Source: Nitrospinaceae bacterium (GTDB taxonomy: Bacteria > Nitrospinota > Nitrospinia > Nitrospinales > Nitrospinaceae). From it: a stretch of DNA of 64,000 nucleotides. A model generated the notes under the pieces. It was not told where the DNA came from, searched no databases, and saw nothing but the letters and a program-made list of their open reading frames with translations. The DNA lies in assembly GCA_024644405.1 (NCBI GenBank), contig JAHELC010000001.1, forward strand, positions 427,844-491,843, given 5' to 3'. Positions 1 to 64,000 of this stretch are shown in pieces (the first letter of the stretch is position 1; every line of letters begins with the position of its first letter). The position numbers and the translations under genes are program-made.

Positions 1-1
1 G

Positions 2-226
2 CTGGTGATGGGACTCAGCAACTGGTCGGCCGGGTTCGCCGTGGACCACTTGAGTTTGACGGCTCACCAAACCAGTATGTGGATGGCGGGCCTGTTCGTG
101 ATTCCGGGAGTGTTGTGGGGAGGGTATTTACTGTTCGTGAACTCCCAGTTCAAGCAGGGGGAAAGCGTGGACTCCGTCTGCCCTGTGGAACCCAGCGATT
201 CGAAAATCCCTCCAACTTCGGTTTAA
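2..226 (+). CDS. Membrane transporter, probable MFS family, 3' end only
   Basis: Only the last ~74 codons are in the window; the frame is open through its left edge, so the true start lies upstream. The visible part has one hydrophobic helix (from about TSMWMAGLFVIPGVLW to GGYLLFV), preceded by a short loop and followed by a polar cytoplasmic tail ending in PPTSV. The pattern SNWSAGFAVDHL then helix then short tail fits the last helix of a major facilitator superfamily protein, but one helix is not decisive. It converges on the gene at 243-596. Substrate cannot be inferred. Confidence 0.5.
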   Translation: MVMGLSNWSAGFAVDHLSLTAHQTSMWMAGLFVIPGVLWGGYLLFVNSQFKQGESVDSVCPVEPSDSKIPPTSV

Positions 227-242
227 GCCGGAAGAAGAATGG

Positions 243-596
243 TCACCCGCTGATGAAATGATCCGCCAGGGATTTTCCTATATCGAAATGGCTGGCGATC
301 TGCCCACCGTTGTCCTGCGATTGCGCCCAGGCGTAAGCCTCCTCTACCTGTTCGCTGAAACCCAGGGCATGCAGCACGCCGACGGAAACATAGCTGGAAG
401 CAAGATCGGGGGATTGCGAATAGCCCGCCACCAGCTCCCGCATGAACTCCATTTCCTCCGGCTTGAGACTCCGGTATTTGTTGACGAGGTTGACCAGATT
501 CTCCTCACCATAGGTGTTGTTGTAATTTGCCCCGACAATAGGTTCCCGGTACAGGCGGAGGATGTCCTCCTCCAGAAGTTTCCGATCCATACTCAT
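243..596 (-). CDS. Hypothetical protein, 117 aa, downstream of def
   Basis: A soluble, mostly helical 117-residue protein with no signal peptide and no motif I recognise. It is acidic, with a central segment LVNLVNKYRSLKPEEMEF and a C-terminal part rich in A, S and Q. Its start lies 4 nt beyond the stop codon of peptide deformylase on the same strand, so the two are almost certainly co-transcribed. It could be a small TPR-like or accessory protein; no function is assigned. Confidence 0.7.
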   Translation of the reverse strand: MSMDRKLLEEDILRLYREPIVGANYNNTYGEENLVNLVNKYRSLKPEEMEFMRELVAGYSQSPDLASSYVSVGVLHALGFSEQVEEAYAWAQSQDNGGQIASHFDIGKSLADHFISG

Positions 597-600
597 GAGT

Positions 601-1170
601 TTAAATCGCCCCCGGACTTTGAGCGGATTCCTTTTCGGTCCAATAGGTTTCCCATTCTTCCGCCCAGGCCAGTTGCGTGAGATCCGTCATCCGGTCAAGA
701 AACACCTTGCCCTGCAAGTGATCGATCTCATGCTGCAAGACCACCGCCAGAAACCCCTTGGCTTCCACCACCATTTTTTTGCCTTCGCGCGAATAGGCTT
801 CCACCGTTACCTCCCGGGGCCGCGTCACGAGTCCTCGCAGGTCTTTCAAACTGAGACATCCTTCCCAGAACGAGGCGGTTTCTTTTGCAGAACGGGTGAT
901 CACCGGATTCACATAAACGGTCAGGGGAATATCATCCTGTGAAGGGTAGCGCTCATTCTGCTGGTATTCCACGATGACTATTTGCAGCGAACGGGCAACC
1001 TGAGGTGCAGCAATACCAACCCCGCCCTCTTCCCGCATGGTATCGACCATGTCGTCGATCAATTGTTGCAGTTCATTGTCTTCGGATGCGGTCAATGCTT
1101 TCAAGTCAACCGGCTTGGCTTTTTCCCGTAATATCGGATGGCCGAGTCGAGCAATATTCAAAACGGACAA
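601..1170 (-). CDS. def: Peptide deformylase
   Basis: Removes the formyl group from the N-terminal formyl-methionine of nascent proteins; a cytosolic metal-dependent enzyme. All three family motifs are present: GVGIAAPQ (residues 50-57), EGCLS (103-107, metal ligand C105) and HEIDH (147-151, metal ligands H147 and H151, catalytic E148). At 189 residues it is slightly longer than the usual ~170 because of a C-terminal extension rich in W and E. The start codon is TTG, supported by an AGGAG ribosome binding site 8 nt upstream. It is divergent from the HU gene and heads a two-gene transcription unit with the 117-aa protein. Confidence 0.96.
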   Translation of the reverse strand: MSVLNIARLGHPILREKAKPVDLKALTASEDNELQQLIDDMVDTMREEGGVGIAAPQVARSLQIVIVEYQQNERYPSQDDIPLTVYVNPVITRSAKETASFWEGCLSLKDLRGLVTRPREVTVEAYSREGKKMVVEAKGFLAVVLQHEIDHLQGKVFLDRMTDLTQLAWAEEWETYWTEKESAQSPGAI

Positions 1171-1498
1171 TTTTTTTCTCCTGAATTTAAATTACTTTTG
1201 CAATCGAAGAGTTAACTATCAAAAGCAAATTTTCTTCTTAAACCTGAAAAAAGTTTTCCACAAGGGAGCGGATCCATTTAACAAAAATCCATTCCCTGCA
1301 AACGCTTTGGAAACGTACACGTTATCTTAACACAAATGGAAATGTTCAAAAACAGGCATACCCCCTTTATCCCCCGCCAATACTAGACGAAAAGAGGGTT
1401 GCCGTCACACTTTTTGTTTGACTTTTACTTGCCATTTTTTATAATTGAACCCGCTTAGACCCTACCCACCTCTACCATCCTCGAAAGGAGGGATTCCC
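1171..1498. other. Divergent intergenic region, def / HU
   Basis: 328 bases between two divergent genes, AT-rich. It holds the ribosome binding site of def at its left end and a good sigma70-type promoter and Shine-Dalgarno for the HU gene at its right end. No RNA gene or additional reading frame is convincing. Confidence 0.6.
1418..1445 (+). promoter_or_regulatory. Sigma70-type promoter of the HU gene
   Basis: TTGACT (1418-1423) and a perfect TATAAT (1440-1445) separated by 16 nt. Transcription would begin near 1452, giving a leader of about 47 nt before the TTG start codon at 1499. Confidence 0.75.
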
Positions 1499-1777
1499 TT
1501 GACAAAAGACGAGTTGATCGGCGCCGTTGCAAAAAATGTAAAGGATTCCGCTTTAAGCAAACGATTGACAGGTGACGTCCTGGATGCAGCATTCGATGTA
1601 ATCGGGAAGTCCATCAAGAAAGAGAAACGTTTCGCCTATCCGGGTTTTGGAACCTTCACGGTACGTTCCCGAAAAGCGAGAACCGGACGCAATCCACAAA
1701 CCGGGGAAGAGATTAAAATCAAGGCGAGCAAAACCGTTGGGTTTAAACCCGCCCCGACTCTCAAAAATACTTTGTAA
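1499..1777 (+). CDS. HU-family DNA-binding protein
   Basis: Small basic histone-like protein (92 aa) that binds and bends DNA as a dimer. The start is set at TTG 1499 because a strong AAAGGAGG lies 7 nt upstream and the protein then begins MTKDELIGAVA, the usual HU N-terminus; an upstream in-frame TTG would add a Pro-rich extension. The beta-arm signature GFGTFTVRSRKARTGRNP is intact at about residues 49-66. The C-terminus (GFKPAPTLKNTL) is standard. It is monocistronic, between a good promoter and a strong terminator. Sequence alone does not separate HU-alpha, HU-beta and IHF-like members. Confidence 0.95.
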   Translation: MTKDELIGAVAKNVKDSALSKRLTGDVLDAAFDVIGKSIKKEKRFAYPGFGTFTVRSRKARTGRNPQTGEEIKIKASKTVGFKPAPTLKNTL

Positions 1778-1820
1778 ATCGACGCAAGCTTTCCAAAAGA
1801 TTCAGATCCATTAAATGCAG

Positions 1821-1856
1821 AACGCCCAAAGGTTGGATAGCCTTTGGGCGTTTTTA
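1821..1856 (+). terminator. Rho-independent terminator of the HU gene
   Basis: A perfect 12-bp stem, AACGCCCAAAGG (1821-1832) pairing with CCTTTGGGCGTT (1841-1852), with an 8-nt loop and running into a T tract (TTTTT from 1851). It lies 44 nt after the HU stop codon. Confidence 0.93.
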
Positions 1857-1878
1857 TCTCTTCGGTTTTATTGAACCA

Positions 1879-2244
1879 TTATTTTTGCTTGGCTCTTTGA
1901 GCCTTCAGGAAATCCAGTTCAAATTCCCTGAACTTCCCTTCATTAGCCTGTTTGGGCCTTCTTGTTTTTCGGGTAAAATCGTTGAGGGAAAACTGTTTTT
2001 CAAGGTAATGGCAGGTCCGGCACTCCGTCGCATACCGGAATACTTTCCGCCTGTAAAGCAGGGACTTCTCTTCAACGTGGCCGGTCGAGTCAAAATCCCT
2101 GTGGATGTGACAACTCCGGCAGTAATCATTGATAATTTTGTTGCTGTCTGCCGCAACAAAATCTCCATCGAAGGCCTCTTCGATTTTCTGGGTATAACAC
2201 CCCACACTCATACCCATCAGGACTAAAATCCAAAACCACTTCAT
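1879..2244 (-). CDS. Small diheme c-type cytochrome lipoprotein
   Basis: A 121-residue exported protein. A short hydrophobic signal ends in a lipobox-like SVGC, giving a lipidated Cys16. Two heme c attachment motifs follow: CRSCH (42-46) and CRTCH (75-79). The C-terminal third is basic and lysine-rich (ends RAKQK). It should sit in the periplasm anchored to a membrane and carry electrons; partners are not visible nearby. Possible distal heme ligands include the several other His residues (for example in IHRDF and STGH). It lies alone between the HU terminator and the lytic transglycosylase. Confidence 0.8.
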   Translation of the reverse strand: MKWFWILVLMGMSVGCYTQKIEEAFDGDFVAADSNKIINDYCRSCHIHRDFDSTGHVEEKSLLYRRKVFRYATECRTCHYLEKQFSLNDFTRKTRRPKQANEGKFREFELDFLKAQRAKQK

Positions 2245-2409
2245 TTGAATAAAACCTCGCTGTCACCGGTTTGCAGGTACCGCACTCTCTATCATGTACC
2301 AATCAAGAAATTATACCAAAACCATTATACATTCACGCCGGGAACAAACAAAAACTTTACAATCCGAGAAGAATTTAGGGAGAATACAGTGGAGGCAGGG
2401 AAAACGTTC

Positions 2410-3132
2410 TCAGGCGTTGTTGGAGCGAATCAAATCGTAGATTTTCAAAACCTTATCGGAGTAGTCTGCCGGGAGCCGCTTGCCTTGCTGGATGTAGCGC
2501 TCTAATTTGGTGGGACCATGATTATAAGCTTCCAACGCCAGCTTGACATCGTTATTAAAACGATTCTGCAGCTTATTGAGGTAGTATGTCCCCAGGGCAA
2601 TATTGGACTCCGGCTTGAAAAGAGTCGGTTTCCCCTCCCACGGCAGGTTGACTTCGGTGGCCATGGCATGCCCCGTCCGCGGACGGATTTGCATCAACCC
2701 CAAAGCACCCCGATGGGACTTGGCCCAGTTGTTGAACGAACTTTCGGTAACAATAAGAGCCGTCAACAGGAAGGGATCATAATCATATTTCCGGCTCGCT
2801 TCATAGATCCAATGAGGAATTTTATTCAGGGAAGCACCGTCCAACCCGGTGGAATAAGTGGAAATCACGTCAAAAATCTTGTTTTTGATTTTCTGCTTTT
2901 CACGGAGGGTGATATGAAAATCCTGGTACTCCTGTTCCCGGTTAATTTTCAAAAAGTGGCTTTCGTCCAGGGAGGTAATTGCCGATGAGTAATGCACAGG
3001 GGTTCCTTTGAGATTAGCGATACTCCCGGAGAGAACACCCTGGAACCCTAAGACGACCAATACCGATAACAGGGTAGTTAAATTTTTCATAGAAGCATTG
3101 ATATCCATCTTACTTAACCTTTTGTCAGTCAC
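2410..3132 (-). CDS. Lytic transglycosylase, SLT domain
   Basis: Cleaves peptidoglycan glycan strands, forming 1,6-anhydro ends. After an N-terminal membrane-spanning signal (about residues 16-36) and a linker of ~70 residues, the C-terminal half is a goose-lysozyme-like SLT domain. Catalytic Glu is E130 in LIVTESSFN; the family motifs GALGLMQIRP and LALEAYNHGP follow. Expected location is the periplasm or membrane-anchored there. The first Met is used; an internal Met at residue 15 just ahead of the signal (MKNLTTLLSVLV) is an equally good start. It appears monocistronic. Confidence 0.9.
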   Translation of the reverse strand: MTDKRLSKMDINASMKNLTTLLSVLVVLGFQGVLSGSIANLKGTPVHYSSAITSLDESHFLKINREQEYQDFHITLREKQKIKNKIFDVISTYSTGLDGASLNKIPHWIYEASRKYDYDPFLLTALIVTESSFNNWAKSHRGALGLMQIRPRTGHAMATEVNLPWEGKPTLFKPESNIALGTYYLNKLQNRFNNDVKLALEAYNHGPTKLERYIQQGKRLPADYSDKVLKIYDLIRSNNA

Positions 3133-3320
3133 AAAATTTACATCGGATGTTTTCTATGTAAATATTAGAAAAACTTGGACTTACCCGCCAGATCCTTAAA
3201 AAAACCTTTGTTTATAAGGGTTTCAAAAGCTTTGGTCGGTGCAAATACCAAATTCGGACGGAGTATACGGAGGTCCAGATTAATTGTCAAACCACTTTTT
3301 AGCAAACATTCGGGAAACCA

Positions 3321-3348
3321 TTGATTTTTGGCTCAGAATTACTATAAT
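3321..3348 (+). promoter_or_regulatory. Promoter of the zinc-ribbon/FliL-like gene
   Basis: TTGATT (3321-3326) and a perfect TATAAT (3343-3348), spacer 16 nt, 33 nt ahead of the ATG at 3382. The leader is short and the Shine-Dalgarno weak. Confidence 0.6.
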
Positions 3349-3381
3349 GGCTTCCTATAAATCATTAATTAAATTGGTATT

Positions 3382-6300
3382 ATGAAAATTACTTGCCCTA
3401 AATGTCATTCTACCTACAAGGTCGATCTTCCTGATCCAAGTCAGGCTGGGATCGACGTCCAGTGTGGAAATTGTCTTTATATTTTTCTATTTAGCCCTGA
3501 TATCGAAAAACCCGGTCCTGAAGTAATCCAAAGGGGTACCTCAGCGGGAACCGGGAATTCTGATATAAAAAACCGCTCTTCCGAACCAATATTACCACCC
3601 CAAAAGGATGAGGATCAAGAGGTTTCTGGCTCTAATAAACCTTCTCTCGACTCCGAAGACCAGGCCACCCCCTCACCGGAATCCTCACCGGAAACGGACC
3701 GGGAAACCCTTGAGGAGTTGGAACTGGAACCTCTAGTAGACGACCCGGAAGCTATTGAAATTATTGTCGAAAATGACGCCCCTGATGATTCCCTGGAAGA
3801 GGTGGCTCTGGATGATATTTGGGATCAGGCGATGCAAGAAGGGACCCGCGCAACCGGCAAATCCAAAGAAAAATCGCCCTCTACGTCTTCCAGCAAGCCG
3901 GGTGAGGAACCCAATGATGAGGAAACCCTCGATGCAACGCCGACTCCACAGGATAAAAAGTCAAAGCCGCTGCCTTCTCTAGAGGACCGACAACGGGAAA
4001 TCGACCAGATTCTCGCTTCTCACCGGGACAGACAGGGAGCCTCCGGAGAAAAACCCCCGGCTGAAGGATCACAACCTCTCTCCACCCAGAAGGACCGACC
4101 CCAGGAAAAAACCCAGGAAGAAATTGACCTCGAGGAACAGGTTGTCATCAACGAAGAAGAAGCTATGCCCAACTGGGAGGAGGCCTTCACGGATCAGGCC
4201 AAGGTAGAGGCCGGTTGGAAAAAAGCACAGGAGCAAGACCGAATCCTGGAGGAGCAACAGCTGGTAGAAGCTTTGGGCAAGAAAGGGGAACCCACCCCGG
4301 AAGAAAAGGCCGCCCCCCCGGAGGACAAACAGAGCCTCGTTGATGAGATTTTTGCCGAAGCCAAAGGTTCTCATGAACCCCCGAAAGAGACAATTCAAAC
4401 GCCTCAACCGAAATCCGGGGTAGATCAAAAGCAGGACGAGGTCGACCAAATCTTCGCCGAAGCCCAGGCCCGAAAGGCAAAAGCCCAAGAGGAAAGTGAC
4501 CTCGAAGAACAGATCTCCGCCGAAGAGAATACCATGCCCAGCTGGGAAGAAGCCTTCGCTGATCAGTCCGAAGTGGAATCCGGATGGAGAAAAGCCCAGG
4601 TGGAGGATCGTATCCACGAAGAACAACAGCTTTCCGACGCTTTGGGAGAGGAGTCTGCATCCTCGAAACTCTCCGCCGAAGAAATACCGGAAACGCAGGA
4701 AAATAAACAGGACCTCGTCGATCAGTTATTCTCGGAAGCGCGGTCTCAACAGGAATTCGCTAAAGAGCCTGAAGCGATAACGCAGGACGAACCACTGGAA
4801 ATTTCTGATGATATGGTTCCCTCCTCAGAAACTCAGGAGACTCACGTCGACCAACACACGATTCCCGGCGGGATCGATCTGATGACCGATCTGGATGACT
4901 TGAATATGAAGCAATTGGTCACACAGGCTTTTAGGGAGGAATCTGAAGCTCAAGAGAAAACCGAAAGCTCAATACCTGAAATCCCCGCCATGGAGGAGGG
5001 AGGCGAAGAACCCCCCTTAACGATGGAATCCACTGCCGAGACCCCCCAGGAAGCCGAACCACCGCCATTGGAACCCATTCCCCCACTGGAAATGGAATCG
5101 CCCCCGGAAACGACTCCCGAAGCTGAAGAAGTAGAACCGGAACCGGTTGAGGCGATTGCTGAAGCGGAAGATTTTGAAGTCCCGTCGACACGCGAAATGG
5201 AATCTCTCCTGGCAGAAGCCGACGCTGTGAAACAGGAAATACCAGAGGTCCCAGAACCCCTGGAAATGGAATCGGAACCCGAACCCACGCTGGAAACCCA
5301 GGAGACGACCGCTTCCACCTCTTATGATAATGAAGCAGAACTCTGGGCCGATCTCCTTCCCGAAACCCATGAAGAAGGACAGCCCGTCGAAGAGGAGGCG
5401 CCCGTCGCCTTTACCGGGAAAGAGGAAGAAGGACCTTTTGGAGGAGACGACTTCTGGGATCAAGTACTGGAAAAAGACACTCCGGAATCCCAAACGGCCG
5501 AAATCGGTCCTGAACAACCCCCTGTCGCAGCCGAACCTGTGGCTCAGGACGCAGCCGAGAGCGAAACCCTGACAGATGAGGAGCTCTGGAAGCAAGCTTT
5601 TCCGGGAGAGACAGAGCCCGAGCAGGCCGCCTCCCAAGACTCTGGCGAGGAAGCAGAGGATTCCCAATCAAAAGTAGCTCCCCTGGTCATTGGAGCCAGC
5701 GCCAAACCGAACGTCGAGTCGGAAGACTTGCCAGAATATGACGAAGCGGCCTACGCCGATTATGATGATGACGATGACGAATTCGAATTCCAACCCAGAA
5801 AGCGAAAACTCGGCCCCTTCACCCTTCCCCACGGGCGGCGTGGCGATCTGGTAATTGGCGGAGCCATGGTGGTATTTCTTTTGCTCGCAGGAAGTGTCTA
5901 CTTCACCCTGCAAACCTTTGCCCCTGGCGAATTGACCGATATCGAGACGGCCAAAACCGAAGTTCCTGAAGGCCTGAGCCCGCGCGAGGTGCCTTTGGAT
6001 GAACTGGCACAGGAGCTGACATCTCCCAAGCCCCCCAAACCGGAAAAAATCCCAGCGGCGGACACACCGGGAGACAAGGGCGAAGCGATCCTTTCCGACC
6101 CCGCCAAAATTCTGGAAGAATCTCCGGAAGAGAAGGGAATCTTGAAGGACCTGGCTGAATCCAAAATACTGAAGGACACCGGAAAATCGCAGACCGCCAA
6201 AATCGACCAATCCGCTCTCGAGGCCTTGTCCGGCCACTCCGTCACCATGAGCACCATCATGCCCGTCGCCTACAATCCAACGGATATCCGCGTGCTCAGT

Positions 6301-6537
6301 TTCAGTGTAGAGATCCAGTTGAGCGATGCCCGAAGCGCGAAACGGGTGCGCGAATCCCTGCCCGTTTACGAAGACATCATGAACCAGACGGTGGAAGATT
6401 TCCTGCGGCGTAAATTTTATAACGATATTCTCTACGTTAAAGAAAAACTGCAAAAACGTCTGCAAACTGCGATGAACAAATCCCTCAAAACCGGCCGTGT
6501 CCGAAAAACCAAGTTCACAGAATTTGCGATTCAGTAA
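3382..6537 (+). CDS. Giant acidic zinc-ribbon membrane protein with FliL-like C-terminal domain
   Basis: A 1051-residue protein of unknown function with a clear architecture. Residues 1-35 form an MJ0042-type zinc ribbon (C5, C8, C28, C31). Residues ~40-800 are a very acidic, Pro/Glu-rich, low-complexity region. One transmembrane helix lies at about 822-845, and the last ~90 residues resemble the C-terminal domain of FliL (ending KFTEFAIQ). Topology: zinc ribbon and acidic tail in the cytoplasm, FliL-like domain in the periplasm. The acidic region holds a two-copy repeat of ~45 residues (around 258-303 and 381-426) and several Trp-centred motifs (W147, W265, W388, W655, W692, W736). The ribbon plus single helix plan resembles DUF3426 proteins. 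It has its own promoter and converges on obg. Confidence 0.85.
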   Translation: MKITCPKCHSTYKVDLPDPSQAGIDVQCGNCLYIFLFSPDIEKPGPEVIQRGTSAGTGNSDIKNRSSEPILPPQKDEDQEVSGSNKPSLDSEDQATPSPESSPETDRETLEELELEPLVDDPEAIEIIVENDAPDDSLEEVALDDIWDQAMQEGTRATGKSKEKSPSTSSSKPGEEPNDEETLDATPTPQDKKSKPLPSLEDRQREIDQILASHRDRQGASGEKPPAEGSQPLSTQKDRPQEKTQEEIDLEEQVVINEEEAMPNWEEAFTDQAKVEAGWKKAQEQDRILEEQQLVEALGKKGEPTPEEKAAPPEDKQSLVDEIFAEAKGSHEPPKETIQTPQPKSGVDQKQDEVDQIFAEAQARKAKAQEESDLEEQISAEENTMPSWEEAFADQSEVESGWRKAQVEDRIHEEQQLSDALGEESASSKLSAEEIPETQENKQDLVDQLFSEARSQQEFAKEPEAITQDEPLEISDDMVPSSETQETHVDQHTIPGGIDLMTDLDDLNMKQLVTQAFREESEAQEKTESSIPEIPAMEEGGEEPPLTMESTAETPQEAEPPPLEPIPPLEMESPPETTPEAEEVEPEPVEAIAEAEDFEVPSTREMESLLAEADAVKQEIPEVPEPLEMESEPEPTLETQETTASTSYDNEAELWADLLPETHEEGQPVEEEAPVAFTGKEEEGPFGGDDFWDQVLEKDTPESQTAEIGPEQPPVAAEPVAQDAAESETLTDEELWKQAFPGETEPEQAASQDSGEEAEDSQSKVAPLVIGASAKPNVESEDLPEYDEAAYADYDDDDDEFEFQPRKRKLGPFTLPHGRRGDLVIGGAMVVFLLLAGSVYFTLQTFAPGELTDIETAKTEVPEGLSPREVPLDELAQELTSPKPPKPEKIPAADTPGDKGEAILSDPAKILEESPEEKGILKDLAESKILKDTGKSQTAKIDQSALEALSGHSVTMSTIMPVAYNPTDIRVLSFSVEIQLSDARSAKRVRESLPVYEDIMNQTVEDFLRRKFYNDILYVKEKLQKRLQTAMNKSLKTGRVRKTKFTEFAIQ

Positions 6538-6567
6538 CTCACCCAATACCCTGCGGATTTCGTCTGT

Positions 6568-7611
<1,044 letters not shown>

Positions 7612-7614
7612 TTA

Positions 7615-7872
7615 TCAGTTGGAGGGATAGATACTGACTTTTTTCTTGGAACGGGTCAACCATTCGAACTTGACCACGCCGGGGGCTTTGGCGAACAACG
7701 TGTAATCGGTCCCGACACCGACATTCAACCCCGGATGAATCGAGGTGCCGCGTTGCCGCACAATGATTTCTCCGGCTTTGACCGCTTGTCCACCATACCG
7801 CTTGACGCCCAGGCGTTTCCCGATACTGTCTCTTCCGTTGGACGTACTGCCTTGTCCTTTTTTGTGTGCCAT
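7615..7872 (-). CDS. rpmA: Large-subunit ribosomal protein bL27
   Basis: 85-residue basic protein of the 50S subunit, near the peptidyl-transferase centre. The N-terminus [16 protein letters not shown] and the motif [10 protein letters not shown] are typical. It begins with MAHKKG directly and so has no cleavable N-terminal extension of the Firmicutes type. Second gene of the rplU-rpmA-obg operon, 11 nt after rplU. Confidence 0.97.
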
Positions 7873-7883
7873 GACGTCTCCTG

Positions 7884-8198
7884 TTACTTCTTCGAAATAT
7901 CGGTAATTTTCAAATGCGTGATCAACTGCCGGTGCCCGTTGGTCCGGCGGTATTTTTTCCGGCGCTTTTTTTTGAACACCAGGATCTTGGGGCCCTTGGA
8001 CTGATCCATAATTTCGCAGGTCACTTTACTCCCACCCAAAATTGGAGAACCCACGTCCACCTTGTCCTCTTCGCCAATCATCAGAACCTGGTCCAGAGTC
8101 ACTGTGTCCCCCACGTTGCCTTCCAGTTTTTCAACTTGAATGACATCGCCCTGGGAGACTTTGTACTGCTTCCCGCCGGTTTTCAATACAGCAAACAT
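7884..8198 (-). CDS. rplU: Large-subunit ribosomal protein bL21
   Basis: 104-residue 50S protein that binds 23S rRNA. The N-terminus [18 protein letters not shown] and the basic C-terminal motif [15 protein letters not shown] are diagnostic. It is the first gene of the rplU-rpmA-obg operon, behind a leader of about 80 nt and a good promoter. Confidence 0.97.
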
Positions 8199-8281
8199 TT
8201 CGATTCAATACTCCTGAAAATAGATCGGCGGGAACGGCTGGCGCCCGGCCTTTTCAATTAATTACGTGGAACGAACCCGAT

Positions 8282-8310
8282 ATAGTACTGAATAAGAAAG
8301 ACCAAGTCAA
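8282..8310 (-). promoter_or_regulatory. Promoter of rplU-rpmA-obg
   Basis: Read on the minus strand: TTGACT (8310-8305), 17-nt spacer, TACTAT (8287-8282). Transcription would start near 8275, giving a leader of about 77 nt with a GC-rich stretch (GGCCGGGCGCC). That stretch might fold, as leaders of ribosomal protein operons often do. Confidence 0.65.
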
Positions 8311-8423
8311 TACAAACTCCACCGGAACCGCATCCCCAAACACGAAGCCGCTGTTTTCCCCGCTTGCACCTGTTTCCGGGGAAATGCTATAACAAGACCG
8401 TCACCTGCCCGGGAGGATTATTT

Positions 8424-8990
8424 ATGTCGTTGAAAGACAAGGAGAAATGGAACGCCAAGTACGAGTCGACTGCGGACTTGGCGGGACGGGAGCCCAGTCA
8501 GTGGCTGGCGGACCACGTGGGTCTGCTCGACGGCCGGGGCAAAGCCCTCGATATCGCCATGGGGGAAGGCCGAAACACGCTGTTTGTGGCTTCGCTGGGC
8601 TATGATGCCTGGGGCGTCGATATTGCCGAGGTCGGCATCTCCCGCGCCGAAGCCCTGGCCCGTGAAAATAATCTAACGATTCATACCCAGATTGCCGATC
8701 TGGATCATTATAATATAGAAGAAAACGCCTACGATTTGATCCTGTGCTTTTATTTTCTCAACCGCCGCCTGTTCGAGGGTATTCGAAAAGGTTTGAAAAC
8801 CGGCGGCACCTTGATATTTAAAACGTTTACAGTGGATTACCTGAAATACAGTGGATTCAAACGGGAATGGGTCCTGGAGAAAAATGAATTGCGGGAGGCC
8901 TTCTCTGACTTTAAAATCCTCGATTACCAAGAAGCCGACGAACCCGAAAATGAAATAGCCTATGCCGCGCTGGTGGCCCGGAAAGAATAA
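8424..8990 (+). CDS. Class I SAM-dependent methyltransferase
   Basis: A 188-residue soluble methyltransferase, TehB-like in size. The start ATG 8424 is chosen because GGGAGGA precedes it; an upstream in-frame ATG adds 20 unlikely residues. The SAM-binding motif I is ALDIAMGEGRNTLFVA, followed by the acidic end of beta 2 (VDIAEVGISRAEALA) and motif IV YDLILCFYFLNR. The substrate is unknown; similar proteins methylate small molecules or detoxify metalloids. Its stop lies 10 nt before the start of the SHOCT lipoprotein on the same strand, so the two may be co-transcribed. Confidence 0.88.
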   Translation: MSLKDKEKWNAKYESTADLAGREPSQWLADHVGLLDGRGKALDIAMGEGRNTLFVASLGYDAWGVDIAEVGISRAEALARENNLTIHTQIADLDHYNIEENAYDLILCFYFLNRRLFEGIRKGLKTGGTLIFKTFTVDYLKYSGFKREWVLEKNELREAFSDFKILDYQEADEPENEIAYAALVARKE

Positions 8991-9000
8991 TCACTCATCG

Positions 9001-9846
9001 ATGAAAAAACTCATTCACTCCAATATCACCGGGCACCTTAATATCCTTTTCATTGTCGCCATGATGAGTGCGCTCGTTCTTGCAGGTTGCAGCTCCACCC
9101 ATAAGTCGGCGGGCAAAAAGTTTACTACTGAGGACTTCACGCTCACCTATACCGACAAGGCACAGGCCGGCGGGGAGATCAAAGCATTGGTCCTGCAACA
9201 CCCGTTAGCCATCACCGAACGCCAGATGGTGTTTCATATGGTGGCCCTGACCTATGAAAACTATTCTTTGCTGGGCGAGGCCGGTCCGGTGTTCACCAAA
9301 GACGATATCAAGAAAACGAAGCGATTGCTGACCAAAGCACTCAACAAAGCGAATTTGCAAAACATCATCGGCTTTGAAGTGAAATCCGCGGACGGCACTA
9401 CCCAGGGTGAGTTGTTCGCCAGCCAGGGGAACCTGCATTGGCGGTTTTTCCAAATTCAGGGAGTGAAATATTCGTTAACGCGCAACCAGATGGCGCGGTA
9501 TGGAACCGCCTGGAAGATGGTGCCCAGGAAAGGTCAGAAGTTTCACGTGACGGACAAGTTTCTGGGCGCCAAACAGTGGACCAACTGGATCGAGGCCCAA
9601 ATCAACCTCCCGGCTCCGGCGAATCTTAAAATCGCCCGCCCCAAGAAGAAGCGTTCGAATTCCGGCACGGCTCAATCGGCTCCACCCCCTACTCAACCGG
9701 GTCCGCCGCCAGCACCCGTTCCCGGAAAAAACCCCGCAGATTTGGAAGAAAAGCTCAGGTTTCTGAAATACCTGTATGGCAATCAGCTGATTGACAAACG
9801 GGAATATGAACAGAAACGCAAGGACCTGCTGGATCAATACCTCTGA
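9001..9846 (+). CDS. SHOCT-domain lipoprotein
   Basis: 281-residue exported lipoprotein: a hydrophobic signal ending in VLAGC (lipidated Cys30), then a globular domain of ~190 residues with no recognised family. A Pro-rich linker (about residues 224-246) follows. The end is a short oligomerisation-like SHOCT domain (LRFLKYLYGNQLIDKREYEQ). SHOCT tails are found at the ends of many unrelated bacterial envelope and membrane proteins. The start at ATG 9001 places the signal peptide properly; an earlier ATG overlaps the methyltransferase gene. Confidence 0.82.
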   Translation: MKKLIHSNITGHLNILFIVAMMSALVLAGCSSTHKSAGKKFTTEDFTLTYTDKAQAGGEIKALVLQHPLAITERQMVFHMVALTYENYSLLGEAGPVFTKDDIKKTKRLLTKALNKANLQNIIGFEVKSADGTTQGELFASQGNLHWRFFQIQGVKYSLTRNQMARYGTAWKMVPRKGQKFHVTDKFLGAKQWTNWIEAQINLPAPANLKIARPKKKRSNSGTAQSAPPPTQPGPPPAPVPGKNPADLEEKLRFLKYLYGNQLIDKREYEQKRKDLLDQYL

Positions 9847-10479
9847 TTATTTTTTCCTCAGACAGTACAATCCATCGCGTACAGGCAGCATGAGCGCCTC
9901 CACCCGGTCATCCCGGCACACGGTTTCATTGAACTGATGAATGGCATGATCGGACTCCTCCTTGGGAGATAACACCCGCCCGCTCCACAACACGTTGTCC
10001 GCCACGATCAATCCGCCGGAACGCAGAATCGGCAGAATCGCATTAAAATAATTCAGGTAGTTGGTCTTATCGGCGTCGATGAACGCCATGTCAAATGTTT
10101 CATTGAGATCGGCAATGGATTCCAGGGCATTGCCTTCGAGCAGGATGATTTTACTGCCATGCGGACTTTCGGCGAAATATCGCTTGGCGACGGCAATGGC
10201 CGCCGGGTCTTCGTCGCAGGTATAAAGACGACCGACTTTCGGCAACGCTTCGGCCATGGACAAGGCACTGTAACCACTGAAGGTGCCGACTTCCAGAATG
10301 CGCTTCGCTCCCAGCAACTGCGCCTGCAATTTGAGAAACCTTCCGACCGTCCGCCCCGAAACCATCTGCGGATATTCCAGGCTGTCCTGCGTTTCTTTCT
10401 GCAGGCGCGCCAGAAGTTCTCCTTCGTGTCCGGTATGATCGCAAACGTAATTTTCGATCTCTTTATCTATAAATTCCAT
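9847..10479 (-). CDS. O-methyltransferase, COMT/YrrM-type class I
   Basis: 210-residue SAM-dependent O-methyltransferase. Motif I is ILEVGTFSGYSALSMA; motif II LYTCDEDP; the metal-site motif is AFIDADKTNYLNYF followed by GGLIVADNVLWSGRV, as in the caffeoyl-CoA O-methyltransferase family. In bacteria the substrates are often unknown catechols or tRNA hydroxyuridine. It is the last gene of a minus-strand operon aroK - LRR - DNA glycosylase - this gene, 20 nt after the glycosylase. Confidence 0.93.
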   Translation of the reverse strand: MEFIDKEIENYVCDHTGHEGELLARLQKETQDSLEYPQMVSGRTVGRFLKLQAQLLGAKRILEVGTFSGYSALSMAEALPKVGRLYTCDEDPAAIAVAKRYFAESPHGSKIILLEGNALESIADLNETFDMAFIDADKTNYLNYFNAILPILRSGGLIVADNVLWSGRVLSPKEESDHAIHQFNETVCRDDRVEALMLPVRDGLYCLRKK

Positions 10480-10499
10480 GATTTCCTCATAAGGTTATT

Positions 10500-11147
10500 T
10501 TAGTAATTAACGATATCCGCATTCAAACTGCGCCAGGCATACCAGGTCGCCACGGTTTCCAGGGGATTCCACTTTTTCCCGATGGTGCGCAGACGTTTGG
10601 CATCGGGCCGGGCTTTCATGCCATAAATATTCTGCACCGCCACACGCAAACCCAAATCATCCACGGGCAGAACATCGAGGCGATTCAGTGAAAAAATCAG
10701 AAACATTTCCGCCGTCCATCGTCCGATGCCGTGCACCAGTGTCAGCCGGTCGATGACCTCTTCGTTGCCCAGATAATTCAGTTGGTGCGGACGGATGGTT
10801 CCGTCGAGGAAGCGGTGACTCAAATCTTTCAGATAAGCGGCCTTTTGCCGGGACAATCCGGCGCCGCGTAGAGGGGCGTCTTTCAACCTTGCCATGCGTT
10901 CCGGTGTGGGTGCATGGCCGTCGAACAATTTTTCGAAGCGCGAGTAGATGGTCTCTGCGGCCGCGGTGGAAATCTGCTGGGACACGATGGACCGGCACAG
11001 CACCACAAAATATTTTCGGTTCCGCTTCAGGCGGAACGGCCCAATGGCTTGTATCACGCGTGCTATTTTAGGATCACGTTTCCTGAAATGACTCAATATC
11101 CGGCGACGGGTCGGCAACTCCTGGGCGGATGCGCGATGTTCAGCCAT
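10500..11147 (-). CDS. DNA-3-methyladenine glycosylase, AlkA/HhH-GPD type
   Basis: Base-excision repair enzyme that removes alkylated purines. The helix-hairpin-helix is LTLVHGIGRWTAEMFL and the catalytic Asp region is VLPVDDLGLRVAV. The N-terminal part (FVVLCRSIVSQQISTAAA) contains the conserved SQQIS motif. At 215 residues it is a minimal single-domain form without the AlkA N-terminal domain. It begins 7 nt after the LRR gene and so sits inside the aroK operon; the repair and aromatic-biosynthesis links look incidental. Confidence 0.93.
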   Translation of the reverse strand: MAEHRASAQELPTRRRILSHFRKRDPKIARVIQAIGPFRLKRNRKYFVVLCRSIVSQQISTAAAETIYSRFEKLFDGHAPTPERMARLKDAPLRGAGLSRQKAAYLKDLSHRFLDGTIRPHQLNYLGNEEVIDRLTLVHGIGRWTAEMFLIFSLNRLDVLPVDDLGLRVAVQNIYGMKARPDAKRLRTIGKKWNPLETVATWYAWRSLNADIVNY

Positions 11148-11154
11148 AAGCGCT

Positions 11155-11955
11155 TCAATCCATCTGGAGGAATTTGAACCGTTTCAGTTTGGGCGACTGC
11201 TTCAGCCGTTGCGCGGTACTTTGGGAAATACGGTTTCGATACAGATCGATCGTGACCAGATTCGGCAGGCAATCGCTGTCCGACAGCAGGTCGATGGCCG
11301 CATTATCCAATTCGTTGTGCGGGAGGCCCAGCTTTTCAACCGTCAGCATGATTTCGGATTCGCACAAGGCTTTTAATCCTTCGCACCCGATCTTGGCCCG
11401 ATCCAGATACAATTCAGTCAAATGCCGCAGGTGCGGCGACCGGGCCAGTTCGATGGCCCCTTGCGGCCCCAAGGGATTGGCCTTGAGGTACAGGAATTGA
11501 AGATTTGCCAGGGTTTCCGACTCCGCCAGGGCTTTCATGGCTTCGGGCCCGAGTTGATTGTGCTGAAGAAAAAGCGTGCGCAAACTTTTCAAGTGAGGTG
11601 AGGCCGCCAGCGCCCGCATGCCCTTATCGGTCATTTCATTTCCGGCGAGCGACAGTGTATTGAGCTTGTGCAGCGCCTCGGTATCCGCCAGCCGTATCAC
11701 GCCTTCGTCCTTGAAGCTGTTCTCGTCCAGATAAAGCATTTTAACGGTGCGCAGGCGGGGGAAACGCATCAATTCTTCCAACTCCTCCAGGATGATGTCT
11801 TTGTCGTTCAGTTCCAGTTTGAACTTGGGATCCTCGCTGGCTTCGGCGCGGGCGAACATGTCCCCTTCGTGCACCACCATCGATTCGCTTTCGTCGATAT
11901 CGGTAATCAGCGTCAGGCTGTTCCGCACCAAACTTTCAAACAGGGAACCGCTCAT
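11155..11955 (-). CDS. Leucine-rich repeat protein, RNase-inhibitor type
   Basis: 266 residues, no signal peptide. From about residue 70 onward it consists of ~24-28 residue LRRs of the RNase-inhibitor/RanGAP type, with units such as LNTLSLAGNEMTDKGMRALA and LRTLFLQHNQLGPEAMKALA. The N-terminal ~60 residues are acidic and non-repetitive. It should form a curved solenoid for protein binding. Its start codon overlaps the aroK stop by 4 nt (ATGA), so the two are translationally coupled. Two similar LRR genes lie within 3 kb (13164 and 14012). Confidence 0.85.
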   Translation of the reverse strand: MSGSLFESLVRNSLTLITDIDESESMVVHEGDMFARAEASEDPKFKLELNDKDIILEELEELMRFPRLRTVKMLYLDENSFKDEGVIRLADTEALHKLNTLSLAGNEMTDKGMRALAASPHLKSLRTLFLQHNQLGPEAMKALAESETLANLQFLYLKANPLGPQGAIELARSPHLRHLTELYLDRAKIGCEGLKALCESEIMLTVEKLGLPHNELDNAAIDLLSDSDCLPNLVTIDLYRNRISQSTAQRLKQSPKLKRFKFLQMD

Positions 11956-12482
11956 GCTTCCACCCAGGATTGTTTTTTAAAATATTCGATGATTTCGTAC
12001 ACCGTTTCATCCGGCCGCTTGTCGGTGGTATCGCACACCAGGTCGGCGGCGGCTTTGTATTTGTCCTCCCGCTCGGCGAAAACTTTGCGGTGTTCATCCT
12101 CCCAGGACAGGTCTTCCTCGAGGCGCGGCCGGTTATTTCGGTCACGACTCAATCGGCTGAGCAGGGTTTCAAATGTAGCGGTCAGTAATACGGCTTTCCC
12201 GTTTTCCTTGAGCTTTTTGATATTTAGGGGATTCAAAACAACCCCCCCGCCGCAATCGATGACGGCATCCCGGGCCTCGCCGACGGCCTGCTCGACGATT
12301 TTGGATTCGATCTCCCGGAACTGTGCCCATCCCCACATACTGACGATCTCCGGAATAGGGATACCCACCGCCTCCTCGATCATCGAGTCAAGACTGAACA
12401 AGGGGCGCTTCAGTTGTTTGGACAGAAGCCGGGAAATCACCGACTTGCCGGTTCCGCGATAACCTAACAGTATGATATTCAT
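11952..12482 (-). CDS. aroK: Shikimate kinase
   Basis: Phosphorylates shikimate in chorismate/aromatic amino-acid biosynthesis. From ATG 12482 the protein starts MNIILLGYRGTGKS, with the Walker A GYRGTGKS, the substrate motif FREIESKIV and the GGG motif DCGGGVVLN. An upstream GTG at 12509 adds nine residues and is less likely, although the Shine-Dalgarno for the ATG is also weak (CGGAAG). It is first in an operon with an LRR protein, a DNA glycosylase and an O-methyltransferase. Confidence 0.93.
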   Translation of the reverse strand: MNIILLGYRGTGKSVISRLLSKQLKRPLFSLDSMIEEAVGIPIPEIVSMWGWAQFREIESKIVEQAVGEARDAVIDCGGGVVLNPLNIKKLKENGKAVLLTATFETLLSRLSRDRNNRPRLEEDLSWEDEHRKVFAEREDKYKAAADLVCDTTDKRPDETVYEIIEYFKKQSWVEA

Positions 12483-12677
12483 AAGGATACTTCCGTATGG
12501 TTCCGTCACAAGTGCTTGGGGGGCAGGTTATAATGTTTCGATCCGGGATGCAAACGAAACTCCCCCGGCCGGTTCGGCGCTGATTATTTGATTCTGGACC
12601 GAGGCAAATATGCTACAATTTCAAAAATGTCACTTCCTGCTAACCGTTATGTGACTTTCCCGGAAAGGGACCTTATC

Positions 12678-13139
12678 GTGAAAACTAAATCTGTCGCCTG
12701 GATCATTGCATTGGTATTGGGATGTTTGCTGACTACCAGCAATGAAGTTCGGGCCGAAGAGGATAAGCTTTTGGATTTATGCAATAACGGCAATTCTTCC
12801 GCCTGTTTTGAACGGGGGAAGAAATATGTAACCCTGGACAGGGACAACAAGAAAGCCATCCCTTTGTTCCGAAAGAGTTGTGCGGCGGACCATATGACCG
12901 CCTGCCTGTGGGGCGGCAATCTCATCCAGAACACCGGAAAACAGTACAGCGCCCAGTGGAAAGAAGCCTCCAAAATGTTTAAAAAAGCCTGTGAAGCGGG
13001 TGAAGACGCGGGTTGTTTTAACCTTGGCGCTTTGTTTTACAAGGAAGGCCGGGCCAGCAAAGCCAAAAAACTTTTCAAGCAGGCCTGCGACATGGGAAAC
13101 CAACCCGGCTGCGATAACGTCAAGTGGCTTTCGAAATAA
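12678..13139 (+). CDS. Exported Sel1/Hcp-type repeat protein
   Basis: About 153 residues with a cleavable signal peptide (start GTG 12678, preceded by GGAAAGGGA; signal ends near VRA). The mature part has Sel1-like helical repeats with paired Cys (SCAADHMTAC, ACEAGEDAGC, ACDMGNQPGC), the pattern of Cys-rich Hcp proteins whose repeats are stapled by disulfides. Expected location is the periplasm. Such proteins usually act as protein-interaction scaffolds. It is 24 nt ahead of an LRR gene on the same strand, so both may be in one transcript. Confidence 0.82.
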   Translation: MKTKSVAWIIALVLGCLLTTSNEVRAEEDKLLDLCNNGNSSACFERGKKYVTLDRDNKKAIPLFRKSCAADHMTACLWGGNLIQNTGKQYSAQWKEASKMFKKACEAGEDAGCFNLGALFYKEGRASKAKKLFKQACDMGNQPGCDNVKWLSK

Positions 13140-13163
13140 CGATCAACGATTAAGAAACTGGCA

Positions 13164-13838
13164 ATGGCAAGTCCTTCCAAAAAGCTCAAAAACTGGGAAG
13201 AGCTGATCAATGACGGTCAAAATTACGGGGACGAGGGCAAGGATTTCTCCCCGTTTGAAAAAGCCGTCTTTGAAAGCATCAAAGACAAGAAAGTTCTGAA
13301 AATTCAGGACAGCTTCGTCTTTGTGAAAACCGGACACAATGCGGAAGATCCGGACCATCCGGTTCAACTGGCCACCATGCTGGCCGCCTTCGAACCACTG
13401 AAAGTCATCACCAGCCTGATCATCACCCACAACCGGTTTAACGCGGAAGCCTTGAAAATTCTGGTCGCCTCTCCGATTCTGAGCGACATCGATTATCTTC
13501 ACTTGGGCTCCAACGATTTGGGCGACGCAGGGGCGAAAATCGTGGCCGAAGCTCCTCTGTTCTCTAAAGTCCACACCCTGAACCTGGAATGCAACGGCAT
13601 CGGCCCGGAAGGTGCGAAAGCATTGGCCACTTCCAAAACCCTGACCGAGGTGACTTCGCTCAGCATGGTCGACAACCAGGTGGGAGACGAAGGAGCGCTG
13701 GCGATTGCGCAATCGGACAACCTCAAGAACCTCACCTACCTGCATCTTGGCGGCAACCGCGTCAAATCCGAAGAAGCCAAACAAGCTTTGCGGGAATCAC
13801 CCAAGCTCACCCAGATCAAAACACTGAAAGTATTTTGA
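13164..13838 (+). CDS. Leucine-rich repeat protein
   Basis: 224 residues, no signal peptide. A non-repetitive acidic N-terminal part of about 85 residues is followed by at least five RNase-inhibitor-type LRRs, such as IDYLHLGSNDLGDAGAKIVA and VHTLNLECNGIGPEGAKALA. The repeat consensus, G(A/V)KALA helix and N-x-(I/L/V)-G-D-(E/A)-G turn, is shared with the genes at 11155 and 14012. A paralogous origin is likely. It is a protein-binding solenoid of unknown partner. Confidence 0.83.
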   Translation: MASPSKKLKNWEELINDGQNYGDEGKDFSPFEKAVFESIKDKKVLKIQDSFVFVKTGHNAEDPDHPVQLATMLAAFEPLKVITSLIITHNRFNAEALKILVASPILSDIDYLHLGSNDLGDAGAKIVAEAPLFSKVHTLNLECNGIGPEGAKALATSKTLTEVTSLSMVDNQVGDEGALAIAQSDNLKNLTYLHLGGNRVKSEEAKQALRESPKLTQIKTLKVF

Positions 13839-14011
13839 CCGGCCTGCTCGGCGCAGGGCCAATTTCGCTGAAGCGTTATGGCGCGATTTAAAAGTTATTC
13901 TTGCCTGCCGCGGAGTGCTTCCGCTCGCAATTTAAAACTATGAATTGCGCTCAGTGATCATCGAAGGCCGTTAACCGTCAGCAAGTACCCTCGCCCGGAG
14001 GGGGCGGAACA

Positions 14012-14956
14012 CTATTTCTCTTCCTCATAATCGGGGCGGAGCAATTCGGGGCGGGAGTAGTTGACGAAGGCAGGATTGGTTTCGACGCCGTCTTTCAGTA
14101 CCAGCGTTTTGAGATTCGTCAGAGTTTTAGTGTTGTACAGGGCGTCACCACCGGTATCTCCAAAATAATTTCTACCGATGTACAGTTTTTCCAGATTGGT
14201 CAATTGTGTGGACTCGCCGAGCGCCTTCGCGCCTGCGTCGCCGATGGTGTTGTTGGTCAGTGACAGCACCTTTAACGGCGGCAGGGATTCGCTTTGCGCC
14301 AACGCCACGGTCCCGTCATCGCCCAGTTTGTTGGAGGACAAATTCAATTCTTCCAATTGAGACAACGCCCCGCCACTGAGCAGACCTACGACTCCCTCCT
14401 CGTTGATGTAATTGCGCTCCAGGTCGAGAATCTTTAAATTTTTCATCATGGCACTCTGGCCCAAAGCCTTGGCGGTTTCATTGCCGATTTCGTTCCAGCC
14501 CAGGCTGAGCGATTCGAGACGGCTGAGGTGGGCCGAGTTGACCAGCGCGGCCGCCGCGGCATCTTCCAGGCCGTTGTCTTCCATGGACAACTTTTTCAAA
14601 TTTATGATTTTTACGGTATCGGATTGCGCCACTTCCTGAACCCCGGTAGTGGTGATGAAGTTGATGGACAGGTTGAGTTCTTCCAGTTGCTCCAGAGTGG
14701 CGGCTTCGAACAGCGCCTTCAGGCCGGCATCGTCAATCTGATTGTCGGACAAATCCAATATGCGGACGGAACGCATTTGTTCGGATTGGGCGAGGATGGT
14801 CATCTCGTCGGCTGCATAATAACGGCCCCTTAATTCCAACTGCGCAGGGGTCTGCTCCAGTTGCTTTTTGATGTCCTCTTCCAGCCGGGCCGCCTTCTCC
14901 TCGAAGGCGGGCTCGTTGGATACATATTCGCTGTTGCCGTCCCGGGAAATGGCCAT
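14012..14956 (-). CDS. Leucine-rich repeat protein
   Basis: 314 residues, the longest of three LRR proteins in this 4-kb stretch. No signal peptide. After ~65 non-repetitive residues it has about eight RNase-inhibitor-type repeats (for example VRILDLSDNQIDDAGLKALF, LKILDLERNYINEEGVVGLL). It ends in a short charged tail (DYEEEK). Convergent with the LRR gene at 13164. Confidence 0.85.
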   Translation of the reverse strand: MAISRDGNSEYVSNEPAFEEKAARLEEDIKKQLEQTPAQLELRGRYYAADEMTILAQSEQMRSVRILDLSDNQIDDAGLKALFEAATLEQLEELNLSINFITTTGVQEVAQSDTVKIINLKKLSMEDNGLEDAAAAALVNSAHLSRLESLSLGWNEIGNETAKALGQSAMMKNLKILDLERNYINEEGVVGLLSGGALSQLEELNLSSNKLGDDGTVALAQSESLPPLKVLSLTNNTIGDAGAKALGESTQLTNLEKLYIGRNYFGDTGGDALYNTKTLTNLKTLVLKDGVETNPAFVNYSRPELLRPDYEEEK

Positions 14957-15308
14957 CGGGTACTCCTTTTCAAAACACAGGGATTTCTAAAGTCGGGAGA
15001 TCATTGTATCAACGGAGGTTTCCGTTTCTCAAATGATTTCCTTGGTTCTCATCGAATACGGCCTGAGAGGGGCTTCGGAGCCCGATTTCGCTCACTGATC
15101 CGATCTCGGGAAAACCCATAAACTATTAATTTTAAAAGGATAATTTTCCTCTTACGAGCTCGAATGGGTTCCCGGAAGCGACTCAACATTAAAAAAAATT
15201 AATATGGGATTAACCCGCTTTTAATTTTGAAATCCTATATTCATAGGCAGATAGCAGAAAAATCAGGCGGATGCCCAGGGCATCGGTCCACATTATGGGG
15301 GAACAATC
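14957..15308. other. Intergenic region, AT-rich, no gene seen
   Basis: 352 bases between the LRR gene and the TusA-like gene. I see no reading frame or RNA gene. The right half is AT-rich and probably holds the promoter of the TusA-like gene. A short inverted repeat, GATGCCC (15270-15276) and GGGCATC (15278-15284), lies 24 nt before its ATG. Confidence 0.5.
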
Positions 15309-15545
15309 ATGCACGTATTCAAAACATTGGATATCCGGGGGCTTTCCTTCTTCAGCGCGTCGGACAAAACGTCGAAAGCGTTCAAGGGAGTCACCCGCAA
15401 CGGCATACTCGAAATCATTCTGGACAAAAAGAAAAATTTTACCGATGCGTTTCAGCAGTGGGCCGAAAATCGGGGCTATTCCATTTTCAACCGGGATGAA
15501 GATCCCCGGATGGTCCGCTTGTTTATCAAAAAGGGCAACCGGTAA
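15309..15545 (+). CDS. TusA-like fold protein lacking the catalytic cysteine
   Basis: 78 residues matching the shape of TusA/SirA proteins. It has an opening beta strand with LDIRGLSFFSA, a middle strand LEIILDKKKNF, a helix FTDAFQQWAENRGY and a closing strand MVRLFIKKGN. In true TusA proteins the first loop reads G-x-x-C-P and the Cys carries sulfur; here the position is Phe/Ser (RGLSFF), so sulfur transfer by that route is impossible. Possible roles are a regulatory or structural offshoot of the family. It is monocistronic. The family assignment is from pattern memory. Confidence 0.6.
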   Translation: MHVFKTLDIRGLSFFSASDKTSKAFKGVTRNGILEIILDKKKNFTDAFQQWAENRGYSIFNRDEDPRMVRLFIKKGNR

Positions 15546-15674
15546 TCCTTCGGAACCGTTGCCGTAATAATATTTCAGGCCGGCTTTCCCGATAATAAAA
15601 CCTGGGTGCCCTCCTCTACCTGGGTTTGATGCCCCTCCTCAATTCGGGAGAGCCGGTTTGTTTTCGAAGATCCC

Positions 15675-16448
15675 TCATCCTACCGAACGGTTTCTTTGAT
15701 ACAGAATCCGTAACCCCTCCAAAGTGAGAAACGGGTTTACTGTTTTGATACTTTTCACCTGTTTCTGAATCACCGGTAGAACGCCCCCGGTGCCGATCAC
15801 CTGGGCGGGCTTGCCGATCTCGCTCTGCATTTTGGAAACGATGCTTTCGATCACCCCCACAAAACCGTACACAGTTCCCGACTGAATGCTTTCCTTGGTC
15901 GATTTTCCGATCACATGTTCGGGAAGAACAATATCGACCGGTGAAAGTTTGGCAGTGTTTTTGTACAACGCCTCCAGCGATATATTCAAGCCGGGAAAAA
16001 TCGCACCCCCCATGTACTCACCCTTTTCGGATACCGCGTCAAAAGTGGTCGCCGTTCCAAAATCGACAATAATCAGCGGTCCTCCGTATTTTTCAAAACC
16101 GGCAATCGCGTTGACAATGCGGTCGGCGCCCACTTCTGCGGGGTTGTTGTACAAAATAGGAATTCCGGTTTTTATCCCGGGGCCGACCACCAAAGGATCG
16201 TTTTCAAGGTATTTACGGGACAACTCCTCAAATACAGGGATCAACGGCGGCACAACGCAGGAAATCACAATGTCATGGATACTCGCAGGACCGATTTCAT
16301 TGAGCCTCAAAAACTCATTGGCGAGCACCCAGTATTCATCCGTCGTACGGTTGCGCTCAGTACGAATGCGCCAATGGGTTTTTAGTTCATCCCCATCGAA
16401 CAGCCCGAACACAATATTGGTGTTTCCTATATCAACGGCAAGCAGCAC
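15675..16448 (-). CDS. coaX: Type III pantothenate kinase
   Basis: First step of coenzyme A synthesis; the ASKHA-fold, feedback-insensitive form. 257 residues. Phosphate 1 motif DIGNTNIVFGLFDG opens the protein; the substrate/metal motif GADRIVNAIAGFEKYG and the phosphate 2 motif IVDFGTATTFDAVS are intact; GGAIFPGL follows. It stands alone; no birA gene is adjacent. Confidence 0.96.
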   Translation of the reverse strand: MLLAVDIGNTNIVFGLFDGDELKTHWRIRTERNRTTDEYWVLANEFLRLNEIGPASIHDIVISCVVPPLIPVFEELSRKYLENDPLVVGPGIKTGIPILYNNPAEVGADRIVNAIAGFEKYGGPLIIVDFGTATTFDAVSEKGEYMGGAIFPGLNISLEALYKNTAKLSPVDIVLPEHVIGKSTKESIQSGTVYGFVGVIESIVSKMQSEIGKPAQVIGTGGVLPVIQKQVKSIKTVNPFLTLEGLRILYQRNRSVG

Positions 16449-17013
16449 TCTGTTTCCTTAGACTACCAATGATTAATAACCGATGGAGGCATTATACATG
16501 AGGCCCGGTCAGTGATTCATGCGTGGAGCCATTATTACAGACGAATCCAGCACACAAAAATTCCATTTGTTCTTTGGCTCTTTAAAGAAAAACTTTTCCG
16601 TCTCACTAAGATAGGATTCTTTTCGACCGAAAAAGCTTATAGCCAGGTGAAGGTTGAAATGAGATTCGGTTTGATTCTGCAGCGGCTGAAAATATTCCAT
16701 TTAATTGTTTTTTTGAGGGTTAGCGGTTTATCCAACTCCGGCGCCCCAGGCTCTAAAACCTTTAATCATAAGGGTTTTAGGCATTTAATTTAAAGAATTC
16801 CGGGGGAATTCCAGGGTGCATCTATTTATAGTATTGATTTTAAAGGGACTTGGTCTGATAATATTTTTATACTCTAGTTATAAATTAAGACAGGGGTTCG
16901 GTCCCAAACTGTGGGAAATCAACGTTTTCCTCTCCCTATTTATCGGGGAGGATTGCCTCGGTTAATCCATGGGGAGACAGGTCCTTTTGGGTTTTCGCTC
17001 TGCAGGAGGAGCC
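16449..17013. other. Intergenic region upstream of the HDOD signalling operon
   Basis: 565 bases. Short reading frames here are unconvincing. It contains an imperfect hairpin (CTAAAACC at 16753-16760 against AAGGGTTTTAG at 16770-16780). Near the right end a CCTCTCCC / GGGGAGG inverted repeat lies about 60-80 nt ahead of the first gene of the signalling operon. These could be leader structures. No known riboswitch consensus was recognised. Confidence 0.4.
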
Positions 17014-17370
17014 ATGCGTAAAATAAGGTTGGAGCAATTGACACCGGGGATGAAATTAGCCCAGGACGTGGTCAATTTCTCCGGTCAGGTTCTACTTTAT
17101 AAAGGAAATCCTCTTCAACCCAAGGACATTAAAAACTTCAAAGCCTGGGGCGTTCTCGAGGTGGTGGTGGAAAGCTCTTCGTTGAATTCTTCCAACTCAT
17201 TAAGCAACAACCAAATCGACGGCAAGCTTTTGGTGGAAGCACAAAACGAAATGTCCAATCTGTTCCGGCATTCCAATCTTTCCCATCCAGTGATATCAGA
17301 ATTGATGCGGTTGAGTACTCTGAACAAATTGAAGCAAAAACCCGGTATGGAGAACGTGAATGTCTACTAG
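17014..17370 (+). CDS. Small protein resembling the N-terminal domain of HD-GYP proteins
   Basis: 118 residues. The N-terminal ~60 residues (MRKIRLEQLTPGMKLAQDV, then LLYKGNPLQPKDIKNFKAWG) match the short domain that commonly precedes HD-GYP and HDOD domains. The rest is Ser/Asn-rich then helical. The start ATG 17014 has GGAGGAG just upstream. The gene overlaps the HDOD gene by 11 nt, so it looks like a split or separately encoded partner of the next protein. Role is inferred as signal transduction. Confidence 0.7.
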   Translation: MRKIRLEQLTPGMKLAQDVVNFSGQVLLYKGNPLQPKDIKNFKAWGVLEVVVESSSLNSSNSLSNNQIDGKLLVEAQNEMSNLFRHSNLSHPVISELMRLSTLNKLKQKPGMENVNVY

Positions 17371-18223
17371 TCCCAAAGCTTTGCGACCCAAAGATATGAT
17401 CACCGGGTCGACCCGAACCTCTTCTCTCCCGGAAATATTTATCATGATCAACGAAGTGGTGAACGATCCCACCAGTTCATTTTCGGATATCGCCCAAGTA
17501 GTCAATCTGGACACGGCCTTAAGCGCGCGGTTGCTAAAAATCGTCAACAGTTCATTTTATAGTTTTCCATCCAACATAGAGACAGTCACACATGCTATCG
17601 CCGTTATTGGAACGGAACAATTGCACAGCCTGGCCCTGGCGACCACCATTATTGCCAACTTCAAGGGCATTCCCGACAAAATGCTCAATATGAATTTATT
17701 CTGGCGGCATAGTATGGGTGTAGCCATTATTGCGCGAAACCTGGCGATTCATTGCCGGGAAACCAACCCCGAACGATTTTACCTTGCCGGCATCCTCCAT
17801 GACATTGGACGGTTGATCATCCTGGAGAATCTCCCTGATGAGGCCAAGGAAATCATCACACGCCAAAAGGAAATTGGCGGTGTCATGTGGCAAATCGAAC
17901 GCGAAGTTTTAGGATTCGACCATGGCGAGGTGGGGGCGGCGTTGTCACACAGTTGGAACCTCCCACTCAGTCTTGAGGAAATCATCGGCAATCACCACAA
18001 CCCGGGCCGCTCCAAGCGGTATCCCCTGGAAACCACTATTATTCATTTGGCCGACATCATCGCCAAAGCCATGGAGCTTGGGTCCAGCGGGGATATACAT
18101 GTTCCCCCTCTGGATGAAAAATCCTGGGAACAATTAAAATTACCCACCGGAATTTTTTCGGCTATCTGGAATCAAACGGAAACTCAATTCAACGAAACCA
18201 TCGATATTATCTTGTCAGGTTAA
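17360..18223 (+). CDS. HDOD-domain signalling protein
   Basis: 287 residues with an HDOD domain spanning most of the length: LPEIFIMINEVVNDPTSSF, SARLLKIVNSSFYSF and GILHDIGRLIILENL, then AALSHSWNLPLSLEEIIGNHH. HDOD proteins lack HD phosphodiesterase activity in most cases and act as regulators, for example of c-di-GMP or surface behaviour. Here an HD-like pair is retained (LHDIGR), so weak metal binding is conceivable. Second gene of a four-gene operon, 6 nt before the histidine kinase. Confidence 0.9.
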   Translation: MSTSPKALRPKDMITGSTRTSSLPEIFIMINEVVNDPTSSFSDIAQVVNLDTALSARLLKIVNSSFYSFPSNIETVTHAIAVIGTEQLHSLALATTIIANFKGIPDKMLNMNLFWRHSMGVAIIARNLAIHCRETNPERFYLAGILHDIGRLIILENLPDEAKEIITRQKEIGGVMWQIEREVLGFDHGEVGAALSHSWNLPLSLEEIIGNHHNPGRSKRYPLETTIIHLADIIAKAMELGSSGDIHVPPLDEKSWEQLKLPTGIFSAIWNQTETQFNETIDIILSG

Positions 18224-18229
18224 ACACCC

Positions 18230-19564
18230 ATGGATAAAACCATTACTAAAAAGAAAACCGACACCAGGGAATTAAAAGACAGAATCAAATTTCTGGAGAA
18301 AGAAAACCAGTGGTTCTTCTCAGCCATGGAAATGATCGCTTCGATGGGGGACATTCACCGGGATATTCCCCGTTCGACGGATCCAGACTTTATTTTCAGC
18401 ATGGCTCGCCGTTACCTGAACCAACTGTTGAATTTGAAATCGCTCGCCTTTTTCCTGATTCACGAAAAAGACAACAGCTTTTATCTGGCCAGCGGAGAAT
18501 CGGAGGAAGAAAACGGACGGTTTCAGGTGGAGTTGGATCATCAGGTTGAAAACGGAACTTTCGCCTGGGCGTTGAAGCAAAACCGTCCCTTGCTGGTGGA
18601 AAGTGAATTGTTCAAGGACAAATTATTTCTGCATGTACTGGGCACGCGCTCACGCATCAAGGGAATGGTCATGGGATGCCTGAACCGGAAGATCTCAAAG
18701 ATTCCCCCGGAAATGAGCCATCTGATTTCGATCATTCTACACAACACCGCCAACGCCCTCGAAAACGGCGGTCTGTACAAACTGCTGTCGGAACAAAACA
18801 AAAATCTTGAAGGTATCGTCAAGGCACGCACTCTTGAGCTGGAAAACAAGGCATTCGAACTGAAGAGGAATATCCAGGAGCTCAAAGATTTTACGTTTAT
18901 CGCGTCACACGATTTGCAGGAACCGCTACGCAAGGTACTTTGTTTCGGAGAACGCCTGCGGGTCAATTACGAGGAACTGCTGGATAACCGCGCTAAAGAC
19001 TATATCTCGGTTATGGAAAAAGCCTCGCTGCGCATGCAAAAGCTGATCGACGGCCTGCTGCAACTTTCACGGGTCACCACCAAAGGCACTGAGTTCGAAA
19101 CTACCAATCTTGAAGATGTCGTCAAAGATGTCTTGAACGATCTGGAAAGCAAAATTGCCAAGTCTCATGCACAAATTATTGTGGGTGATCTCCCCATCAT
19201 AGCCGCCGATGAAATCCAAATGCGGCAGATGTTCGCCTACCTGACCAGCAATGCAGTGAAATTTCACAAGAAAGGCGTGACTCCGGAAATCTCCATTGCC
19301 AGCCATGACCTGGGCAACGGGTACTGGGAAATCCTGGTAAACGACAATGGAATCGGGATCGACGAAAAGTATCACGACCGCATCTTCAAACCCTTTGAAC
19401 GTCTTCATGGACGAAACGAGCGCGAGGGTATTGGGATGGGGTTAGCCCTATGCCAAAAAATAGTGACACGTCACGGTGGAACCATCTCCGTCAAAAGCAA
19501 ACCTGACAAAGGCGCCACGTTTATCATCACGCTCCCGGAAAAGGGACCCGAAATGGTTTACTGA
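18230..19564 (+). CDS. GAF-domain histidine kinase, cytoplasmic
   Basis: 444 residues, no transmembrane helix. The layout is an N-terminal coiled coil (~10-35), a GAF-like sensor (~45-195), a coiled coil (~205-220), HisKA with phospho-acceptor H227 in FIASHDLQEPLRKV, and HATPase_c with VNDNGIGID and GIGMGLALCQKIV. The HDLQEPL form is typical of phytochrome-like/NtrB-type soluble kinases. No response regulator is encoded alongside, so the partner lies elsewhere. It is co-transcribed with the HDOD gene and probably with the STAS-like gene 157 nt downstream. Confidence 0.92.
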   Translation: MDKTITKKKTDTRELKDRIKFLEKENQWFFSAMEMIASMGDIHRDIPRSTDPDFIFSMARRYLNQLLNLKSLAFFLIHEKDNSFYLASGESEEENGRFQVELDHQVENGTFAWALKQNRPLLVESELFKDKLFLHVLGTRSRIKGMVMGCLNRKISKIPPEMSHLISIILHNTANALENGGLYKLLSEQNKNLEGIVKARTLELENKAFELKRNIQELKDFTFIASHDLQEPLRKVLCFGERLRVNYEELLDNRAKDYISVMEKASLRMQKLIDGLLQLSRVTTKGTEFETTNLEDVVKDVLNDLESKIAKSHAQIIVGDLPIIAADEIQMRQMFAYLTSNAVKFHKKGVTPEISIASHDLGNGYWEILVNDNGIGIDEKYHDRIFKPFERLHGRNEREGIGMGLALCQKIVTRHGGTISVKSKPDKGATFIITLPEKGPEMVY

Positions 19565-19720
19565 GCGGAACCCTTCGGTATTACCCTTCGAATTTCAAAC
19601 AAACCAACGCTTTAATCTTTGCGGGACAAAACCTTACAGAAAAGGTACTATTAATTTGTTCATCTGGCTTGACTTCGGTGAAGCTCCCGCGCGAATCATC
19701 CATCCGGAGAATTAAGAACC

Positions 19721-20071
19721 ATGCGTGTTCAACTGATTGAAATGATAGGTTCCGAATGTATTTCACTCGATCAGGGGGAAAAGGTGTATCACCTGCTTTT
19801 GGGTGAGTTGAAAGAGAAAAAAACCGTCGAGGTGGATTTTCAGGGGGTTCAAACCCTGTTCTCGCCTTTTTTAATGGGGTGTCTGGGGAAACTGCTGGGA
19901 CATTTCGAGAAAGAAGTCCTGATGCAGAGGTTGGCATTCTGCAACATTTCTCCCGACCATCTGAAAACGGTCAACGAGTTTATCGATCGCGCGGAAGCTC
20001 GTTCCACCGAGCAGGGAGACCTGCAAACGATGAAGGAACTTTTTGAGGAAGACGAGCTGGGAGAGTTTTAG
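19721..20071 (+). CDS. STAS-like (DUF4325-type) protein
   Basis: 116 residues. The core strand-helix VEVDFQGVQTLFSPFLMGCL matches the STAS-like DUF4325 fold, where the equivalent Ser could be a phosphorylation site as in anti-anti-sigma factors. The C-terminal tail is acidic. DUF4325 proteins are often paired with histidine-kinase-like ATPases, and here the gene directly follows a kinase. It may act as a switch partner; this is inference. Confidence 0.72.
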   Translation: MRVQLIEMIGSECISLDQGEKVYHLLLGELKEKKTVEVDFQGVQTLFSPFLMGCLGKLLGHFEKEVLMQRLAFCNISPDHLKTVNEFIDRAEARSTEQGDLQTMKELFEEDELGEF

Positions 20072-20116
20072 AACCTGTGGTTTTCAGCCGGCAACACCGG
20101 CCTCTACCCGGGTTGC

Positions 20117-20308
20117 TTAAAGACCTTCCTCACGCAAGCGGGTCAGAAAATCTTCAATCTCCGTAGCACTGGGTTCCAGTTTGTAAGGGGCGTTCGCCTC
20201 CGCCCGAACACTAGAACCTTCTCTCGGGTAACCGAGGTCATAATCGGCTCCCCGCTCCCGGTCTTGCTTGAATTCTTTAATCTCTTTTTCCTGTGAACGG
20301 CCTGCCAT
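20117..20308 (-). CDS. Small hypothetical protein, 63 aa
   Basis: A highly charged small protein (MAGRSQEKEIKEFKQDRERG), with a C-terminal helix EIEDFLTRLREEGL. The start at 20308 is preferred because GGAG precedes it; an upstream ATG adds five residues. No family recognised. It is convergent with the STAS-like gene. Confidence 0.6.
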   Translation of the reverse strand: MAGRSQEKEIKEFKQDRERGADYDLGYPREGSSVRAEANAPYKLEPSATEIEDFLTRLREEGL

Positions 20309-20323
20309 AGCAACGCTCTCCAT

Positions 20324-20644
20324 TCAGGTTGAACCCAAATCGCATCCCTTTTATTAGAAATACCCTCCTAAGTGGGCCTGCAATCAGGGTAAATTCTAAT
20401 TCATCCGTAAAAATAGGGCAAGTCCATTTTAAGTTGACGGCATAACTCTATTAATAATATATATTTATAAAAAAGAATGACATTAAGTTACTTCCTTTAG
20501 GGGATGCCGGTGGGTACAAAAACCGACTTGGAAAATGCATGTAAAGGTATATGAAACAAGGGGATCACGAGAGCTCTGGACATTCTTCCAGAAACCATAG
20601 TATTTTGGTCCCTATCCAATTACGCGCGTCTGGTGTTTGCTGAT
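20324..20644. other. Intergenic region with a possible promoter
   Basis: About 320 bases, AT-rich in the centre. A TTGACG (20434-20439) lies ahead of an AT stretch (TAATAT 20455-20460 at 15 nt, or TATATT further on), a possible plus-strand promoter for the 50-aa gene. Nothing else is convincing. Confidence 0.4.
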
Positions 20645-20797
20645 ATGAACCAACCTGAAAAAGAAGACGAGCTTTCTGAAGAAAAGCGAAAGAAGGAAGG
20701 CTACTCCATTATTGTTGCGTTGATCGCTGTTGTGATCATAGGAGTTTCCTTTGTCTGGCATTTGTGGTCGGCACTGTTCCCAGCACCATCGCCCTGA
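20645..20797 (+). CDS. 50-residue single-pass membrane miniprotein
   Basis: Reads MNQPEKEDELSEEKRKKEG, then a hydrophobic helix of about 18 residues (SIIVALIAVVIIGVSFVW), then a short tail HLWSALFPAPSPstop. The charge pattern (acidic/basic head, one helix, Pro-rich end) is what a real small membrane protein looks like. The Shine-Dalgarno is poor, which lowers confidence. Its stop codon ends exactly one base before the end of the convergent nucleoside transporter gene. Confidence 0.5.
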   Translation: MNQPEKEDELSEEKRKKEGYSIIVALIAVVIIGVSFVWHLWSALFPAPSP

Positions 20798-22096
20798 TCA
20801 GGCCAGAACGCCGGCGATACAACCGGTCAACACGGTGGCCAGGAACGCCGTCCACAGGGCCCGAAACCCCAGCCGCGAAATATCCTGAATGCGTGACGGG
20901 ATCAATGCCGACAGGCCCCCCACGAAAATCCCCATACTGGCAACGTGAACAAATCCACACAGGGCATAGGTCATGACGATCAGGGAGCGTGGAGTCAGGG
21001 CAGGCGAAGCCGTTCCCTGAACCGCCGCCAGCTTGAAATAAGCTGTCACTTCCGTTTCCACAAAGCGCGCACCGAGAATCTGCGAAGCGGCTTGCCACTC
21101 CTCCGGCCTCAGTCCCATGAACACCGTAAAGGGCCACGTCGCCCAACCCAGAATCCGGTTGAGGGAGAGCGGCGCCTCTCCCATCTGCGGCAACAGTCCT
21201 AAAACCAAATCCACAATCGCCTCCAACCCCAAAAATACGATAAGCAAGGTCGCGATCCCAACCGCCATCTGTACCCCCTGCATGCCGCCAGCGATCAACG
21301 CCGCGATCAAATTGGAGGGGGTTTTCACATCGCTCTCCGGAGAATCAATTGCTTCAACCGCCGAAGGCGATTTACCCAGAGTCGCGGGTTGCCGATCTTC
21401 GGGCAAGGTGAGTTTGCTGATTAAAATGGCGCAGGGAATGGAAATGATGGAAGCGGAAACCAGATGTCCCGCGATTTCAGGAAAAACACCCTGCAGCGCG
21501 ATCACGTAAATGGCCATGACCGTACTGGCCACCGTCGCCATCATGCAGGTCAACACCGTCAACAACTCGGAGGGCGTCAATGCCGCAAGATAGGGACGAA
21601 TGGTCAGGCTGGATTCGATGCCGACAAAGATATTGGCGGAAGCCGAAAGCGATTCTGCACCGGAAATCCCCATCATCCGGTAAAACAATCCGGCAAACCC
21701 GCGGACGATAGCGGGCATGATCTTCAAATAGTACAACCCAGCCACCACCGCTGAAAAAAAGATCACCGCCGGCAGCACCTGCATGGCCAACACAAACCCG
21801 ATCGAAGCGGTGCCGTCGGGAAGCGTCTGTCCGGGACCGATGGCCAGCGGCCCGAATAAAAAGACATTCCCCTTCTGGTAGACATTTAAGAGGGTGATTA
21901 AAATATCGTTCAGCCCACTCAAGGCCCGCCGCGACCACGGAAGCCAGAACGTGAGGCCACCCAGTATCCATGCCAGCGCAACACTCCCGGCAACCGTTTT
22001 CCAGTTCACGGAACCCCGCCGGCCCGTCAGCCAGGCAATGAACCCGACGACCCAGAAACCGGCAAACGCGATGAAACGATACAGCCCCTCATCCAT
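20798..22096 (-). CDS. Concentrative nucleoside transporter, CNT/NupC family
   Basis: Inner-membrane symporter taking up nucleosides with H+ or Na+. 432 residues and about ten hydrophobic segments. The three family domains can be followed: N-terminal helices, the gate domain (FVLAMQVLPAVIFFSAVVAG), and the C-terminal core with ESLSASANIFVGIESSLTIRPY, the conserved transport motif. The C-terminal helices contain TYALCGFVHVASMGIFVGGL. It is preceded by an SDR gene 10 nt upstream on the same strand. Confidence 0.92.
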   Translation of the reverse strand: MDEGLYRFIAFAGFWVVGFIAWLTGRRGSVNWKTVAGSVALAWILGGLTFWLPWSRRALSGLNDILITLLNVYQKGNVFLFGPLAIGPGQTLPDGTASIGFVLAMQVLPAVIFFSAVVAGLYYLKIMPAIVRGFAGLFYRMMGISGAESLSASANIFVGIESSLTIRPYLAALTPSELLTVLTCMMATVASTVMAIYVIALQGVFPEIAGHLVSASIISIPCAILISKLTLPEDRQPATLGKSPSAVEAIDSPESDVKTPSNLIAALIAGGMQGVQMAVGIATLLIVFLGLEAIVDLVLGLLPQMGEAPLSLNRILGWATWPFTVFMGLRPEEWQAASQILGARFVETEVTAYFKLAAVQGTASPALTPRSLIVMTYALCGFVHVASMGIFVGGLSALIPSRIQDISRLGFRALWTAFLATVLTGCIAGVLA

Positions 22097-22106
22097 AAAT
22101 TATTTC

Positions 22107-23003
22107 TCAACTTTTTTGTTCGATGTCCAACAACGCCCTTAAACCCGCCTTGAAATCAGGATACCGGAGTTGTATGCCCAGTTCCTCTTTGATCTTATGA
22201 TTCCGCACTTTTTTATTGGTCAGGTAAAACCCTCGGCCCATTTTCGAAAGTTCCGCGTCCTCCAATGCGATCAACGGCGGCACTTCGACCTGCAACAGTT
22301 CACAAGCAAACGCCACCGCTTCGGCAGGAGAAGCCGGAAAATCATCACTGACATTGTAAACGGACCCCGGGTGCGGATGGTCCATCGAAGCGCACAGCAC
22401 CTGTACTACATCCTCCACGTGAACGCGATTGAACACCAGGCCGGGTTGATCGATGCGCCGCGCGCTGCCCTGCCGCACCCGTTGCAGAAGATTGCGCCCC
22501 GGTCCGTAAATACCGGCCAGGCGAAACATGTGAACCGGAACCTGATGTTCCCGGTAAAGGTCGCGCCACTGTTTTTCCGCTGCCACTCGCCTTTGCTGAT
22601 GATCAAACTCCGGCCGCAATTCGGAGGTTTCGTCCACCCAACCCCCATCACGGTTGCCGTAGACCCCCGTAGTCGACAGATATCCAAGCCAGCGAAGTTG
22701 CGAACTATCGGCCAGTATTTTTTTGAAATGGTTGAGCACCACATCCCCAGCATCTATTTGTGGAGGAATGGTGACCAGTACATGACTGGCCTCGCGCACG
22801 GCATTTTCCACGGCTCCTAAAATATCTTTGCCGTCAAAGCAATACGTTTGAACCCCCGCTTCGACCCAATATTCTTCTTGAGTATTTTCACGGCAGGTCC
22901 CCGACGCCGTCCAGCCTTGGGCCCGGACCTCCCGAACCAGCGCCGAACCGGTGAATCCCAACCCGAAGCAAAACAGTTTTTTTTGTCGTGATGTGTCCTT
23001 CAT
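22107..23003 (-). CDS. NAD(P)-dependent SDR, YeeZ-type epimerase/dehydratase
   Basis: 298-residue extended/atypical short-chain dehydrogenase. The nucleotide-binding motif is GLGFTGSALVREV; the central region has LGYLSTTGVYGNRDGGWVDE and the later YGPGR. The Tyr-x-x-x-Lys is not in the standard place, as in YeeZ/NAD(P)-binding sugar epimerase-like proteins. Substrate unknown. It lies directly upstream of the nucleoside transporter on the same strand and is divergent from the epimerase at 23136. Confidence 0.87.
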   Translation of the reverse strand: MKDTSRQKKLFCFGLGFTGSALVREVRAQGWTASGTCRENTQEEYWVEAGVQTYCFDGKDILGAVENAVREASHVLVTIPPQIDAGDVVLNHFKKILADSSQLRWLGYLSTTGVYGNRDGGWVDETSELRPEFDHQQRRVAAEKQWRDLYREHQVPVHMFRLAGIYGPGRNLLQRVRQGSARRIDQPGLVFNRVHVEDVVQVLCASMDHPHPGSVYNVSDDFPASPAEAVAFACELLQVEVPPLIALEDAELSKMGRGFYLTNKKVRNHKIKEELGIQLRYPDFKAGLRALLDIEQKS

Positions 23004-23072
23004 GAATTCCTAATTGGATCGCAACCCAACCCGAAAACCCTCGTCCCGCAGGGCAAGCCTACCTCACATAAA

Positions 23073-23102
23073 TTCAAAATTTAAATCAACTTACCTTATA
23101 CT
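23073..23102 (+). promoter_or_regulatory. Possible promoter of the GalE-like gene
   Basis: TTCAAA (23073-23078) and TATACT (23097-23102), spacer 18 nt, 34 nt ahead of the ATG at 23136. Moderate match only. Confidence 0.35.
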
Positions 23103-23135
23103 ATAGGCAATGTTAATTGTAACCTCTAGTTCAAT

Positions 23136-24077
23136 ATGAATATTATGGTGACCGGCGGAGCCGGTTTTATCGGTTCCCACATTGTCGACGCTTACATCCG
23201 GGAAGGCCACCGTGTCGTGGTTCTGGACAACCTGTCGACCGGGAAGCGGGAACAAGTGCACCCGGACGCGACGTTGTACGCCCTGGATCTGATGGATCCC
23301 AAAGTCAAAGAGATATTCCAAAAGGAGAACATCGAAGTCATCAATCATCACGCCGCGCAAATCTCGGTCACACAATCCGTCGCTGATCCGGCATTCGATG
23401 CCGAGATCAATATCGTGGGCAGTTTAAAACTCCTGCAGCTCGCCGTTTCTCACCAGATACACAAATTCATTTTTGCTTCGACGGGGGGCGCCCTTTACGG
23501 AGAGCAGGATTATTTTCCGGCGGATGAGGAACATCCCACGCAACCGATGAGTCCTTATGGCATTGCCAAACTTACGGTGGAGCGATACCTGAACTTTTAT
23601 CGGGAAAATTTCAATATCCAGCCCAAGATCCTGCGCTACAGTAATGTGTACGGACCACGGCAGGACCCGCATGGAGAAGCCGGCGTGGTCGCTATTTTCT
23701 GCAAACAACTGCTGAAAGATCAACAACCGGTCATCTTCGGGGACGGCGAACAAACGCGTGATTTCGTTTCGGTCTTCGATGTGGTCAACGCCAACCTGAA
23801 GGCATTAGCGGAAAACTGCGAGGGGACTTACAACGTCGGGACCGGAAAGGAAACATCGGTCAATTCCATTGCCGCAAGCATCATCAAAGCCTCAGGCAAA
23901 TCCTTCTCCCCGCAACACGACCCGCCTCGCATGGGGGAGCAACGCCGAAGTTCCATAGATTACGGAAAATTCAACAGGGAGCATGGATGGCAACCGGCTC
24001 AGCCGCTGGACGAAGGCCTGAAAAATACGTTCGACTTCTTCGCCCACCCCAGCCGGGCGCAAGTAAATCCCGACTGA
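23136..24077 (+). CDS. UDP-glucose 4-epimerase-like NAD-dependent epimerase
   Basis: 313-residue extended SDR that interconverts nucleotide sugars. It has GGAGFIGSHIVDAYIREG for NAD, NHAAQ in the equivalent Ser region, the FASTGGALYG catalytic Ser/Thr strand, and SPYGIAKLTVERY with the catalytic Tyr and Lys. The motif RYSNVYGPRQDPHGEAGV is typical of GalE-type enzymes from non-enteric bacteria. It would supply UDP-galactose or a related sugar for surface polysaccharide. No glycosyltransferases are adjacent. Confidence 0.93.
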   Translation: MNIMVTGGAGFIGSHIVDAYIREGHRVVVLDNLSTGKREQVHPDATLYALDLMDPKVKEIFQKENIEVINHHAAQISVTQSVADPAFDAEINIVGSLKLLQLAVSHQIHKFIFASTGGALYGEQDYFPADEEHPTQPMSPYGIAKLTVERYLNFYRENFNIQPKILRYSNVYGPRQDPHGEAGVVAIFCKQLLKDQQPVIFGDGEQTRDFVSVFDVVNANLKALAENCEGTYNVGTGKETSVNSIAASIIKASGKSFSPQHDPPRMGEQRRSSIDYGKFNREHGWQPAQPLDEGLKNTFDFFAHPSRAQVNPD

Positions 24078-24155
24078 TTGCCTACAAGTAGAGAAGCGGC
24101 ATAAGAAACTAAATTCAAACTACCGCAGTACGCAATGCCCAGAAAGGACATACCC

Positions 24156-24407
24156 CTAGTTTATCTTTCTCCCAAACCTGTTATAACCTTTTTTCTCCAT
24201 ACAAACCTCCATGGAAACTCGTATGTGATCTTTTTGCTTGATAGGGCTTTGATACTTCGCCATAGCTTCCTTCTCCGCCGAGGCGCGGCATTCCTCCCGC
24301 GCCGCTTTCAATTCAGGAGTTTCCTCCCCGGTACCGAATCTGTGCTTTAAGGGGCTGCAACCGATCAAGCTGGTAATCAACACGGCAAAAATTATTCTCT
24401 GGCACAT
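24156..24407 (-). CDS. Small lipoprotein, 83 aa
   Basis: Signal MCQRIIFAVLITSLIGC with lipobox LIGC (lipidated Cys17), followed by a charged helical 65-residue domain with two further Cys (REECRAS and MEVCMEKKGY) that could form a disulfide. A strong AGGAGGG precedes the ATG. No family recognised. Confidence 0.75.
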   Translation of the reverse strand: MCQRIIFAVLITSLIGCSPLKHRFGTGEETPELKAAREECRASAEKEAMAKYQSPIKQKDHIRVSMEVCMEKKGYNRFGRKIN

Positions 24408-24543
24408 AATCCCTCCTCTTTATCTCACTTAAACCTGGCTAGAAATGCAACTTTTGATTCTATCAGCCATTATTATAATGATATATCCCACATAATTAAA
24501 CTTTAACTCCTTCAACCTTCGATTTTGCGGATGACTGGATCTT

Positions 24544-24574
24544 TTGCCTTGATATTCTATTAAAAAGATATAAT
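24544..24574 (+). promoter_or_regulatory. Possible promoter of the FdhF/YdeP gene
   Basis: A perfect TATAAT (24569-24574), with candidate -35 boxes TTGCCT (24544-24549, 19 nt away) or TTGATA (24549-24554, 14 nt away); neither spacing is ideal. The ATG is 44 nt further on, after an AAGGA. Confidence 0.4.
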
Positions 24575-24617
24575 TTTAGGTATGTGACTATCCCCCTTTA
24601 TTAATAAGGAACTTATC

Positions 24618-26810
24618 ATGTCATCCAGAATTCCGGCAAAGATCGCAGGATGGGATTCCATCCTGTTTTCGATGAAACAGGCGTTCAAGGTGGGTCCCTG
24701 GGCCATGTTGAAATCCCTGCTTTCCAAAAACAGCTGCAAGAGCTGTGCGCTGGGGATGGGCGGGCAACTGGGGGGAATGCGCGATGAAAAAGGTATCTTT
24801 CCCTCGGTTTGCAAAAAAGCCATTTGGGCACAGGCGTCCGATCTGCAACCCGCCATCCCGGAAGACTTCTTTCAACGCCATTCCATTACAGAACTCAAAA
24901 CCCGTACACCCCTGGAACTCGAATACAGCGGACGCCTGACCACCCCGGTTTTGTGTGAACCGGACAATGCGCATTATCGTCCAATCTCCTGGGAGGAGGC
25001 ACTGGACCGTGTGGTGAACCAACTGAAAACCACTCCCGCGGACCGCTCCTTCTTTTACGCCAGCGGCCGGTCCTCCAACGAAGCGGGATTCATTTTACAA
25101 TTATTCGCGCGCGTGTTCGGTACCAACAACGTCAATAACTGTTCCTATTACTGCCACCAGGCGTCGGGAGTCGGTTTATCGCAAAGCCTCGGCACCGGCA
25201 CTGCCACCATTCAGCTGGAAGATCTCGATCATACCGACCTCATCTTTTTAATAGGCGCCAACCCGTCATCCAACCATCCGCGTTTTATGCGCACCCTGAT
25301 GGATATCCGCAGGCGCGGGGGCAAAGTGGTGGTCATCAATCCCGCGCGCGAACGGGGCCTGGAAAAGTTTTACGTGCCTTCCGATGTCCGGAGCCTCTTC
25401 CTCGGTTCCAACATCGCCAGCACTTATGTGCAACCAAACATCAACGGCGACCTGCCGCTCTGTACCGGCATCGCCAAAGCGTTATTTGAGATGGCTGACA
25501 GCCAACCCGCCATCCTGGATCGCGTGTTTATCGACGAGCATACCGATCAATATAAAGAGTACCAGCAATACGTGGAAACCTCTTCTTGGGATGAACTGGA
25601 ATCGCTGTCCGGCGTGCCGCGAACCCAAATGGAACAACTGGCACAGCAATACGCCAAGGCCAGGAATGTGGTGTTTGCCTGGGCGATGGGCATCACCCAT
25701 CACGCCAACGGGGTTGAGGGCGTGCAGTCCATCGTCAACCTGGCGCTTCTGCGTGGCATGGTGGCACGCGAACATGCGGGCCTGCTCCCCTTGCGCGGAC
25801 ACAGCAACGTGCAGGGCATCGGCACCATCGGCTTCACCCCGCAGCTGAAGCAGGAATTCATGGACAACCTGGAGTCGGCCTACGGTATTCACCTGCCCAC
25901 GGGCAAAGGCATGGATACTCTGGCCTGTATGGAAACGGCGCATGCCGGGGGGTTCGATTTCGCCTGGAACCTGGGCGGCAACCTGTACGGGTCCAATCCC
26001 GATTCCCGTTTTGCCGAGGAAGCGATGTCGAAGATCGGTTTCGTTCTCTACATGAACACGACCTTGAATCCGAGCCACTTTCAGGGACGCGGCCAAACCA
26101 CGCTCATTCTTCCCGTGCTGGCACGCGACGAGGAACCGGAGCCGACCACGCAGGAAAGCATGTTCAGTTACGTGCGGATGAGTAACGGCGGTCCGTCACG
26201 CTATCCCGGATTGAAGAGTGAAGTAGAGGTGATCGCGGAAATCGCCGGGCGGGCTTTGCCGGACAGCCTCATCCCCTGGAAAGAATTTCAGCACACGTCG
26301 AACATCCGGCAGGTGATCGGATCGGTTGTCAAAGGGATGAAACAGATGCAGGAGATCGACCGTACGCACAAGGAGTTTCATATTGAAGGCCGAACCCTGC
26401 ATCGATCGCAATTCCCCACCTCTACCGGCAGAGCCACTTTCAAGGTACCGCAATCGCAGGTCGCTCCCTTAAAGGAAAATCATTTCCGGTTGATGACGGT
26501 GAGGTCGGAGGGACAATTCAATACCGTGGTCTATGAAACGCAGGACAAATTTCGCGGCGTGGACTCCCGCGACGTGGTCCTCATAAATCCGAAGGATATG
26601 GAACAAAGAGGATGGCGGGAAAATGACACTGTCACCGTACACAACCCGACCGGATCATTGCCGGGGCAGAAACTGACCCCCTACCCGATCACGCCCGGCA
26701 ACATCATGATGTACTTTCCCGAAGCCAATGTACTGGTACCGCGCGCTGCCGACCCTCAGTCCCGGACTCCCTCCTTCAAATCCGTCGAAGTATCCGTGGA
26801 AAAAGAATAA
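24618..26810 (+). CDS. FdhF/YdeP-type molybdopterin oxidoreductase
   Basis: 730-residue bis-molybdopterin-guanine-dinucleotide enzyme of the DMSO reductase superfamily, cytoplasmic (no Tat signal). The N-terminus carries the family Cys pair C40/C43 in SCKSCALGMGGQLGGM. The molybdopterin domain continues with FYASGRSSNEAGF and NNCSYYCHQASGVGL, and LIGANPSSNHPRF. The C-terminal molydopterin-dinucleotide-binding domain includes LMTVRSEGQFNTVVYE and GNIMMYFPEANVL. Related YdeP proteins have been linked to acid resistance, and others to formate-type chemistry; the substrate is not predictable. No fdhD or redox partner gene is adjacent. Confidence 0.93.
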   Translation: MSSRIPAKIAGWDSILFSMKQAFKVGPWAMLKSLLSKNSCKSCALGMGGQLGGMRDEKGIFPSVCKKAIWAQASDLQPAIPEDFFQRHSITELKTRTPLELEYSGRLTTPVLCEPDNAHYRPISWEEALDRVVNQLKTTPADRSFFYASGRSSNEAGFILQLFARVFGTNNVNNCSYYCHQASGVGLSQSLGTGTATIQLEDLDHTDLIFLIGANPSSNHPRFMRTLMDIRRRGGKVVVINPARERGLEKFYVPSDVRSLFLGSNIASTYVQPNINGDLPLCTGIAKALFEMADSQPAILDRVFIDEHTDQYKEYQQYVETSSWDELESLSGVPRTQMEQLAQQYAKARNVVFAWAMGITHHANGVEGVQSIVNLALLRGMVAREHAGLLPLRGHSNVQGIGTIGFTPQLKQEFMDNLESAYGIHLPTGKGMDTLACMETAHAGGFDFAWNLGGNLYGSNPDSRFAEEAMSKIGFVLYMNTTLNPSHFQGRGQTTLILPVLARDEEPEPTTQESMFSYVRMSNGGPSRYPGLKSEVEVIAEIAGRALPDSLIPWKEFQHTSNIRQVIGSVVKGMKQMQEIDRTHKEFHIEGRTLHRSQFPTSTGRATFKVPQSQVAPLKENHFRLMTVRSEGQFNTVVYETQDKFRGVDSRDVVLINPKDMEQRGWRENDTVTVHNPTGSLPGQKLTPYPITPGNIMMYFPEANVLVPRAADPQSRTPSFKSVEVSVEKE

Positions 26811-26838
26811 GAAGTGCTGACGGACAACAGCCATACGT

Positions 26839-27066
26839 TCAAAACGCTTTTTTCAGTTCGTTGATCAACGCGACGTAAATAGTGTGGCAGAAGTCACAGG
26901 CGTCATCCCTGGGAGCTTCCCAGTGCGAAGACTATTCGATGAGGCAGGTATCGTTGTCCGTGATGGGGATCAACCGGACCTCTCCAATGTAATCCTTCAC
27001 GTCGATCTTCGATACCGGCGCCGGCCCATCCTCGGGGGAAATCCCTTCCACATCGGGCCGGGCGAA
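26839..27066 (-). pseudogene. Decayed 3' remnant of an SRPBCC (polyketide cyclase-like) gene
   Basis: On the minus strand, in frame after the stop of the outer-membrane gene, about 75 codons read like the C-terminal half of an SRPBCC-fold protein. Pieces are VKDYIGEVRLIPITDNDT, then LIE, a TAG (26932-26934), then SSHWEAP and FCHTIYVALINELKKAF with a TGA at 26839-26841. In intact relatives the stop position is normally Trp (EWSS), so TGG to TAG would explain it. The N-terminal half and any start codon are missing. The CDFCH in this frame looks like a heme motif, but I read it as chance. Family assignment is from pattern memory. Confidence 0.5.
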
Positions 27067-28287
27067 TCAGAAATGGTACTGCAGGACCAGTTGCAGCAGA
27101 TCGTCATCGCGAAAAGCAAACAGGAAGGCGGTCGGGGGTTGATCCAGAAACGTTCTGAGTTCGAGTTCCAGAGTCCATTCATCGCCCAGGCGGCGGCTGG
27201 CTTCGAGGAATAAGAAACGGGCGTCGGTGTCGATGTCCTGCACCCAGCCGAACAACAACTCACTGCTGGCGGCATCGTTCACCGCCAACCGCAAAGCACC
27301 CGCCACATCATTTTCGAAGGGGGTCAACGCGAAGTCCTTGCGCTCGTCAAACAAATATTCTGCGACTATCCCGAGGTCCATCCTGGACCCAAAAACTCCG
27401 GTGAGGGTGTATTCGAACCCGCCGGTGGCGGCGACGTAATCGTTGCGCGTCAGTCCCCGCCGGTCGCCCTGACCTTTGCGGTACAACGCTTCCAGTTTCC
27501 ACAGCCAATTGCCTGCCACGTACGACACGTCCAGTCCGGTTTGTTGAATTTGCTGATACACGGGTAGGATGACAGGGTTGCCTGCGCCGTCGGTTCCGGG
27601 AATAAAGGAAGGATCGCGGCTGGTGCCGATGAAATAATAAATCCCGGCATCCCAATCGCCGAGGGTATGAGTGTAGCGTGCGGCCCAATCGGTGTGCCAT
27701 TCTTCGGCAGCGCTTTCGTACTGGGCCTGGTCGGTGTCCACCACCTGCCCAAAACGCAGGCGGCCTTTCTGGCCTGGAAAGGTGCGCTCCCGGAAAAACG
27801 GCAGAACGAAGAGATCAAGGGTTCCCCAATCGCGGGCAATGGACAGGTTCGCCATCGGCTGACCGAGCTTTTGCTCGCCGTCGAAATTTTCCACCAGGTC
27901 GGTCTGGTTGATAATGTCGACCAAATGCAAAACCTCGGTCACTCCCCAGAATACCTTGCGCACGCCGAGGCGTAATTCGAAATCGTCGTGCAACCACAGG
28001 TAGGTGAGTTCTCGCACATCAAAGTGAGTGCGGTCGGAGTCAGCGCTGTCCAATCGAAAAAACGGGACAAAGGTGAAACTGCTCCCGCTTTCGAACTCAT
28101 GATAGTATTCCGGCTTGACGGCGAAGGATGCCGACTGGTCCCGTTGACCAAAAAAATTGGGGTTCTCCGGAAACAACCGGACTTCCCCCTCCACATAACC
28201 GGAAAATTCATGACCGGACGCTGTGTGTACCCCCACCAGCACCAGTACAACGGCCAACACACAACAGGACAAAAGAAATCTGTTCAT
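27067..28287 (-). CDS. Outer-membrane beta-barrel protein
   Basis: 406 residues. A signal peptide (ending near ASG, about residue 25) is followed by alternating beta-strand patterns rich in aromatic residues throughout. The last residues are LVLQYHF, and a C-terminal Phe is the BAM-recognition signature of outer-membrane barrels. It would form a porin-like channel. It lies at the downstream end of the minus-strand run RND - LolA-like - ADH - SDR - this gene, so it may be the outer-membrane outlet of that export module (inference). Motif-level family resembles DUF1302-like or alginate-export-like barrels, not certain. Confidence 0.8.
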   Translation of the reverse strand: MNRFLLSCCVLAVVLVLVGVHTASGHEFSGYVEGEVRLFPENPNFFGQRDQSASFAVKPEYYHEFESGSSFTFVPFFRLDSADSDRTHFDVRELTYLWLHDDFELRLGVRKVFWGVTEVLHLVDIINQTDLVENFDGEQKLGQPMANLSIARDWGTLDLFVLPFFRERTFPGQKGRLRFGQVVDTDQAQYESAAEEWHTDWAARYTHTLGDWDAGIYYFIGTSRDPSFIPGTDGAGNPVILPVYQQIQQTGLDVSYVAGNWLWKLEALYRKGQGDRRGLTRNDYVAATGGFEYTLTGVFGSRMDLGIVAEYLFDERKDFALTPFENDVAGALRLAVNDAASSELLFGWVQDIDTDARFLFLEASRRLGDEWTLELELRTFLDQPPTAFLFAFRDDDLLQLVLQYHF

Positions 28288-28380
28288 AAGAGATGATTGT
28301 TTGTCAATTGAGCGGTCCTCAGTCTACATTCCGGAGTATTTTGCCATAATTCGTTCCATCTGTATTCCCTATTAAGTATC

Positions 28381-29130
28381 TTAACCCGGATGAAAGTTTG
28401 ATAATTGTGTCTCCAGAGCCTTGGGATCGTCAAAGTAATCCTGACGAAACTGAACGGCCATCGGATCGATAAAGATATCCTCCTCGCCCTGTTCAATCGC
28501 CTTCAATGTTCCTTCAGCTATTAAATCAGGCGAACTTTTTTCCATATCAAAGTCTTTCGCCATATCAGTTTCTATGGGACCCGGAAATACCCCGAACACC
28601 TGTGTGCCCTGCGCGGCCAGCTCCGCCCGTATGCCCTGGGTCAGGGAATGCAGAGCCGCTTTGGATGCCGAGTAAGACCCCAGCACCGGAAAATTTCCCA
28701 GGCTGGCGACGGAAAGAACATTGACCAGCGCGCCGCCGCCATTCTTTTTCAGAACGGGAGCAAACGCCCGGCTCACCTTCAGCGTACCAAAGTAATTCAC
28801 TTCCATTTCCTGGCGGGCGGAGTCCAGATTGTCGGCTGCGATCAATCCCGTAAAATTGGCGATACCGGCATTGTTGATCAGCAGATCAACGTCTCCCGCC
28901 TGTGCCACCGCGGATCGGATATGTCCTTCATTTGTGATATCGATGATCACCGGCTTCACTTTTCCCCGGTGCTCTTCCGGCCATTCGGAGGCAATTTGAT
29001 TAAACGCCCCGATATCGCGCATGCCGGCATAAACTTTTTTCGCGCCATGACTCAGCAAAGCTTTGACATAGGACTTGCCGATTCCTCTGTTGGAACCGGT
29101 GACGAATATTACAGAATCTTTAATTTTCAT
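28381..29130 (-). CDS. Short-chain dehydrogenase/reductase
   Basis: 249 residues from ATG 29130 (GGAAGGAAAAG upstream). Classical SDR: FVTGSNRGIGKSYVKALL for NAD(P), LLINNAGIANF, catalytic Ser in NVLSVASLGNF, and SYSASKAALHSLTQG with Tyr and Lys. The PGPIETDMAKDF motif follows. The substrate is unknown. It belongs to the run of minus-strand genes below the RND/LolA-like pair, starting 54 nt after the alcohol dehydrogenase-like gene stop. Confidence 0.93.
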   Translation of the reverse strand: MKIKDSVIFVTGSNRGIGKSYVKALLSHGAKKVYAGMRDIGAFNQIASEWPEEHRGKVKPVIIDITNEGHIRSAVAQAGDVDLLINNAGIANFTGLIAADNLDSARQEMEVNYFGTLKVSRAFAPVLKKNGGGALVNVLSVASLGNFPVLGSYSASKAALHSLTQGIRAELAAQGTQVFGVFPGPIETDMAKDFDMEKSSPDLIAEGTLKAIEQGEEDIFIDPMAVQFRQDYFDDPKALETQLSNFHPG

Positions 29131-29183
29131 GATCTTTTCCTTCCCTTCAAATTTAAATGGAGTATCTCCATGGGTAAACGACT

Positions 29184-30173
29184 TCAAACGGTGACCACGA
29201 TCTTGCCCTTCTGCTGATTGGATTCCATATAGCGGTGGGCCTCAGCGATGTCCGCCAGCGGAAAAGTGCGATCAACGACAGGTTTGAGGGCGCCGGATTG
29301 AAGGCGCTCCGAAATGTACTTTACCCCGCGAGCCCGCTTTCCCGCATCCTGTGCGATCTCGAACAACGTATACCCGCGAATGGTCAAACCCTTCGCCAGC
29401 GCAGGGAACAGGGGAAACGGTGTGACCTCCGGAAACAACGCACCGTACACGAAGATGATTGCTCCGGGGGCCGCGGCATCCGCCAGTTTTTCCAGGAACG
29501 GCCCGGCAACCGGATCAAAAACAAGACGCGCTCCTTTTTCAGAGCTAATGGACATCACCCTGGCGGACAGATCTTCCTGGTCCGTCACAATGACATGGTC
29601 CGCCCCCGCGTCGAGCAGAAACGGTTTCTTATCGGCGCCACGGGTGGTGGCGATGGCCGTCGCTCCGGCCGCCTTGGTGATCTGAATGGCGGCCAATCCC
29701 ACGCTGCTGCTGGCGGCCGTGATCAATACCGTATCCTCTTTCTTGAGGTGACCGTATTCCACCAGAGCGCCGTAAGCCGTAAAATACTGCATCCAGATCG
29801 CAGCCCCTTCGATGGCCGTCAGGTTTTCGGGAAAACGCACCGCGGCGTAGTCCGGCACGATCGCACTTTCACCGTAAACGCCGTACTTTCCAATTGAGAA
29901 ACAGGGAATGGTGCTTACCCGGTCGCCCACTTGAATCCCCTTCACACCGGGACCCACCGCGTCCACCACCCCGGACGCTTCATAGCCAAGCCGTGAGGGG
30001 AGTTGGGGTTCCTCCAGGTACTGTCCCCTGCGGAACATCACCTCGGCACGGTTGATGCCGATCGCCTCTACCTTCAGGCGGACTTCGCCTTCCGCAGGTT
30101 CGGTAAGCGGCAAGTCCTCGAGCTTGAGCACATCCGCGTCTCCTGTTTCATGAAAGCGAACGATTTTTGGCAT
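29184..30173 (-). CDS. MDR-family NADPH-dependent alcohol dehydrogenase / quinone oxidoreductase
   Basis: 329-residue medium-chain reductase without the zinc ligands (the Zn-Cys region is absent), so a quinone-oxidoreductase-type enzyme. It opens VRFHETGDADVLKLEDLPL and has PSRLGYEASGVVDAVGPG. The NADPH motif region is LITAASSSVGLAAIQITKAAG and the C-terminus is the typical ADIAEAHRYMESNQQKGKIV. Reduces an enone or quinone in the cytoplasm. Same transcription direction as the neighbouring RND/LolA-like genes. Confidence 0.92.
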   Translation of the reverse strand: MPKIVRFHETGDADVLKLEDLPLTEPAEGEVRLKVEAIGINRAEVMFRRGQYLEEPQLPSRLGYEASGVVDAVGPGVKGIQVGDRVSTIPCFSIGKYGVYGESAIVPDYAAVRFPENLTAIEGAAIWMQYFTAYGALVEYGHLKKEDTVLITAASSSVGLAAIQITKAAGATAIATTRGADKKPFLLDAGADHVIVTDQEDLSARVMSISSEKGARLVFDPVAGPFLEKLADAAAPGAIIFVYGALFPEVTPFPLFPALAKGLTIRGYTLFEIAQDAGKRARGVKYISERLQSGALKPVVDRTFPLADIAEAHRYMESNQQKGKIVVTV

Positions 30174-30241
30174 GACGGACCTCCTTCAATGGTTTGGGTT
30201 CATTACATTTTGTGACAATAGATATAAACCATTTCCTCTAT

Positions 30242-31036
30242 TTAGTGGGCCCTTTTCAAGCTATTTTTGTTGAAATGCTTGTCCGTGAGCCCGGTTTGAA
30301 ATGTGTAGTTTTTCCAACTGAGCAGAGTACTCTTGCCGGTTTGATGGTTCACCATATACATTTCATCCGGATACCAGTATTGATTCAGATATTTCTGGTA
30401 TCCCTTGTAGCTCAGGGTTTTGAGCAGGGAATCCTTGCGGTCATAGAAATCCACCTTGAGTGTGCGGTATTCGTTCGCATCGATCCACACCACGCGGCGT
30501 GTATAACCTGAATTCTCATACGCCGGGATCTGTTCGACCACAAAGGTTTTATGTCCCTGGTACTCCTCATCGCGCAGCCATTTGTAGGTGTACTTCTTGA
30601 CTTCCTGGCTGGTGATGTCTTCGTAGGCAAACTCACTGCCCACAAACGGCCCCGACTTATTGGAGGAACTGATTCGCTTGACTCTTTTGAGAGCCGGCAA
30701 ATACAACCATTGGTCATCGTCACCCAACGAGTGTGTAAAATTCAGAAAAGCGGTTTTTTTGATGTCTCGCGGCTTGTCGAAAACAGTCAGGTTTTTATCT
30801 CCATCGCCCTGCACCTCGAGAGTTTTGAAGCGAAGGTGCCGGGCGCTTTCATCCCCGTGGCGGTTTTTCAGGATCATAATGGCATCCGCTTTATAATCCT
30901 TAAAACCATTATCGCGTTTGTCGTCCTCCACCGCGATCGCCAGCCCCTTTTCCTGGGGGGTCATGGCGACCGCCGAAAATGGAATGCCGGTACCAACTAT
31001 TATCAAACTCATGATTAAAATCTTTAAAATGTTCAT
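30242..31036 (-). CDS. LolA-like outer-membrane lipoprotein-sorting protein, copy 1
   Basis: 264 residues from ATG 31036 (GGAG 7 nt upstream). Cleavable signal peptide, then a LolA/LolB-like half-barrel domain (COG2834 type): DGDKNLTVFDKP, QWLYLPALKRVKRISSS, SGPFVGSEFAYEDI, YWYPDEMYMVNHQTGKST. The paired design, a periplasmic LolA-like carrier next to an MMPL-type RND pump, is common and probably moves a lipid or lipid-like cargo. It starts 62 nt after the RND gene. A paralogue nearly the same length lies at 34413. Confidence 0.88.
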   Translation of the reverse strand: MNILKILIMSLIIVGTGIPFSAVAMTPQEKGLAIAVEDDKRDNGFKDYKADAIMILKNRHGDESARHLRFKTLEVQGDGDKNLTVFDKPRDIKKTAFLNFTHSLGDDDQWLYLPALKRVKRISSSNKSGPFVGSEFAYEDITSQEVKKYTYKWLRDEEYQGHKTFVVEQIPAYENSGYTRRVVWIDANEYRTLKVDFYDRKDSLLKTLSYKGYQKYLNQYWYPDEMYMVNHQTGKSTLLSWKNYTFQTGLTDKHFNKNSLKRAH

Positions 31037-31097
31037 GATAATCTCCTTTTTTGTTATTTTCATATTTGTGAACAGGTGTCCATCCCGAGTCCGGTTT

Positions 31098-33437
31098 TTA
31101 CGCCGTCGACGGAACAGGGTTTATTTCTTCCTGGATTTCAATACCCTTTCCAGATTTTTCCTCGATCTTCATCAATAGCGGCGGCAGGAACAGGAAGTCC
31201 GCCAACAGCGCAAACCCGATTGTCATTGCCGTCAGATATCCCATGTGGGAATTGATGGTGAAACCGGATGACGCCAGTACCAGAAATCCGGTGACCAGAA
31301 CAATGGAAGTCACCCACAAGGCTTTACCCACTGTATGAAAGGAATAGCGCACGGCCTCGGCGGGGGTTTTGCCCTGTTCGCGCCGCGCCAGCAGGTATTT
31401 GCTCAGGAAATGTACCGTATCGTCGACGATGACCCCGAGAGACAGGGCAATCACCACCGAAACGGCCATTCCGATTTCCTCAAATACCAGGGCCCATAAG
31501 CCAAAGGCCATGAACGCCGGCACCAGGTTGGGCACCAGACTGATGAGGCCGAACTTGAAACTGCGCAGGGCCACCATCAGGATCCCGGAGATCAGGACCA
31601 GGGCCAAAGCGGTGCCGGTGATCATGCTTTCGACGTTTCTGAGAGCGATGTTGGAAAACATGATCAAGGGACTGGCGCCGTGCGTCTGCATACCGGGCAA
31701 ACCGTTCTCCTTGAGCCAGCCCTGGGCTTTCTCTTCCAGCGCCAGAGCGGTTTTTGTGTTGATCTCTTTAAAGACAACCGTAAACCGGGTGGCCGATTTG
31801 CTGACGTTGATCTGATTGTTCAAATCCAGGCCATACGGCAGACTCATTTCAAACAACAGCAGGTATTGCGCCGCCAGTTCCCGGTCTTTTGGAATCTCGT
31901 AATACAGGGGATCGTCACCGCGCATGTTTTTGTTCAGCCGTTTCATGATATCGGTCAACGAACCCACATACATGACGTTGGGTTGCTGGCGGTACCATGC
32001 CTTGAATTCCTCGAGTTTGGCAAGGTATTGCGGTTGGCTGATGCCTTCGGCCTCCCCCGCCCCCAGCGAATACTCAATCGACTCAAACCCGCTGAGGTTC
32101 TGGGTCACAAAATCTGTGTCGGTGCGGAAAGTATAGCGGTGATCAAAATACTCCTCGAACAAATCGTTGATCTGAATACGCGGGATGAATACGGTCAAGG
32201 CAACGATCACCACCATCATGCCCCAGTACAAACGGTTGCGGTGGTGAATCACGAAATCCGCGAGTCGGTCCATGGTTCCATTGTTCCTAGGTTCGCTGGT
32301 TTTTTCAGCCAGCGGAAGCACTGACATGAGCGCCGGCAAAAACAGGACGGAATACACAAAAGCCGCCATCACTCCGACCGCCACCATGTTTCCCAAATCC
32401 CAATAGGGAGGCGAATCGCTGAAATTCAAACTCAGGAAACCGATCGCTGTGGTCACGCTGGTAATGAGCACCGGTTTGAAGTTGACGCGCAGGGACTCAA
32501 TGATGGCCTCGTTTTTGGTTTTTCCGTGACGCATCTCATGAAACAAAGTGATCAGAATGTGGATGCTGTCCGCCACGGCCATGGTCAAAATATAAACCGG
32601 GGCGTTGGCGGAAACCGGGGTCAGCAACACCCCCCACCAGCCGCCGATGCCCAATGCCGTTGCGGTGGCCATGCCGATCAACAGAAGTGTGGACATCGTT
32701 CCCGCCACGGACCGCAGTGCCACCCACATTCCCACTGCAATCAACATAAACATGACCGGAACCAGCGTTTGCATGTCCTGCTGACCGGCTTCCACAAACT
32801 GGTTGTTGATCATGGCGACGCCGGTGAGGTAAACCTTGAAACCCGGATGTTCGGCACGAAAATCAGCGGCCAGGGTGCGGACATAGGCCGCCACCTCAGG
32901 AACTTCGGTAATGGTTTTGCCAGGGAGATTGATGGTGACATTGATCCCGGTCACGTGTGCCGAAGGCGAGATCAGACGATTGACCAGTAGCGGCTCGGAC
33001 AAGGCGATCTTTTTTTTCTTGTCCAGGTAGAGATCGGGCAGGCTCATGGCATTTTTGACCAGGTCTTCCACCACAAGACCATCCCCATCCGCCCAGGAAT
33101 GCTGAAAGTTGGTGATTGATTCCACACGAATGGAATAGGGAATCTGCCAGGCCTGTTTCGTCAACTCCTCGACCGCGGCCAGATTCTCACGTGTGAACAC
33201 CTGCCCGTTTTTCGGGGCCAGGGCGATCATCACATTGTCGTTTTTGGTGTAGGTATCCTGCAGGGCATCAAAAGCCTGTAATTGCGGATTTTCATCGCTG
33301 AAAAACACCCGGTAATCCGAGGAAAAGTCGAGATACCGGGCACCGCTTGCGGCGGCGGCCACGAATATCAGGGTCGCCAGAATGATCCACCAGCGGAAGC
33401 GGACCACCCATTCTCCATAACCGTATTTGCGTTCCAT
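31098..33437 (-). CDS. RND superfamily (MMPL-type) transporter, copy 1
   Basis: 779 residues. The layout is an N-terminal transmembrane helix (~16-36), a large periplasmic domain, a first bundle of helices (~230-390), a second periplasmic domain, and a second bundle (~630-760) with the RND motif GVIVDDTVHFLSKYLLARRE. HpnN/MMPL-like proteins carry hydrophobic or lipid cargo across or out of the inner membrane using proton force. It is the first gene after tetR on the same strand, and its palindromic operator lies between them. A near-identical-length paralogue is at 35248-37584. Confidence 0.92.
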   Translation of the reverse strand: MERKYGYGEWVVRFRWWIILATLIFVAAAASGARYLDFSSDYRVFFSDENPQLQAFDALQDTYTKNDNVMIALAPKNGQVFTRENLAAVEELTKQAWQIPYSIRVESITNFQHSWADGDGLVVEDLVKNAMSLPDLYLDKKKKIALSEPLLVNRLISPSAHVTGINVTINLPGKTITEVPEVAAYVRTLAADFRAEHPGFKVYLTGVAMINNQFVEAGQQDMQTLVPVMFMLIAVGMWVALRSVAGTMSTLLLIGMATATALGIGGWWGVLLTPVSANAPVYILTMAVADSIHILITLFHEMRHGKTKNEAIIESLRVNFKPVLITSVTTAIGFLSLNFSDSPPYWDLGNMVAVGVMAAFVYSVLFLPALMSVLPLAEKTSEPRNNGTMDRLADFVIHHRNRLYWGMMVVIVALTVFIPRIQINDLFEEYFDHRYTFRTDTDFVTQNLSGFESIEYSLGAGEAEGISQPQYLAKLEEFKAWYRQQPNVMYVGSLTDIMKRLNKNMRGDDPLYYEIPKDRELAAQYLLLFEMSLPYGLDLNNQINVSKSATRFTVVFKEINTKTALALEEKAQGWLKENGLPGMQTHGASPLIMFSNIALRNVESMITGTALALVLISGILMVALRSFKFGLISLVPNLVPAFMAFGLWALVFEEIGMAVSVVIALSLGVIVDDTVHFLSKYLLARREQGKTPAEAVRYSFHTVGKALWVTSIVLVTGFLVLASSGFTINSHMGYLTAMTIGFALLADFLFLPPLLMKIEEKSGKGIEIQEEINPVPSTA

Positions 33438-33471
33438 CTTGTCTCCTTTTAAGGGTCTAATTTCTTTTTTG

Positions 33472-33487
33472 TTAGTTAAATAACTAA
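33472..33487 (-). promoter_or_regulatory. Palindromic operator, probable TetR site, upstream of RND copy 1
   Basis: TTAGTTA-AA-TAACTAA, a perfect 7+2+7 palindrome 35 nt before the RND start codon. The same sequence with one change recurs upstream of the tetR gene (34081-34096). Confidence 0.7.
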
Positions 33488-33508
33488 TATATAAGCCAAA
33501 AAAAATTT

Positions 33509-34066
33509 CTAGAGTTTACCGATCCACACCTTCAGCCGCGCCATTTCCAACTCAACAATTTTAGGATCGTTCAATGCGTTGGCAACCACACCACATCCGT
33601 GTAGCGCCGTCATTAGCTGTACTCCCATCTTATCGGCCTCTGCTTGCCCCATAAGCCGAAATTGTTCGGTAATCCATTTCAATTGCCAGTTCACCAATCC
33701 ATCGGCCTTTTCTGAAATAGGTTGCCGGTCTTTGTCCAATTCCTGGCACATACTGCCGACAGGACATCCGTATTGGGCAATCTGTTCTTTCATGCTCTCC
33801 TGCATATCCAGGAGGCTGAGCAGGCGCGCCTTGGGATCCGGGTTCTCCTCCCATTGCCTGGCGCATTCCTTGATGGTTTCCGCCCGTTGGTCAATGACTG
33901 CGGCGGCCAGATCATCCTTGGTTTTAAAATAATAATAAACGTTCCCCAGGGGAACGCCGGAGTCCTCGGCAATATCCGCAATCGAAGTGTCTTTAAATCC
34001 TGCCTCATGAAACAATTTGCAGGCGGATTCAATCAATCGTTCTCTTTTGTCGCTGACACGTCCCAT
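33509..34066 (-). CDS. TetR/AcrR-family transcriptional regulator
   Basis: 185 residues. The N-terminal HTH is FKDTSIADIAEDSGVPLGNVYYYF and the ligand-binding domain follows. It is directly upstream of the RND/LolA-like genes and shares the strand. Two near-identical palindromes flank it, one upstream of its own gene and one upstream of the RND gene. It is therefore a likely autorepressor that also controls the export operon; ligand unknown. Confidence 0.92.
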   Translation of the reverse strand: MGRVSDKRERLIESACKLFHEAGFKDTSIADIAEDSGVPLGNVYYYFKTKDDLAAAVIDQRAETIKECARQWEENPDPKARLLSLLDMQESMKEQIAQYGCPVGSMCQELDKDRQPISEKADGLVNWQLKWITEQFRLMGQAEADKMGVQLMTALHGCGVVANALNDPKIVELEMARLKVWIGKL

Positions 34067-34412
34067 ACGAAACCTATAGTTTAGTTAAATGACTAACTTA
34101 AAATAATACCAAAGTGGAAATCTGTCAACCCTGTTTCTCAATTATTTTTAGATTTTTTTCTTATCTGACTTAAAACATTTAAAATCAATCATTTAAATAA
34201 TGGATTTTTTCAATACTATTCCGATTGGCCCATCCACGGCCCCCTCACCCAGTCCGTCACCCTGTGGGCGTTCCTCAAGGAAAGAGGGATTATTAGGGTA
34301 TATCTACGCTTGTAGTTGAGTAAAACCTGGCTCTGGCGAAGGTAACTTTAGGAACGTGTGCTACGCCCCGGCCAAATTTGGTCCAGCGGCACGCTGGCCG
34401 GGCGTTGCCCGG
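34067..34412. other. Intergenic region between tetR and LolA-like copy 2
   Basis: 346 bases containing the tetR operator (34081-34096) at the left and a stack of three GC-rich or palindromic repeats at the right end (34372-34412). Between them is AT-rich sequence and no gene. Confidence 0.5.
34081..34096 (-). promoter_or_regulatory. Palindromic operator, probable TetR site, upstream of tetR
   Basis: TTAGTTA-AA-TGACTAA. Six of seven arm bases pair, matching the perfect 16-bp palindrome at 33472-33487. It lies 15 nt before the tetR ATG, where autorepression would be expected. Confidence 0.65.
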
Positions 34413-34413
34413 C
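34372..34413 (-). terminator. Stacked hairpins after LolA-like copy 2
   Basis: Three inverted repeats in a row: GCCGGGC-gtt-GCCCGGC (34397-34413, overlapping the stop codon of the LolA-like gene by one base), CCAGCG-gca-CGCTGG (34383-34397) and the palindrome CCAAATTTGG (34372-34381). No U-run follows, so this is either a Rho-independent-like or Rho-dependent end or an mRNA-stability element. Confidence 0.4.
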
Positions 34414-35198
34414 TAGCGGGCGCGCTTGAGGCTGTTTTTGTTGAAGTCCCTGTCCCTGAATCCTTTTTTGAATTCGTACTCGGACCATTTCAACAGAGTG
34501 CTTTTTCCGGTCTGGTGGTTTTCCATGAACATTTCATCCGGGTACCAGTACTTTCCCAGATACTGATGGTACCCGCGGAAGGTTTGGGTTTTCAGCAGGG
34601 AGTTTTTGCGGTCGTAAAAATCGATCCTCAGCTGGCGGTACTCCTTCTTGTCCAGCCAGACCACCTGCCGGGTATAACCGGAATTCTTGTAGGTGGGGTA
34701 ACGTTCGAACACGAAGCACTCCATGCCCTCATAGGTTTCGTCGCGTATCCATTTGTAAGTGTATTTTTCCACTTCCTGGCTGGTCACATCCTCGTAAGCA
34801 AACTCACTGCCCATAAAAGATCCCGACTTGTTGGCGGAGCTGATGCGCTTCACCCGTTTCAGGGCGGGGAGAAACAGCCATTGATCGTCGGTCCCGGTTT
34901 TATGGGTGAAGTTGAGGAGGGCAGTGCCTTTGACATCGCGCGGCTTGTCGAACACCACCAGGGATTTGTCACCGTCGTTTTTCACTTCGAGATTTTTGGT
35001 GCGGAGGTAGCGTACGCTTTCCTCGCCATGACGGTTTTTCAGAATCATCTCCATATTCGCCTGATAATCGACAAATCCATTGTCGCGCCTGTCATCTTCG
35101 ACGGCAATGGCGAGCCCCTTTTCCATTGGGGTCTCGGCCAGGGCCGGAGCGGAAAACCCGACCAGGATCAAAGCAACCATTCCCAAAACACGCATCAT
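34413..35198 (-). CDS. LolA-like outer-membrane lipoprotein-sorting protein, copy 2
   Basis: 261 residues from ATG 35198 (GGGAG upstream), with a signal peptide ending near ALA. Same domain as copy 1 and clearly paralogous, sharing long stretches such as KGLAIAVEDD, DGDK-LVVFDKPRD, LPALKRVKRISS and SEFAYED-TSQEV. Presumed periplasmic cargo carrier for RND copy 2. It begins 49 nt within the RND copy 2 coding end region, so the two are coupled. Confidence 0.88.
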   Translation of the reverse strand: MMRVLGMVALILVGFSAPALAETPMEKGLAIAVEDDRRDNGFVDYQANMEMILKNRHGEESVRYLRTKNLEVKNDGDKSLVVFDKPRDVKGTALLNFTHKTGTDDQWLFLPALKRVKRISSANKSGSFMGSEFAYEDVTSQEVEKYTYKWIRDETYEGMECFVFERYPTYKNSGYTRQVVWLDKKEYRQLRIDFYDRKNSLLKTQTFRGYHQYLGKYWYPDEMFMENHQTGKSTLLKWSEYEFKKGFRDRDFNKNSLKRAR

Positions 35199-35247
35199 AT
35201 TGTTACTCCCAAATAAGAAAATTATGCTTTTTGTTTTTAAATCAAGC

Positions 35248-37584
35248 TCAAGCCGTTCTCGTTTCTTGTGCCGGTTTGAAACCACTTTCCCGGGCATATT
35301 TTTTCTCTTCCAGTTTCATGAGTAAAGGCGGTAGAAACAGAAAGTCCGCCACCAGGGCGCATACTACCGATATGGTGGTCATGATGCCCATGTGGGTATT
35401 CATCTTGAACCCGGAAAACGCCAGCACGGAAAAACCGACCACCAGAACAAGCGATGTCACCCACAAGGCCGTACCGACAGTATGAAACGAATAGCGCACG
35501 GCCTCGGCGGGACTCTTACCCTGTTCGCGGCGGGCGCGCAGGTATTTACTCATGAAATGCACGGTGTCATCGACAATGATACCCAATGCCACCGGGGCAA
35601 CGATGGACACAGCCAATCCCACTTCTTGCACAAAAATGCCCCAAATGCCGAATGTCATGAATATCGGCGCCAGATTCGGAATCATGCTCACCGCGCCGAA
35701 TTTGAAACTGCGCAGAGCCAGGATCAGAATCATTGAAATCAGGAACAGAGCCAACAGGACACCCATGGTCATGCTCTTCATATTGCGTTTGGCAATATTG
35801 GAAAACATGATCAGCGGACTGGCGCCGTGAGTGACCATACTGGGCAGTCCGTTTTGCTTCAACCAGTCCTGCGCCTTGTCCTCCAATTCCAATGCGTAAC
35901 GGGTGGACACGCTTTCCAGAATCGCGGTAAAGCGGGTCGATGATTTGTCGACGTTGATCTGGTTGTTCAAGTCCAGACCGAAAGGCAGAGACAGTTCGTA
36001 CAATAAAAGGTACTGGGCTGAGAGGTCACGCTGATCCGGCAGTATGTAATAAGACATGTCGTCGCCGTGCATGTTTTTATTCAGCCGTTTCATGATGTCG
36101 GTCAGCGTGCCCACATACATCACTCCGGGCTGTTTCCGGTACCACTGGGCGAATTCCTCCACTTTGGCCAGGTACTCCGGATTGCTGATGCCGCCCGATT
36201 CACCTGCACCCAGTGAGTATTCAATGGCTTCAAATCCCGTCAGGTTGTTGATGACAAAATCGTTGTCGAGGCGGAACTGATAACGTGTATCGAAATACTC
36301 GTTGAATTTCTCGTTAATTTCCACCTGCGGAATCTGGGCGATGATCAGCACGATCACCGTCAGCATGCCCCAGAAAAGCCCTTTGCGGCGCTGGATGACA
36401 AAATCCGCAAACTGGTCCATCACCAGTGTCTTGTCCTCGGGGTGCGGCTTGATTCGGAGAGGCAGCACCGCCATCATGGCCGGCAGAAACGTCACCGAAT
36501 ACACATAGGCCACCATCACCCCCATGGCGACGAGGTTGCCGAGGTCCTGAAAAGGGGGCGAGTCGCTGAAATTCAGGCTGAGAAAACCGATGGCGGTGGT
36601 GATGCTGGTGATGAACACCGGCTGGTGGTTGACCCGGAGCGATTCGATGAGCGCCTCGCGCTTGGTTTTCCCCAGCCGCATCTCGTGAAACAGGGTCACC
36701 AGAATGTGGATGCTGTCGGCAATCGCCAACGTGAGAATGACGGTGGGCGCGGTGGCCGAAACGGGGGTGAGCAAAATACCGAGCCACCCGCCCAGGCCCA
36801 TCGCTGTCAGGGTGGAAAAAGCAATCACCAAAACAACGGTGAACGTTCCCCAAAAGGAACGCAGGACCACCGCCATGACCCCCACAATCAGGAGATACAT
36901 GATGGGGATCAGGTTTTTCATGTCGCCCTGACTCGACTCGGTAAAAGAGTTGTTCATGAACACGATACCGGTGAGACGGAAATCGATATCGGGGTATTTA
37001 GGGCGAAGCTTATCCACCATGGGCCGGACGAAACTGACCACTTCCGGCACTTCCTCGATGGATTTCTCTGGCATATTGACGGTGACGTTCACCGCCGTCA
37101 CGCTGGCATCCGGGTTGATCAACCGGTTGAGCAGAAGCGGCTCCTTCAGCGCAATGCCTTTTACCCGCTCCAGATCCTCGTCGGACAACTTTTCAGCGCC
37201 TTCCACCAGATCTTCCACCACCAGGTCATCGCCATCCGCCCAGGTGTACTGGAAATTGGTGACCGAGTCGACCCGGGTGGAATACGGGATCTGCCACGCC
37301 TCTTTGGTGAGCTCCTCCACCGCCGCCAGGGTTTCGCGGGTGAACACCTTGCCGTTTTTGGGGGCCAGGGCGATCATCGCGTTGTCGTTTTTGATGTACT
37401 TGTTCTGCAGGGCGTCGAAGGCCTGCAGTTGGGGATTTTCTTCGCTGAAAAAAACGCGGTAATTATTGGAGAATTGAAGGAACCGTCCGCCGCTCGCGGC
37501 GGCCGCGACCATCAGGAGTGTGGCTACAATGATCCACCAGCGAAACCGTATGACCTCTGCCCCAAAACCTGTGTCCGTTTTCAT
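35248..37584 (-). CDS. RND superfamily (MMPL-type) transporter, copy 2
   Basis: 778 residues, same two-bundle architecture as the copy at 31098 and similar along the whole length (for example IIVDDTVHFMSKYLRARREQGKS against VIVDDTVHFLSKYLLARREQGKT). N-terminal helix ~16-36; membrane bundles at about 230-385 and 630-755. It precedes LolA-like copy 2, giving a second complete module. No separate regulator gene is attached. The two modules are best explained by tandem duplication. Confidence 0.92.
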   Translation of the reverse strand: MKTDTGFGAEVIRFRWWIIVATLLMVAAAASGGRFLQFSNNYRVFFSEENPQLQAFDALQNKYIKNDNAMIALAPKNGKVFTRETLAAVEELTKEAWQIPYSTRVDSVTNFQYTWADGDDLVVEDLVEGAEKLSDEDLERVKGIALKEPLLLNRLINPDASVTAVNVTVNMPEKSIEEVPEVVSFVRPMVDKLRPKYPDIDFRLTGIVFMNNSFTESSQGDMKNLIPIMYLLIVGVMAVVLRSFWGTFTVVLVIAFSTLTAMGLGGWLGILLTPVSATAPTVILTLAIADSIHILVTLFHEMRLGKTKREALIESLRVNHQPVFITSITTAIGFLSLNFSDSPPFQDLGNLVAMGVMVAYVYSVTFLPAMMAVLPLRIKPHPEDKTLVMDQFADFVIQRRKGLFWGMLTVIVLIIAQIPQVEINEKFNEYFDTRYQFRLDNDFVINNLTGFEAIEYSLGAGESGGISNPEYLAKVEEFAQWYRKQPGVMYVGTLTDIMKRLNKNMHGDDMSYYILPDQRDLSAQYLLLYELSLPFGLDLNNQINVDKSSTRFTAILESVSTRYALELEDKAQDWLKQNGLPSMVTHGASPLIMFSNIAKRNMKSMTMGVLLALFLISMILILALRSFKFGAVSMIPNLAPIFMTFGIWGIFVQEVGLAVSIVAPVALGIIVDDTVHFMSKYLRARREQGKSPAEAVRYSFHTVGTALWVTSLVLVVGFSVLAFSGFKMNTHMGIMTTISVVCALVADFLFLPPLLMKLEEKKYARESGFKPAQETRTA

Positions 37585-37749
37585 GCGCGCTCCTGTTATA
37601 GGCTTCCGATCCTATCCGGATGTTGGCACCGGAGTGTACTCAACAGGCTAATTTAAACTACCGGCCAAATCAAAAGTATTTTCCCGCGACAAAACCAGCT
37701 ACTTCTTTTAAGGTATTTACACGAGGAGAGTTAGATGCAGGAGTGCTGA

Positions 37750-37777
37750 AACGGCCCTCTCCATGGGGAGGGCCGTT
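37750..37777 (-). terminator. Stem-loop after the ArsR-SRPBCC operon
   Basis: AACGGCCCTC (37750-37759) pairs with GAGGGCCGTT (37768-37777), a strong 10-bp stem 12 nt beyond the SRPBCC stop codon on the minus strand. The following T-run is short (GTTTC), so termination is likely but not certain. Confidence 0.55.
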
Positions 37778-37788
37778 AACGCTTTTAA

Positions 37789-38253
37789 TTACTCCTTATG
37801 GCACTCATTGCCGGATTCAAAACACAGGCCATCCGGCTTTTTGCCTTCTGCAGCATCCTTGAGGAGTGGCAGGGCATGTTCTTTCCAACCTTGACTGAAG
37901 GAGTCGGCGCTGGGTTTCAGACGAATATTGTAATGCCTCAGGGTCAAATGCGTGGCTTTACCCCGGGCTTTCAAGAGAATCTCGACCGTGGAATCACCCG
38001 GCTCCAGATCTTCAATGCCGCCCCAGGTAAACACCACCTTTTCGTGCGGTACAATTTCGACGAATTTTCCATAACAGTGATTGCCCTTCGGGTTATGTTC
38101 CCCGACATGAAAGATTCCGCCGGGTTTGGGATCGGCCTCCACCACTTCGCCGAACCATTGTTTCATTTTGGCTTCCTCGGTCAGAAACGAAAATACCGTT
38201 TTCGGCGATGCTTCAATAACTATCTCACGGGTTAACTCATAGGTTTCGCTCAT
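37789..38253 (-). CDS. SRPBCC/AHSA1-domain protein
   Basis: 154 residues of the START-like AHSA1 fold: EIVIEASPKTVFSFLTEEAKM, WFGEVVEADPKPGGIFHV, FVEIVPHEKVVFTWGGIED. The C-terminus has LRHYNIRLKPSADSFSQGW. These proteins bind hydrophobic ligands. It overlaps the arsR-family gene by 4 nt; ArsR-SRPBCC pairs are a recurring two-gene operon in bacteria. Confidence 0.92.
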   Translation of the reverse strand: MSETYELTREIVIEASPKTVFSFLTEEAKMKQWFGEVVEADPKPGGIFHVGEHNPKGNHCYGKFVEIVPHEKVVFTWGGIEDLEPGDSTVEILLKARGKATHLTLRHYNIRLKPSADSFSQGWKEHALPLLKDAAEGKKPDGLCFESGNECHKE

Positions 38254-38561
38254 GGTTTCCTCTTTCTTTGTTTTTCAGCGGCGGCTTTCAGCCGTTCCAG
38301 TTTGGAATCCCAGAAATCTTCCAGCATGGATTTCAATGGACCAAACCCTTCCGGCCGCAGACTGTATAATCGGCGTGTCCCCTCCCGCCGCTCAGTCACC
38401 AGACCGGCGTCCTTCAGAACGCGCAGATGCTGGGACACCGCGGGACGGGTGATGCCCTTAAATTTTTCGGCGATCGCCCCTGCCGGCATCTCCCGGCGCC
38501 GCACCATTTTTAAAATTGCGAGCCGTGTCGGCTCGGCCATTGCCTGTATCGTTTCAAACAT
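38250..38561 (-). CDS. ArsR-family winged-helix regulator
   Basis: 103 residues. The wHTH is the ArsR type: MAEPTRLAILKMVRRREMPAG, then AISEKF-like GAIAEKF, RPAVSQHLRVLKDAGLV and RREGTRRLYSL. No Cys metal-binding motif is visible, so the ligand is not a metal by the classic site. It is first of a two-gene operon with an SRPBCC protein. A palindromic operator sits just upstream of its ATG. Confidence 0.92.
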   Translation of the reverse strand: MFETIQAMAEPTRLAILKMVRRREMPAGAIAEKFKGITRPAVSQHLRVLKDAGLVTERREGTRRLYSLRPEGFGPLKSMLEDFWDSKLERLKAAAEKQRKRKP

Positions 38562-38567
38562 GACTAT

Positions 38568-38587
38568 ATGTTAGTTTATACTAACGT
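38568..38587 (-). promoter_or_regulatory. Inverted-repeat operator of the ArsR-type regulator
   Basis: ATGTTAGT (38568-38575), 4-nt spacer, ACTAACGT (38580-38587); seven of eight arm positions pair. It ends 7 nt from the ArsR start codon, a usual place for autorepression. Confidence 0.6.
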
Positions 38588-38728
38588 AAGTGTCAACTAA
38601 AATTTATATCGCATATAACTCATTATAAACAAAGGATCTATGACTCCCTACTCCAGCCTTGTCAAATTCGTGGTTTCAAGTAATTAGAGGGATTTCAATT
38701 CGGGAGGCGGTTGGAATGTACGTGCGGA

Positions 38729-39700
38729 TTATCGGGCCGCTGTTTTTTCGATGGTTTTATATAGTTTAGGGCCGGATTTTTCGAGGAAATCTGTAAACGG
38801 TTCAGGTTCGGACATCGGTTCCAGGTAAGGCGCCAGGTTGGCCGGATACGAAGGATTGCCTGAAAATTCAAAACGAAAATCCTGAGAACCCCAGGCCGAG
38901 AGCAGAATAAACAGGAGGGCGATCGATGTCAGCTTCGCCAGGTCGGCCCATTTGACCAAATCTTTTGTCAGTCTTGCGCTGGCCCAGAACATGGCTGTCA
39001 TAAAAACCAGAGTGGGGAAATATTTTGCAACAGCCAGTATTCCTCCACTTGATATCCAAAACATAAGAAACGGTTCACCGCTCGAGTATACAAACGAGAC
39101 TAACATTCCAATATTAAAAACGGCCAGGTGGCGTTTAAAATAAGCTCTATGGAGTTTGACATAACAAATAAGACCAACGATACCCGCATAAAATCCGGCA
39201 ATCGCCAAATATCCCACAATCGCCGATAAAGTTTCACTATCCCAAAATTTTTCTCCCGGCCCTGCCACATAGACCAACCAGGCGGTTAATGCCGCCGCCA
39301 AAAGACTGAGCCCGATGGCAACGGAGCTCCTGTCGAGAAACTGACGCAAAACGACCAGCGAACCCAGGCGCCGTGCGGGTTCCACCGGGTGCTCGGGCAG
39401 AACAAATTTTAACTTTGTTTTACCAATACAAATTTCTTCTCCCGATGCAATCCTGGCTCCCTGGTCCCGAAGAGTTGTTTCTCCATTGATCTGCGTCCCG
39501 TTCTCACTCGCCAAATCCTTTACATATAGCCCGGTACCGTTACGTGAAACCGAAAGATGCGTCGGGGACACAAAGGGATCATCCAGAATAATATCATTGG
39601 CATAGGATCGGCCGATGGTTGCACTGCCTTTATCGAATACATACCGTCTTTCGACACCGTGACCGTGTGCAGGAAGCAGTTCAATAATTAATCGATCCAT
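38729..39700 (-). CDS. FHA-domain multi-pass membrane protein
   Basis: 323 residues. An N-terminal FHA phosphopeptide-binding domain (~18-100) has IGRSYANDIILDDPFVSPTHLSV and ASENGTQING. Six or so transmembrane helices follow (~125-285), and a Pro/Glu-rich soluble tail ends the protein. FHA domains read phosphothreonine, so a Ser/Thr kinase pathway is implied, though no kinase is in the window. The gene overlaps the S1C protease by 13 nt, suggesting a functional pair. Confidence 0.85.
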   Translation of the reverse strand: MDRLIIELLPAHGHGVERRYVFDKGSATIGRSYANDIILDDPFVSPTHLSVSRNGTGLYVKDLASENGTQINGETTLRDQGARIASGEEICIGKTKLKFVLPEHPVEPARRLGSLVVLRQFLDRSSVAIGLSLLAAALTAWLVYVAGPGEKFWDSETLSAIVGYLAIAGFYAGIVGLICYVKLHRAYFKRHLAVFNIGMLVSFVYSSGEPFLMFWISSGGILAVAKYFPTLVFMTAMFWASARLTKDLVKWADLAKLTSIALLFILLSAWGSQDFRFEFSGNPSYPANLAPYLEPMSEPEPFTDFLEKSGPKLYKTIEKTAAR

Positions 39701-40980
39701 TGAATGCCTCCCAATAATTTTTTTAGAAAAAGTTTCGTCAGATTTTCATCAATACCAGCCAGCCCGGTGCGAATGACATGCCCGCGCTTGGGTTCCCCCA
39801 AAACGGCCAGGCTCACTACCACATCATGTAATTTAGGATATTTTTTGTATTGACGGACACAATAAGCGGCTTTCCAGTCGCGGTTGGCAAGTTTTACAAA
39901 ATTATTTTCACAACGGAATTCGGTGACTTCTTTTTCTGTGGCATACGGATAGAATTTACTTTTGGAAAATTTATTGGCATATTTCTTATAGAACTCCAGG
40001 GCATTCAGGCTCTCGCTCTCCATCCAGACGAATGAATATCCATACGACCCGGTGAATAAACCCGACGAAAGATAAATATCGCCCTCGCTTTGGCACCATT
40101 TGCGTCCGAAGGAATAGTATTGGTTTTCTTTCAAATTTTCAGGTTCGCTGCTGCCCCAGCACTTGATACCGGAGGGCAACAAACTATCAGGCACCCTCAG
40201 AGAACTGAACTTTTCCAAAGACAGATCCGCTTTAACGATTGCGCGAATCGAATGCGCCTGCCTTTCCAAAATTTGATCTTGAATGATCTTACGCCATTCT
40301 TGCGATTTTTGTTTTTTGATTCCTTCTTTCACCAGCTTCTTGAGATACTCCACTGGAACCAGATAGCTCAGATCATTCCCCCCCACTGAGACATTTATGC
40401 CGATCACTTTTCCCGAAGAACTGAACGCCGGCCCTCCGCTCATGCCGGGATTAAGAGGGGCGGAAAGCAAAATTTGCTGATATGAACCAATCCCAACCCG
40501 TCCGTTGAAGGTGCCCTCTATAATAGTCATCCCCAGATCGTAGGGATTACCCATGGGATAAACGCGATCTCCCTTCAAACGGTTCGATGACCCGAGGGTG
40601 AGAACGGGATCGCTGCTGCTCTCTCCCTTTAATAGGGCAAGATCATGCGCTACATCGAGCGCCAGGATGGACAACTCACCTTTCTTTTCATTGTCTTTGT
40701 GAAACTCAATGCGGTAGCGCTCCGGGGTATCCACGACGTCTGAGATCACGTGGTAATTTGTTGCAAATAATCCATTTTTGGAGATTCTGAAACCGGAACC
40801 GATCACAGATTTTTCATCCGAACTGATATCGATGATCTGAATTTGATACACCGAATCGCTGTGGCGTTTATATATTTTTTGCGCCGTTTCCGTCAAACCC
40901 CAGGCAATGTCCGCTATTGGCGAAAGGATGAGCAACGAAAAAGAACAGATTATGATGATGGCCCTACTGAAACTTCTCAT
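39688..40980 (-). CDS. S1C/HtrA-like serine protease with C-terminal extension
   Basis: 430 residues from ATG 40980, where a signal or anchor helix (~8-27) starts; an upstream start would add 49 residues with no clear translation signal. Trypsin-like domain with the catalytic triad H77 (TNYHVISD), D113 (VAHDLALL) and S181 (NPGMSGGP). The rest (~225-430) has no PDZ domain but a unique domain of unknown function. Envelope-facing protease, possibly stress-related, coupled to an FHA membrane protein. Confidence 0.87.
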   Translation of the reverse strand: MRSFSRAIIIICSFSLLILSPIADIAWGLTETAQKIYKRHSDSVYQIQIIDISSDEKSVIGSGFRISKNGLFATNYHVISDVVDTPERYRIEFHKDNEKKGELSILALDVAHDLALLKGESSSDPVLTLGSSNRLKGDRVYPMGNPYDLGMTIIEGTFNGRVGIGSYQQILLSAPLNPGMSGGPAFSSSGKVIGINVSVGGNDLSYLVPVEYLKKLVKEGIKKQKSQEWRKIIQDQILERQAHSIRAIVKADLSLEKFSSLRVPDSLLPSGIKCWGSSEPENLKENQYYSFGRKWCQSEGDIYLSSGLFTGSYGYSFVWMESESLNALEFYKKYANKFSKSKFYPYATEKEVTEFRCENNFVKLANRDWKAAYCVRQYKKYPKLHDVVVSLAVLGEPKRGHVIRTGLAGIDENLTKLFLKKLLGGIQWID

Positions 40981-41254
40981 AAATTGTGAAGTGGCAATTT
41001 TTAAAGAGTGCTTAGTCAGTGACGCTGTTTTCTCAGGATAAGGCCCAATATGAAGGAAATAAATCAAAAAAAGTCTGTTCTCAAATCTGTTCTCTCGAAC
41101 GGGAATCGGCAGGACCCGACAGGACAAGATCCGTCAAACACATCCCATTGATAAAGCGCTCGATAAAAGAAGCTGGCGTGGAAATGCCGTAATATTGAGT
41201 TGGAAAGATTCTGATGAGCTAATCTGGCAAGCTGAATCCTGCCGAACCTCTGCC

Positions 41255-41521
41255 TTATAATTTAAACAAACTTTCATCCCCATCTTTCGGACAGAAAGTG
41301 GACTGAAATCCGTCGCCGTGAGTAAACACTTTGCCGCCGTCGCAATCCGGTTCCATCGCGGGCACCCATTTCTTGATACCGCCATGATCGTTCTGCAGGG
41401 GCAGGTAATATTTAAGATATTCCTCTTTGGTGCTGAAATGATATTTCGCGGGCTTCTCAGGCTCATCCGAGCAACCCCCCATCAGAAATGACATTAAAAT
41501 CAAGGGCAGGAATATTTTCAT
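41255..41521 (-). CDS. Small lipoprotein, 88 aa
   Basis: Signal MKIFLPLILMSFLMGGC with lipobox MGGC (lipidated Cys17) and a GGAGAG Shine-Dalgarno. The mature part has two more Cys (EPDCDGGKV and STFCPKDG) that may pair. No family recognised. Confidence 0.8.
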   Translation of the reverse strand: MKIFLPLILMSFLMGGCSDEPEKPAKYHFSTKEEYLKYYLPLQNDHGGIKKWVPAMEPDCDGGKVFTHGDGFQSTFCPKDGDESLFKL

Positions 41522-41650
41522 AGGAACTCTCCATCCACAAGGTTAACTTGCTCTCCCTTGTATCAGGATAACCGCTATATCAAATTAAACAATGCGTTTG
41601 TTTAACGCAGGAAATCCCTTGATTTAGAAGATTGGCAATTCCTCGGGATT

Positions 41651-42199
41651 TTATTTCTGGGGGGTTTTGGTCAATAACGAAAGGTCGAAGCCATTTTTCT
41701 TGAGTTTAGCGGTCAGTTGCTCATAAAGCGATGTGTTCATCTTCGGATTCCGGCTCAATATCCAAAGGTACTGACGCTTGGGCTCACTGACGACAGCGTA
41801 TTGATAATTGTCATCCAAGTCAATGACCCAGTAGTCTCCGTAAAAAGGCCAAAAGAAGGTGACTTCGAGCTTGGCATTTGTTTTGGAATCGACCACATAA
41901 GCCTTGCCAACCGCTTCTTTTAATTTTCCATCCAGCCCGCCCAAGCGGCAACGGTTGATCACTTGAATTGATCCATCTTCCTCCAGCTTATAGTCTGCTG
42001 TAACCGCGTAACAGTTTTCTTCAAAGCTATGCGGGTAACGGGCGATCTCATACCATTTCCCCAGGTATTTTATTTTATCAAGATGCGCGACAACCTGGAG
42101 CGGAGGATCCTCTTGCACCGGAACGCTGGAGCAGGAGACTAACCCAAATCCAACTAAAAGGATTGAAAAGAAAAAATATTCGAATTTTTGAATTTTCAT
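41651..42199 (-). CDS. Bacterial lipocalin, Blc type
   Basis: 182-residue outer-membrane lipoprotein that binds lipids or lysophospholipids. The lipobox is LVSC (Cys23). The lipocalin signature 1 GKWYEIARYPHSFEENC and the later YLWILSRNPKM motif are diagnostic. It overlaps the preceding small gene by 4 nt and is the last gene of an operon with a TIR-like/TPR protein. Confidence 0.93.
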   Translation of the reverse strand: MKIQKFEYFFFSILLVGFGLVSCSSVPVQEDPPLQVVAHLDKIKYLGKWYEIARYPHSFEENCYAVTADYKLEEDGSIQVINRCRLGGLDGKLKEAVGKAYVVDSKTNAKLEVTFFWPFYGDYWVIDLDDNYQYAVVSEPKRQYLWILSRNPKMNTSLYEQLTAKLKKNGFDLSLLTKTPQK

Positions 42200-42498
42200 T
42201 CTTCTGCCATGTCTTCGGATAAATCGGCAATCAGCCTGAGGGCGCCCAAAACACGAAGGCGTTCGTCCTGATCGGAACCCTCAAGCCATTCTTGATAACC
42301 GCTTTGCTGTAGAACCGTTTTCGCGGACTGTCCATCTTCGAGGCATCCTTCCAGATTTTCGAGACACGAAATATCTTTATGGGCCTGAGCGGCAATCTCC
42401 TTAAACTCTGCGGCTTCCTGAATAAACCGAAACGTGCAAGCGGAATCCGGCAGCTGCCGGGAAAGCTCGGTTAGAATCGGATGGGCGTTTGAGTTCAT
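42196..42498 (-). CDS. Hypothetical protein, 100 aa
   Basis: Soluble helical protein with four Cys and no known domain. Start ATG 42498 is used; a TTG at 42510 adds four residues. It is 15 nt after the TIR-like/TPR gene and overlaps the lipocalin start by 4 nt, so it is certainly part of that operon. Confidence 0.65.
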   Translation of the reverse strand: MNSNAHPILTELSRQLPDSACTFRFIQEAAEFKEIAAQAHKDISCLENLEGCLEDGQSAKTVLQQSGYQEWLEGSDQDERLRVLGALRLIADLSEDMAEE

Positions 42499-42513
42499 TG
42501 CTGTTCTCAACTC

Positions 42514-43812
42514 CTATTCTATCCGGTTCAGGTTGTCGCGTAACATGATCAAGCGATCCTTCAAAGCCAGGGCCCATGGCATCTCATGAAAGGTTAGAAT
42601 ATCTTCGGCCCTATCGAGGTAGAAGTTGACACGCTCATGGATTCGCAGGCGGTAATAGGTATCAGCCAGATCCACCAAAAGATGTGCTTCTTCTTTTCGA
42701 TTTTCCAGATATTTTGCGGCATTTAAAGCCAACTCCAGATATTCTGCCGTCCGTTCCAATTCTCCCGACTTTTGATAATTCAGGCCGATGCCCACCAGCA
42801 GTTCCAATTCCTTTTCATGGTTTTCAAATTCCCGGTAAATCGCCAGGGCTTTCAGATAACATTCGATCGCGCGCGAAATTTTATCCTGCTTGACATAAAT
42901 ATATCCAAGACCATTGTAAGCGCTACCGACGAAAGCGCGAAGGCCCTGGGAATCGGCTCGCAACAATTGTTCCTGGTAATACCTTTTAGCGGTTTCGATA
43001 TCTCCTGATATCGCAAACGCATCCCCCAGGCTTGCCAGCAATCCGCACTCTTCCTCCACGTTATTGGTTTCACGCGCGATTGCCAGTTGTTCCTGAAAAC
43101 ATTGAATCGCACGCTGAGTCTGACCCAATTTTGTAAAAGCCAAACCCAAGGCGGATAACGAACTCTTTTCTCTGGCACGGTCTCCCATGCGGCGTGCTTC
43201 TTCCAAGTTGAACCGTTCCGACTCGACCACCCGGCGCAGTTCCAGCGTTCCAGAAAACTTCAAGCCCAACTCAAGGGGTTGCAGTGGCCTGCCTTCCGCA
43301 TCCGTTAGATCCTGATAATTCTGGTAGATGGATTGGGACAGTTTTTTCTCCAGCTCTTTTTTAAAATCCAGTTCCTCTTCGATATCCTCAAGAAACTGAT
43401 GCAAATCCTCGGACCAAAATGCATTTCTCAACCGATACGACTTGCATTCCACCAAACGTTTCCAGGCACCCGGTGCGTTCTTTTTTTCCGGGAGCATTGC
43501 CTCATCAATCAACAACGCAACGATTAACAAGTCCAAATTCATCGCAGTAACGATTTCAAACCGAAGGCACTCGTTCAACAGCCGGTCACTGGTGAACGTT
43601 TCGGATCGTCCTGTAGAGGACGATTCTGCTCCAATCACCACGAACAAGGCGTCACAATCGGCCAGGATTTTTTTGGTTTTTTCCCGGACAAATCCGTCAC
43701 GCTCCCCTCCTGACACGCACTTCCCTTCCAGGAACGATTCGCACGCGGCGGCTATCCGTTCCGCCACCGGTTCATATTCTCGGGAAACCCAACTGAAATA
43801 AAACGTCGGCAT
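42514..43812 (-). CDS. TIR-like domain protein with TPR solenoid
   Basis: 432 residues. Residues 1-150 have the alternating beta/alpha pattern of TIR-type domains: MPTFYFSWVSREYEPVAERI, DCDALFVVIGAES, LNECLRFEIVTAMN with E86, IVALLIDEAMLPEK. A linker follows. Residues ~220-420 are at least five TPR units, such as ALGLAFTKLGQTQRAIQCFQ, SLGDAFAISGDIETAKRYYQ and GLGYIYVKQDKISRAIECYL. TIR domains act in NAD cleavage or protein interaction. No transmembrane segment. It is the second gene of a four-gene operon ending in a lipocalin. Confidence 0.75.
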   Translation of the reverse strand: MPTFYFSWVSREYEPVAERIAAACESFLEGKCVSGGERDGFVREKTKKILADCDALFVVIGAESSSTGRSETFTSDRLLNECLRFEIVTAMNLDLLIVALLIDEAMLPEKKNAPGAWKRLVECKSYRLRNAFWSEDLHQFLEDIEEELDFKKELEKKLSQSIYQNYQDLTDAEGRPLQPLELGLKFSGTLELRRVVESERFNLEEARRMGDRAREKSSLSALGLAFTKLGQTQRAIQCFQEQLAIARETNNVEEECGLLASLGDAFAISGDIETAKRYYQEQLLRADSQGLRAFVGSAYNGLGYIYVKQDKISRAIECYLKALAIYREFENHEKELELLVGIGLNYQKSGELERTAEYLELALNAAKYLENRKEEAHLLVDLADTYYRLRIHERVNFYLDRAEDILTFHEMPWALALKDRLIMLRDNLNRIE

Positions 43813-43824
43813 TTTGAAACCGGA

Positions 43825-44367
43825 TTAAGGTGTGGAAAGGATTTCAATACAATCTTCTATCTTTTTCTCCTGACCCAGGCGACTGACGATTTCTTTTTTC
43901 AATTCATCACTGAATTCGTTGATTCCGCCATCGTCGCATCCTTCAATTTTCCATTCATACCCTTCAAACAGGTTGTCACTGTTGCACAGGGTATCAATTT
44001 CCTTGAGAGCTTCTGTTTTCGAATGGGATTTCAGCGGGACCTCCAAATGAGTATTCACAAGAACATGAGGCACATTGAGTTCAAATTGTATCTTCGAGCC
44101 ATCCCAGAAAACGCTGTCCTCGGGCTCTTCCTGCTCCAGACGCTCAAGGATGCCTGCCTGCAACTGGTCATTAAATTCATGGATGCCTCCACCCTCACAT
44201 CCTTCAATTTTCCATTCATACCCCTCGAACAAGTTATCGGCTTCCATCATCCGGGTTACTTCCTTACACGCTTCTTCATTGGTGGTTCTTGATTTTAAGA
44301 TCACTTCCAGGTTGGTATACACCGGTATATTGCGCACTTTTAAAATATATTTTGAATGGTTTTCCAT
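43825..44367 (-). CDS. Internally duplicated protein of unknown function
   Basis: 180 residues made of two similar ~75-residue units. The motif NLFEGYEWKIEGC occurs at residues 45-57 and 132-144, 87 residues apart, each followed by GGI-EF. The order of elements in both units is a beta strand with LEV-LKS then a helix, then the motif. No family recognised. It is first in the operon with the TIR-like/TPR gene, 12 nt upstream of it. Confidence 0.7.
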   Translation of the reverse strand: MENHSKYILKVRNIPVYTNLEVILKSRTTNEEACKEVTRMMEADNLFEGYEWKIEGCEGGGIHEFNDQLQAGILERLEQEEPEDSVFWDGSKIQFELNVPHVLVNTHLEVPLKSHSKTEALKEIDTLCNSDNLFEGYEWKIEGCDDGGINEFSDELKKEIVSRLGQEKKIEDCIEILSTP

Positions 44368-44506
44368 CGTTGGAGTTTCCCTTTGTGGCAGATTTCATAA
44401 TACTTTCCTATAAACGAATGCCTACTATACAATTTAACCCATCCGGGATCAGCCAAAATCTCTAATCCCTTGTAAATTCAATAAATTCCAGCGATTCAAC
44501 TGACTG

Positions 44507-47179
44507 TTATGATAATGGACCCAACCAGCCGCGTCGAACCATCCACTTGGCGCCCTCCAGGATAGGAATGATTGTAAACGCTAATCCGGTAACAAGGGTC
44601 CAACCCTCTACACTCAGACTGTAGGTGCCGAAAGGACGATGGAGAACGGGCAAATAAACGATTAGACCCAATAGCATCAACTCCCATATGACTGCCAGAT
44701 TCAACCATTTATTCGCAAATGGCTTGTGAAACACCGGGTATCGATCAGAGCGGAAATTGTAGGCTTTTAAAAATTGTATAATGACGAGACACAAAAATGT
44801 CAGGGTCATCGCCTGCTCGACACTGTGTTCTGATTTCAGAGCCCAGGTGAACAGACCCAAGTTGACCACGGTGGACCAAATGCCGCCGACCAGCATCAGA
44901 AAAACGACGGGACGGGTGAAAATTCCTTTTTGCGAATCCCGGGGCGGATGGCGCATCAGGTCCGATTCCGGTGGATCGACGGCCAACGCCAGCGCCGGCA
45001 AGCCGTCAGTCGCAAGGTTGACGTAAAGAATCTGCACTGCCGTCAATGGCAGGGGCAGGCCGGTCAGCACCGCCCCTGCAATAAGGCCGATCTCACCGAT
45101 GTTCGACGACAGCAGATACATCAAATATTTTTTAACATTACCGAAAATGCCGCGCCCCTCTTCGACCGCCCCGACGATGGAAGCGAAGTTGTCATCAGTC
45201 AAAATCATGTCGGCGGCTTCCCGGCTGACATCCGTACCGGTAATTCCCATGGCGATACCCACATCCGCTTTTTTTAAAGCCGGCGCGTCATTGACCCCGT
45301 CGCCCGTCATCGCCACAACTTGATTTTTCTTCTGCAGAGCGGTAACTACGCGAAGTTTGTGTTCGGGAGACACACGGGCGTAGACTTCAATCGTTTCCAC
45401 TTTCTGATCAAATTCAGCGTCCGACATAGCTTCCAGTTCGGATCCAGTCACCACATGGCCGGTGTTGAGAAGACCCAGTTCACGCGCCACCGCTTGTCCC
45501 GTGCCCGGGTGATCGCCGGTGATCATGACTGGCCGGATTCCGGCGGCGGAACAGGTTTTGATCGCCTCCGCAGCTTCGGGCCGGGGTGGATCGATCATGC
45601 CTGCCAAACCGAGAAAAACCATGTCCTGTACCACGCCATCCAGCGATGCCGTCGATTTGCAGGCTACGGCTAATACGCGCAATGCTTCTGTAGTCATCTC
45701 CTTTGCAGCATCCAAAATAAGTTGAACCGCTTCTTCATTCAAAGGGCTTTCCCCCTCCCCGGTTCTCTGTCGTGTGCAGGAAGCTAAAATAACTTCCGGC
45801 GCCCCTTTCGAATACGCCACTATTCCATCCGGCCCCTGATGCAGTGTCGTCATGCATTTTCGCTCGGAGGTAAAAGGAATCTCATTGATACGCGGCCATT
45901 CCCGTTCCAACGACTCCTTGTTGAGGCCGGCCTTGGCCGCGGCAACCACCAGGGCGCCTTCAGTCGGATCACCCTTGATATCCCAGTCTCCGTTAACTTT
46001 GATCAGCCTTGCGTCGGAAGCCAGTGTACCTCCGCGAAGGAACTCGGTCAGTGGATGAAATATTTCGTTCTGCTGCTGGCCGGCACTAAAGGTTCCCTTC
46101 GGTTCATAGCCCGTACCGGTGACAACAACCCAACGTCCCCCGACCCAAATTCGGCGGACGGTCATCTCGTCACGGGTCAGGGTACCGGTTTTGTCCGAAC
46201 AGATTACCGAGGTACTGCCGAGCGTCTCAACAGTGGGCAGATGACGCATCAACGCGTTACGTTTAACCATTCGTTGGACACCGATGGCGAGCGAGATGGT
46301 CACCACGGCAGGCAGGGCTTCCGGAACCACCGCCACCGCCAGCGCTATGCCGAACAGGAACATTTCTATCAGCGGCTCTCCGCGCATGAATCCTAGAAAG
46401 ACAATCAGCAACACCACAGCCAGCGCAGCGACCGCTAAGGCTTTTCCAACTCTATCCAGGTTTTCCTGGAGCGGGGTCTTGGTCTTTTCCACCTTTTTCA
46501 GCATTCCGGTAATCTTGCCGAATTCAGTGTGCATTCCGGTCGCGGTGACAACCCCCTGGCCCCGGCCGTAGGTAATCGCAGTACCCGAGTACACCATGTT
46601 AATACGGTCGCCTATAGGGAGTGCTTCCTTGCCGAGAGAGGCGGCTTGCTTTTCGATGGAGACGGATTCGCCGGTAAGAGAGGATTCGTCCGCTTTCAGA
46701 TTCATCACCTCCACCATACGGGCATCGGCGGGTACCCTGTCCCCTACTCCCAGCCTGATGAGATCGCCGGGAACCAGATCACGCGCGGGTATCCTCTCCT
46801 CATCGCCATCGCGCAACACGGTGGCAAAGGGCGCGGCCATTTTCTTGAGAGCTTCGATGGCTCGCTCCGCGCGATATTCCTGGATGAATCCCAGCACTAT
46901 CGCGAATAGAACAATCACCGCAATTGCTATGGATTCGATGGCGTGCCCCAGAAAAGCTGACAGAGCTGTCGCAAGGAGTAAAATAACAATCAACACATTC
47001 TTAAATTGGTTGGCTAAAACCCCCCAGGGCGAAACATGACTGGCTGATGTCAATTCGTTCGGTCCGTGCTCGGCCAGCCTGCGGCGGGCCTCCTCAGTCG
47101 ACAGGCCGGAGCTTGTGGTCGATAACCGCTCCAATACCTGTTCGGTCGAAATTGTATGCCAGACTTGTGGAGTATTCAT
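44507..47179 (-). CDS. P-type cation-transporting ATPase, P2A-like
   Basis: 890 residues; pumps a cation (Ca2+ most likely, by similarity) out of the cytoplasm or into the periplasm. N-terminal cation-ATPase domain, actuator domain (LTGESVSIEK), phosphorylation site ICSDKTGTLTRDEM with D329, nucleotide domain, and hinge MTGDGVNDAPALKKADVGIAM. About ten transmembrane helices end in a C-terminal cation-ATPase domain. It is monocistronic and its promoter region carries a long palindrome (47264-47293). Confidence 0.95.
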   Translation of the reverse strand: MNTPQVWHTISTEQVLERLSTTSSGLSTEEARRRLAEHGPNELTSASHVSPWGVLANQFKNVLIVILLLATALSAFLGHAIESIAIAVIVLFAIVLGFIQEYRAERAIEALKKMAAPFATVLRDGDEERIPARDLVPGDLIRLGVGDRVPADARMVEVMNLKADESSLTGESVSIEKQAASLGKEALPIGDRINMVYSGTAITYGRGQGVVTATGMHTEFGKITGMLKKVEKTKTPLQENLDRVGKALAVAALAVVLLIVFLGFMRGEPLIEMFLFGIALAVAVVPEALPAVVTISLAIGVQRMVKRNALMRHLPTVETLGSTSVICSDKTGTLTRDEMTVRRIWVGGRWVVVTGTGYEPKGTFSAGQQQNEIFHPLTEFLRGGTLASDARLIKVNGDWDIKGDPTEGALVVAAAKAGLNKESLEREWPRINEIPFTSERKCMTTLHQGPDGIVAYSKGAPEVILASCTRQRTGEGESPLNEEAVQLILDAAKEMTTEALRVLAVACKSTASLDGVVQDMVFLGLAGMIDPPRPEAAEAIKTCSAAGIRPVMITGDHPGTGQAVARELGLLNTGHVVTGSELEAMSDAEFDQKVETIEVYARVSPEHKLRVVTALQKKNQVVAMTGDGVNDAPALKKADVGIAMGITGTDVSREAADMILTDDNFASIVGAVEEGRGIFGNVKKYLMYLLSSNIGEIGLIAGAVLTGLPLPLTAVQILYVNLATDGLPALALAVDPPESDLMRHPPRDSQKGIFTRPVVFLMLVGGIWSTVVNLGLFTWALKSEHSVEQAMTLTFLCLVIIQFLKAYNFRSDRYPVFHKPFANKWLNLAVIWELMLLGLIVYLPVLHRPFGTYSLSVEGWTLVTGLAFTIIPILEGAKWMVRRGWLGPLS

Positions 47180-47252
47180 GAGTGATTAAAATATAGGGTT
47201 TAAATTTTCCTCTAGTTATATCACTTGCGCAGTCGATGTGTCTAATACCTGT

Positions 47253-47280
47253 ATTATACAAGAAAGAGGTTTGCCGTTAA
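47253..47280 (-). promoter_or_regulatory. Probable promoter of the P-type ATPase gene
   Basis: Minus strand TATAAT (47258-47253) preceded by TTAACG (47280-47275) at a 16-nt spacing; the -35 lies inside the 30-bp palindrome. The start codon is at 47179, leaving a leader of about 65 nt. Confidence 0.5.
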
Positions 47281-47293
47281 CGGCAAACCTCTT
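47264..47293 (-). repeat. 30-bp perfect palindrome in the ATPase promoter region
   Basis: AAGAGGTTTGCCGTT followed immediately by its reverse complement AACGGCAAACCTCTT, 15+15 with no loop. It overlaps the putative -35 region of the ATPase promoter and lies about 155 nt after the GGDEF gene on the minus strand. It could be an operator or a terminator of the GGDEF gene (CTCTTTCTTG follows). Confidence 0.7.
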
Positions 47294-47448
47294 ATTGTTT
47301 CTGGGGAAGTTGATGGGAATACTCTTAGCTTCTCGTCTAGTGGTCAAAAATACCACATTGGTCCGGAAAAACCATCATGACAGTAACCAAAGACAAAGAT
47401 AAGTGGCATCTCGAAATGCGAATAAGAAGAAACTGGAAACCCGGGGAT

Positions 47449-48999
47449 TTAAGGAGTCAGGGAAGGTATTGGAAACTCCAGGTGGACAACCCGGTTTTTT
47501 CCCTGTTTTTTAGCTTCATAAAGAGCTTTATCGGCTTGGTCAATGAGGGCTTTTGAAGTTATATTTTTTTGGCCTTGGGATATTGACACTAACCCCAAAC
47601 TGATAGTGATGCGCTGGATTACTGATTTTTTAGAACTCTTCAATTTCAAATTTTCAACTAGCGCTCTTAACCGCTCTGCAATGATCAACCCTCCATTAAA
47701 ATCGGTTGAAGGGAGGATCACCGCAAACTCTTCTCCTCCATATCTCGCCGCCAGGTCATGAGACCTTTCGACCGATCTCTGCAATACTTCCGCTATTTGC
47801 TTTAAGCATTCATCGCCCACCAAATGGCCATAGGTATCGTTAAACTCTTTAAAATAATCAACATCCAAAAGAATTAATGACAAGGGGGTTTTATCCCTGG
47901 AGGAGCGGTTCAATTCTTTTCCAAGGTTTTCATCAAAGCATCGCCGGTTAGCCAACCCTGTCAGCGAATCCAAGTTTGAAAGCTGCTCTAATTGCTGGTT
48001 GCTTTCAAATAATACTTTATGACGGATACGGAAATCATTAATCTCAAAAACTATTGAGATCAGTAGAAAAAGCAGAAGCAACCCGCCGGCACTGGCAATA
48101 GGGGGGTGCCATTTAACTCCATCCTGAAAACTTTTATCGCCCTGAAAAAGCACGATCCAGGATTTTCCAAAAGCTAAAATCTCTTTTTTATAACTTATTA
48201 AATCCGCATCAGCTTTGGATAATTCAAAGAGCTTGTTCTCGCTTGTAAGTTTCTTGCCGTCAAATAGTTTTAAATTCATACCCTTTTCAAGATAAGGATT
48301 GACTGCATGATTCACCATATCTTCCAGGCGATAGACTCCCACAACAAAGCCTTTTAATTTCCTGTCTCTATGAGCAATGCCACCATAGTAGGGAGCAAAA
48401 ACCAATAAACCATCTTTCTCCGGTTGACTCTGAACTAAGTGGATCTTGTTGGTGGCCAATATTTCTCCGGATTCTTTTGATCCCACAAGCGCCTTAAAAC
48501 GTTTGCTCTCACTCGATAAATCAAATCCCAATGCAAGCTCATTGCCAACGAGGGGTTCAACAAAATATACCGGATAATATTCGGGGCGTTCACCAGCCTG
48601 AATCATGGTTCCTGGTTTCAGGCGTTCGGTAAACTGAAAGTGCACGAAGCCTTCACTATGTGCTCGCTCTTCCATTTTTTTTCGATTATCTATTGAAATT
48701 CGGGGAGCCCATTCCAGGGCTTGAATAAAAATATTTCTTTTCAAAATAGGAGAAACGTAAGACTTGAATGATTCACGAGTTACATTATTGGAGGCGTCGT
48801 AAAATGAAAGAATATCCAAGAGAATTCTTTCATTATTCTTCATTTCAGCTTCTAATTTGATTATTGTTTTTTGAGACTGATTTACAAAATCCTTTTTCCA
48901 TAAATCCACTTGATGATCATAGACAATCTTGAAAATGAGAGCAGAAAGAATTAAGCCACACGCCATCATTCTTAAAGTAATCTTGGTAATCGTAGGCAT
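47449..48999 (-). CDS. CHASE-sensor diguanylate cyclase
   Basis: 516 residues from ATG 48999 (an upstream TTG adds ten). Transmembrane helix (~6-26), periplasmic CHASE sensor (~60-270, with ALEWAPRISIDNRKK and EYYPVYFVEPLVGNE), second helix (~298-320), then GGDEF with the GGEEF active motif (RYGGEEFAVILPS) and DSLTGLANRRCFDE. It makes c-di-GMP in response to an external signal. No I-site RxxD is obvious. Monocistronic. Confidence 0.93.
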   Translation of the reverse strand: MPTITKITLRMMACGLILSALIFKIVYDHQVDLWKKDFVNQSQKTIIKLEAEMKNNERILLDILSFYDASNNVTRESFKSYVSPILKRNIFIQALEWAPRISIDNRKKMEERAHSEGFVHFQFTERLKPGTMIQAGERPEYYPVYFVEPLVGNELALGFDLSSESKRFKALVGSKESGEILATNKIHLVQSQPEKDGLLVFAPYYGGIAHRDRKLKGFVVGVYRLEDMVNHAVNPYLEKGMNLKLFDGKKLTSENKLFELSKADADLISYKKEILAFGKSWIVLFQGDKSFQDGVKWHPPIASAGGLLLLFLLISIVFEINDFRIRHKVLFESNQQLEQLSNLDSLTGLANRRCFDENLGKELNRSSRDKTPLSLILLDVDYFKEFNDTYGHLVGDECLKQIAEVLQRSVERSHDLAARYGGEEFAVILPSTDFNGGLIIAERLRALVENLKLKSSKKSVIQRITISLGLVSISQGQKNITSKALIDQADKALYEAKKQGKNRVVHLEFPIPSLTP

Positions 49000-49374
49000 A
49001 TAGTCTGGGATTTCCTGCAGATCTGGCAATTAATATGATATTTCTAAGTTTAACGGCCTGAATAGGGGTTAGCAAACGATAAATTTTCCAAACCCCGGCA
49101 CAACTTTCTCCTCTGGCAACACAAGCCGGGAACCCTACGCAGGTATCGGATATCTGAACATGGAATATTTAAAGAAAACTCTTGGAATGCCGTCGATCAG
49201 CCAGACACAATATTGAAATTAGGAAGATGGTGTGCTTCCGCTGGCAACCCAGTCTGATCGGAAAAAGTGACAGCTTACACAAACGCTGTATCTACCGGCA
49301 CCAGACCTTTGGTCCACGCCGAGCGGCTGAACAATTGTGCCTCCGAATGTCGGTTCATTGATTACCGTGTCGGC
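49000..49374. other. Intergenic region downstream of the TlpA-like gene
   Basis: About 375 bases with no convincing gene. On the minus strand, directly after and in frame with the TAA of the TlpA-like gene, about 50 codons stay open and include CVSCH. This could be a decayed or read-through C-terminal extension; see findings. Otherwise AT-rich spacer. Confidence 0.4.
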
Positions 49375-50031
49375 TTAATTCTGCTGAATGATTTTCTTTG
49401 AGAAGGCTGGCAATGGCGGCTTCTGTTTCCCGGTATCCCCTTCACCGAAATGCGTATACCGGACCACCCCGTTTTTATCGATTAAGTAAAAAGCCGGCCA
49501 ATACCGGTTGCCATAGGCTCTCCAAAGTTTGAATCCATTGTCCAAAGCAATCGGGAAGGTGAGTTTGTGATCTTGTACCGCCTGTTTTACGTTACTCAAT
49601 TTCCGCTCAAACTGAAATTCCGGCGCGTGAATGCCGAGAACCACCAAGCCGTTTCGGGAATACTTCTCATGCCAGGATTGGACGTAGGGGAAAGTGTTGA
49701 TACAATTGAAACAGGAGTAAGTCCAAAAATCCACGAGGACCACTTTTCCTCGCAGTTCTTTCATCGAATTTATTTTCTCTGAGTTGATCCAATGAGAAAG
49801 GCCCGAAATTTCCGGAGCTTTATAAAGAGTGGGGAGGGAAGAGTGTTGAGGTTTGGCAGAATGCGCCATCGGACGAGGCACGAAAGCAAGAAAGAGCGAC
49901 ACCCAAAACAGTCCAACAGCGAGAATACCAAGGAAAGGCAGCCTGCAGATCAATGCCCGGTAGCAGCCTGGACTCTGGCTATAATTTGCAGTGGATGGCG
50001 TGCTTGACGGATTATTCTTCAGAGTGCACAT
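49375..50031 (-). CDS. Membrane-anchored TlpA/DipZ-like thioredoxin
   Basis: 218 residues. Hydrophobic anchor (~32-52), then a thioredoxin fold with VVLVDFWTYSCFNCIN; the redox pair is C107-F-N-C110. The WTYSC-x-NC form is typical of DipZ/redoxin-type proteins. The later APEFQFERK and YGNRYWPAFYLIDKNG (cis-Pro) segments are present. Periplasm-facing thiol oxidoreductase. GAGGA Shine-Dalgarno. Confidence 0.9.
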   Translation of the reverse strand: MCTLKNNPSSTPSTANYSQSPGCYRALICRLPFLGILAVGLFWVSLFLAFVPRPMAHSAKPQHSSLPTLYKAPEISGLSHWINSEKINSMKELRGKVVLVDFWTYSCFNCINTFPYVQSWHEKYSRNGLVVLGIHAPEFQFERKLSNVKQAVQDHKLTFPIALDNGFKLWRAYGNRYWPAFYLIDKNGVVRYTHFGEGDTGKQKPPLPAFSKKIIQQN

Positions 50032-50151
50032 TTCATCAAATCCTCAATTGCGAATAACCATATTTCCTTAGTCGAAGAGGTTGATCGAACCTTTCAATGA
50101 ATATCTGCATTTAAGTAACGCCCTCCTTTTGAAGCACTTATCCCCTACTCT

Positions 50152-50160
50152 TGGTATAAT
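50152..50160 (+). promoter_or_regulatory. Extended -10 promoter of gdhA
   Basis: TGGTATAAT (50152-50160): a perfect TATAAT with the TGn extension. A clear -35 at 17 nt is lacking, as is usual for extended -10 promoters. The ATG is at 50273. Confidence 0.5.
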
Positions 50161-50272
50161 GAAAATCATCTCAACCCTGCCAAATAGCCGTGTAAGGTAA
50201 TTAAGAGACCTGCGACAAATCCTAAAATTTGGAGGAACCTGAAAATCCACAAATATCCAGGGGGGAACCATC

Positions 50273-51649
50273 ATGAAAGAAACGGCAGCAGATTCAGTCA
50301 AGAGCAATTGCCCTGAATTGACGATGGATAATTTTATCAATGGAATGAAGCGAAGGAATCCCGGAGAAACAGAATTTCATCAAGCTGTCGAAGAGGCCAT
50401 GACCTATCTCATTCCTTATGTCCAGCTTCACCCAAAATATCAAAAAGCACAAATATTGGAACGGCTCACGGAACCCGATCGAATTGTCATTTTCAGAGTA
50501 TGCTGGCAGGATGATCTGGGCTCGTTCCGCACCAACCGGGGCTATCGGGTCCAATTTAACAATTCTATCGGCCCTTATAAAGGGGGGCTCAGGTTTCACC
50601 CGACCGTGAATTTAAGTATTCTTAAATTCCTGGGCTTCGAACAGATTTTTAAAAACAGTTTGACAACCCTGCCCATGGGAGCAGGCAAGGGAGGCTCTAA
50701 CTTCAACCCCAAGGGGAAATCTGATGACGAAGTCATGCGTTTTTGCCAGGCCTTCATGACCGAACTGAGTAAACACATCGGAGAAAATGTGGATGTACCT
50801 GCCGGTGACATCGGTGTCGGTGCAAGGGAGATCAGCTACATGTTCGGTCAATACAAGCGGTTGATAAATGAATTTACCGGAACCCTAACAGGAAAGGGTT
50901 TGGAATTCGGCGGCAGTAAAATCAGGAAAGAAGCAACGGGATTTGGCTGCATTTATTTTATGCAGGAAATGCTGAAACACCGAACAGATGGATTGGAGGG
51001 AAAACGGTGCATCGTTTCCGGCTCGGGAAACGTCGCTCAATACGCCGCACTAAAACTTATTCAACTGGGTGCTAAAGTGATCGCTATTTCCGATTCCTCA
51101 GGTTTTGTTCATGATCCGGAGGGCCTAGACGAAGAAAAACTGAACTTTATTATAGAATTAAAAACCGTTAAAAGGGGCCGAATTTCCGAATTTGCCAACC
51201 ATTACCAACTGAAATTTTACGAAAACCAAAAGCCCTGGAAAATTGCATGTGATCTGGCTTTTCCCTGCGCCACACAAAATGAACTGGATGAAGCGGATGC
51301 GAAAGAGTTGATAAAAAATGGTTGCACGGGCATCGCGGAGGGGGCCAATATGCCCACCACCCTTGGCGCGATAAAGGAATTCCAAAACGCCAAGCTTCTG
51401 TTTTCTCCAGGGAAGGCATCCAATGCCGGTGGTGTGGGTGTTTCCGGGTTGGAAATGACTCAAAACAGCATCCGACTGTCCTGGTCCTCGGAGGAACTGG
51501 AACAGCGCTTGAAGGAAATCATGACCAATATTCATCAACAATGCATTCAATATGGTTCTGAAAAGGATTATGTAGATTATGTTAAAGGGGCGAACATTGC
51601 AGGATTTGTAAAGGTTGCTGACGCGATGCTGGCCTATGGAGTACTTTAG
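50273..51649 (+). CDS. gdhA: NADP-type glutamate dehydrogenase
   Basis: Makes glutamate from 2-oxoglutarate and ammonium. 458 residues, the size of the hexameric small family. Substrate region GPYKGGLRFHPTVNLSILKFLGFEQIFKN; catalytic-Lys stretch LPMGAGKGGSNFNPKGK; NAD(P) motif CIVSGSGNVAQYAA. It has a strong AGGGGGG ribosome site and an extended -10 promoter. Confidence 0.95.
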   Translation: MKETAADSVKSNCPELTMDNFINGMKRRNPGETEFHQAVEEAMTYLIPYVQLHPKYQKAQILERLTEPDRIVIFRVCWQDDLGSFRTNRGYRVQFNNSIGPYKGGLRFHPTVNLSILKFLGFEQIFKNSLTTLPMGAGKGGSNFNPKGKSDDEVMRFCQAFMTELSKHIGENVDVPAGDIGVGAREISYMFGQYKRLINEFTGTLTGKGLEFGGSKIRKEATGFGCIYFMQEMLKHRTDGLEGKRCIVSGSGNVAQYAALKLIQLGAKVIAISDSSGFVHDPEGLDEEKLNFIIELKTVKRGRISEFANHYQLKFYENQKPWKIACDLAFPCATQNELDEADAKELIKNGCTGIAEGANMPTTLGAIKEFQNAKLLFSPGKASNAGGVGVSGLEMTQNSIRLSWSSEELEQRLKEIMTNIHQQCIQYGSEKDYVDYVKGANIAGFVKVADAMLAYGVL

Positions 51650-51760
51650 ATTTTCTGGTGAAAGATTTTAACTCTTCATCCGTTTTTAAAGGTGATCCCT
51701 TGAGTTTGCTCCAGACAAGTAGGCTTATGACAGAAAACAAACAATTGAGGGGGGGGGTAA

Positions 51761-53905
51761 ATGAAAAATTTTAAAACAATTATTATTCTTTCTGTTATCG
51801 CTGGTTGTATATGGACTTTTTCTCACTTTAACCTCGGCCAATACCTGAGTCTGGAATATTTGAAAGAACAACAGGCTGGCTTCGCTGCCTTTTATGAAGA
51901 AAATACCGTCTTGGCCATTGGTGCCTATAGTCTTGTTTATATTATCTCAACCGCCTTGTCCCTTCCAGGGGCCGCTTGGTTAACCCTGTTGGCCGGCGCC
52001 CTGTTTGGATTGGTCACGGGAACCATTCTCGTCTCCTTCGCAAGTACTATTGGAGCAACTCTGGCATTTACAATTTCTCGATTATTGCTCCGCGACTGGG
52101 TTCAAAATAAATTCGGAAGTTATCTCAAGTCGTTTAATGCCGGCGTTGAAAAAGATGGTGGATTTTATCTCTTTACTTTAAGGCTGATTCCGGCGTTCCC
52201 ATTTTTCGTCATTAATTTAGTGATGGGATTGACTCCCATGAAGACGTTTCAATTCTTTTGGGTGAGCCAGATTGGAATGCTGGCAGGGACCATCGTTTAT
52301 GTGAACGCCGGAACGCAACTTGCTCAAATTGAATCCCTGAAGGGCATCCTCTCTCCCGGACTCCTTCTCTCCTTTGTATTATTAGGTTTATTCCCACTCC
52401 TGACCAGAAAACTATTGGGCTTCTATAAAGGTAGAAAAGTGTTGAGCCGGTTCAAAAAGCCTAAAGTCATTGACTACAACATGGTGGTGATCGGGGCGGG
52501 ATCGGGCGGGTTGGTGACCAGTTATATCGGTGCAGCTACCAAAGGAAGGGTTGCTCTGATCGAAAAACACAAAATGGGCGGAGATTGTCTGAATACCGGA
52601 TGCGTCCCGAGCAAAGCCCTTATTCGATCTGCCAAATTCATGGCGGATACCAAAAAATGTCAAAGCCTGGGTTTCAAGAATGTCCAAGTGGAATTTAAGT
52701 TTGCCGATGTCATGGAGCGGGTTCAGCGGGTTATCAAAACGGTGGAACCCCACGACTCGATTGAACGTTATTCACAGCTTGGAGTCGAGTGCATGACCGG
52801 AGCAGCAAAGATACTGTCTCCTTATGAAGTTCAAGTAAACGGTAGAGTCCTCACCACAAAGAACATCATCATCGCCACGGGTGCCCGCCCGGCAATTCCC
52901 CCCATTGAGGGCATTGAAGAAGCCGATTACCTGACTTCAGACTCGGTTTGGAGCATTCGTGAAAAGCCCGAAAAACTATTGGTGCTCGGAGGAGGACCGA
53001 TCGGTTCGGAACTCGCTCAAGCGTTTTGCCGGTTGGGGTGTCAAGTCACACTAGTGCAACGCGGGGAAAGACTGCTTCCCAGAGAAGATTACGAAGTCGC
53101 ACAAATGGTTTTAGAGAGCTTCAAAAAAGACGGCATTGATGTTCTTCTTAATCATACCCCAAAGAAATTTTTCAAAAAGGACAGTCAAGACTATTTGGAG
53201 TGCGAACACCAGGGTCAACGCATTACAATTGGCTTTGATAAAGTTCTGGTCGCTCTGGGACGCAAGGCTAATACAACAGGATTTGGGTTGGAGGAACTGG
53301 GAATTGAGTTGACTTCCAGGAAAACAATTCAGGTCGACGAATACATGCGAACCAATTATCCCAACATCTATGCCTGTGGCGATGTGGCCGGACCTTATCA
53401 ATTCACGCACATTGCCGCCCACCAGGCCTGGTATTGCGCGGTCAATTCATTGATCAGCCCATTTTACGGTTTCAAAGTGGATTATCGCACCGTACCCTGG
53501 TGCACCTACACGGATCCGGAAGTAGCGCGATCAGGTTTAAACGAACTGGAAGCCAAAGAACAGGGTATCCCTTACGAAGTTACCACCTATGGCATTGACG
53601 ACCTCGACCGCGCCATAACCGATGAAGCGGCTTATGGAATTGTCAAAGTCCTGACAGAACCGGGTAAAGACAAAATCATTGGAGTGACCATTGCCGGACT
53701 CCATGCCGGAGATATAATTGCAGAATATGTAGCCGCAATGAAAAACGGTTTCGGCATGAAAAAAATCTTGAACACCATTCATATTTACCCGACATTGGCC
53801 GAATCCAACAAGTACGCCGCGGGCAATTGGAAAAAAAACCAGATAACAGAGAAAAAGCTGGCCTGGGGTGAGAGAATCAATAGGTGGAGAAGAGTTTATG
53901 TGTGA
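51761..53905 (+). CDS. VTT (TVP38/TMEM64) - flavin disulfide oxidoreductase fusion
   Basis: 714 residues. Residues 1-225 are a VTT/DedA-like membrane domain with about five helices (ALSLPGAAWLTLLAGALFG, the family GGxFG-like loop). Residues ~240-714 are a pyridine-nucleotide-disulfide oxidoreductase of mercuric-reductase type: GAGSGGLVTSYIGAATKG, redox pair C276/C281 in GGDCLNTGCVPSKAL, LVLGGGPIGSELAQAF for NAD(P), and IYACGDVAGPYQF for FAD. The C-terminal dimer domain has IHIYPTLAES. Terminal MerR-like Cys pair is absent, so Hg reduction is unlikely. An unusual nine-G tract forms its Shine-Dalgarno. Confidence 0.9.
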   Translation: MKNFKTIIILSVIAGCIWTFSHFNLGQYLSLEYLKEQQAGFAAFYEENTVLAIGAYSLVYIISTALSLPGAAWLTLLAGALFGLVTGTILVSFASTIGATLAFTISRLLLRDWVQNKFGSYLKSFNAGVEKDGGFYLFTLRLIPAFPFFVINLVMGLTPMKTFQFFWVSQIGMLAGTIVYVNAGTQLAQIESLKGILSPGLLLSFVLLGLFPLLTRKLLGFYKGRKVLSRFKKPKVIDYNMVVIGAGSGGLVTSYIGAATKGRVALIEKHKMGGDCLNTGCVPSKALIRSAKFMADTKKCQSLGFKNVQVEFKFADVMERVQRVIKTVEPHDSIERYSQLGVECMTGAAKILSPYEVQVNGRVLTTKNIIIATGARPAIPPIEGIEEADYLTSDSVWSIREKPEKLLVLGGGPIGSELAQAFCRLGCQVTLVQRGERLLPREDYEVAQMVLESFKKDGIDVLLNHTPKKFFKKDSQDYLECEHQGQRITIGFDKVLVALGRKANTTGFGLEELGIELTSRKTIQVDEYMRTNYPNIYACGDVAGPYQFTHIAAHQAWYCAVNSLISPFYGFKVDYRTVPWCTYTDPEVARSGLNELEAKEQGIPYEVTTYGIDDLDRAITDEAAYGIVKVLTEPGKDKIIGVTIAGLHAGDIIAEYVAAMKNGFGMKKILNTIHIYPTLAESNKYAAGNWKKNQITEKKLAWGERINRWRRVYV

Positions 53906-53965
53906 AGAGTCTGCTTTCTGATCACAATCAACCCGTGACATTCGCGCCTCTGTTAGATCAGCGTT

Positions 53966-55201
53966 TTATCCTTTGACACATATAATCTGGCGCAGGGTGT
54001 GCGCGATTTCCACCAAATCCTTCTGGGCTTCCATGACCGCGTCAATATCCTTGTAAGCCGCAGGAGTTTCATCGATCACTTCATTATCTTTTCGACACTC
54101 CACACCTTCGGTGGCCTTGATATGATCGTCCACCGAAAAACGCCGCCGGGCCTCGGCCCGGGACATCGCCCTGCCTGCGCCATGACTGCAACTTTCGAAA
54201 CTGTCCTTGTTACCCAGACCGCGAACGATATAAGACTTCGCCCCCATGCTTCCGGGAATGATGCCCATATCTCCCAACCGGGCACGCACCGCCCCCTTCC
54301 GGGTAACCAGCACATTGCTTCCAAAATGATTTTCCCGTGCTACATAGTTGTGATGACAATTAACCACTTCCAGGTTAGCTTCAAAAGGCGGGATGCCCTT
54401 GGAGCTCTGCACCGCCTGGATCACAGCCTGCATCATTAACTCGCGGTTGGTCTTGGCAAACGTTTGCGCCCATTCCACCGCCTCCACATAATCGTCAAAA
54501 TGTTCGGACCCTTCCGGAAAATAGGCCAGGTTGATATCCGGTACATTGATATGCCACCGGCGCATATCCTTCTTCGCCAGCTCTATAAAATAAGTCCCGA
54601 TCCGGTTGCCGATGCCACGGGAACCGCTATGCAACATGAACCAAACCTGATCCCTCTCATCCAGACACACTTCGATAAAATGATTGCCGGTACCCAGGGT
54701 TCCCAGATGATTGACGTTATTGCTGTGCTTCCTCATCACCTTGGGATTCTTTTCGGCAATGGAATCCAACCCGGGCGCCAGGCCTTTCCATACTTTCGCC
54801 TGGAGTTCAGGAATATTCGTCCAAGCGCCCCGGTCACCCCGACCGCCATGATGCGTTCTGCCATGCGGAACTGCTTTTTCAATATTGGAACGGATCTCTT
54901 TCAGGTTTTCCGGCATATCGGTTGCCTTCAAACTGGTCTGTACCGCCATCATACCGCACCCGATATCCACCCCGACCGCCGCCGGAATGATGGCCTTTAA
55001 AGTGGGAATCACACTGCCTATCGTCGCTCCCAATCCCCAGTGAACGTCAGGCATAACCGCAATGTGCTTGTAGATAAAAGGCATCTGCGCGACATTCATC
55101 AACTGCTTTTCCGCTTCCTTTTCCAGCGGAACACCCCGGGTCCAGGCTTTGACAGGAACGCCTTTATCTCCCTTTAAAACATTATAATTGTATTTCGTCA
55201 T
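53966..55201 (-). CDS. rtcB: RNA 3'-phosphate ligase RtcB
   Basis: Joins RNA 2',3'-cyclic phosphate and 5'-OH ends with GTP and Mn2+. 411 residues from ATG 55201. Metal-site motifs VGVDIGCGMMAVQT and GTLGTGNHFIE, HGRTHHGGRGDRG, the guanylylated His region in GSRGIGNRIG, and SFESCSHGAGRAMSRAEARR are all conserved. It is divergent from the exosortase operon, sharing its 94-nt promoter region. Confidence 0.96.
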   Translation of the reverse strand: MTKYNYNVLKGDKGVPVKAWTRGVPLEKEAEKQLMNVAQMPFIYKHIAVMPDVHWGLGATIGSVIPTLKAIIPAAVGVDIGCGMMAVQTSLKATDMPENLKEIRSNIEKAVPHGRTHHGGRGDRGAWTNIPELQAKVWKGLAPGLDSIAEKNPKVMRKHSNNVNHLGTLGTGNHFIEVCLDERDQVWFMLHSGSRGIGNRIGTYFIELAKKDMRRWHINVPDINLAYFPEGSEHFDDYVEAVEWAQTFAKTNRELMMQAVIQAVQSSKGIPPFEANLEVVNCHHNYVARENHFGSNVLVTRKGAVRARLGDMGIIPGSMGAKSYIVRGLGNKDSFESCSHGAGRAMSRAEARRRFSVDDHIKATEGVECRKDNEVIDETPAAYKDIDAVMEAQKDLVEIAHTLRQIICVKG

Positions 55202-55212
55202 GTTCCGTTTCT

Positions 55213-55308
55213 CTGCACAAAAACTGCACAAAATTTCCTGAGAATTTCCGCCAACCCGTCATACATATTGCACATGCAAGCATAACACTGAGTGCATGAT
55301 CAATGCAC
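55213..55308. promoter_or_regulatory. Shared rtcB/exosortase control region with TGCA repeats
   Basis: Contains an 11-bp tandem repeat CTGCACAAAAA / CTGCACAAAAT (55213-55234), one helical turn apart. Two inverted repeats follow: TTGCA-ca-TGCAA (55268-55279) and GTGCAT-gatca-ATGCAC (55292-55308). The last overlaps the exosortase ATG. No clear consensus promoter was seen. These look like protein-binding sites for a shared regulator. Confidence 0.55.
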
Positions 55309-56849
55309 GCATACATCTCAATACTCCACGTTTTCTGCCCAGCCTGGTCTTTGGGACAGCCGCTCTAGTCCTGGCCTACGAACCGGTACGCTGGTTGGTT
55401 CAAACCTGGCAGGACCCGGCGTACGACTCTAAAGGATTTCTCATTTTCGGGGTCTGTGCCGGATTGTTTCTGTGGAGTTTCACCAGTTCCCGCGACCCTA
55501 CCCGCCCGGATAATACCCGGTGGGCGCTGATCCTCCTGACCACGACTGCCCTGATCCGTCTGACGGGACAAGTCTTCGCCGTCAACATCATCGGTGCTAT
55601 GGCGTTGGTGGTCGATGTCTACGCGCTGGCCGTTCTGGCCGGTGTTCAGCATAGAGAGCGACCCATTTCTCCCGGCTGGCTGGCGGTTTGTTTTCTGTTC
55701 GCCCTCCCGCTGGAACGGGCGATGCATCACACGGTGGGATATGGCCTGCAGTCCCTTTCCGCTGGAAGCGCCTGTCTGATTCTGGGCGGCTTGTTTGATA
55801 ACGTCAGTTGCCAGGGAGTGCGCATTCTGATCAATCAACAAGATGTACTGGTGGACCTGCCCTGCTCCGGTGCGCGGGCCCTGTTGCTGTTGCAATTGTT
55901 TTATGCCGCCTGCATGACAGTGTGCCGTCCCAATTTAACCTCCGGTTTGTTCGGTTTTTTTGTCACTCTATTTTCCAGTCTTTGGATCAACATTTTTAGA
56001 ATCATGGCACTGGCCGTGGGCATCGCTTATCCGGAAATGGTGTTGGGTATGGATGTCATGGCAGAACCGGGGCATTCCCTTCTGGGCCTGGTGGCCCTGG
56101 CCCTGGGCTGTCTGCCTATTCTGCTCTGGGCACGGCTCACGGAAGATCCCTCCAAATCCCACAACCTGACTAACCATTCAACGCCGAAAGTGTCTATCCC
56201 TCGCGTCAAAGATAAAGGTTTTGTATTCCATTTATTTCAAACCCATCCCGGCACGATGGCTTTAGGGTTTCTGATCGTTGCCGCCGTAATTGTCTGTCTG
56301 CCCAGAACACCAATCGACGTCGCCCGGCCCGATATCAGGATTTCCCTGCCCATGGTGATTGACAATCATGAGGGAGTCCCTTCACCCCTGCTTCCGAAAG
56401 AGAAAATTTACTTCACCCAATATGGCGGCGCGGCGGCAAAGGCTTCGTATGGGAACAATGGTTTGTTATTGATTCAAACCTCATCACCCCTTCGGCACCT
56501 TCACTCCCCCGATGAATGTTTGCGAGGGCTGGGCTTTGAGGTCCAGCACGTCGGGATTTCATACGACACGATACCGACTGCCGTTTACAAAGCCACCACC
56601 GAAGAAGGTCAAAGCTATCGCATCGCCGTCAGTTTTGTTTCCGATCAGGGGCACCACACTTCCAATGTGTCGGAAGCGGTGTGGCGTTGGGCACAGGAGC
56701 CGGGCAGCGTGTGGTCCGCCGTACAGCGCATCTCACCCTGGGAACAAGACGCATCCATTACACGCCGATGGGACCGGGCGGTCCTGGCGGCTCTGGATAT
56801 CGATATTACCCAACGACCTGCTGAATTCATGAAAGAGAGGAAATTATGA
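55296..56849 (+). CDS. Exosortase fused to an EpsI-like domain
   Basis: 517 residues. The first ~275 residues are a multi-pass membrane exosortase with the catalytic Cys C190 (DLPCSGAR), Arg R235 (NIFRIMAL) and His H260 (EPGHSLLG). Residues ~300-517 are an EpsI-like periplasmic domain (SPDECLRGLGFEVQH). It would cut a C-terminal PEP-CTERM tail and anchor the protein through a sugar or lipid. The stop overlaps the VIT-protein start by 4 nt. The start is ATG 55296 with only a weak Shine-Dalgarno. Confidence 0.9.
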   Translation: MINARIHLNTPRFLPSLVFGTAALVLAYEPVRWLVQTWQDPAYDSKGFLIFGVCAGLFLWSFTSSRDPTRPDNTRWALILLTTTALIRLTGQVFAVNIIGAMALVVDVYALAVLAGVQHRERPISPGWLAVCFLFALPLERAMHHTVGYGLQSLSAGSACLILGGLFDNVSCQGVRILINQQDVLVDLPCSGARALLLLQLFYAACMTVCRPNLTSGLFGFFVTLFSSLWINIFRIMALAVGIAYPEMVLGMDVMAEPGHSLLGLVALALGCLPILLWARLTEDPSKSHNLTNHSTPKVSIPRVKDKGFVFHLFQTHPGTMALGFLIVAAVIVCLPRTPIDVARPDIRISLPMVIDNHEGVPSPLLPKEKIYFTQYGGAAAKASYGNNGLLLIQTSSPLRHLHSPDECLRGLGFEVQHVGISYDTIPTAVYKATTEEGQSYRIAVSFVSDQGHHTSNVSEAVWRWAQEPGSVWSAVQRISPWEQDASITRRWDRAVLAALDIDITQRPAEFMKERKL

Positions 56850-58957
56850 AATACTTAAGAACGCACCTGACACTTATCATTTTACTCGCATTTTCTACCA
56901 ATGCATTTGCTCTTTCAGAAAACGACCTGGGGGGATCCGTTCGGGCGGAAGTTGATGGTCAGGCCATCCACTTTCCCGTACTGAAAACGGATATCCAGAC
57001 AAAAGTACAGGGCGATTTGGCGACGGTGACTGTCACTCAAACGTTTGCGAACCCGACCTCGGTTCCTTTGAACGCCACCTATCTGTTTCCCCTGAACAAG
57101 GATGCAGCGGTCCACGCCATGACCATGGAAGTGGGTGACGAGATCATTCAAGCCCAAATCCATAAAATTGGAGAAGCCAGGAAAAAATTTGAAAAAGCAA
57201 AAAAGCAAGGCAAGGCAGCCTCGTTACTGGTCCAGCACCGTCCCAACATGTTCACCCAGCATATCGCCAATCTCATGCCGGGACTTCCCGTCAAAGTTAC
57301 GCTGGTTTACGATCAAACGGTTCCACAAGTAGATGGAAATTACGAGCTGGTTATCCCTTTGATTGTCGGCCCTCGCTATCAGCCCGCCCGCTCCGGCAAA
57401 CCTCCAAAGGTCGCGGATGACGGTGTCACTGTTGGGATCAAAAAAGTCAAAGCCGAATCCCAATTCAACCAGTGGGAAATCGAAGCTCTACCGGCCTACC
57501 CGGATGTTTCCGGGTTGACGATACCTGATACCGTCAGCAAAGACCGGGTTGCGATCAACATCGATCTGGAAGCAGGCGCGACCATCCCAAATATTTACAG
57601 CCGCACTCATAAAATCACAGTGACCGGTGAGAAAAAAAGGAAGTCGATCACTCTGGCCGGAGGTCGGACTGTCGACAATCGGGATTTCGTTTTACGTTAT
57701 CAACTGGCAGGAAAAGATACCCAACCCGCCTTTCTGTCATACAAAGATTTGAACGCCGGTTACTTCAGTTTATGGATCGAACCGCCGGCATCCCCAAAAT
57801 CGAAAGACATCACGGCACGTGAAATGGTATTTGTGCTGGACACCTCCGGTTCCATGAGCGGCCAACCCATCGACGCCAGCAAAGCATTCATGCGCCATGC
57901 TTTGAATAATCTGCGGACCCAGGACTACTTTCGCATCATCCGTTTCAGCAACAACGCTTCCGAATTCACATCGGGCCCGGTCCGTGCCACCCCGAACAAT
58001 ATCAATAACGGCTTGAACTATGTCAAGTCTCTAAGTGCCAACGGCGGAACGGAAATACCCAACGCCATCCGGCAGGCTTTTTCCGTTCCTCAGCCAGACA
58101 GAACTCTTCGGATCGTAGTCTTCCTGACCGACGGTTACATCGGCAACGAATCGGAAGTATTGCGACTCATTACCAGCACGGTAAACGACGCACGCATTTA
58201 CGCGTTTGGAGTGGGAACCTCGGTCAATCGGTTTTTACTTTCCGAAATGGGGAGAAAGGGCCGGGGTTTCGCGCGGTTTATGGATCCCACTGAAGACGCG
58301 GAAGAAGTGGCGCTGGAATTGGCCGGCAAACTGGAATCCCCGGTACTGACAGACATCCATATTGACTGGGGCGAACTTAAAGTGAGCCAGGTGACACCGG
58401 CAGTGATTCCCGATCTGTTTGCGGGAGATTCGATTCGTATTCTCGGAAAATTCGAAGGCAGCGGAGCACATACAGTTGAGGTGAAAGGACGGGTACGTGG
58501 ACGGCAAGCCTCTTTACCGATTCAGGCGGTTCTCCCCGACAGCCACGTGGAAGTCACCGCATCACCGATTCCGCAAATCTGGGCTCGGTCGCAAATCGAC
58601 GATCACATGGGTCAAATCAACGCACCGAAGGCTTATAAAACCACTCACCTCAACAATGACGAGTTGAAGCAAAAGGTGATTGATCTGGGACTCAAGCATT
58701 CGTTGGCGACGCGTTGGACTTCATTTGTTGCGGTCTCCAGAAAAATTGTCAACCAAAACCCACAGAACGCCGAGGATTCACAGGTGCCTCTTCCCATGGT
58801 GAAAGGTGTGGGGCCCAAAGCCTACGGTGAGGCAGCCCCCTACAAGATGGCACAGAATTTTTCCGGAAGTTCCGTTCCGGAACCGGCCAACTGGACAGGA
58901 TTGCTGGTGATCAGCCTGGCGGCCCTGGCATTACTCAAACGCCGCCAACGGGCATAA
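56846..58957 (+). CDS. VIT/vWA surface protein with PEP-CTERM sorting signal
   Basis: 703 residues. The signal peptide ends near AFA (~23). A VIT domain spans ~30-160 and includes NATYLFPL. A vWA domain with the full MIDAS set spans ~320-490: D332, S334 and S336 (DTSGS), T402 and D429 (LTDGY). The C-terminus (677-703) is a complete PEP-CTERM signal: VPEP, then a hydrophobic helix, then KRRQRA. It should be processed by the exosortase encoded just upstream and displayed outside. The next gene follows after 10 nt. AGAGGAAA precedes the ATG. Confidence 0.94.
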   Translation: MKYLRTHLTLIILLAFSTNAFALSENDLGGSVRAEVDGQAIHFPVLKTDIQTKVQGDLATVTVTQTFANPTSVPLNATYLFPLNKDAAVHAMTMEVGDEIIQAQIHKIGEARKKFEKAKKQGKAASLLVQHRPNMFTQHIANLMPGLPVKVTLVYDQTVPQVDGNYELVIPLIVGPRYQPARSGKPPKVADDGVTVGIKKVKAESQFNQWEIEALPAYPDVSGLTIPDTVSKDRVAINIDLEAGATIPNIYSRTHKITVTGEKKRKSITLAGGRTVDNRDFVLRYQLAGKDTQPAFLSYKDLNAGYFSLWIEPPASPKSKDITAREMVFVLDTSGSMSGQPIDASKAFMRHALNNLRTQDYFRIIRFSNNASEFTSGPVRATPNNINNGLNYVKSLSANGGTEIPNAIRQAFSVPQPDRTLRIVVFLTDGYIGNESEVLRLITSTVNDARIYAFGVGTSVNRFLLSEMGRKGRGFARFMDPTEDAEEVALELAGKLESPVLTDIHIDWGELKVSQVTPAVIPDLFAGDSIRILGKFEGSGAHTVEVKGRVRGRQASLPIQAVLPDSHVEVTASPIPQIWARSQIDDHMGQINAPKAYKTTHLNNDELKQKVIDLGLKHSLATRWTSFVAVSRKIVNQNPQNAEDSQVPLPMVKGVGPKAYGEAAPYKMAQNFSGSSVPEPANWTGLLVISLAALALLKRRQRA

Positions 58958-58967
58958 GGAGGCAAGC

Positions 58968-60485
58968 ATGATGCAGGCACAGGAACAATACCAGCTGGGA
59001 GGGCGGGCTGTGGCCTGCCTCCTGCTGGCAGGATTGGCGGACCTTCTATTTTATATGGAAGGAATAGGATGGACCGTCGGCTTCTACAATTTCGTTATTT
59101 TAATTGCCGTATTATTTTTTAATCGCAGCCTGGCCCAGTCCAAACCCAACAAGATCGTGATTGCAATTAATTGGGTCTTGGTACTTGCGCTCATTGAAAA
59201 CCCCAGTGGCTTGACGATGTTTCTGAGTTTTTTGGGGATCACCAGTTTGGCCCTGTTAAGCCATCCGGGTTGGACTCAAAATGCCTGGTTGTGGTTCAAG
59301 GGGATCTTCAATTTCTGGGCTCAGAATATTCTCCGGGTTTTTAAAGATACGAAACTTTTTAAGTACCTGCACCAGGGAGGCGGCAATCCAAGTCGGGCGG
59401 GCATTCAATTAAAAAACTGGATATTGCCGATTGGGCTGTCTCTGGTGTTTGTGATTCTTTTTGCGGGGGCCAACCCGATTTTGATTCGCTGGCTGGACTT
59501 GATCAACTGGGATTGGATCTTCGAATTGTTCGCATTCGAACGAATCCTGTTGTGGTCGCTGGTAATCATTTTGTGTTGGCCTCTGCTCCAGCCCAAGTTC
59601 AAGTTGAATCAGAAATCTTTACGGGAAGAGGATTTCAAGGATGTTAGAAATCTGATTCGCTTTTTATTTTCCAAGGAATCGATTCTATACTCACTGATTC
59701 TTTTCAATCTTTTGTTCTCCGTGCAATCCGGAATGGACCTCATTTACCTGTGGGGAGGAACGGCACTGCCGGATGGAATGTCATACGCGGAATATGCCCA
59801 TCGCGGAGCCTATCCTTTAATCGCCACTGCCCTGATGGCAGGCACTTTTGTATTGGTGGCTCTGCGTCCGGGCAGCGAGACGGAAAGAATGCCATCTATC
59901 CGGTATCTCGTTTATTTCTGGATCGGACAAAATGTTTTCCTGGTTATTTCTTCTATTTGGAGAACAGCCCTATATATAGAAGAGTATTCCCTCACTTATT
60001 TGCGCCTCGCGGCGCTGATATGGATGGGGTTGGTCGCGTTGGGCCTTGTTTTGCTTGTGTTGCGAATACTCTGGACCCGAACCAATACCTGGCTCCTTAA
60101 TCTCAACGGGATCACCCTGCTAACGGTATTAATGGTGTGCACCTTTATCAACTTTGGAAGTGTGATTGCCCAATTCAATGTAAAGCATTGCACGGAAGCA
60201 AACGGCAAGGGACCGGCACTGGACCTGAAATATCTGGAAGAAATCGGCGTCGCCTCCCTACCGGCACTGCGCTGGTTTCAACAGCATGGCAACCCATATA
60301 ATTACAAAATGTCAAAAATCGTAAAACTGGAAGGACACTTGCAAAGCATTTTAAAACGCGAACTCAGGGAATGGCGAACCTGGACATTCCGGAATTACCG
60401 ATTGTCCCGGAACTCAGGAACCGGTGGAAATTTCAACACATCCACCGACTCTTCCGGATGGATAATTATCCCGGGACAAAAATGA
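58968..60485 (+). CDS. DUF4153/DUF4173-type polytopic membrane protein
   Basis: 505 residues with about twelve hydrophobic helices and a soluble C-terminal tail. The region from YAEYAHRGAYPLIATALMAG to YLRLAALIWMGLVALGLV matches DUF4153-type proteins (recently split as DUF4173). Function unknown. It has an AGGAGG Shine-Dalgarno and is in the exosortase operon, so it may support transport or lipid carrier supply for the exosortase (inference). Confidence 0.8.
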   Translation: MMQAQEQYQLGGRAVACLLLAGLADLLFYMEGIGWTVGFYNFVILIAVLFFNRSLAQSKPNKIVIAINWVLVLALIENPSGLTMFLSFLGITSLALLSHPGWTQNAWLWFKGIFNFWAQNILRVFKDTKLFKYLHQGGGNPSRAGIQLKNWILPIGLSLVFVILFAGANPILIRWLDLINWDWIFELFAFERILLWSLVIILCWPLLQPKFKLNQKSLREEDFKDVRNLIRFLFSKESILYSLILFNLLFSVQSGMDLIYLWGGTALPDGMSYAEYAHRGAYPLIATALMAGTFVLVALRPGSETERMPSIRYLVYFWIGQNVFLVISSIWRTALYIEEYSLTYLRLAALIWMGLVALGLVLLVLRILWTRTNTWLLNLNGITLLTVLMVCTFINFGSVIAQFNVKHCTEANGKGPALDLKYLEEIGVASLPALRWFQQHGNPYNYKMSKIVKLEGHLQSILKRELREWRTWTFRNYRLSRNSGTGGNFNTSTDSSGWIIIPGQK

Positions 60486-60537
60486 ACTGTGGTGACGAGT
60501 CAATGTGGTACCATAATTTAATATAGGAATAATACCC

Positions 60538-61263
60538 ATGATGTTGCAAACAAGGCTTGATCTTATGGCAAGGACGATTCTTGTAGTGGATGACGATCCT
60601 CATATCCGGGAAGTGATTAGCTACGCTTTGGAACAAGCGGGAATGACACCGGTAGAGGCCATGAACGGACAGAAAGCGCTGGATCTGGTTGATCGGGAAA
60701 ACCCGGCTCTGATCATCCTGGATATCAACATGCCGGAGGTGGACGGCTTTCAGTTTTGCAAGGAACTTCGCAAAACTTCCGAAGTGCCGATTCTGTTCCT
60801 CTCATCGAGAGACGAGGAGATTGACCGGGTGGTCGGCTTGGAAATCGGTGGCGACGATTACGTTGCCAAACCTTTCAGCCCGCGGGAGTTGATGGCCCGG
60901 GTCAACGCTATCCTGAAACGGGCGCAGGCGCCACAAAGTCCATTGCCTGAGGATACATCCCAAATTTTGAAACACGGACTTCTTACTTTGGAACCCGAGA
61001 AGCATCGGATCACATGGAATAAGAAATCTGTGGAATTGACGGCGCGGGAATTTGCCATCCTTCAGGCTTTCCTGAAATATCCGGAAATTGTTTTCGACCG
61101 TGACCGGATTATCGAGCACTCCTGCGAAACCAATTCCTTTATCAGCGACCGAACTGTAGACAGTCACGTACGTCACATACGAAGCAAGTTTTCGGAACTG
61201 GGCTGTAACTCCATCATCGAAACGATTCATGGGGTGGGATATAAACTAGGATCCTGCCGGTGA
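60538..61263 (+). CDS. OmpR-family response regulator
   Basis: 241 residues. Receiver domain with the acidic pocket VVDDDP and phospho-Asp D62 (LIILDINMP), then VFLSSRDEE-like LFLSSRDEEID and the Lys region (DDYVAKPFSPREL). C-terminal winged helix of the OmpR/PhoB type (LTAREFAILQAFLKYPEIVF, HVRHIRSKF). Its first nine residues may be an N-terminal extension with a second Met at residue 10. It overlaps the kinase by 4 nt (GTGA) and belongs to the exosortase operon. Confidence 0.95.
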   Translation: MMLQTRLDLMARTILVVDDDPHIREVISYALEQAGMTPVEAMNGQKALDLVDRENPALIILDINMPEVDGFQFCKELRKTSEVPILFLSSRDEEIDRVVGLEIGGDDYVAKPFSPRELMARVNAILKRAQAPQSPLPEDTSQILKHGLLTLEPEKHRITWNKKSVELTAREFAILQAFLKYPEIVFDRDRIIEHSCETNSFISDRTVDSHVRHIRSKFSELGCNSIIETIHGVGYKLGSCR

Positions 61264-62864
61264 ATCTTCCGCACAAGAAACGCAGATACCGCCTCCGCAC
61301 CATCCTTCTGGTGGTCAACCTGACCGTATTGATTCTTCCTCTGGGGAGCATCTTTTTTTTCAGAATATTTGAAAACCTACTTGTGCGACAAACCGAACTG
61401 GAATTGATTTCGCAGGCTGCGGTTATTTCCTCCATATACAAAAACCAAATTATTCATTCGATGTTTGACCCGAGCAGCTACGGCAAACCGTTGCCGGAAC
61501 CCGAGCCTAAACCCGAAGATGAAATCTATTCACCGGTACTGCCCGTACTTGATTTGTCGGAAGATCCGGTTCTTCCTCCCCGGCCGGATGGCGTGGAGCC
61601 GGACTCCGATTCCCGCACAGATCCCATCGTCGTCGCCATTGGTAAAAATTTATCGTCTATTCTTCTCGATACGAAAATGACCACACTCTCCGCGATTAAA
61701 ATTCTGGACTACCATGGAAACACTGTAGCGGGGCAGTCAGAGTTCGGGCTTTCGTTTGCCCGAGTAGAAGAAATCAAGTCGGCATTAGAAGGGAAATATA
61801 AAAGTGTAATCCGCGAAAGAATATCCGACGAGCCCCCTCCCCCCATCGCCTCGATCAGCCGGGGGACCAGCATCCGGGTGTTCATCGCCTTTCCGGTTAT
61901 TCATGAAAACCGTCTGTGGGGCGTGGTTTATATCTCCCGGACTCCTAAGAACATACTTAAAAACCTTTATGCGCAAAAAGGGAAAGTGGTTCTGGCTGGT
62001 GTGTCCATTATCGGGCTGACCATCCTGCTGGTTTATTTTACATCGCGCACGATTTCTCGGCCCGTTTATCAGTTGATCCAACAGACCCAGGGCGCTTCCG
62101 AAGGAAATATCAAAGCCATGCAGCCGCTCGATGACCCGGTCACCGAAGAAATGGAGATGCTCTCAAATAGCTTTTCCCGAATGGCGCTCTCCCTGCATGA
62201 GCGTTCAGAGTATATTCGGGAATTCGCCTCCTACGTTTCCCATGAGTTCAAAACCCCGCTGACCGCCATCCAGGGAGCAAGCGAACTGTTACTCGAACAC
62301 TATGAAGGAATGTCGCCTGAAAAAAGAAGGAAATTTATCGAGAATATGCTGCAGGATTCCGACCGACTCAAACTCCTGGTGGAGCGACTGCTGGAATTGG
62401 CTAAAGCGGAAAACCTCACTCCCTCGAAGGAAACAGCAAACCTGTCGGTTATCCTCAACAAATTGAAAAACAAGTTTACTTCACGGGGGCTTGATATCGA
62501 AATCAAATCCCAATCCAACTATCAACTCAAAATTTCTGAGGACATTCTCGAAACAGCGCTTTCCAACCTGGCGACCAACAGCCTGCAACACGAAGCCACC
62601 CGCATTGAACTGGATGTAAGAAAAAAGGATAATGAAGTCTTTCTCGAGATGCGGGATAACGGTAGGGGTATACCTCCGGCGAACCGGGATAAGATATTTA
62701 TGCCGTTCTTCACAACCAACCGGGAAAAAGGTGGAACCGGCCTGGGACTCCGCATCGTTCAAACCATGATCGAGGCTTATTCCGGGAAAATCGCTTTGGG
62801 CGAAACCCAAAAAGGAACTCTTTTCACCCTTCAGTTTCCCCTGGTTCAGTTCAAGAACGGATGA
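61260..62864 (+). CDS. HAMP-domain sensor histidine kinase
   Basis: 534 residues from GTG 61260. Helix ~14-34; periplasmic part with a Pro/Glu-rich stretch (~78-110, EPEPKPEDEIYS) and a PAS-like fold ending in LWGVVYISRTP; helix ~244-264; HAMP ~265-315; HisKA with H328 in SYVSHEFKTPLTAIQG; HATPase_c with DNGRGIPP and GGTGLGLRIVQ. Partner is the response regulator just upstream. It likely senses envelope state linked to the exosortase product (inference). Confidence 0.93.
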   Translation: MNLPHKKRRYRLRTILLVVNLTVLILPLGSIFFFRIFENLLVRQTELELISQAAVISSIYKNQIIHSMFDPSSYGKPLPEPEPKPEDEIYSPVLPVLDLSEDPVLPPRPDGVEPDSDSRTDPIVVAIGKNLSSILLDTKMTTLSAIKILDYHGNTVAGQSEFGLSFARVEEIKSALEGKYKSVIRERISDEPPPPIASISRGTSIRVFIAFPVIHENRLWGVVYISRTPKNILKNLYAQKGKVVLAGVSIIGLTILLVYFTSRTISRPVYQLIQQTQGASEGNIKAMQPLDDPVTEEMEMLSNSFSRMALSLHERSEYIREFASYVSHEFKTPLTAIQGASELLLEHYEGMSPEKRRKFIENMLQDSDRLKLLVERLLELAKAENLTPSKETANLSVILNKLKNKFTSRGLDIEIKSQSNYQLKISEDILETALSNLATNSLQHEATRIELDVRKKDNEVFLEMRDNGRGIPPANRDKIFMPFFTTNREKGGTGLGLRIVQTMIEAYSGKIALGETQKGTLFTLQFPLVQFKNG

Positions 62865-62907
62865 CTTGGCGGATTAATTATCGTACAAAGATGAATGAAT
62901 CATGATT

Positions 62908-63666
62908 TCAGGGAATTTTGAGTTTGGCGAGAAGACCGTCAATTTGCCTTTTAAAAGTGGCAAAGGATTGAGCACCGCTGATAAATGAACCCTCAATTTC
63001 ATTTTCGGTTGTTTTGCCGAGCACAAACCCGGGGGTACCTCTGATGGAAGCTTTACCTGCATCGGCGATATCCCGGTCGATGCTCTCTTTATGCCGATCG
63101 GACGCCAGACACTCCTGGAAAGAGAAATCCTCCACTCCAATTTTTTTGGCATAACGCACGAAGTCCTTTTGGTTCAGACGGCCCCCGCCTTCAAACAACG
63201 CATCATGCATTTCCCAGAATTTTCCCTGCTCCCGCGCGCAATGGGCGGCCTTGGCGGCGGGGCGGGCGTTGGCATGAAACCCCAAGGGCAGGTCCCGCAA
63301 GACCAACCGGACTTTTCCCGTATCGATATATTGCTTTTTAATCTCAGACAAGGTGTTGATATAAAACCTTCTGCAGAAAGGACACTGGTAATCGGTGAAC
63401 TCCACCAAAGTAACTGGGGCTTTGGGATCGCCCAGTGACGGGCTATCCTTTGTTTCAACTTTGGCCGTCATTGGCCGGGCCGGGCCCCGCCGGGGAGCCC
63501 GCAGGTTTTGTTTTTTGATTTCCGCCAGTTCCTTCCGGATTTGCTTCAATTCCTTGAGGATGGCATCGCCCTGCTCCTGGGTCATCGGCTCCGCCCCTAC
63601 CGGCGAAGCAATCAGCACCGTGAGAGCTATAATTCCAACTGTCTTCCTTAAAATAGGTAATCTCAT
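62908..63666 (-). CDS. DsbA-family thiol-disulfide protein
   Basis: 252 residues from ATG 63666 (AGGA upstream). Signal peptide ending near GAE (~26), a coiled-coil (~27-55), then a thioredoxin-4 fold: VEFTDYQCPFCRRF (C95-P-F-C98) and the cis-Pro IRGTPGFVLGK. These proteins introduce or shuffle disulfides in the periplasm. A long N-terminal helix resembles DsbG/DsbA-like proteins of the BdbD type. Confidence 0.93.
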   Translation of the reverse strand: MRLPILRKTVGIIALTVLIASPVGAEPMTQEQGDAILKELKQIRKELAEIKKQNLRAPRRGPARPMTAKVETKDSPSLGDPKAPVTLVEFTDYQCPFCRRFYINTLSEIKKQYIDTGKVRLVLRDLPLGFHANARPAAKAAHCAREQGKFWEMHDALFEGGGRLNQKDFVRYAKKIGVEDFSFQECLASDRHKESIDRDIADAGKASIRGTPGFVLGKTTENEIEGSFISGAQSFATFKRQIDGLLAKLKIP

Positions 63667-63764
63667 TTTATTAAATCCTAAGAGTGTCTTGAATATTACA
63701 ATATAACAAACCATATCTTTAAATCAAAATACTAACACCCCGGAGTGGTTGCTGGTCTTCAAAC

Positions 63765-63793
63765 AAAAAGGCTTGGAGAGGTTACTCCAAGCC
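63765..63793 (-). terminator. Rho-independent terminator of the next gene
   Basis: On the minus strand GGCTTGGAG, 6-nt loop, CTCCAAGCC, then TTTTTGTTTG (stem 63793-63785 / 63778-63770). A textbook terminator 70 nt beyond the stop codon of the gene at 63862. Confidence 0.9.
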
Positions 63794-63861
63794 GTTCTCT
63801 AATTGACGCAACTGTGAAGGCATCAATCCTTCAACCCAAAGAAATTCTGGTTGCTGCAAGT

Positions 63862-64000
63862 TTAAAAAATATATCGACCATCCCAGTTGATACTGGAACC
63901 GTTCTGGCCGTTATTATCATGATTACCCAATCCGGCCAGCTGGGTGAAATCGTCATCCTCCAGATCCAACAGGGCGTACACATCCTCATCCGATTCCGTC
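63862..64000 (-). CDS. Asp-rich protein, 3' end only
   Basis: About 45 codons, open through the right edge of the window. The visible C-terminus reads SDEDVYALLDLEDDDFTQLA, then a Gly/Asn-rich GNHDNNGQNGSS, ending NWDGRYIF. The Asp/Gly/Asn content and the terminal Phe suggest an exported, perhaps Ca2+-binding or surface protein. No family assignment is possible from the part visible. A strong terminator follows. Confidence 0.6.
   Translation of the reverse strand, partial: TESDEDVYALLDLEDDDFTQLAGLGNHDNNGQNGSSINWDGRYIF

Follow-up and report, generated by a model that had tools for sequence, protein, structure and literature searches.

Among the described systems that come closest to the locus reported here, CreBC-CreD (BlrAB) likewise pairs an OmpR-type regulator with a membrane kinase. 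According to the accessible part of PMC4689548, creD is activated by CreB from the tag TTCAC-N6-TTCAC upstream of it; binding by activated CreB/BlrA depends critically on this tag, and loss of creD leads to envelope defects. The repeat that we describe below has the layout of that tag as given there (PMC4689548), two copies of a 5-bp word set 6 bp apart in front of the output gene; here, however, the word is TGCAC and not TTCAC, the output is an exosortase unit, and neither the regulator nor the kinase reaches its cut-off (CreB and CreC, respectively). Dedicated sorting systems of the one-enzyme-one-target type, and one VIT/vWA family that carries GlyGly-CTERM, LPXTG or PEP-CTERM tails, are described in the accessible part of PMC3237569 (2011); that part gives no regulator or operator for the PEP-CTERM case. 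Two-component control of PEP-CTERM genes is known from PrsK/PrsR, with a shared upstream sigma-54 motif (PMC1569441, 2006), but there, as far as the accessible text goes, the regulator is NtrC-like, the motif is another one, the substrates are many and the setting is that of exopolysaccharide. The XrtN-VIT and MSEP-CTERM systems (TIGR04476/04477, TIGR04286) likewise combine an exosortase with a VIT-domain target. In the marine proteobacterial sortase system (TIGR03784, TIGR03785, TIGR03787, TIGR03788), a homologous VIT/vWA target with a C-terminal sorting tail stands beside the sorting enzyme, which is a sortase (TIGR03784) and not, as here, an exosortase.

The window, a stretch of 64,000 nucleotides of Nitrospinaceae DNA, had been given a sequence-only reading, which proposed five same-strand genes coding for an exosortase, a VIT/vWA protein, a DUF4153 protein, a response regulator and a kinase. 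Their coordinates, strand and spacing were confirmed, all five genes are real, and the profile matches agree with these identities (Table 1). The junctions are, in order, a 4-nt overlap (between xrtT and the VIT target gene), a 10-nt gap, a 52-nt gap and a 4-nt overlap; with the response regulator start indicated by homologue comparison (60565), the 52-nt gap becomes 79 nt. Such spacing suggests that the five genes may form a single transcript. Two neighbouring genes of the window were also profiled (Pfam, NCBIfam) and are RtcB-like and thioredoxin-like, that is, not exopolysaccharide genes.

Table 1. Features of the exosortase T cluster, in window coordinates
Feature	Position	Strand	Remarks
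Predicted operator, TGCAC-N6-TGCAC direct repeat	55214..55229	+	sole perfect copy in the window; first base 82 bp before the xrtT start codon
Exosortase T (XrtT), C-terminal half EpsI-like	55296..56849	+	NF033770 619.9 bits (cut-off 250; profile span 2-472 of 472); PF09721 67.3 bits
C190 codon, presumed catalytic cysteine	55863..55865	+	invariant in 23 aligned sequences
R235 codon, presumed catalytic arginine	55998..56000	+	invariant in 23 aligned sequences
H260 codon, presumed catalytic histidine	56073..56075	+	invariant in 23 aligned sequences
EpsI-like half of XrtT, about residues 345-503	56328..56804	+	within XrtT model; invariant H401, H403, C408, R410
VIT/vWA protein, predicted XrtT substrate	56846..58957	+	PF08487, PF13768; VIT 106.6 bits, vWA 62.7 bits
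PEP-CTERM tail of VIT/vWA protein	58874..58951	+	TIGR02595 18.4 bits, cut-off 16
DUF4153 membrane protein, optional extra output	58968..60485	+	PF13687 213.6 bits; 4 of 66 xrtT loci
Response regulator, OmpR-type, CreB-like	60538..61263 (start perhaps 60565)	+	top NCBIfam match CreB, 228.9 bits
Sensor histidine kinase, CreC-like	61260..62864	+	top NCBIfam match CreC, 190.7 bits; HisKA and HATPase
Predicted periplasmic sensor region of kinase	within 61260-61970	+	

The first gene is an exosortase T. This family has a name of its own and takes in the EpsI-like half, which is matched by separate small proteins in two loci (L186 and L191). The name has already been applied to Nitrospinota and Alphaproteobacteria proteins, and a literature search on exosortase T or XrtT, and on exosortase with VIT domain, returned no paper on the family. 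C190, R235 and H260 are the conserved exosortase Cys/Arg/His, and XrtT is predicted to cleave and transfer a PEP-CTERM protein. Against the XrtN model (TIGR04476) the window exosortase reaches 32.2 bits, below the cut-off of 200; a second exosortase-VIT unit in L186 and L191 resembles XrtN-VIT/MSEP-CTERM (TIGR04477, 118 and 106 bits, cut-off 250). We compared 66 xrtT loci, the window and 65 others, labelled as Nitrospinota, Alphaproteobacteria, Gammaproteobacteria or one of a few further groups. A VIT gene follows xrtT in 60 of them, and 4 of the remaining 6 stop at a contig edge; this arrangement is beyond chance.

The PEP-CTERM tail claimed for the VIT/vWA protein is borne out, with a score above the cut-off, if not far above it. 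That this protein is a single target mostly holds, with one other PEP-CTERM match in the same genome, although the tail model is insensitive; the many PEP-CTERM proteins that the sequence-only reading had named as a refutation are thus in the main not seen. The further match lies on a contig of 9 kb with a foreign composition (C22, G+C 0.61), which is likely a contaminant because its tetranucleotide distance is 0.39, as compared to 0.09-0.17 for segments of the window; it was rejected as a second substrate, the composition of the contig pointing to contamination. The parallel that had been drawn with the marine sortase-VIT-two-component loci is also supported: their VIT/vWA targets score 425-486 bits against the VIT model of the XrtT loci, and 14 of the 16 loci include a regulator-kinase pair within the stretch, with divergent orientation in 12. 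Their regulators (132-222 bits) and kinases (93-200 bits) are distant from those of the XrtT loci, and these low mutual scores led us to reject that pair as a close relative of the window pair. Conversely, the window proteins all fall under the marine-sortase cut-offs (target, TIGR03788, 472.4 against 551.65 bits; regulator, TIGR03787, 160.6 against 335.7; kinase, TIGR03785, 88.4 against 612.2).

The response regulator has the Response_reg and Trans_reg_C domains of the OmpR type. CreB (NF008296, cut-off 273) and CreC (NF008312, cut-off 356) remain the top NCBIfam matches of regulator and kinase, under cut-off in both cases, and the CreC match begins at kinase residue 203, so most of the sensor region is uncovered. 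Of the 66 loci, 50 have a gene for an OmpR-type regulator close to xrtT, in one of three arrangements: downstream in 39, divergent in 9, and upstream with the same orientation in 2. Of the 16 other loci, 8 end too early downstream to tell. An unlinked pair in relatives, which the sequence-only reading had named as a second refutation, is mainly not seen. In a tree of 58 kinases, which excludes eight nearly identical sequences from Ruegeria as well as broken kinases, the xrtT-linked kinases are not one group and at least five changes are forced by well-supported branches, which argues that the linkage has been gained or lost repeatedly. Kinases of the same family adjoin CreD (L152, L167 and L168; it is not beside the pair in the window), DUF4153/DUF4173 or the second exosortase-VIT unit in other loci; among 26 loci found via the sensor domain, 8 contain no output gene that we could recognise, with the repeat nearby in only some of the 8. 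The DUF4153 gene, once counted in the unit, is better seen as an optional extra and was rejected as a core member, as only 4 of the 66 xrtT loci carry it, besides one weak fragment, and it is gone from L029, a locus of the same genus. On the activation reading given below, it would be a second output carried inside the cluster in some Nitrospinota.

The direct repeat TGCAC-N6-TGCAC upstream of xrtT is new in this analysis, the sequence-only reading having missed the operator. It is perfect in 36 of 65 loci, among them that of the cultured Sinimarinibacterium flocculans DSM 104150 (L050), and has at most one mismatch in 44, as compared to 1.5% and 3.0% of random windows of the same loci (n = 1300), and perfect copies are found in 17 of 24 clusters (60% XrtT identity). 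Perfect sites number 38 in the 19.5 kb upstream of xrtT versus 2 in 1.11 Mb elsewhere, and 37 of the 38 are oriented toward xrtT. With at most one mismatch, 36 of the 49 regulator-bearing loci have the repeat, versus 2 of 8 without a regulator (Fisher p = 0.013, a guide only as the loci are related; the regulator-absent class was judged by room downstream alone, and L049 has 0.7 kb upstream). The 13 regulator-bearing loci that lack it are L072 and 12 of the roseobacter kind; these 12 retain one copy of TGCAC, and visual inspection shows in many of them a second word (TGCGC/TGCAC) 22 bp further on. Outside the xrtT loci, the repeat precedes the output gene, on the coding strand, in 11 of 11 kinase-family loci (10 perfect, 1 with one mismatch; random expectation 1.2% perfect, 2.1% with at most one mismatch), the outputs being CreD, DUF4153/DUF4173 and the second exosortase-VIT unit. 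All 11 lack xrtT within the stretch and contain an output gene that could be recognised and whose upstream sequence is present, gene starts in L153 and L156 being model-match starts; left out were L192, whose DUF4153 gene is truncated where the contig stops, L165, whose record begins at the regulator, and the short contigs L147 and L148. The Cre word TTCAC-N6-TTCAC was rejected as operator, as it occurs in 0 of 65 xrtT upstream regions. No perfect TGCAC-N6-TGCAC was found in the 16 marine-sortase loci, and a literature search pairing TGCACN6TGCAC or TGCACNNNNNNTGCAC with exosortase or creD found no paper.

It had been proposed that the pair is dedicated to the exosortase and that the kinase reports successful anchoring of the VIT protein. 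The frequent proximity of regulator and xrtT (50 of 66 loci) and the sensor domain conserved among 25 kinases of xrtT loci are what such a private pair would leave, but the distribution of the family speaks otherwise. Of 289 alphaproteobacterial genomes drawn, 12 have the sensor domain (at most 9 and at most 7 candidates per genome were scored in the kinase searches, so that kinases may be missed), and 4 of these 12 have exosortase T. No genome of the draw outside the 12 has exosortase T (Fisher p = 1.7e-6, or 4.2e-5 when the centre genome is removed), which counts in favour of the preferred reading given below. The other 8 of the 12 have the kinase and neither exosortase T nor, at E 1e-20, the VIT target (0 of 8), and family members elsewhere adjoin CreD or DUF4153/DUF4173. 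Neither proposal is supported by these data, and a private pair that reports on anchoring appears quite improbable: the pair belongs to a family of CreBC-like regulators whose envelope outputs are exchangeable. By analogy, an envelope signal is likelier for the kinase than anchoring success.

The repeat could also be the site of another transcription factor, the two-component pair being a neighbour with a separate job. Two loci, L055 and L073, do carry the repeat and no neighbouring regulator, and in 13 of 49 the pair is present but no repeat with at most one mismatch; however, the repeat tracks the kinase family across its outputs (CreD, DUF4153/DUF4173, the second exosortase-VIT unit and xrtT), and the CreB-tag layout goes together with CreB as the top NCBIfam match of the regulator, which makes this alternative unlikely. 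The sign of control is not fixed by sequence, and a position 82 bp upstream would also fit a regulator that represses the cluster until relieved by a signal, so that the VIT protein would be produced while the kinase is inactive. As a rule, regulators of the OmpR type that have direct repeats upstream of their target genes act as activators, which counts against repression. The tag of like layout at creD likewise serves activation by CreB (accessible part of PMC4689548), and we regard a repressor as decidedly unlikely. An ordinary many-substrate exosortase in an exopolysaccharide setting, for which the VIT gene is just the nearest substrate, would account for two genomes with 7 and 4 PEP-CTERM matches (G095 and G097) in which XrtT is the only exosortase match, and the insensitive tail model, which fails to pick up even the VIT tail of 10 of the 21 XrtT-only genomes, leaves it some room. 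It is nonetheless very improbable: 18 of these 21 genomes have 0 or 1 match, as compared to 3 to 8 in each of the six genomes that also have another, strong exosortase (215-225 bits), VIT follows xrtT in 60 of 66 loci, and the two profiled neighbours are not exopolysaccharide genes.

At the level of sequence, an exosortase unit that would mostly serve one substrate, with a linked regulatory pair, is supported. Our preferred reading is one of activation. A disturbed cell envelope would probably be read by the kinase, as suggested by the analogy with CreBC and CreD; the CreB-like response regulator is predicted to bind the TGCAC-N6-TGCAC repeat and to switch on xrtT; and XrtT would cleave and anchor the adjacent VIT/vWA protein, likely its only substrate, which would be an envelope-response output. 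We consider this model as a whole to be likely. One might speculate further that one CreBC-like family commands, through a single operator word, exchangeable envelope devices (CreD, DUF4153/DUF4173 and two kinds of exosortase-anchored VIT/vWA proteins), so that the XrtT unit would be inducible envelope maintenance and the VIT/vWA protein would do the job of CreD at the cell surface; we hold this wider view possible but tentative.

To our knowledge, exosortase-anchored VIT proteins have no known physiological job, and we know of no outputs of CreBC-like regulators beyond a few model bacteria. The 16-bp repeat links the two and points to one promoter. TGCAC-N6-TGCAC upstream of membrane-protein genes also offers a handle for finding more outputs of the family in genomes. 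The 2006 exosortase paper, in its accessible part, foresaw that more regulators and DNA motifs of PEP-CTERM systems were still to be found (PMC1569441); the CreB-like regulator and its repeat are a candidate for such a further pair.

As first described, the five genes share one strand; where neighbours overlap they do so by 4 nt, and the gaps measure 10 and 52 nt. The first is a full-length match to the NCBIfam family exosortase T (XrtT; 619.9 bits, cut-off 250), so that its fused C-terminal half is a family trait and nothing new to this cluster. Seven residues are the same in all 23 aligned relatives: C190, R235 and H260, and within the C-terminal half H401, H403, C408 and R410. The second gene product combines a VIT and a vWA domain; the PEP-CTERM tail that the sequence-only reading had called perfect is present, and scores barely above the threshold (18.4 versus 16 bits). 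The third gene is a DUF4153 gene, the fourth encodes an OmpR-type response regulator with CreB as its best NCBIfam match, under the CreB cut-off, and the fifth encodes a histidine kinase whose sensor region found no family match in a Pfam search.

A scan of genome contigs yielded 65 xrtT loci, 66 with the window, and the gene order proved largely conserved in them. The VIT gene directly follows xrtT in 60 of the 66; the six others comprise four loci at a contig edge, L072, where VIT lies farther downstream, and L091, whose xrtT is short and where no VIT gene turned up. Linkage to the response regulator also holds in relatives: a gene of the window regulator's family stands near xrtT in 50 of 66 loci (39 downstream, 9 divergent, 2 upstream in the same direction), adjoined by the kinase except in L072, where it is 2.8 kb away; in some xrtT loci the kinase is fragmented or truncated by the contig end. 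In 8 of the 16 loci lacking a nearby regulator, the downstream sequence ends too early to judge. DUF4153, previously counted as part of the unit, is found in only 4 of 66 loci (L030, L039, L084 and the window); L091 has a weak fragment of it. In three alphaproteobacterial loci (L034-L036) the VIT and regulator genes are separated by an additional ORF of some 144-150 aa.

We scanned the 65 xrtT upstream regions for recurring 5-base words, and TGCAC emerged at 11-bp spacing in 36 loci, as against at most 2 in shuffled sequences. The resulting TGCAC-N6-TGCAC direct repeat, a predicted operator, is perfect in 36/65 upstream regions and within one mismatch in 44/65 (1.5% and 3.0% for random windows of the same loci); 38 perfect sites fall in the 19.5 kb upstream of xrtT versus 2 in the remaining 1.11 Mb of these loci. 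With XrtT clustered at 60% identity, 17 of 24 clusters retain a perfect repeat. No further perfect copy occurs in another 400 kb of the window's contig. Judged by its relative in L017, the neighbouring RtcB-like gene may begin close to 55201; the repeat would then lie in the space between it and xrtT, which run divergently. Of 49 regulator-containing loci, 13 have no repeat even with one mismatch allowed; 12 of these are roseobacter-type and keep one TGCAC word, often with a second word 22 bp on. Under the same criterion the repeat occurs in 2 of 8 loci that have no regulator nearby. The xrtT locus L016 (genome G029) lacks both the repeat and the regulator pair; downstream it encodes a 259-aa protein, whose gene overlaps the VIT gene and which has no strong family match.

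Coordinates of the repeat and of individual features in the window and in comparison loci
Feature	Sequence	Coordinates	Remark
Repeat, predicted operator	window	55214-55229	TGCACAAAAACTGCAC; sole perfect copy in the 64-kb window
RtcB-like gene	window	53966-55231	listed with TTG start at 55231
Second exosortase-VIT unit	L186	2578-6319	
Second exosortase-VIT unit	L191	1522-5712	
259-aa protein	L016	3222-4001	C-terminal end HKDHFHLDNGVYQRCLG

The regulator, thought at first to be dedicated to the exosortase, is not exclusive to it. The kinase's sensor domain (alignment A4) is present in 12 of 289 alphaproteobacterial genomes, and exosortase T passes its cut-off in just 4 of the 289, all among these 12. 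The VIT target is present in all 4, and at E 1e-20 absent from all 8 that have the kinase and no exosortase T. With 9 of 369 gammaproteobacterial genomes and 5 of 77 from the window's phylum, the sensor-domain loci number 26; by our reading, 9 of them have exosortase T and VIT beside the pair, 2 have a second kind of exosortase-VIT unit there, 3 have DUF4153/DUF4173 (plus one whose gene is cut by the contig end) and 1 has CreD, the remainder being 8 without a recognised output and 2 on contigs too short. Of 13 plasmid matches, the six inspected gave DUF4173 in 3, CreD in 2 and one cut at the record start. Eleven loci have this kinase family together with a non-xrtT output that was recognised and whose upstream region is covered; in all 11 the repeat lies within 300 bp of that output on the coding strand, 10 times perfectly. 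Among the 8 output-less loci, L151 has a perfect repeat about 400 bp before the regulator and L154, L155, L184 and L188 a one-mismatch repeat near it; none was found near the regulator in L185, L189 and L190.

In the second type of exosortase-VIT unit (L186, L191), preceded by a perfect repeat and divergent from a pair of the same kinase family, the VIT-domain protein (793 or 828 aa) has an N-terminal membrane part and ends in a PEP-CTERM-like tail. The exosortase, encoded separately, is closest to XrtQ (147 and 140 bits against a cut-off of 270), and the EpsI-like half of XrtT is matched by a small protein of its own (34 bits each). One regulator family thus adjoins two differently constructed exosortase-VIT units. 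Across a tree of 58 kinases, those linked to xrtT do not form one group; the window's kinase groups with Nitrospinota relatives and two alphaproteobacterial xrtT-linked kinases, L037 and L038 (support 99/94), which suggests transfer between the two phyla. A further exosortase locus exists in four genomes of the window's genus (L020, L021, L024 and L025, from G001, G002, G006 and G003); in the first two, small preceding proteins have common tails of the type LPIQYMVLSG...FYIRKRK, perhaps a sorting signal peculiar to that locus and without PEP.

The claim of a single substrate probably holds in the main, though the tail model is insensitive. The window's genome has one exosortase match over cut-off and two PEP-CTERM matches. 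One of the two is the VIT protein; the other, of 258 aa, is encoded on contig C22, which is probably a contaminant, as its composition deviates from the window (9 kb, G+C 0.61; tetranucleotide distance 0.39 versus 0.09-0.17 among window segments). C22 (L026) also encodes a 1607-aa pyruvate:ferredoxin oxidoreductase-like protein. Among 31 XrtT-carrying genomes, 21 have no further exosortase match, and 18 of these show 0 or 1 PEP-CTERM match, counts that carry a large caveat because the short tail model fails to detect even the VIT tail in 10 of those 21 genomes. Apart from the window's genome, the exceptions are G095 (locus L071) and G097 (locus L078), with 7 and 4 matches, where XrtT is the sole exosortase match at E 0.001. 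The other 10 genomes have additional exosortases, in 6 a strong second one (215-225 bits) with 3 to 8 PEP-CTERM matches. By eye, nearly all complete VIT proteins end in a PEP-type motif, a hydrophobic stretch and a basic end, with exceptions such as L089, without PEP.

The proposed parallel to sortase-VIT-two-component loci applies to the arrangement and not to close kinship of the pairs. Marine sortase is over cut-off in 23 of 185 gammaproteobacterial genomes (27 at E 0.001); in the 16 loci examined, a homologous VIT protein always adjoins the sortase, and 14 also have a regulator-kinase pair nearby, transcribed divergently from VIT-sortase in 12, but these pairs are distant from those of XrtT loci, and none of the 16 loci has a perfect repeat. 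A VIT/vWA family with exchangeable sorting tails is already described (PMC3237569), so the parallel is known in outline. The enzyme family is likewise known, as are sorting systems with one target; for other PEP-CTERM genes, two-component control is known from PrsK/PrsR (PMC1569441). The literature searched, with most subscription papers outside its coverage, contained no report linking exosortase T to a CreBC-like pair, nor of the TGCAC-N6-TGCAC repeat or the exchangeable-output set.

According to PMC4689548, the CreB/BlrA tag TTCAC-N6-TTCAC sits upstream of creD and is critical for binding; our repeat is laid out alike, each word differing by one base. Since CreB is also the best match of the response regulator (under cut-off), the latter is predicted to bind TGCAC-N6-TGCAC and to activate. 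The same source reports envelope defects upon creD loss in Stenotrophomonas, which would make an envelope signal the likeliest input of the kinase. By analogy with what is proposed for exosortases, XrtT would then cleave and anchor its target.
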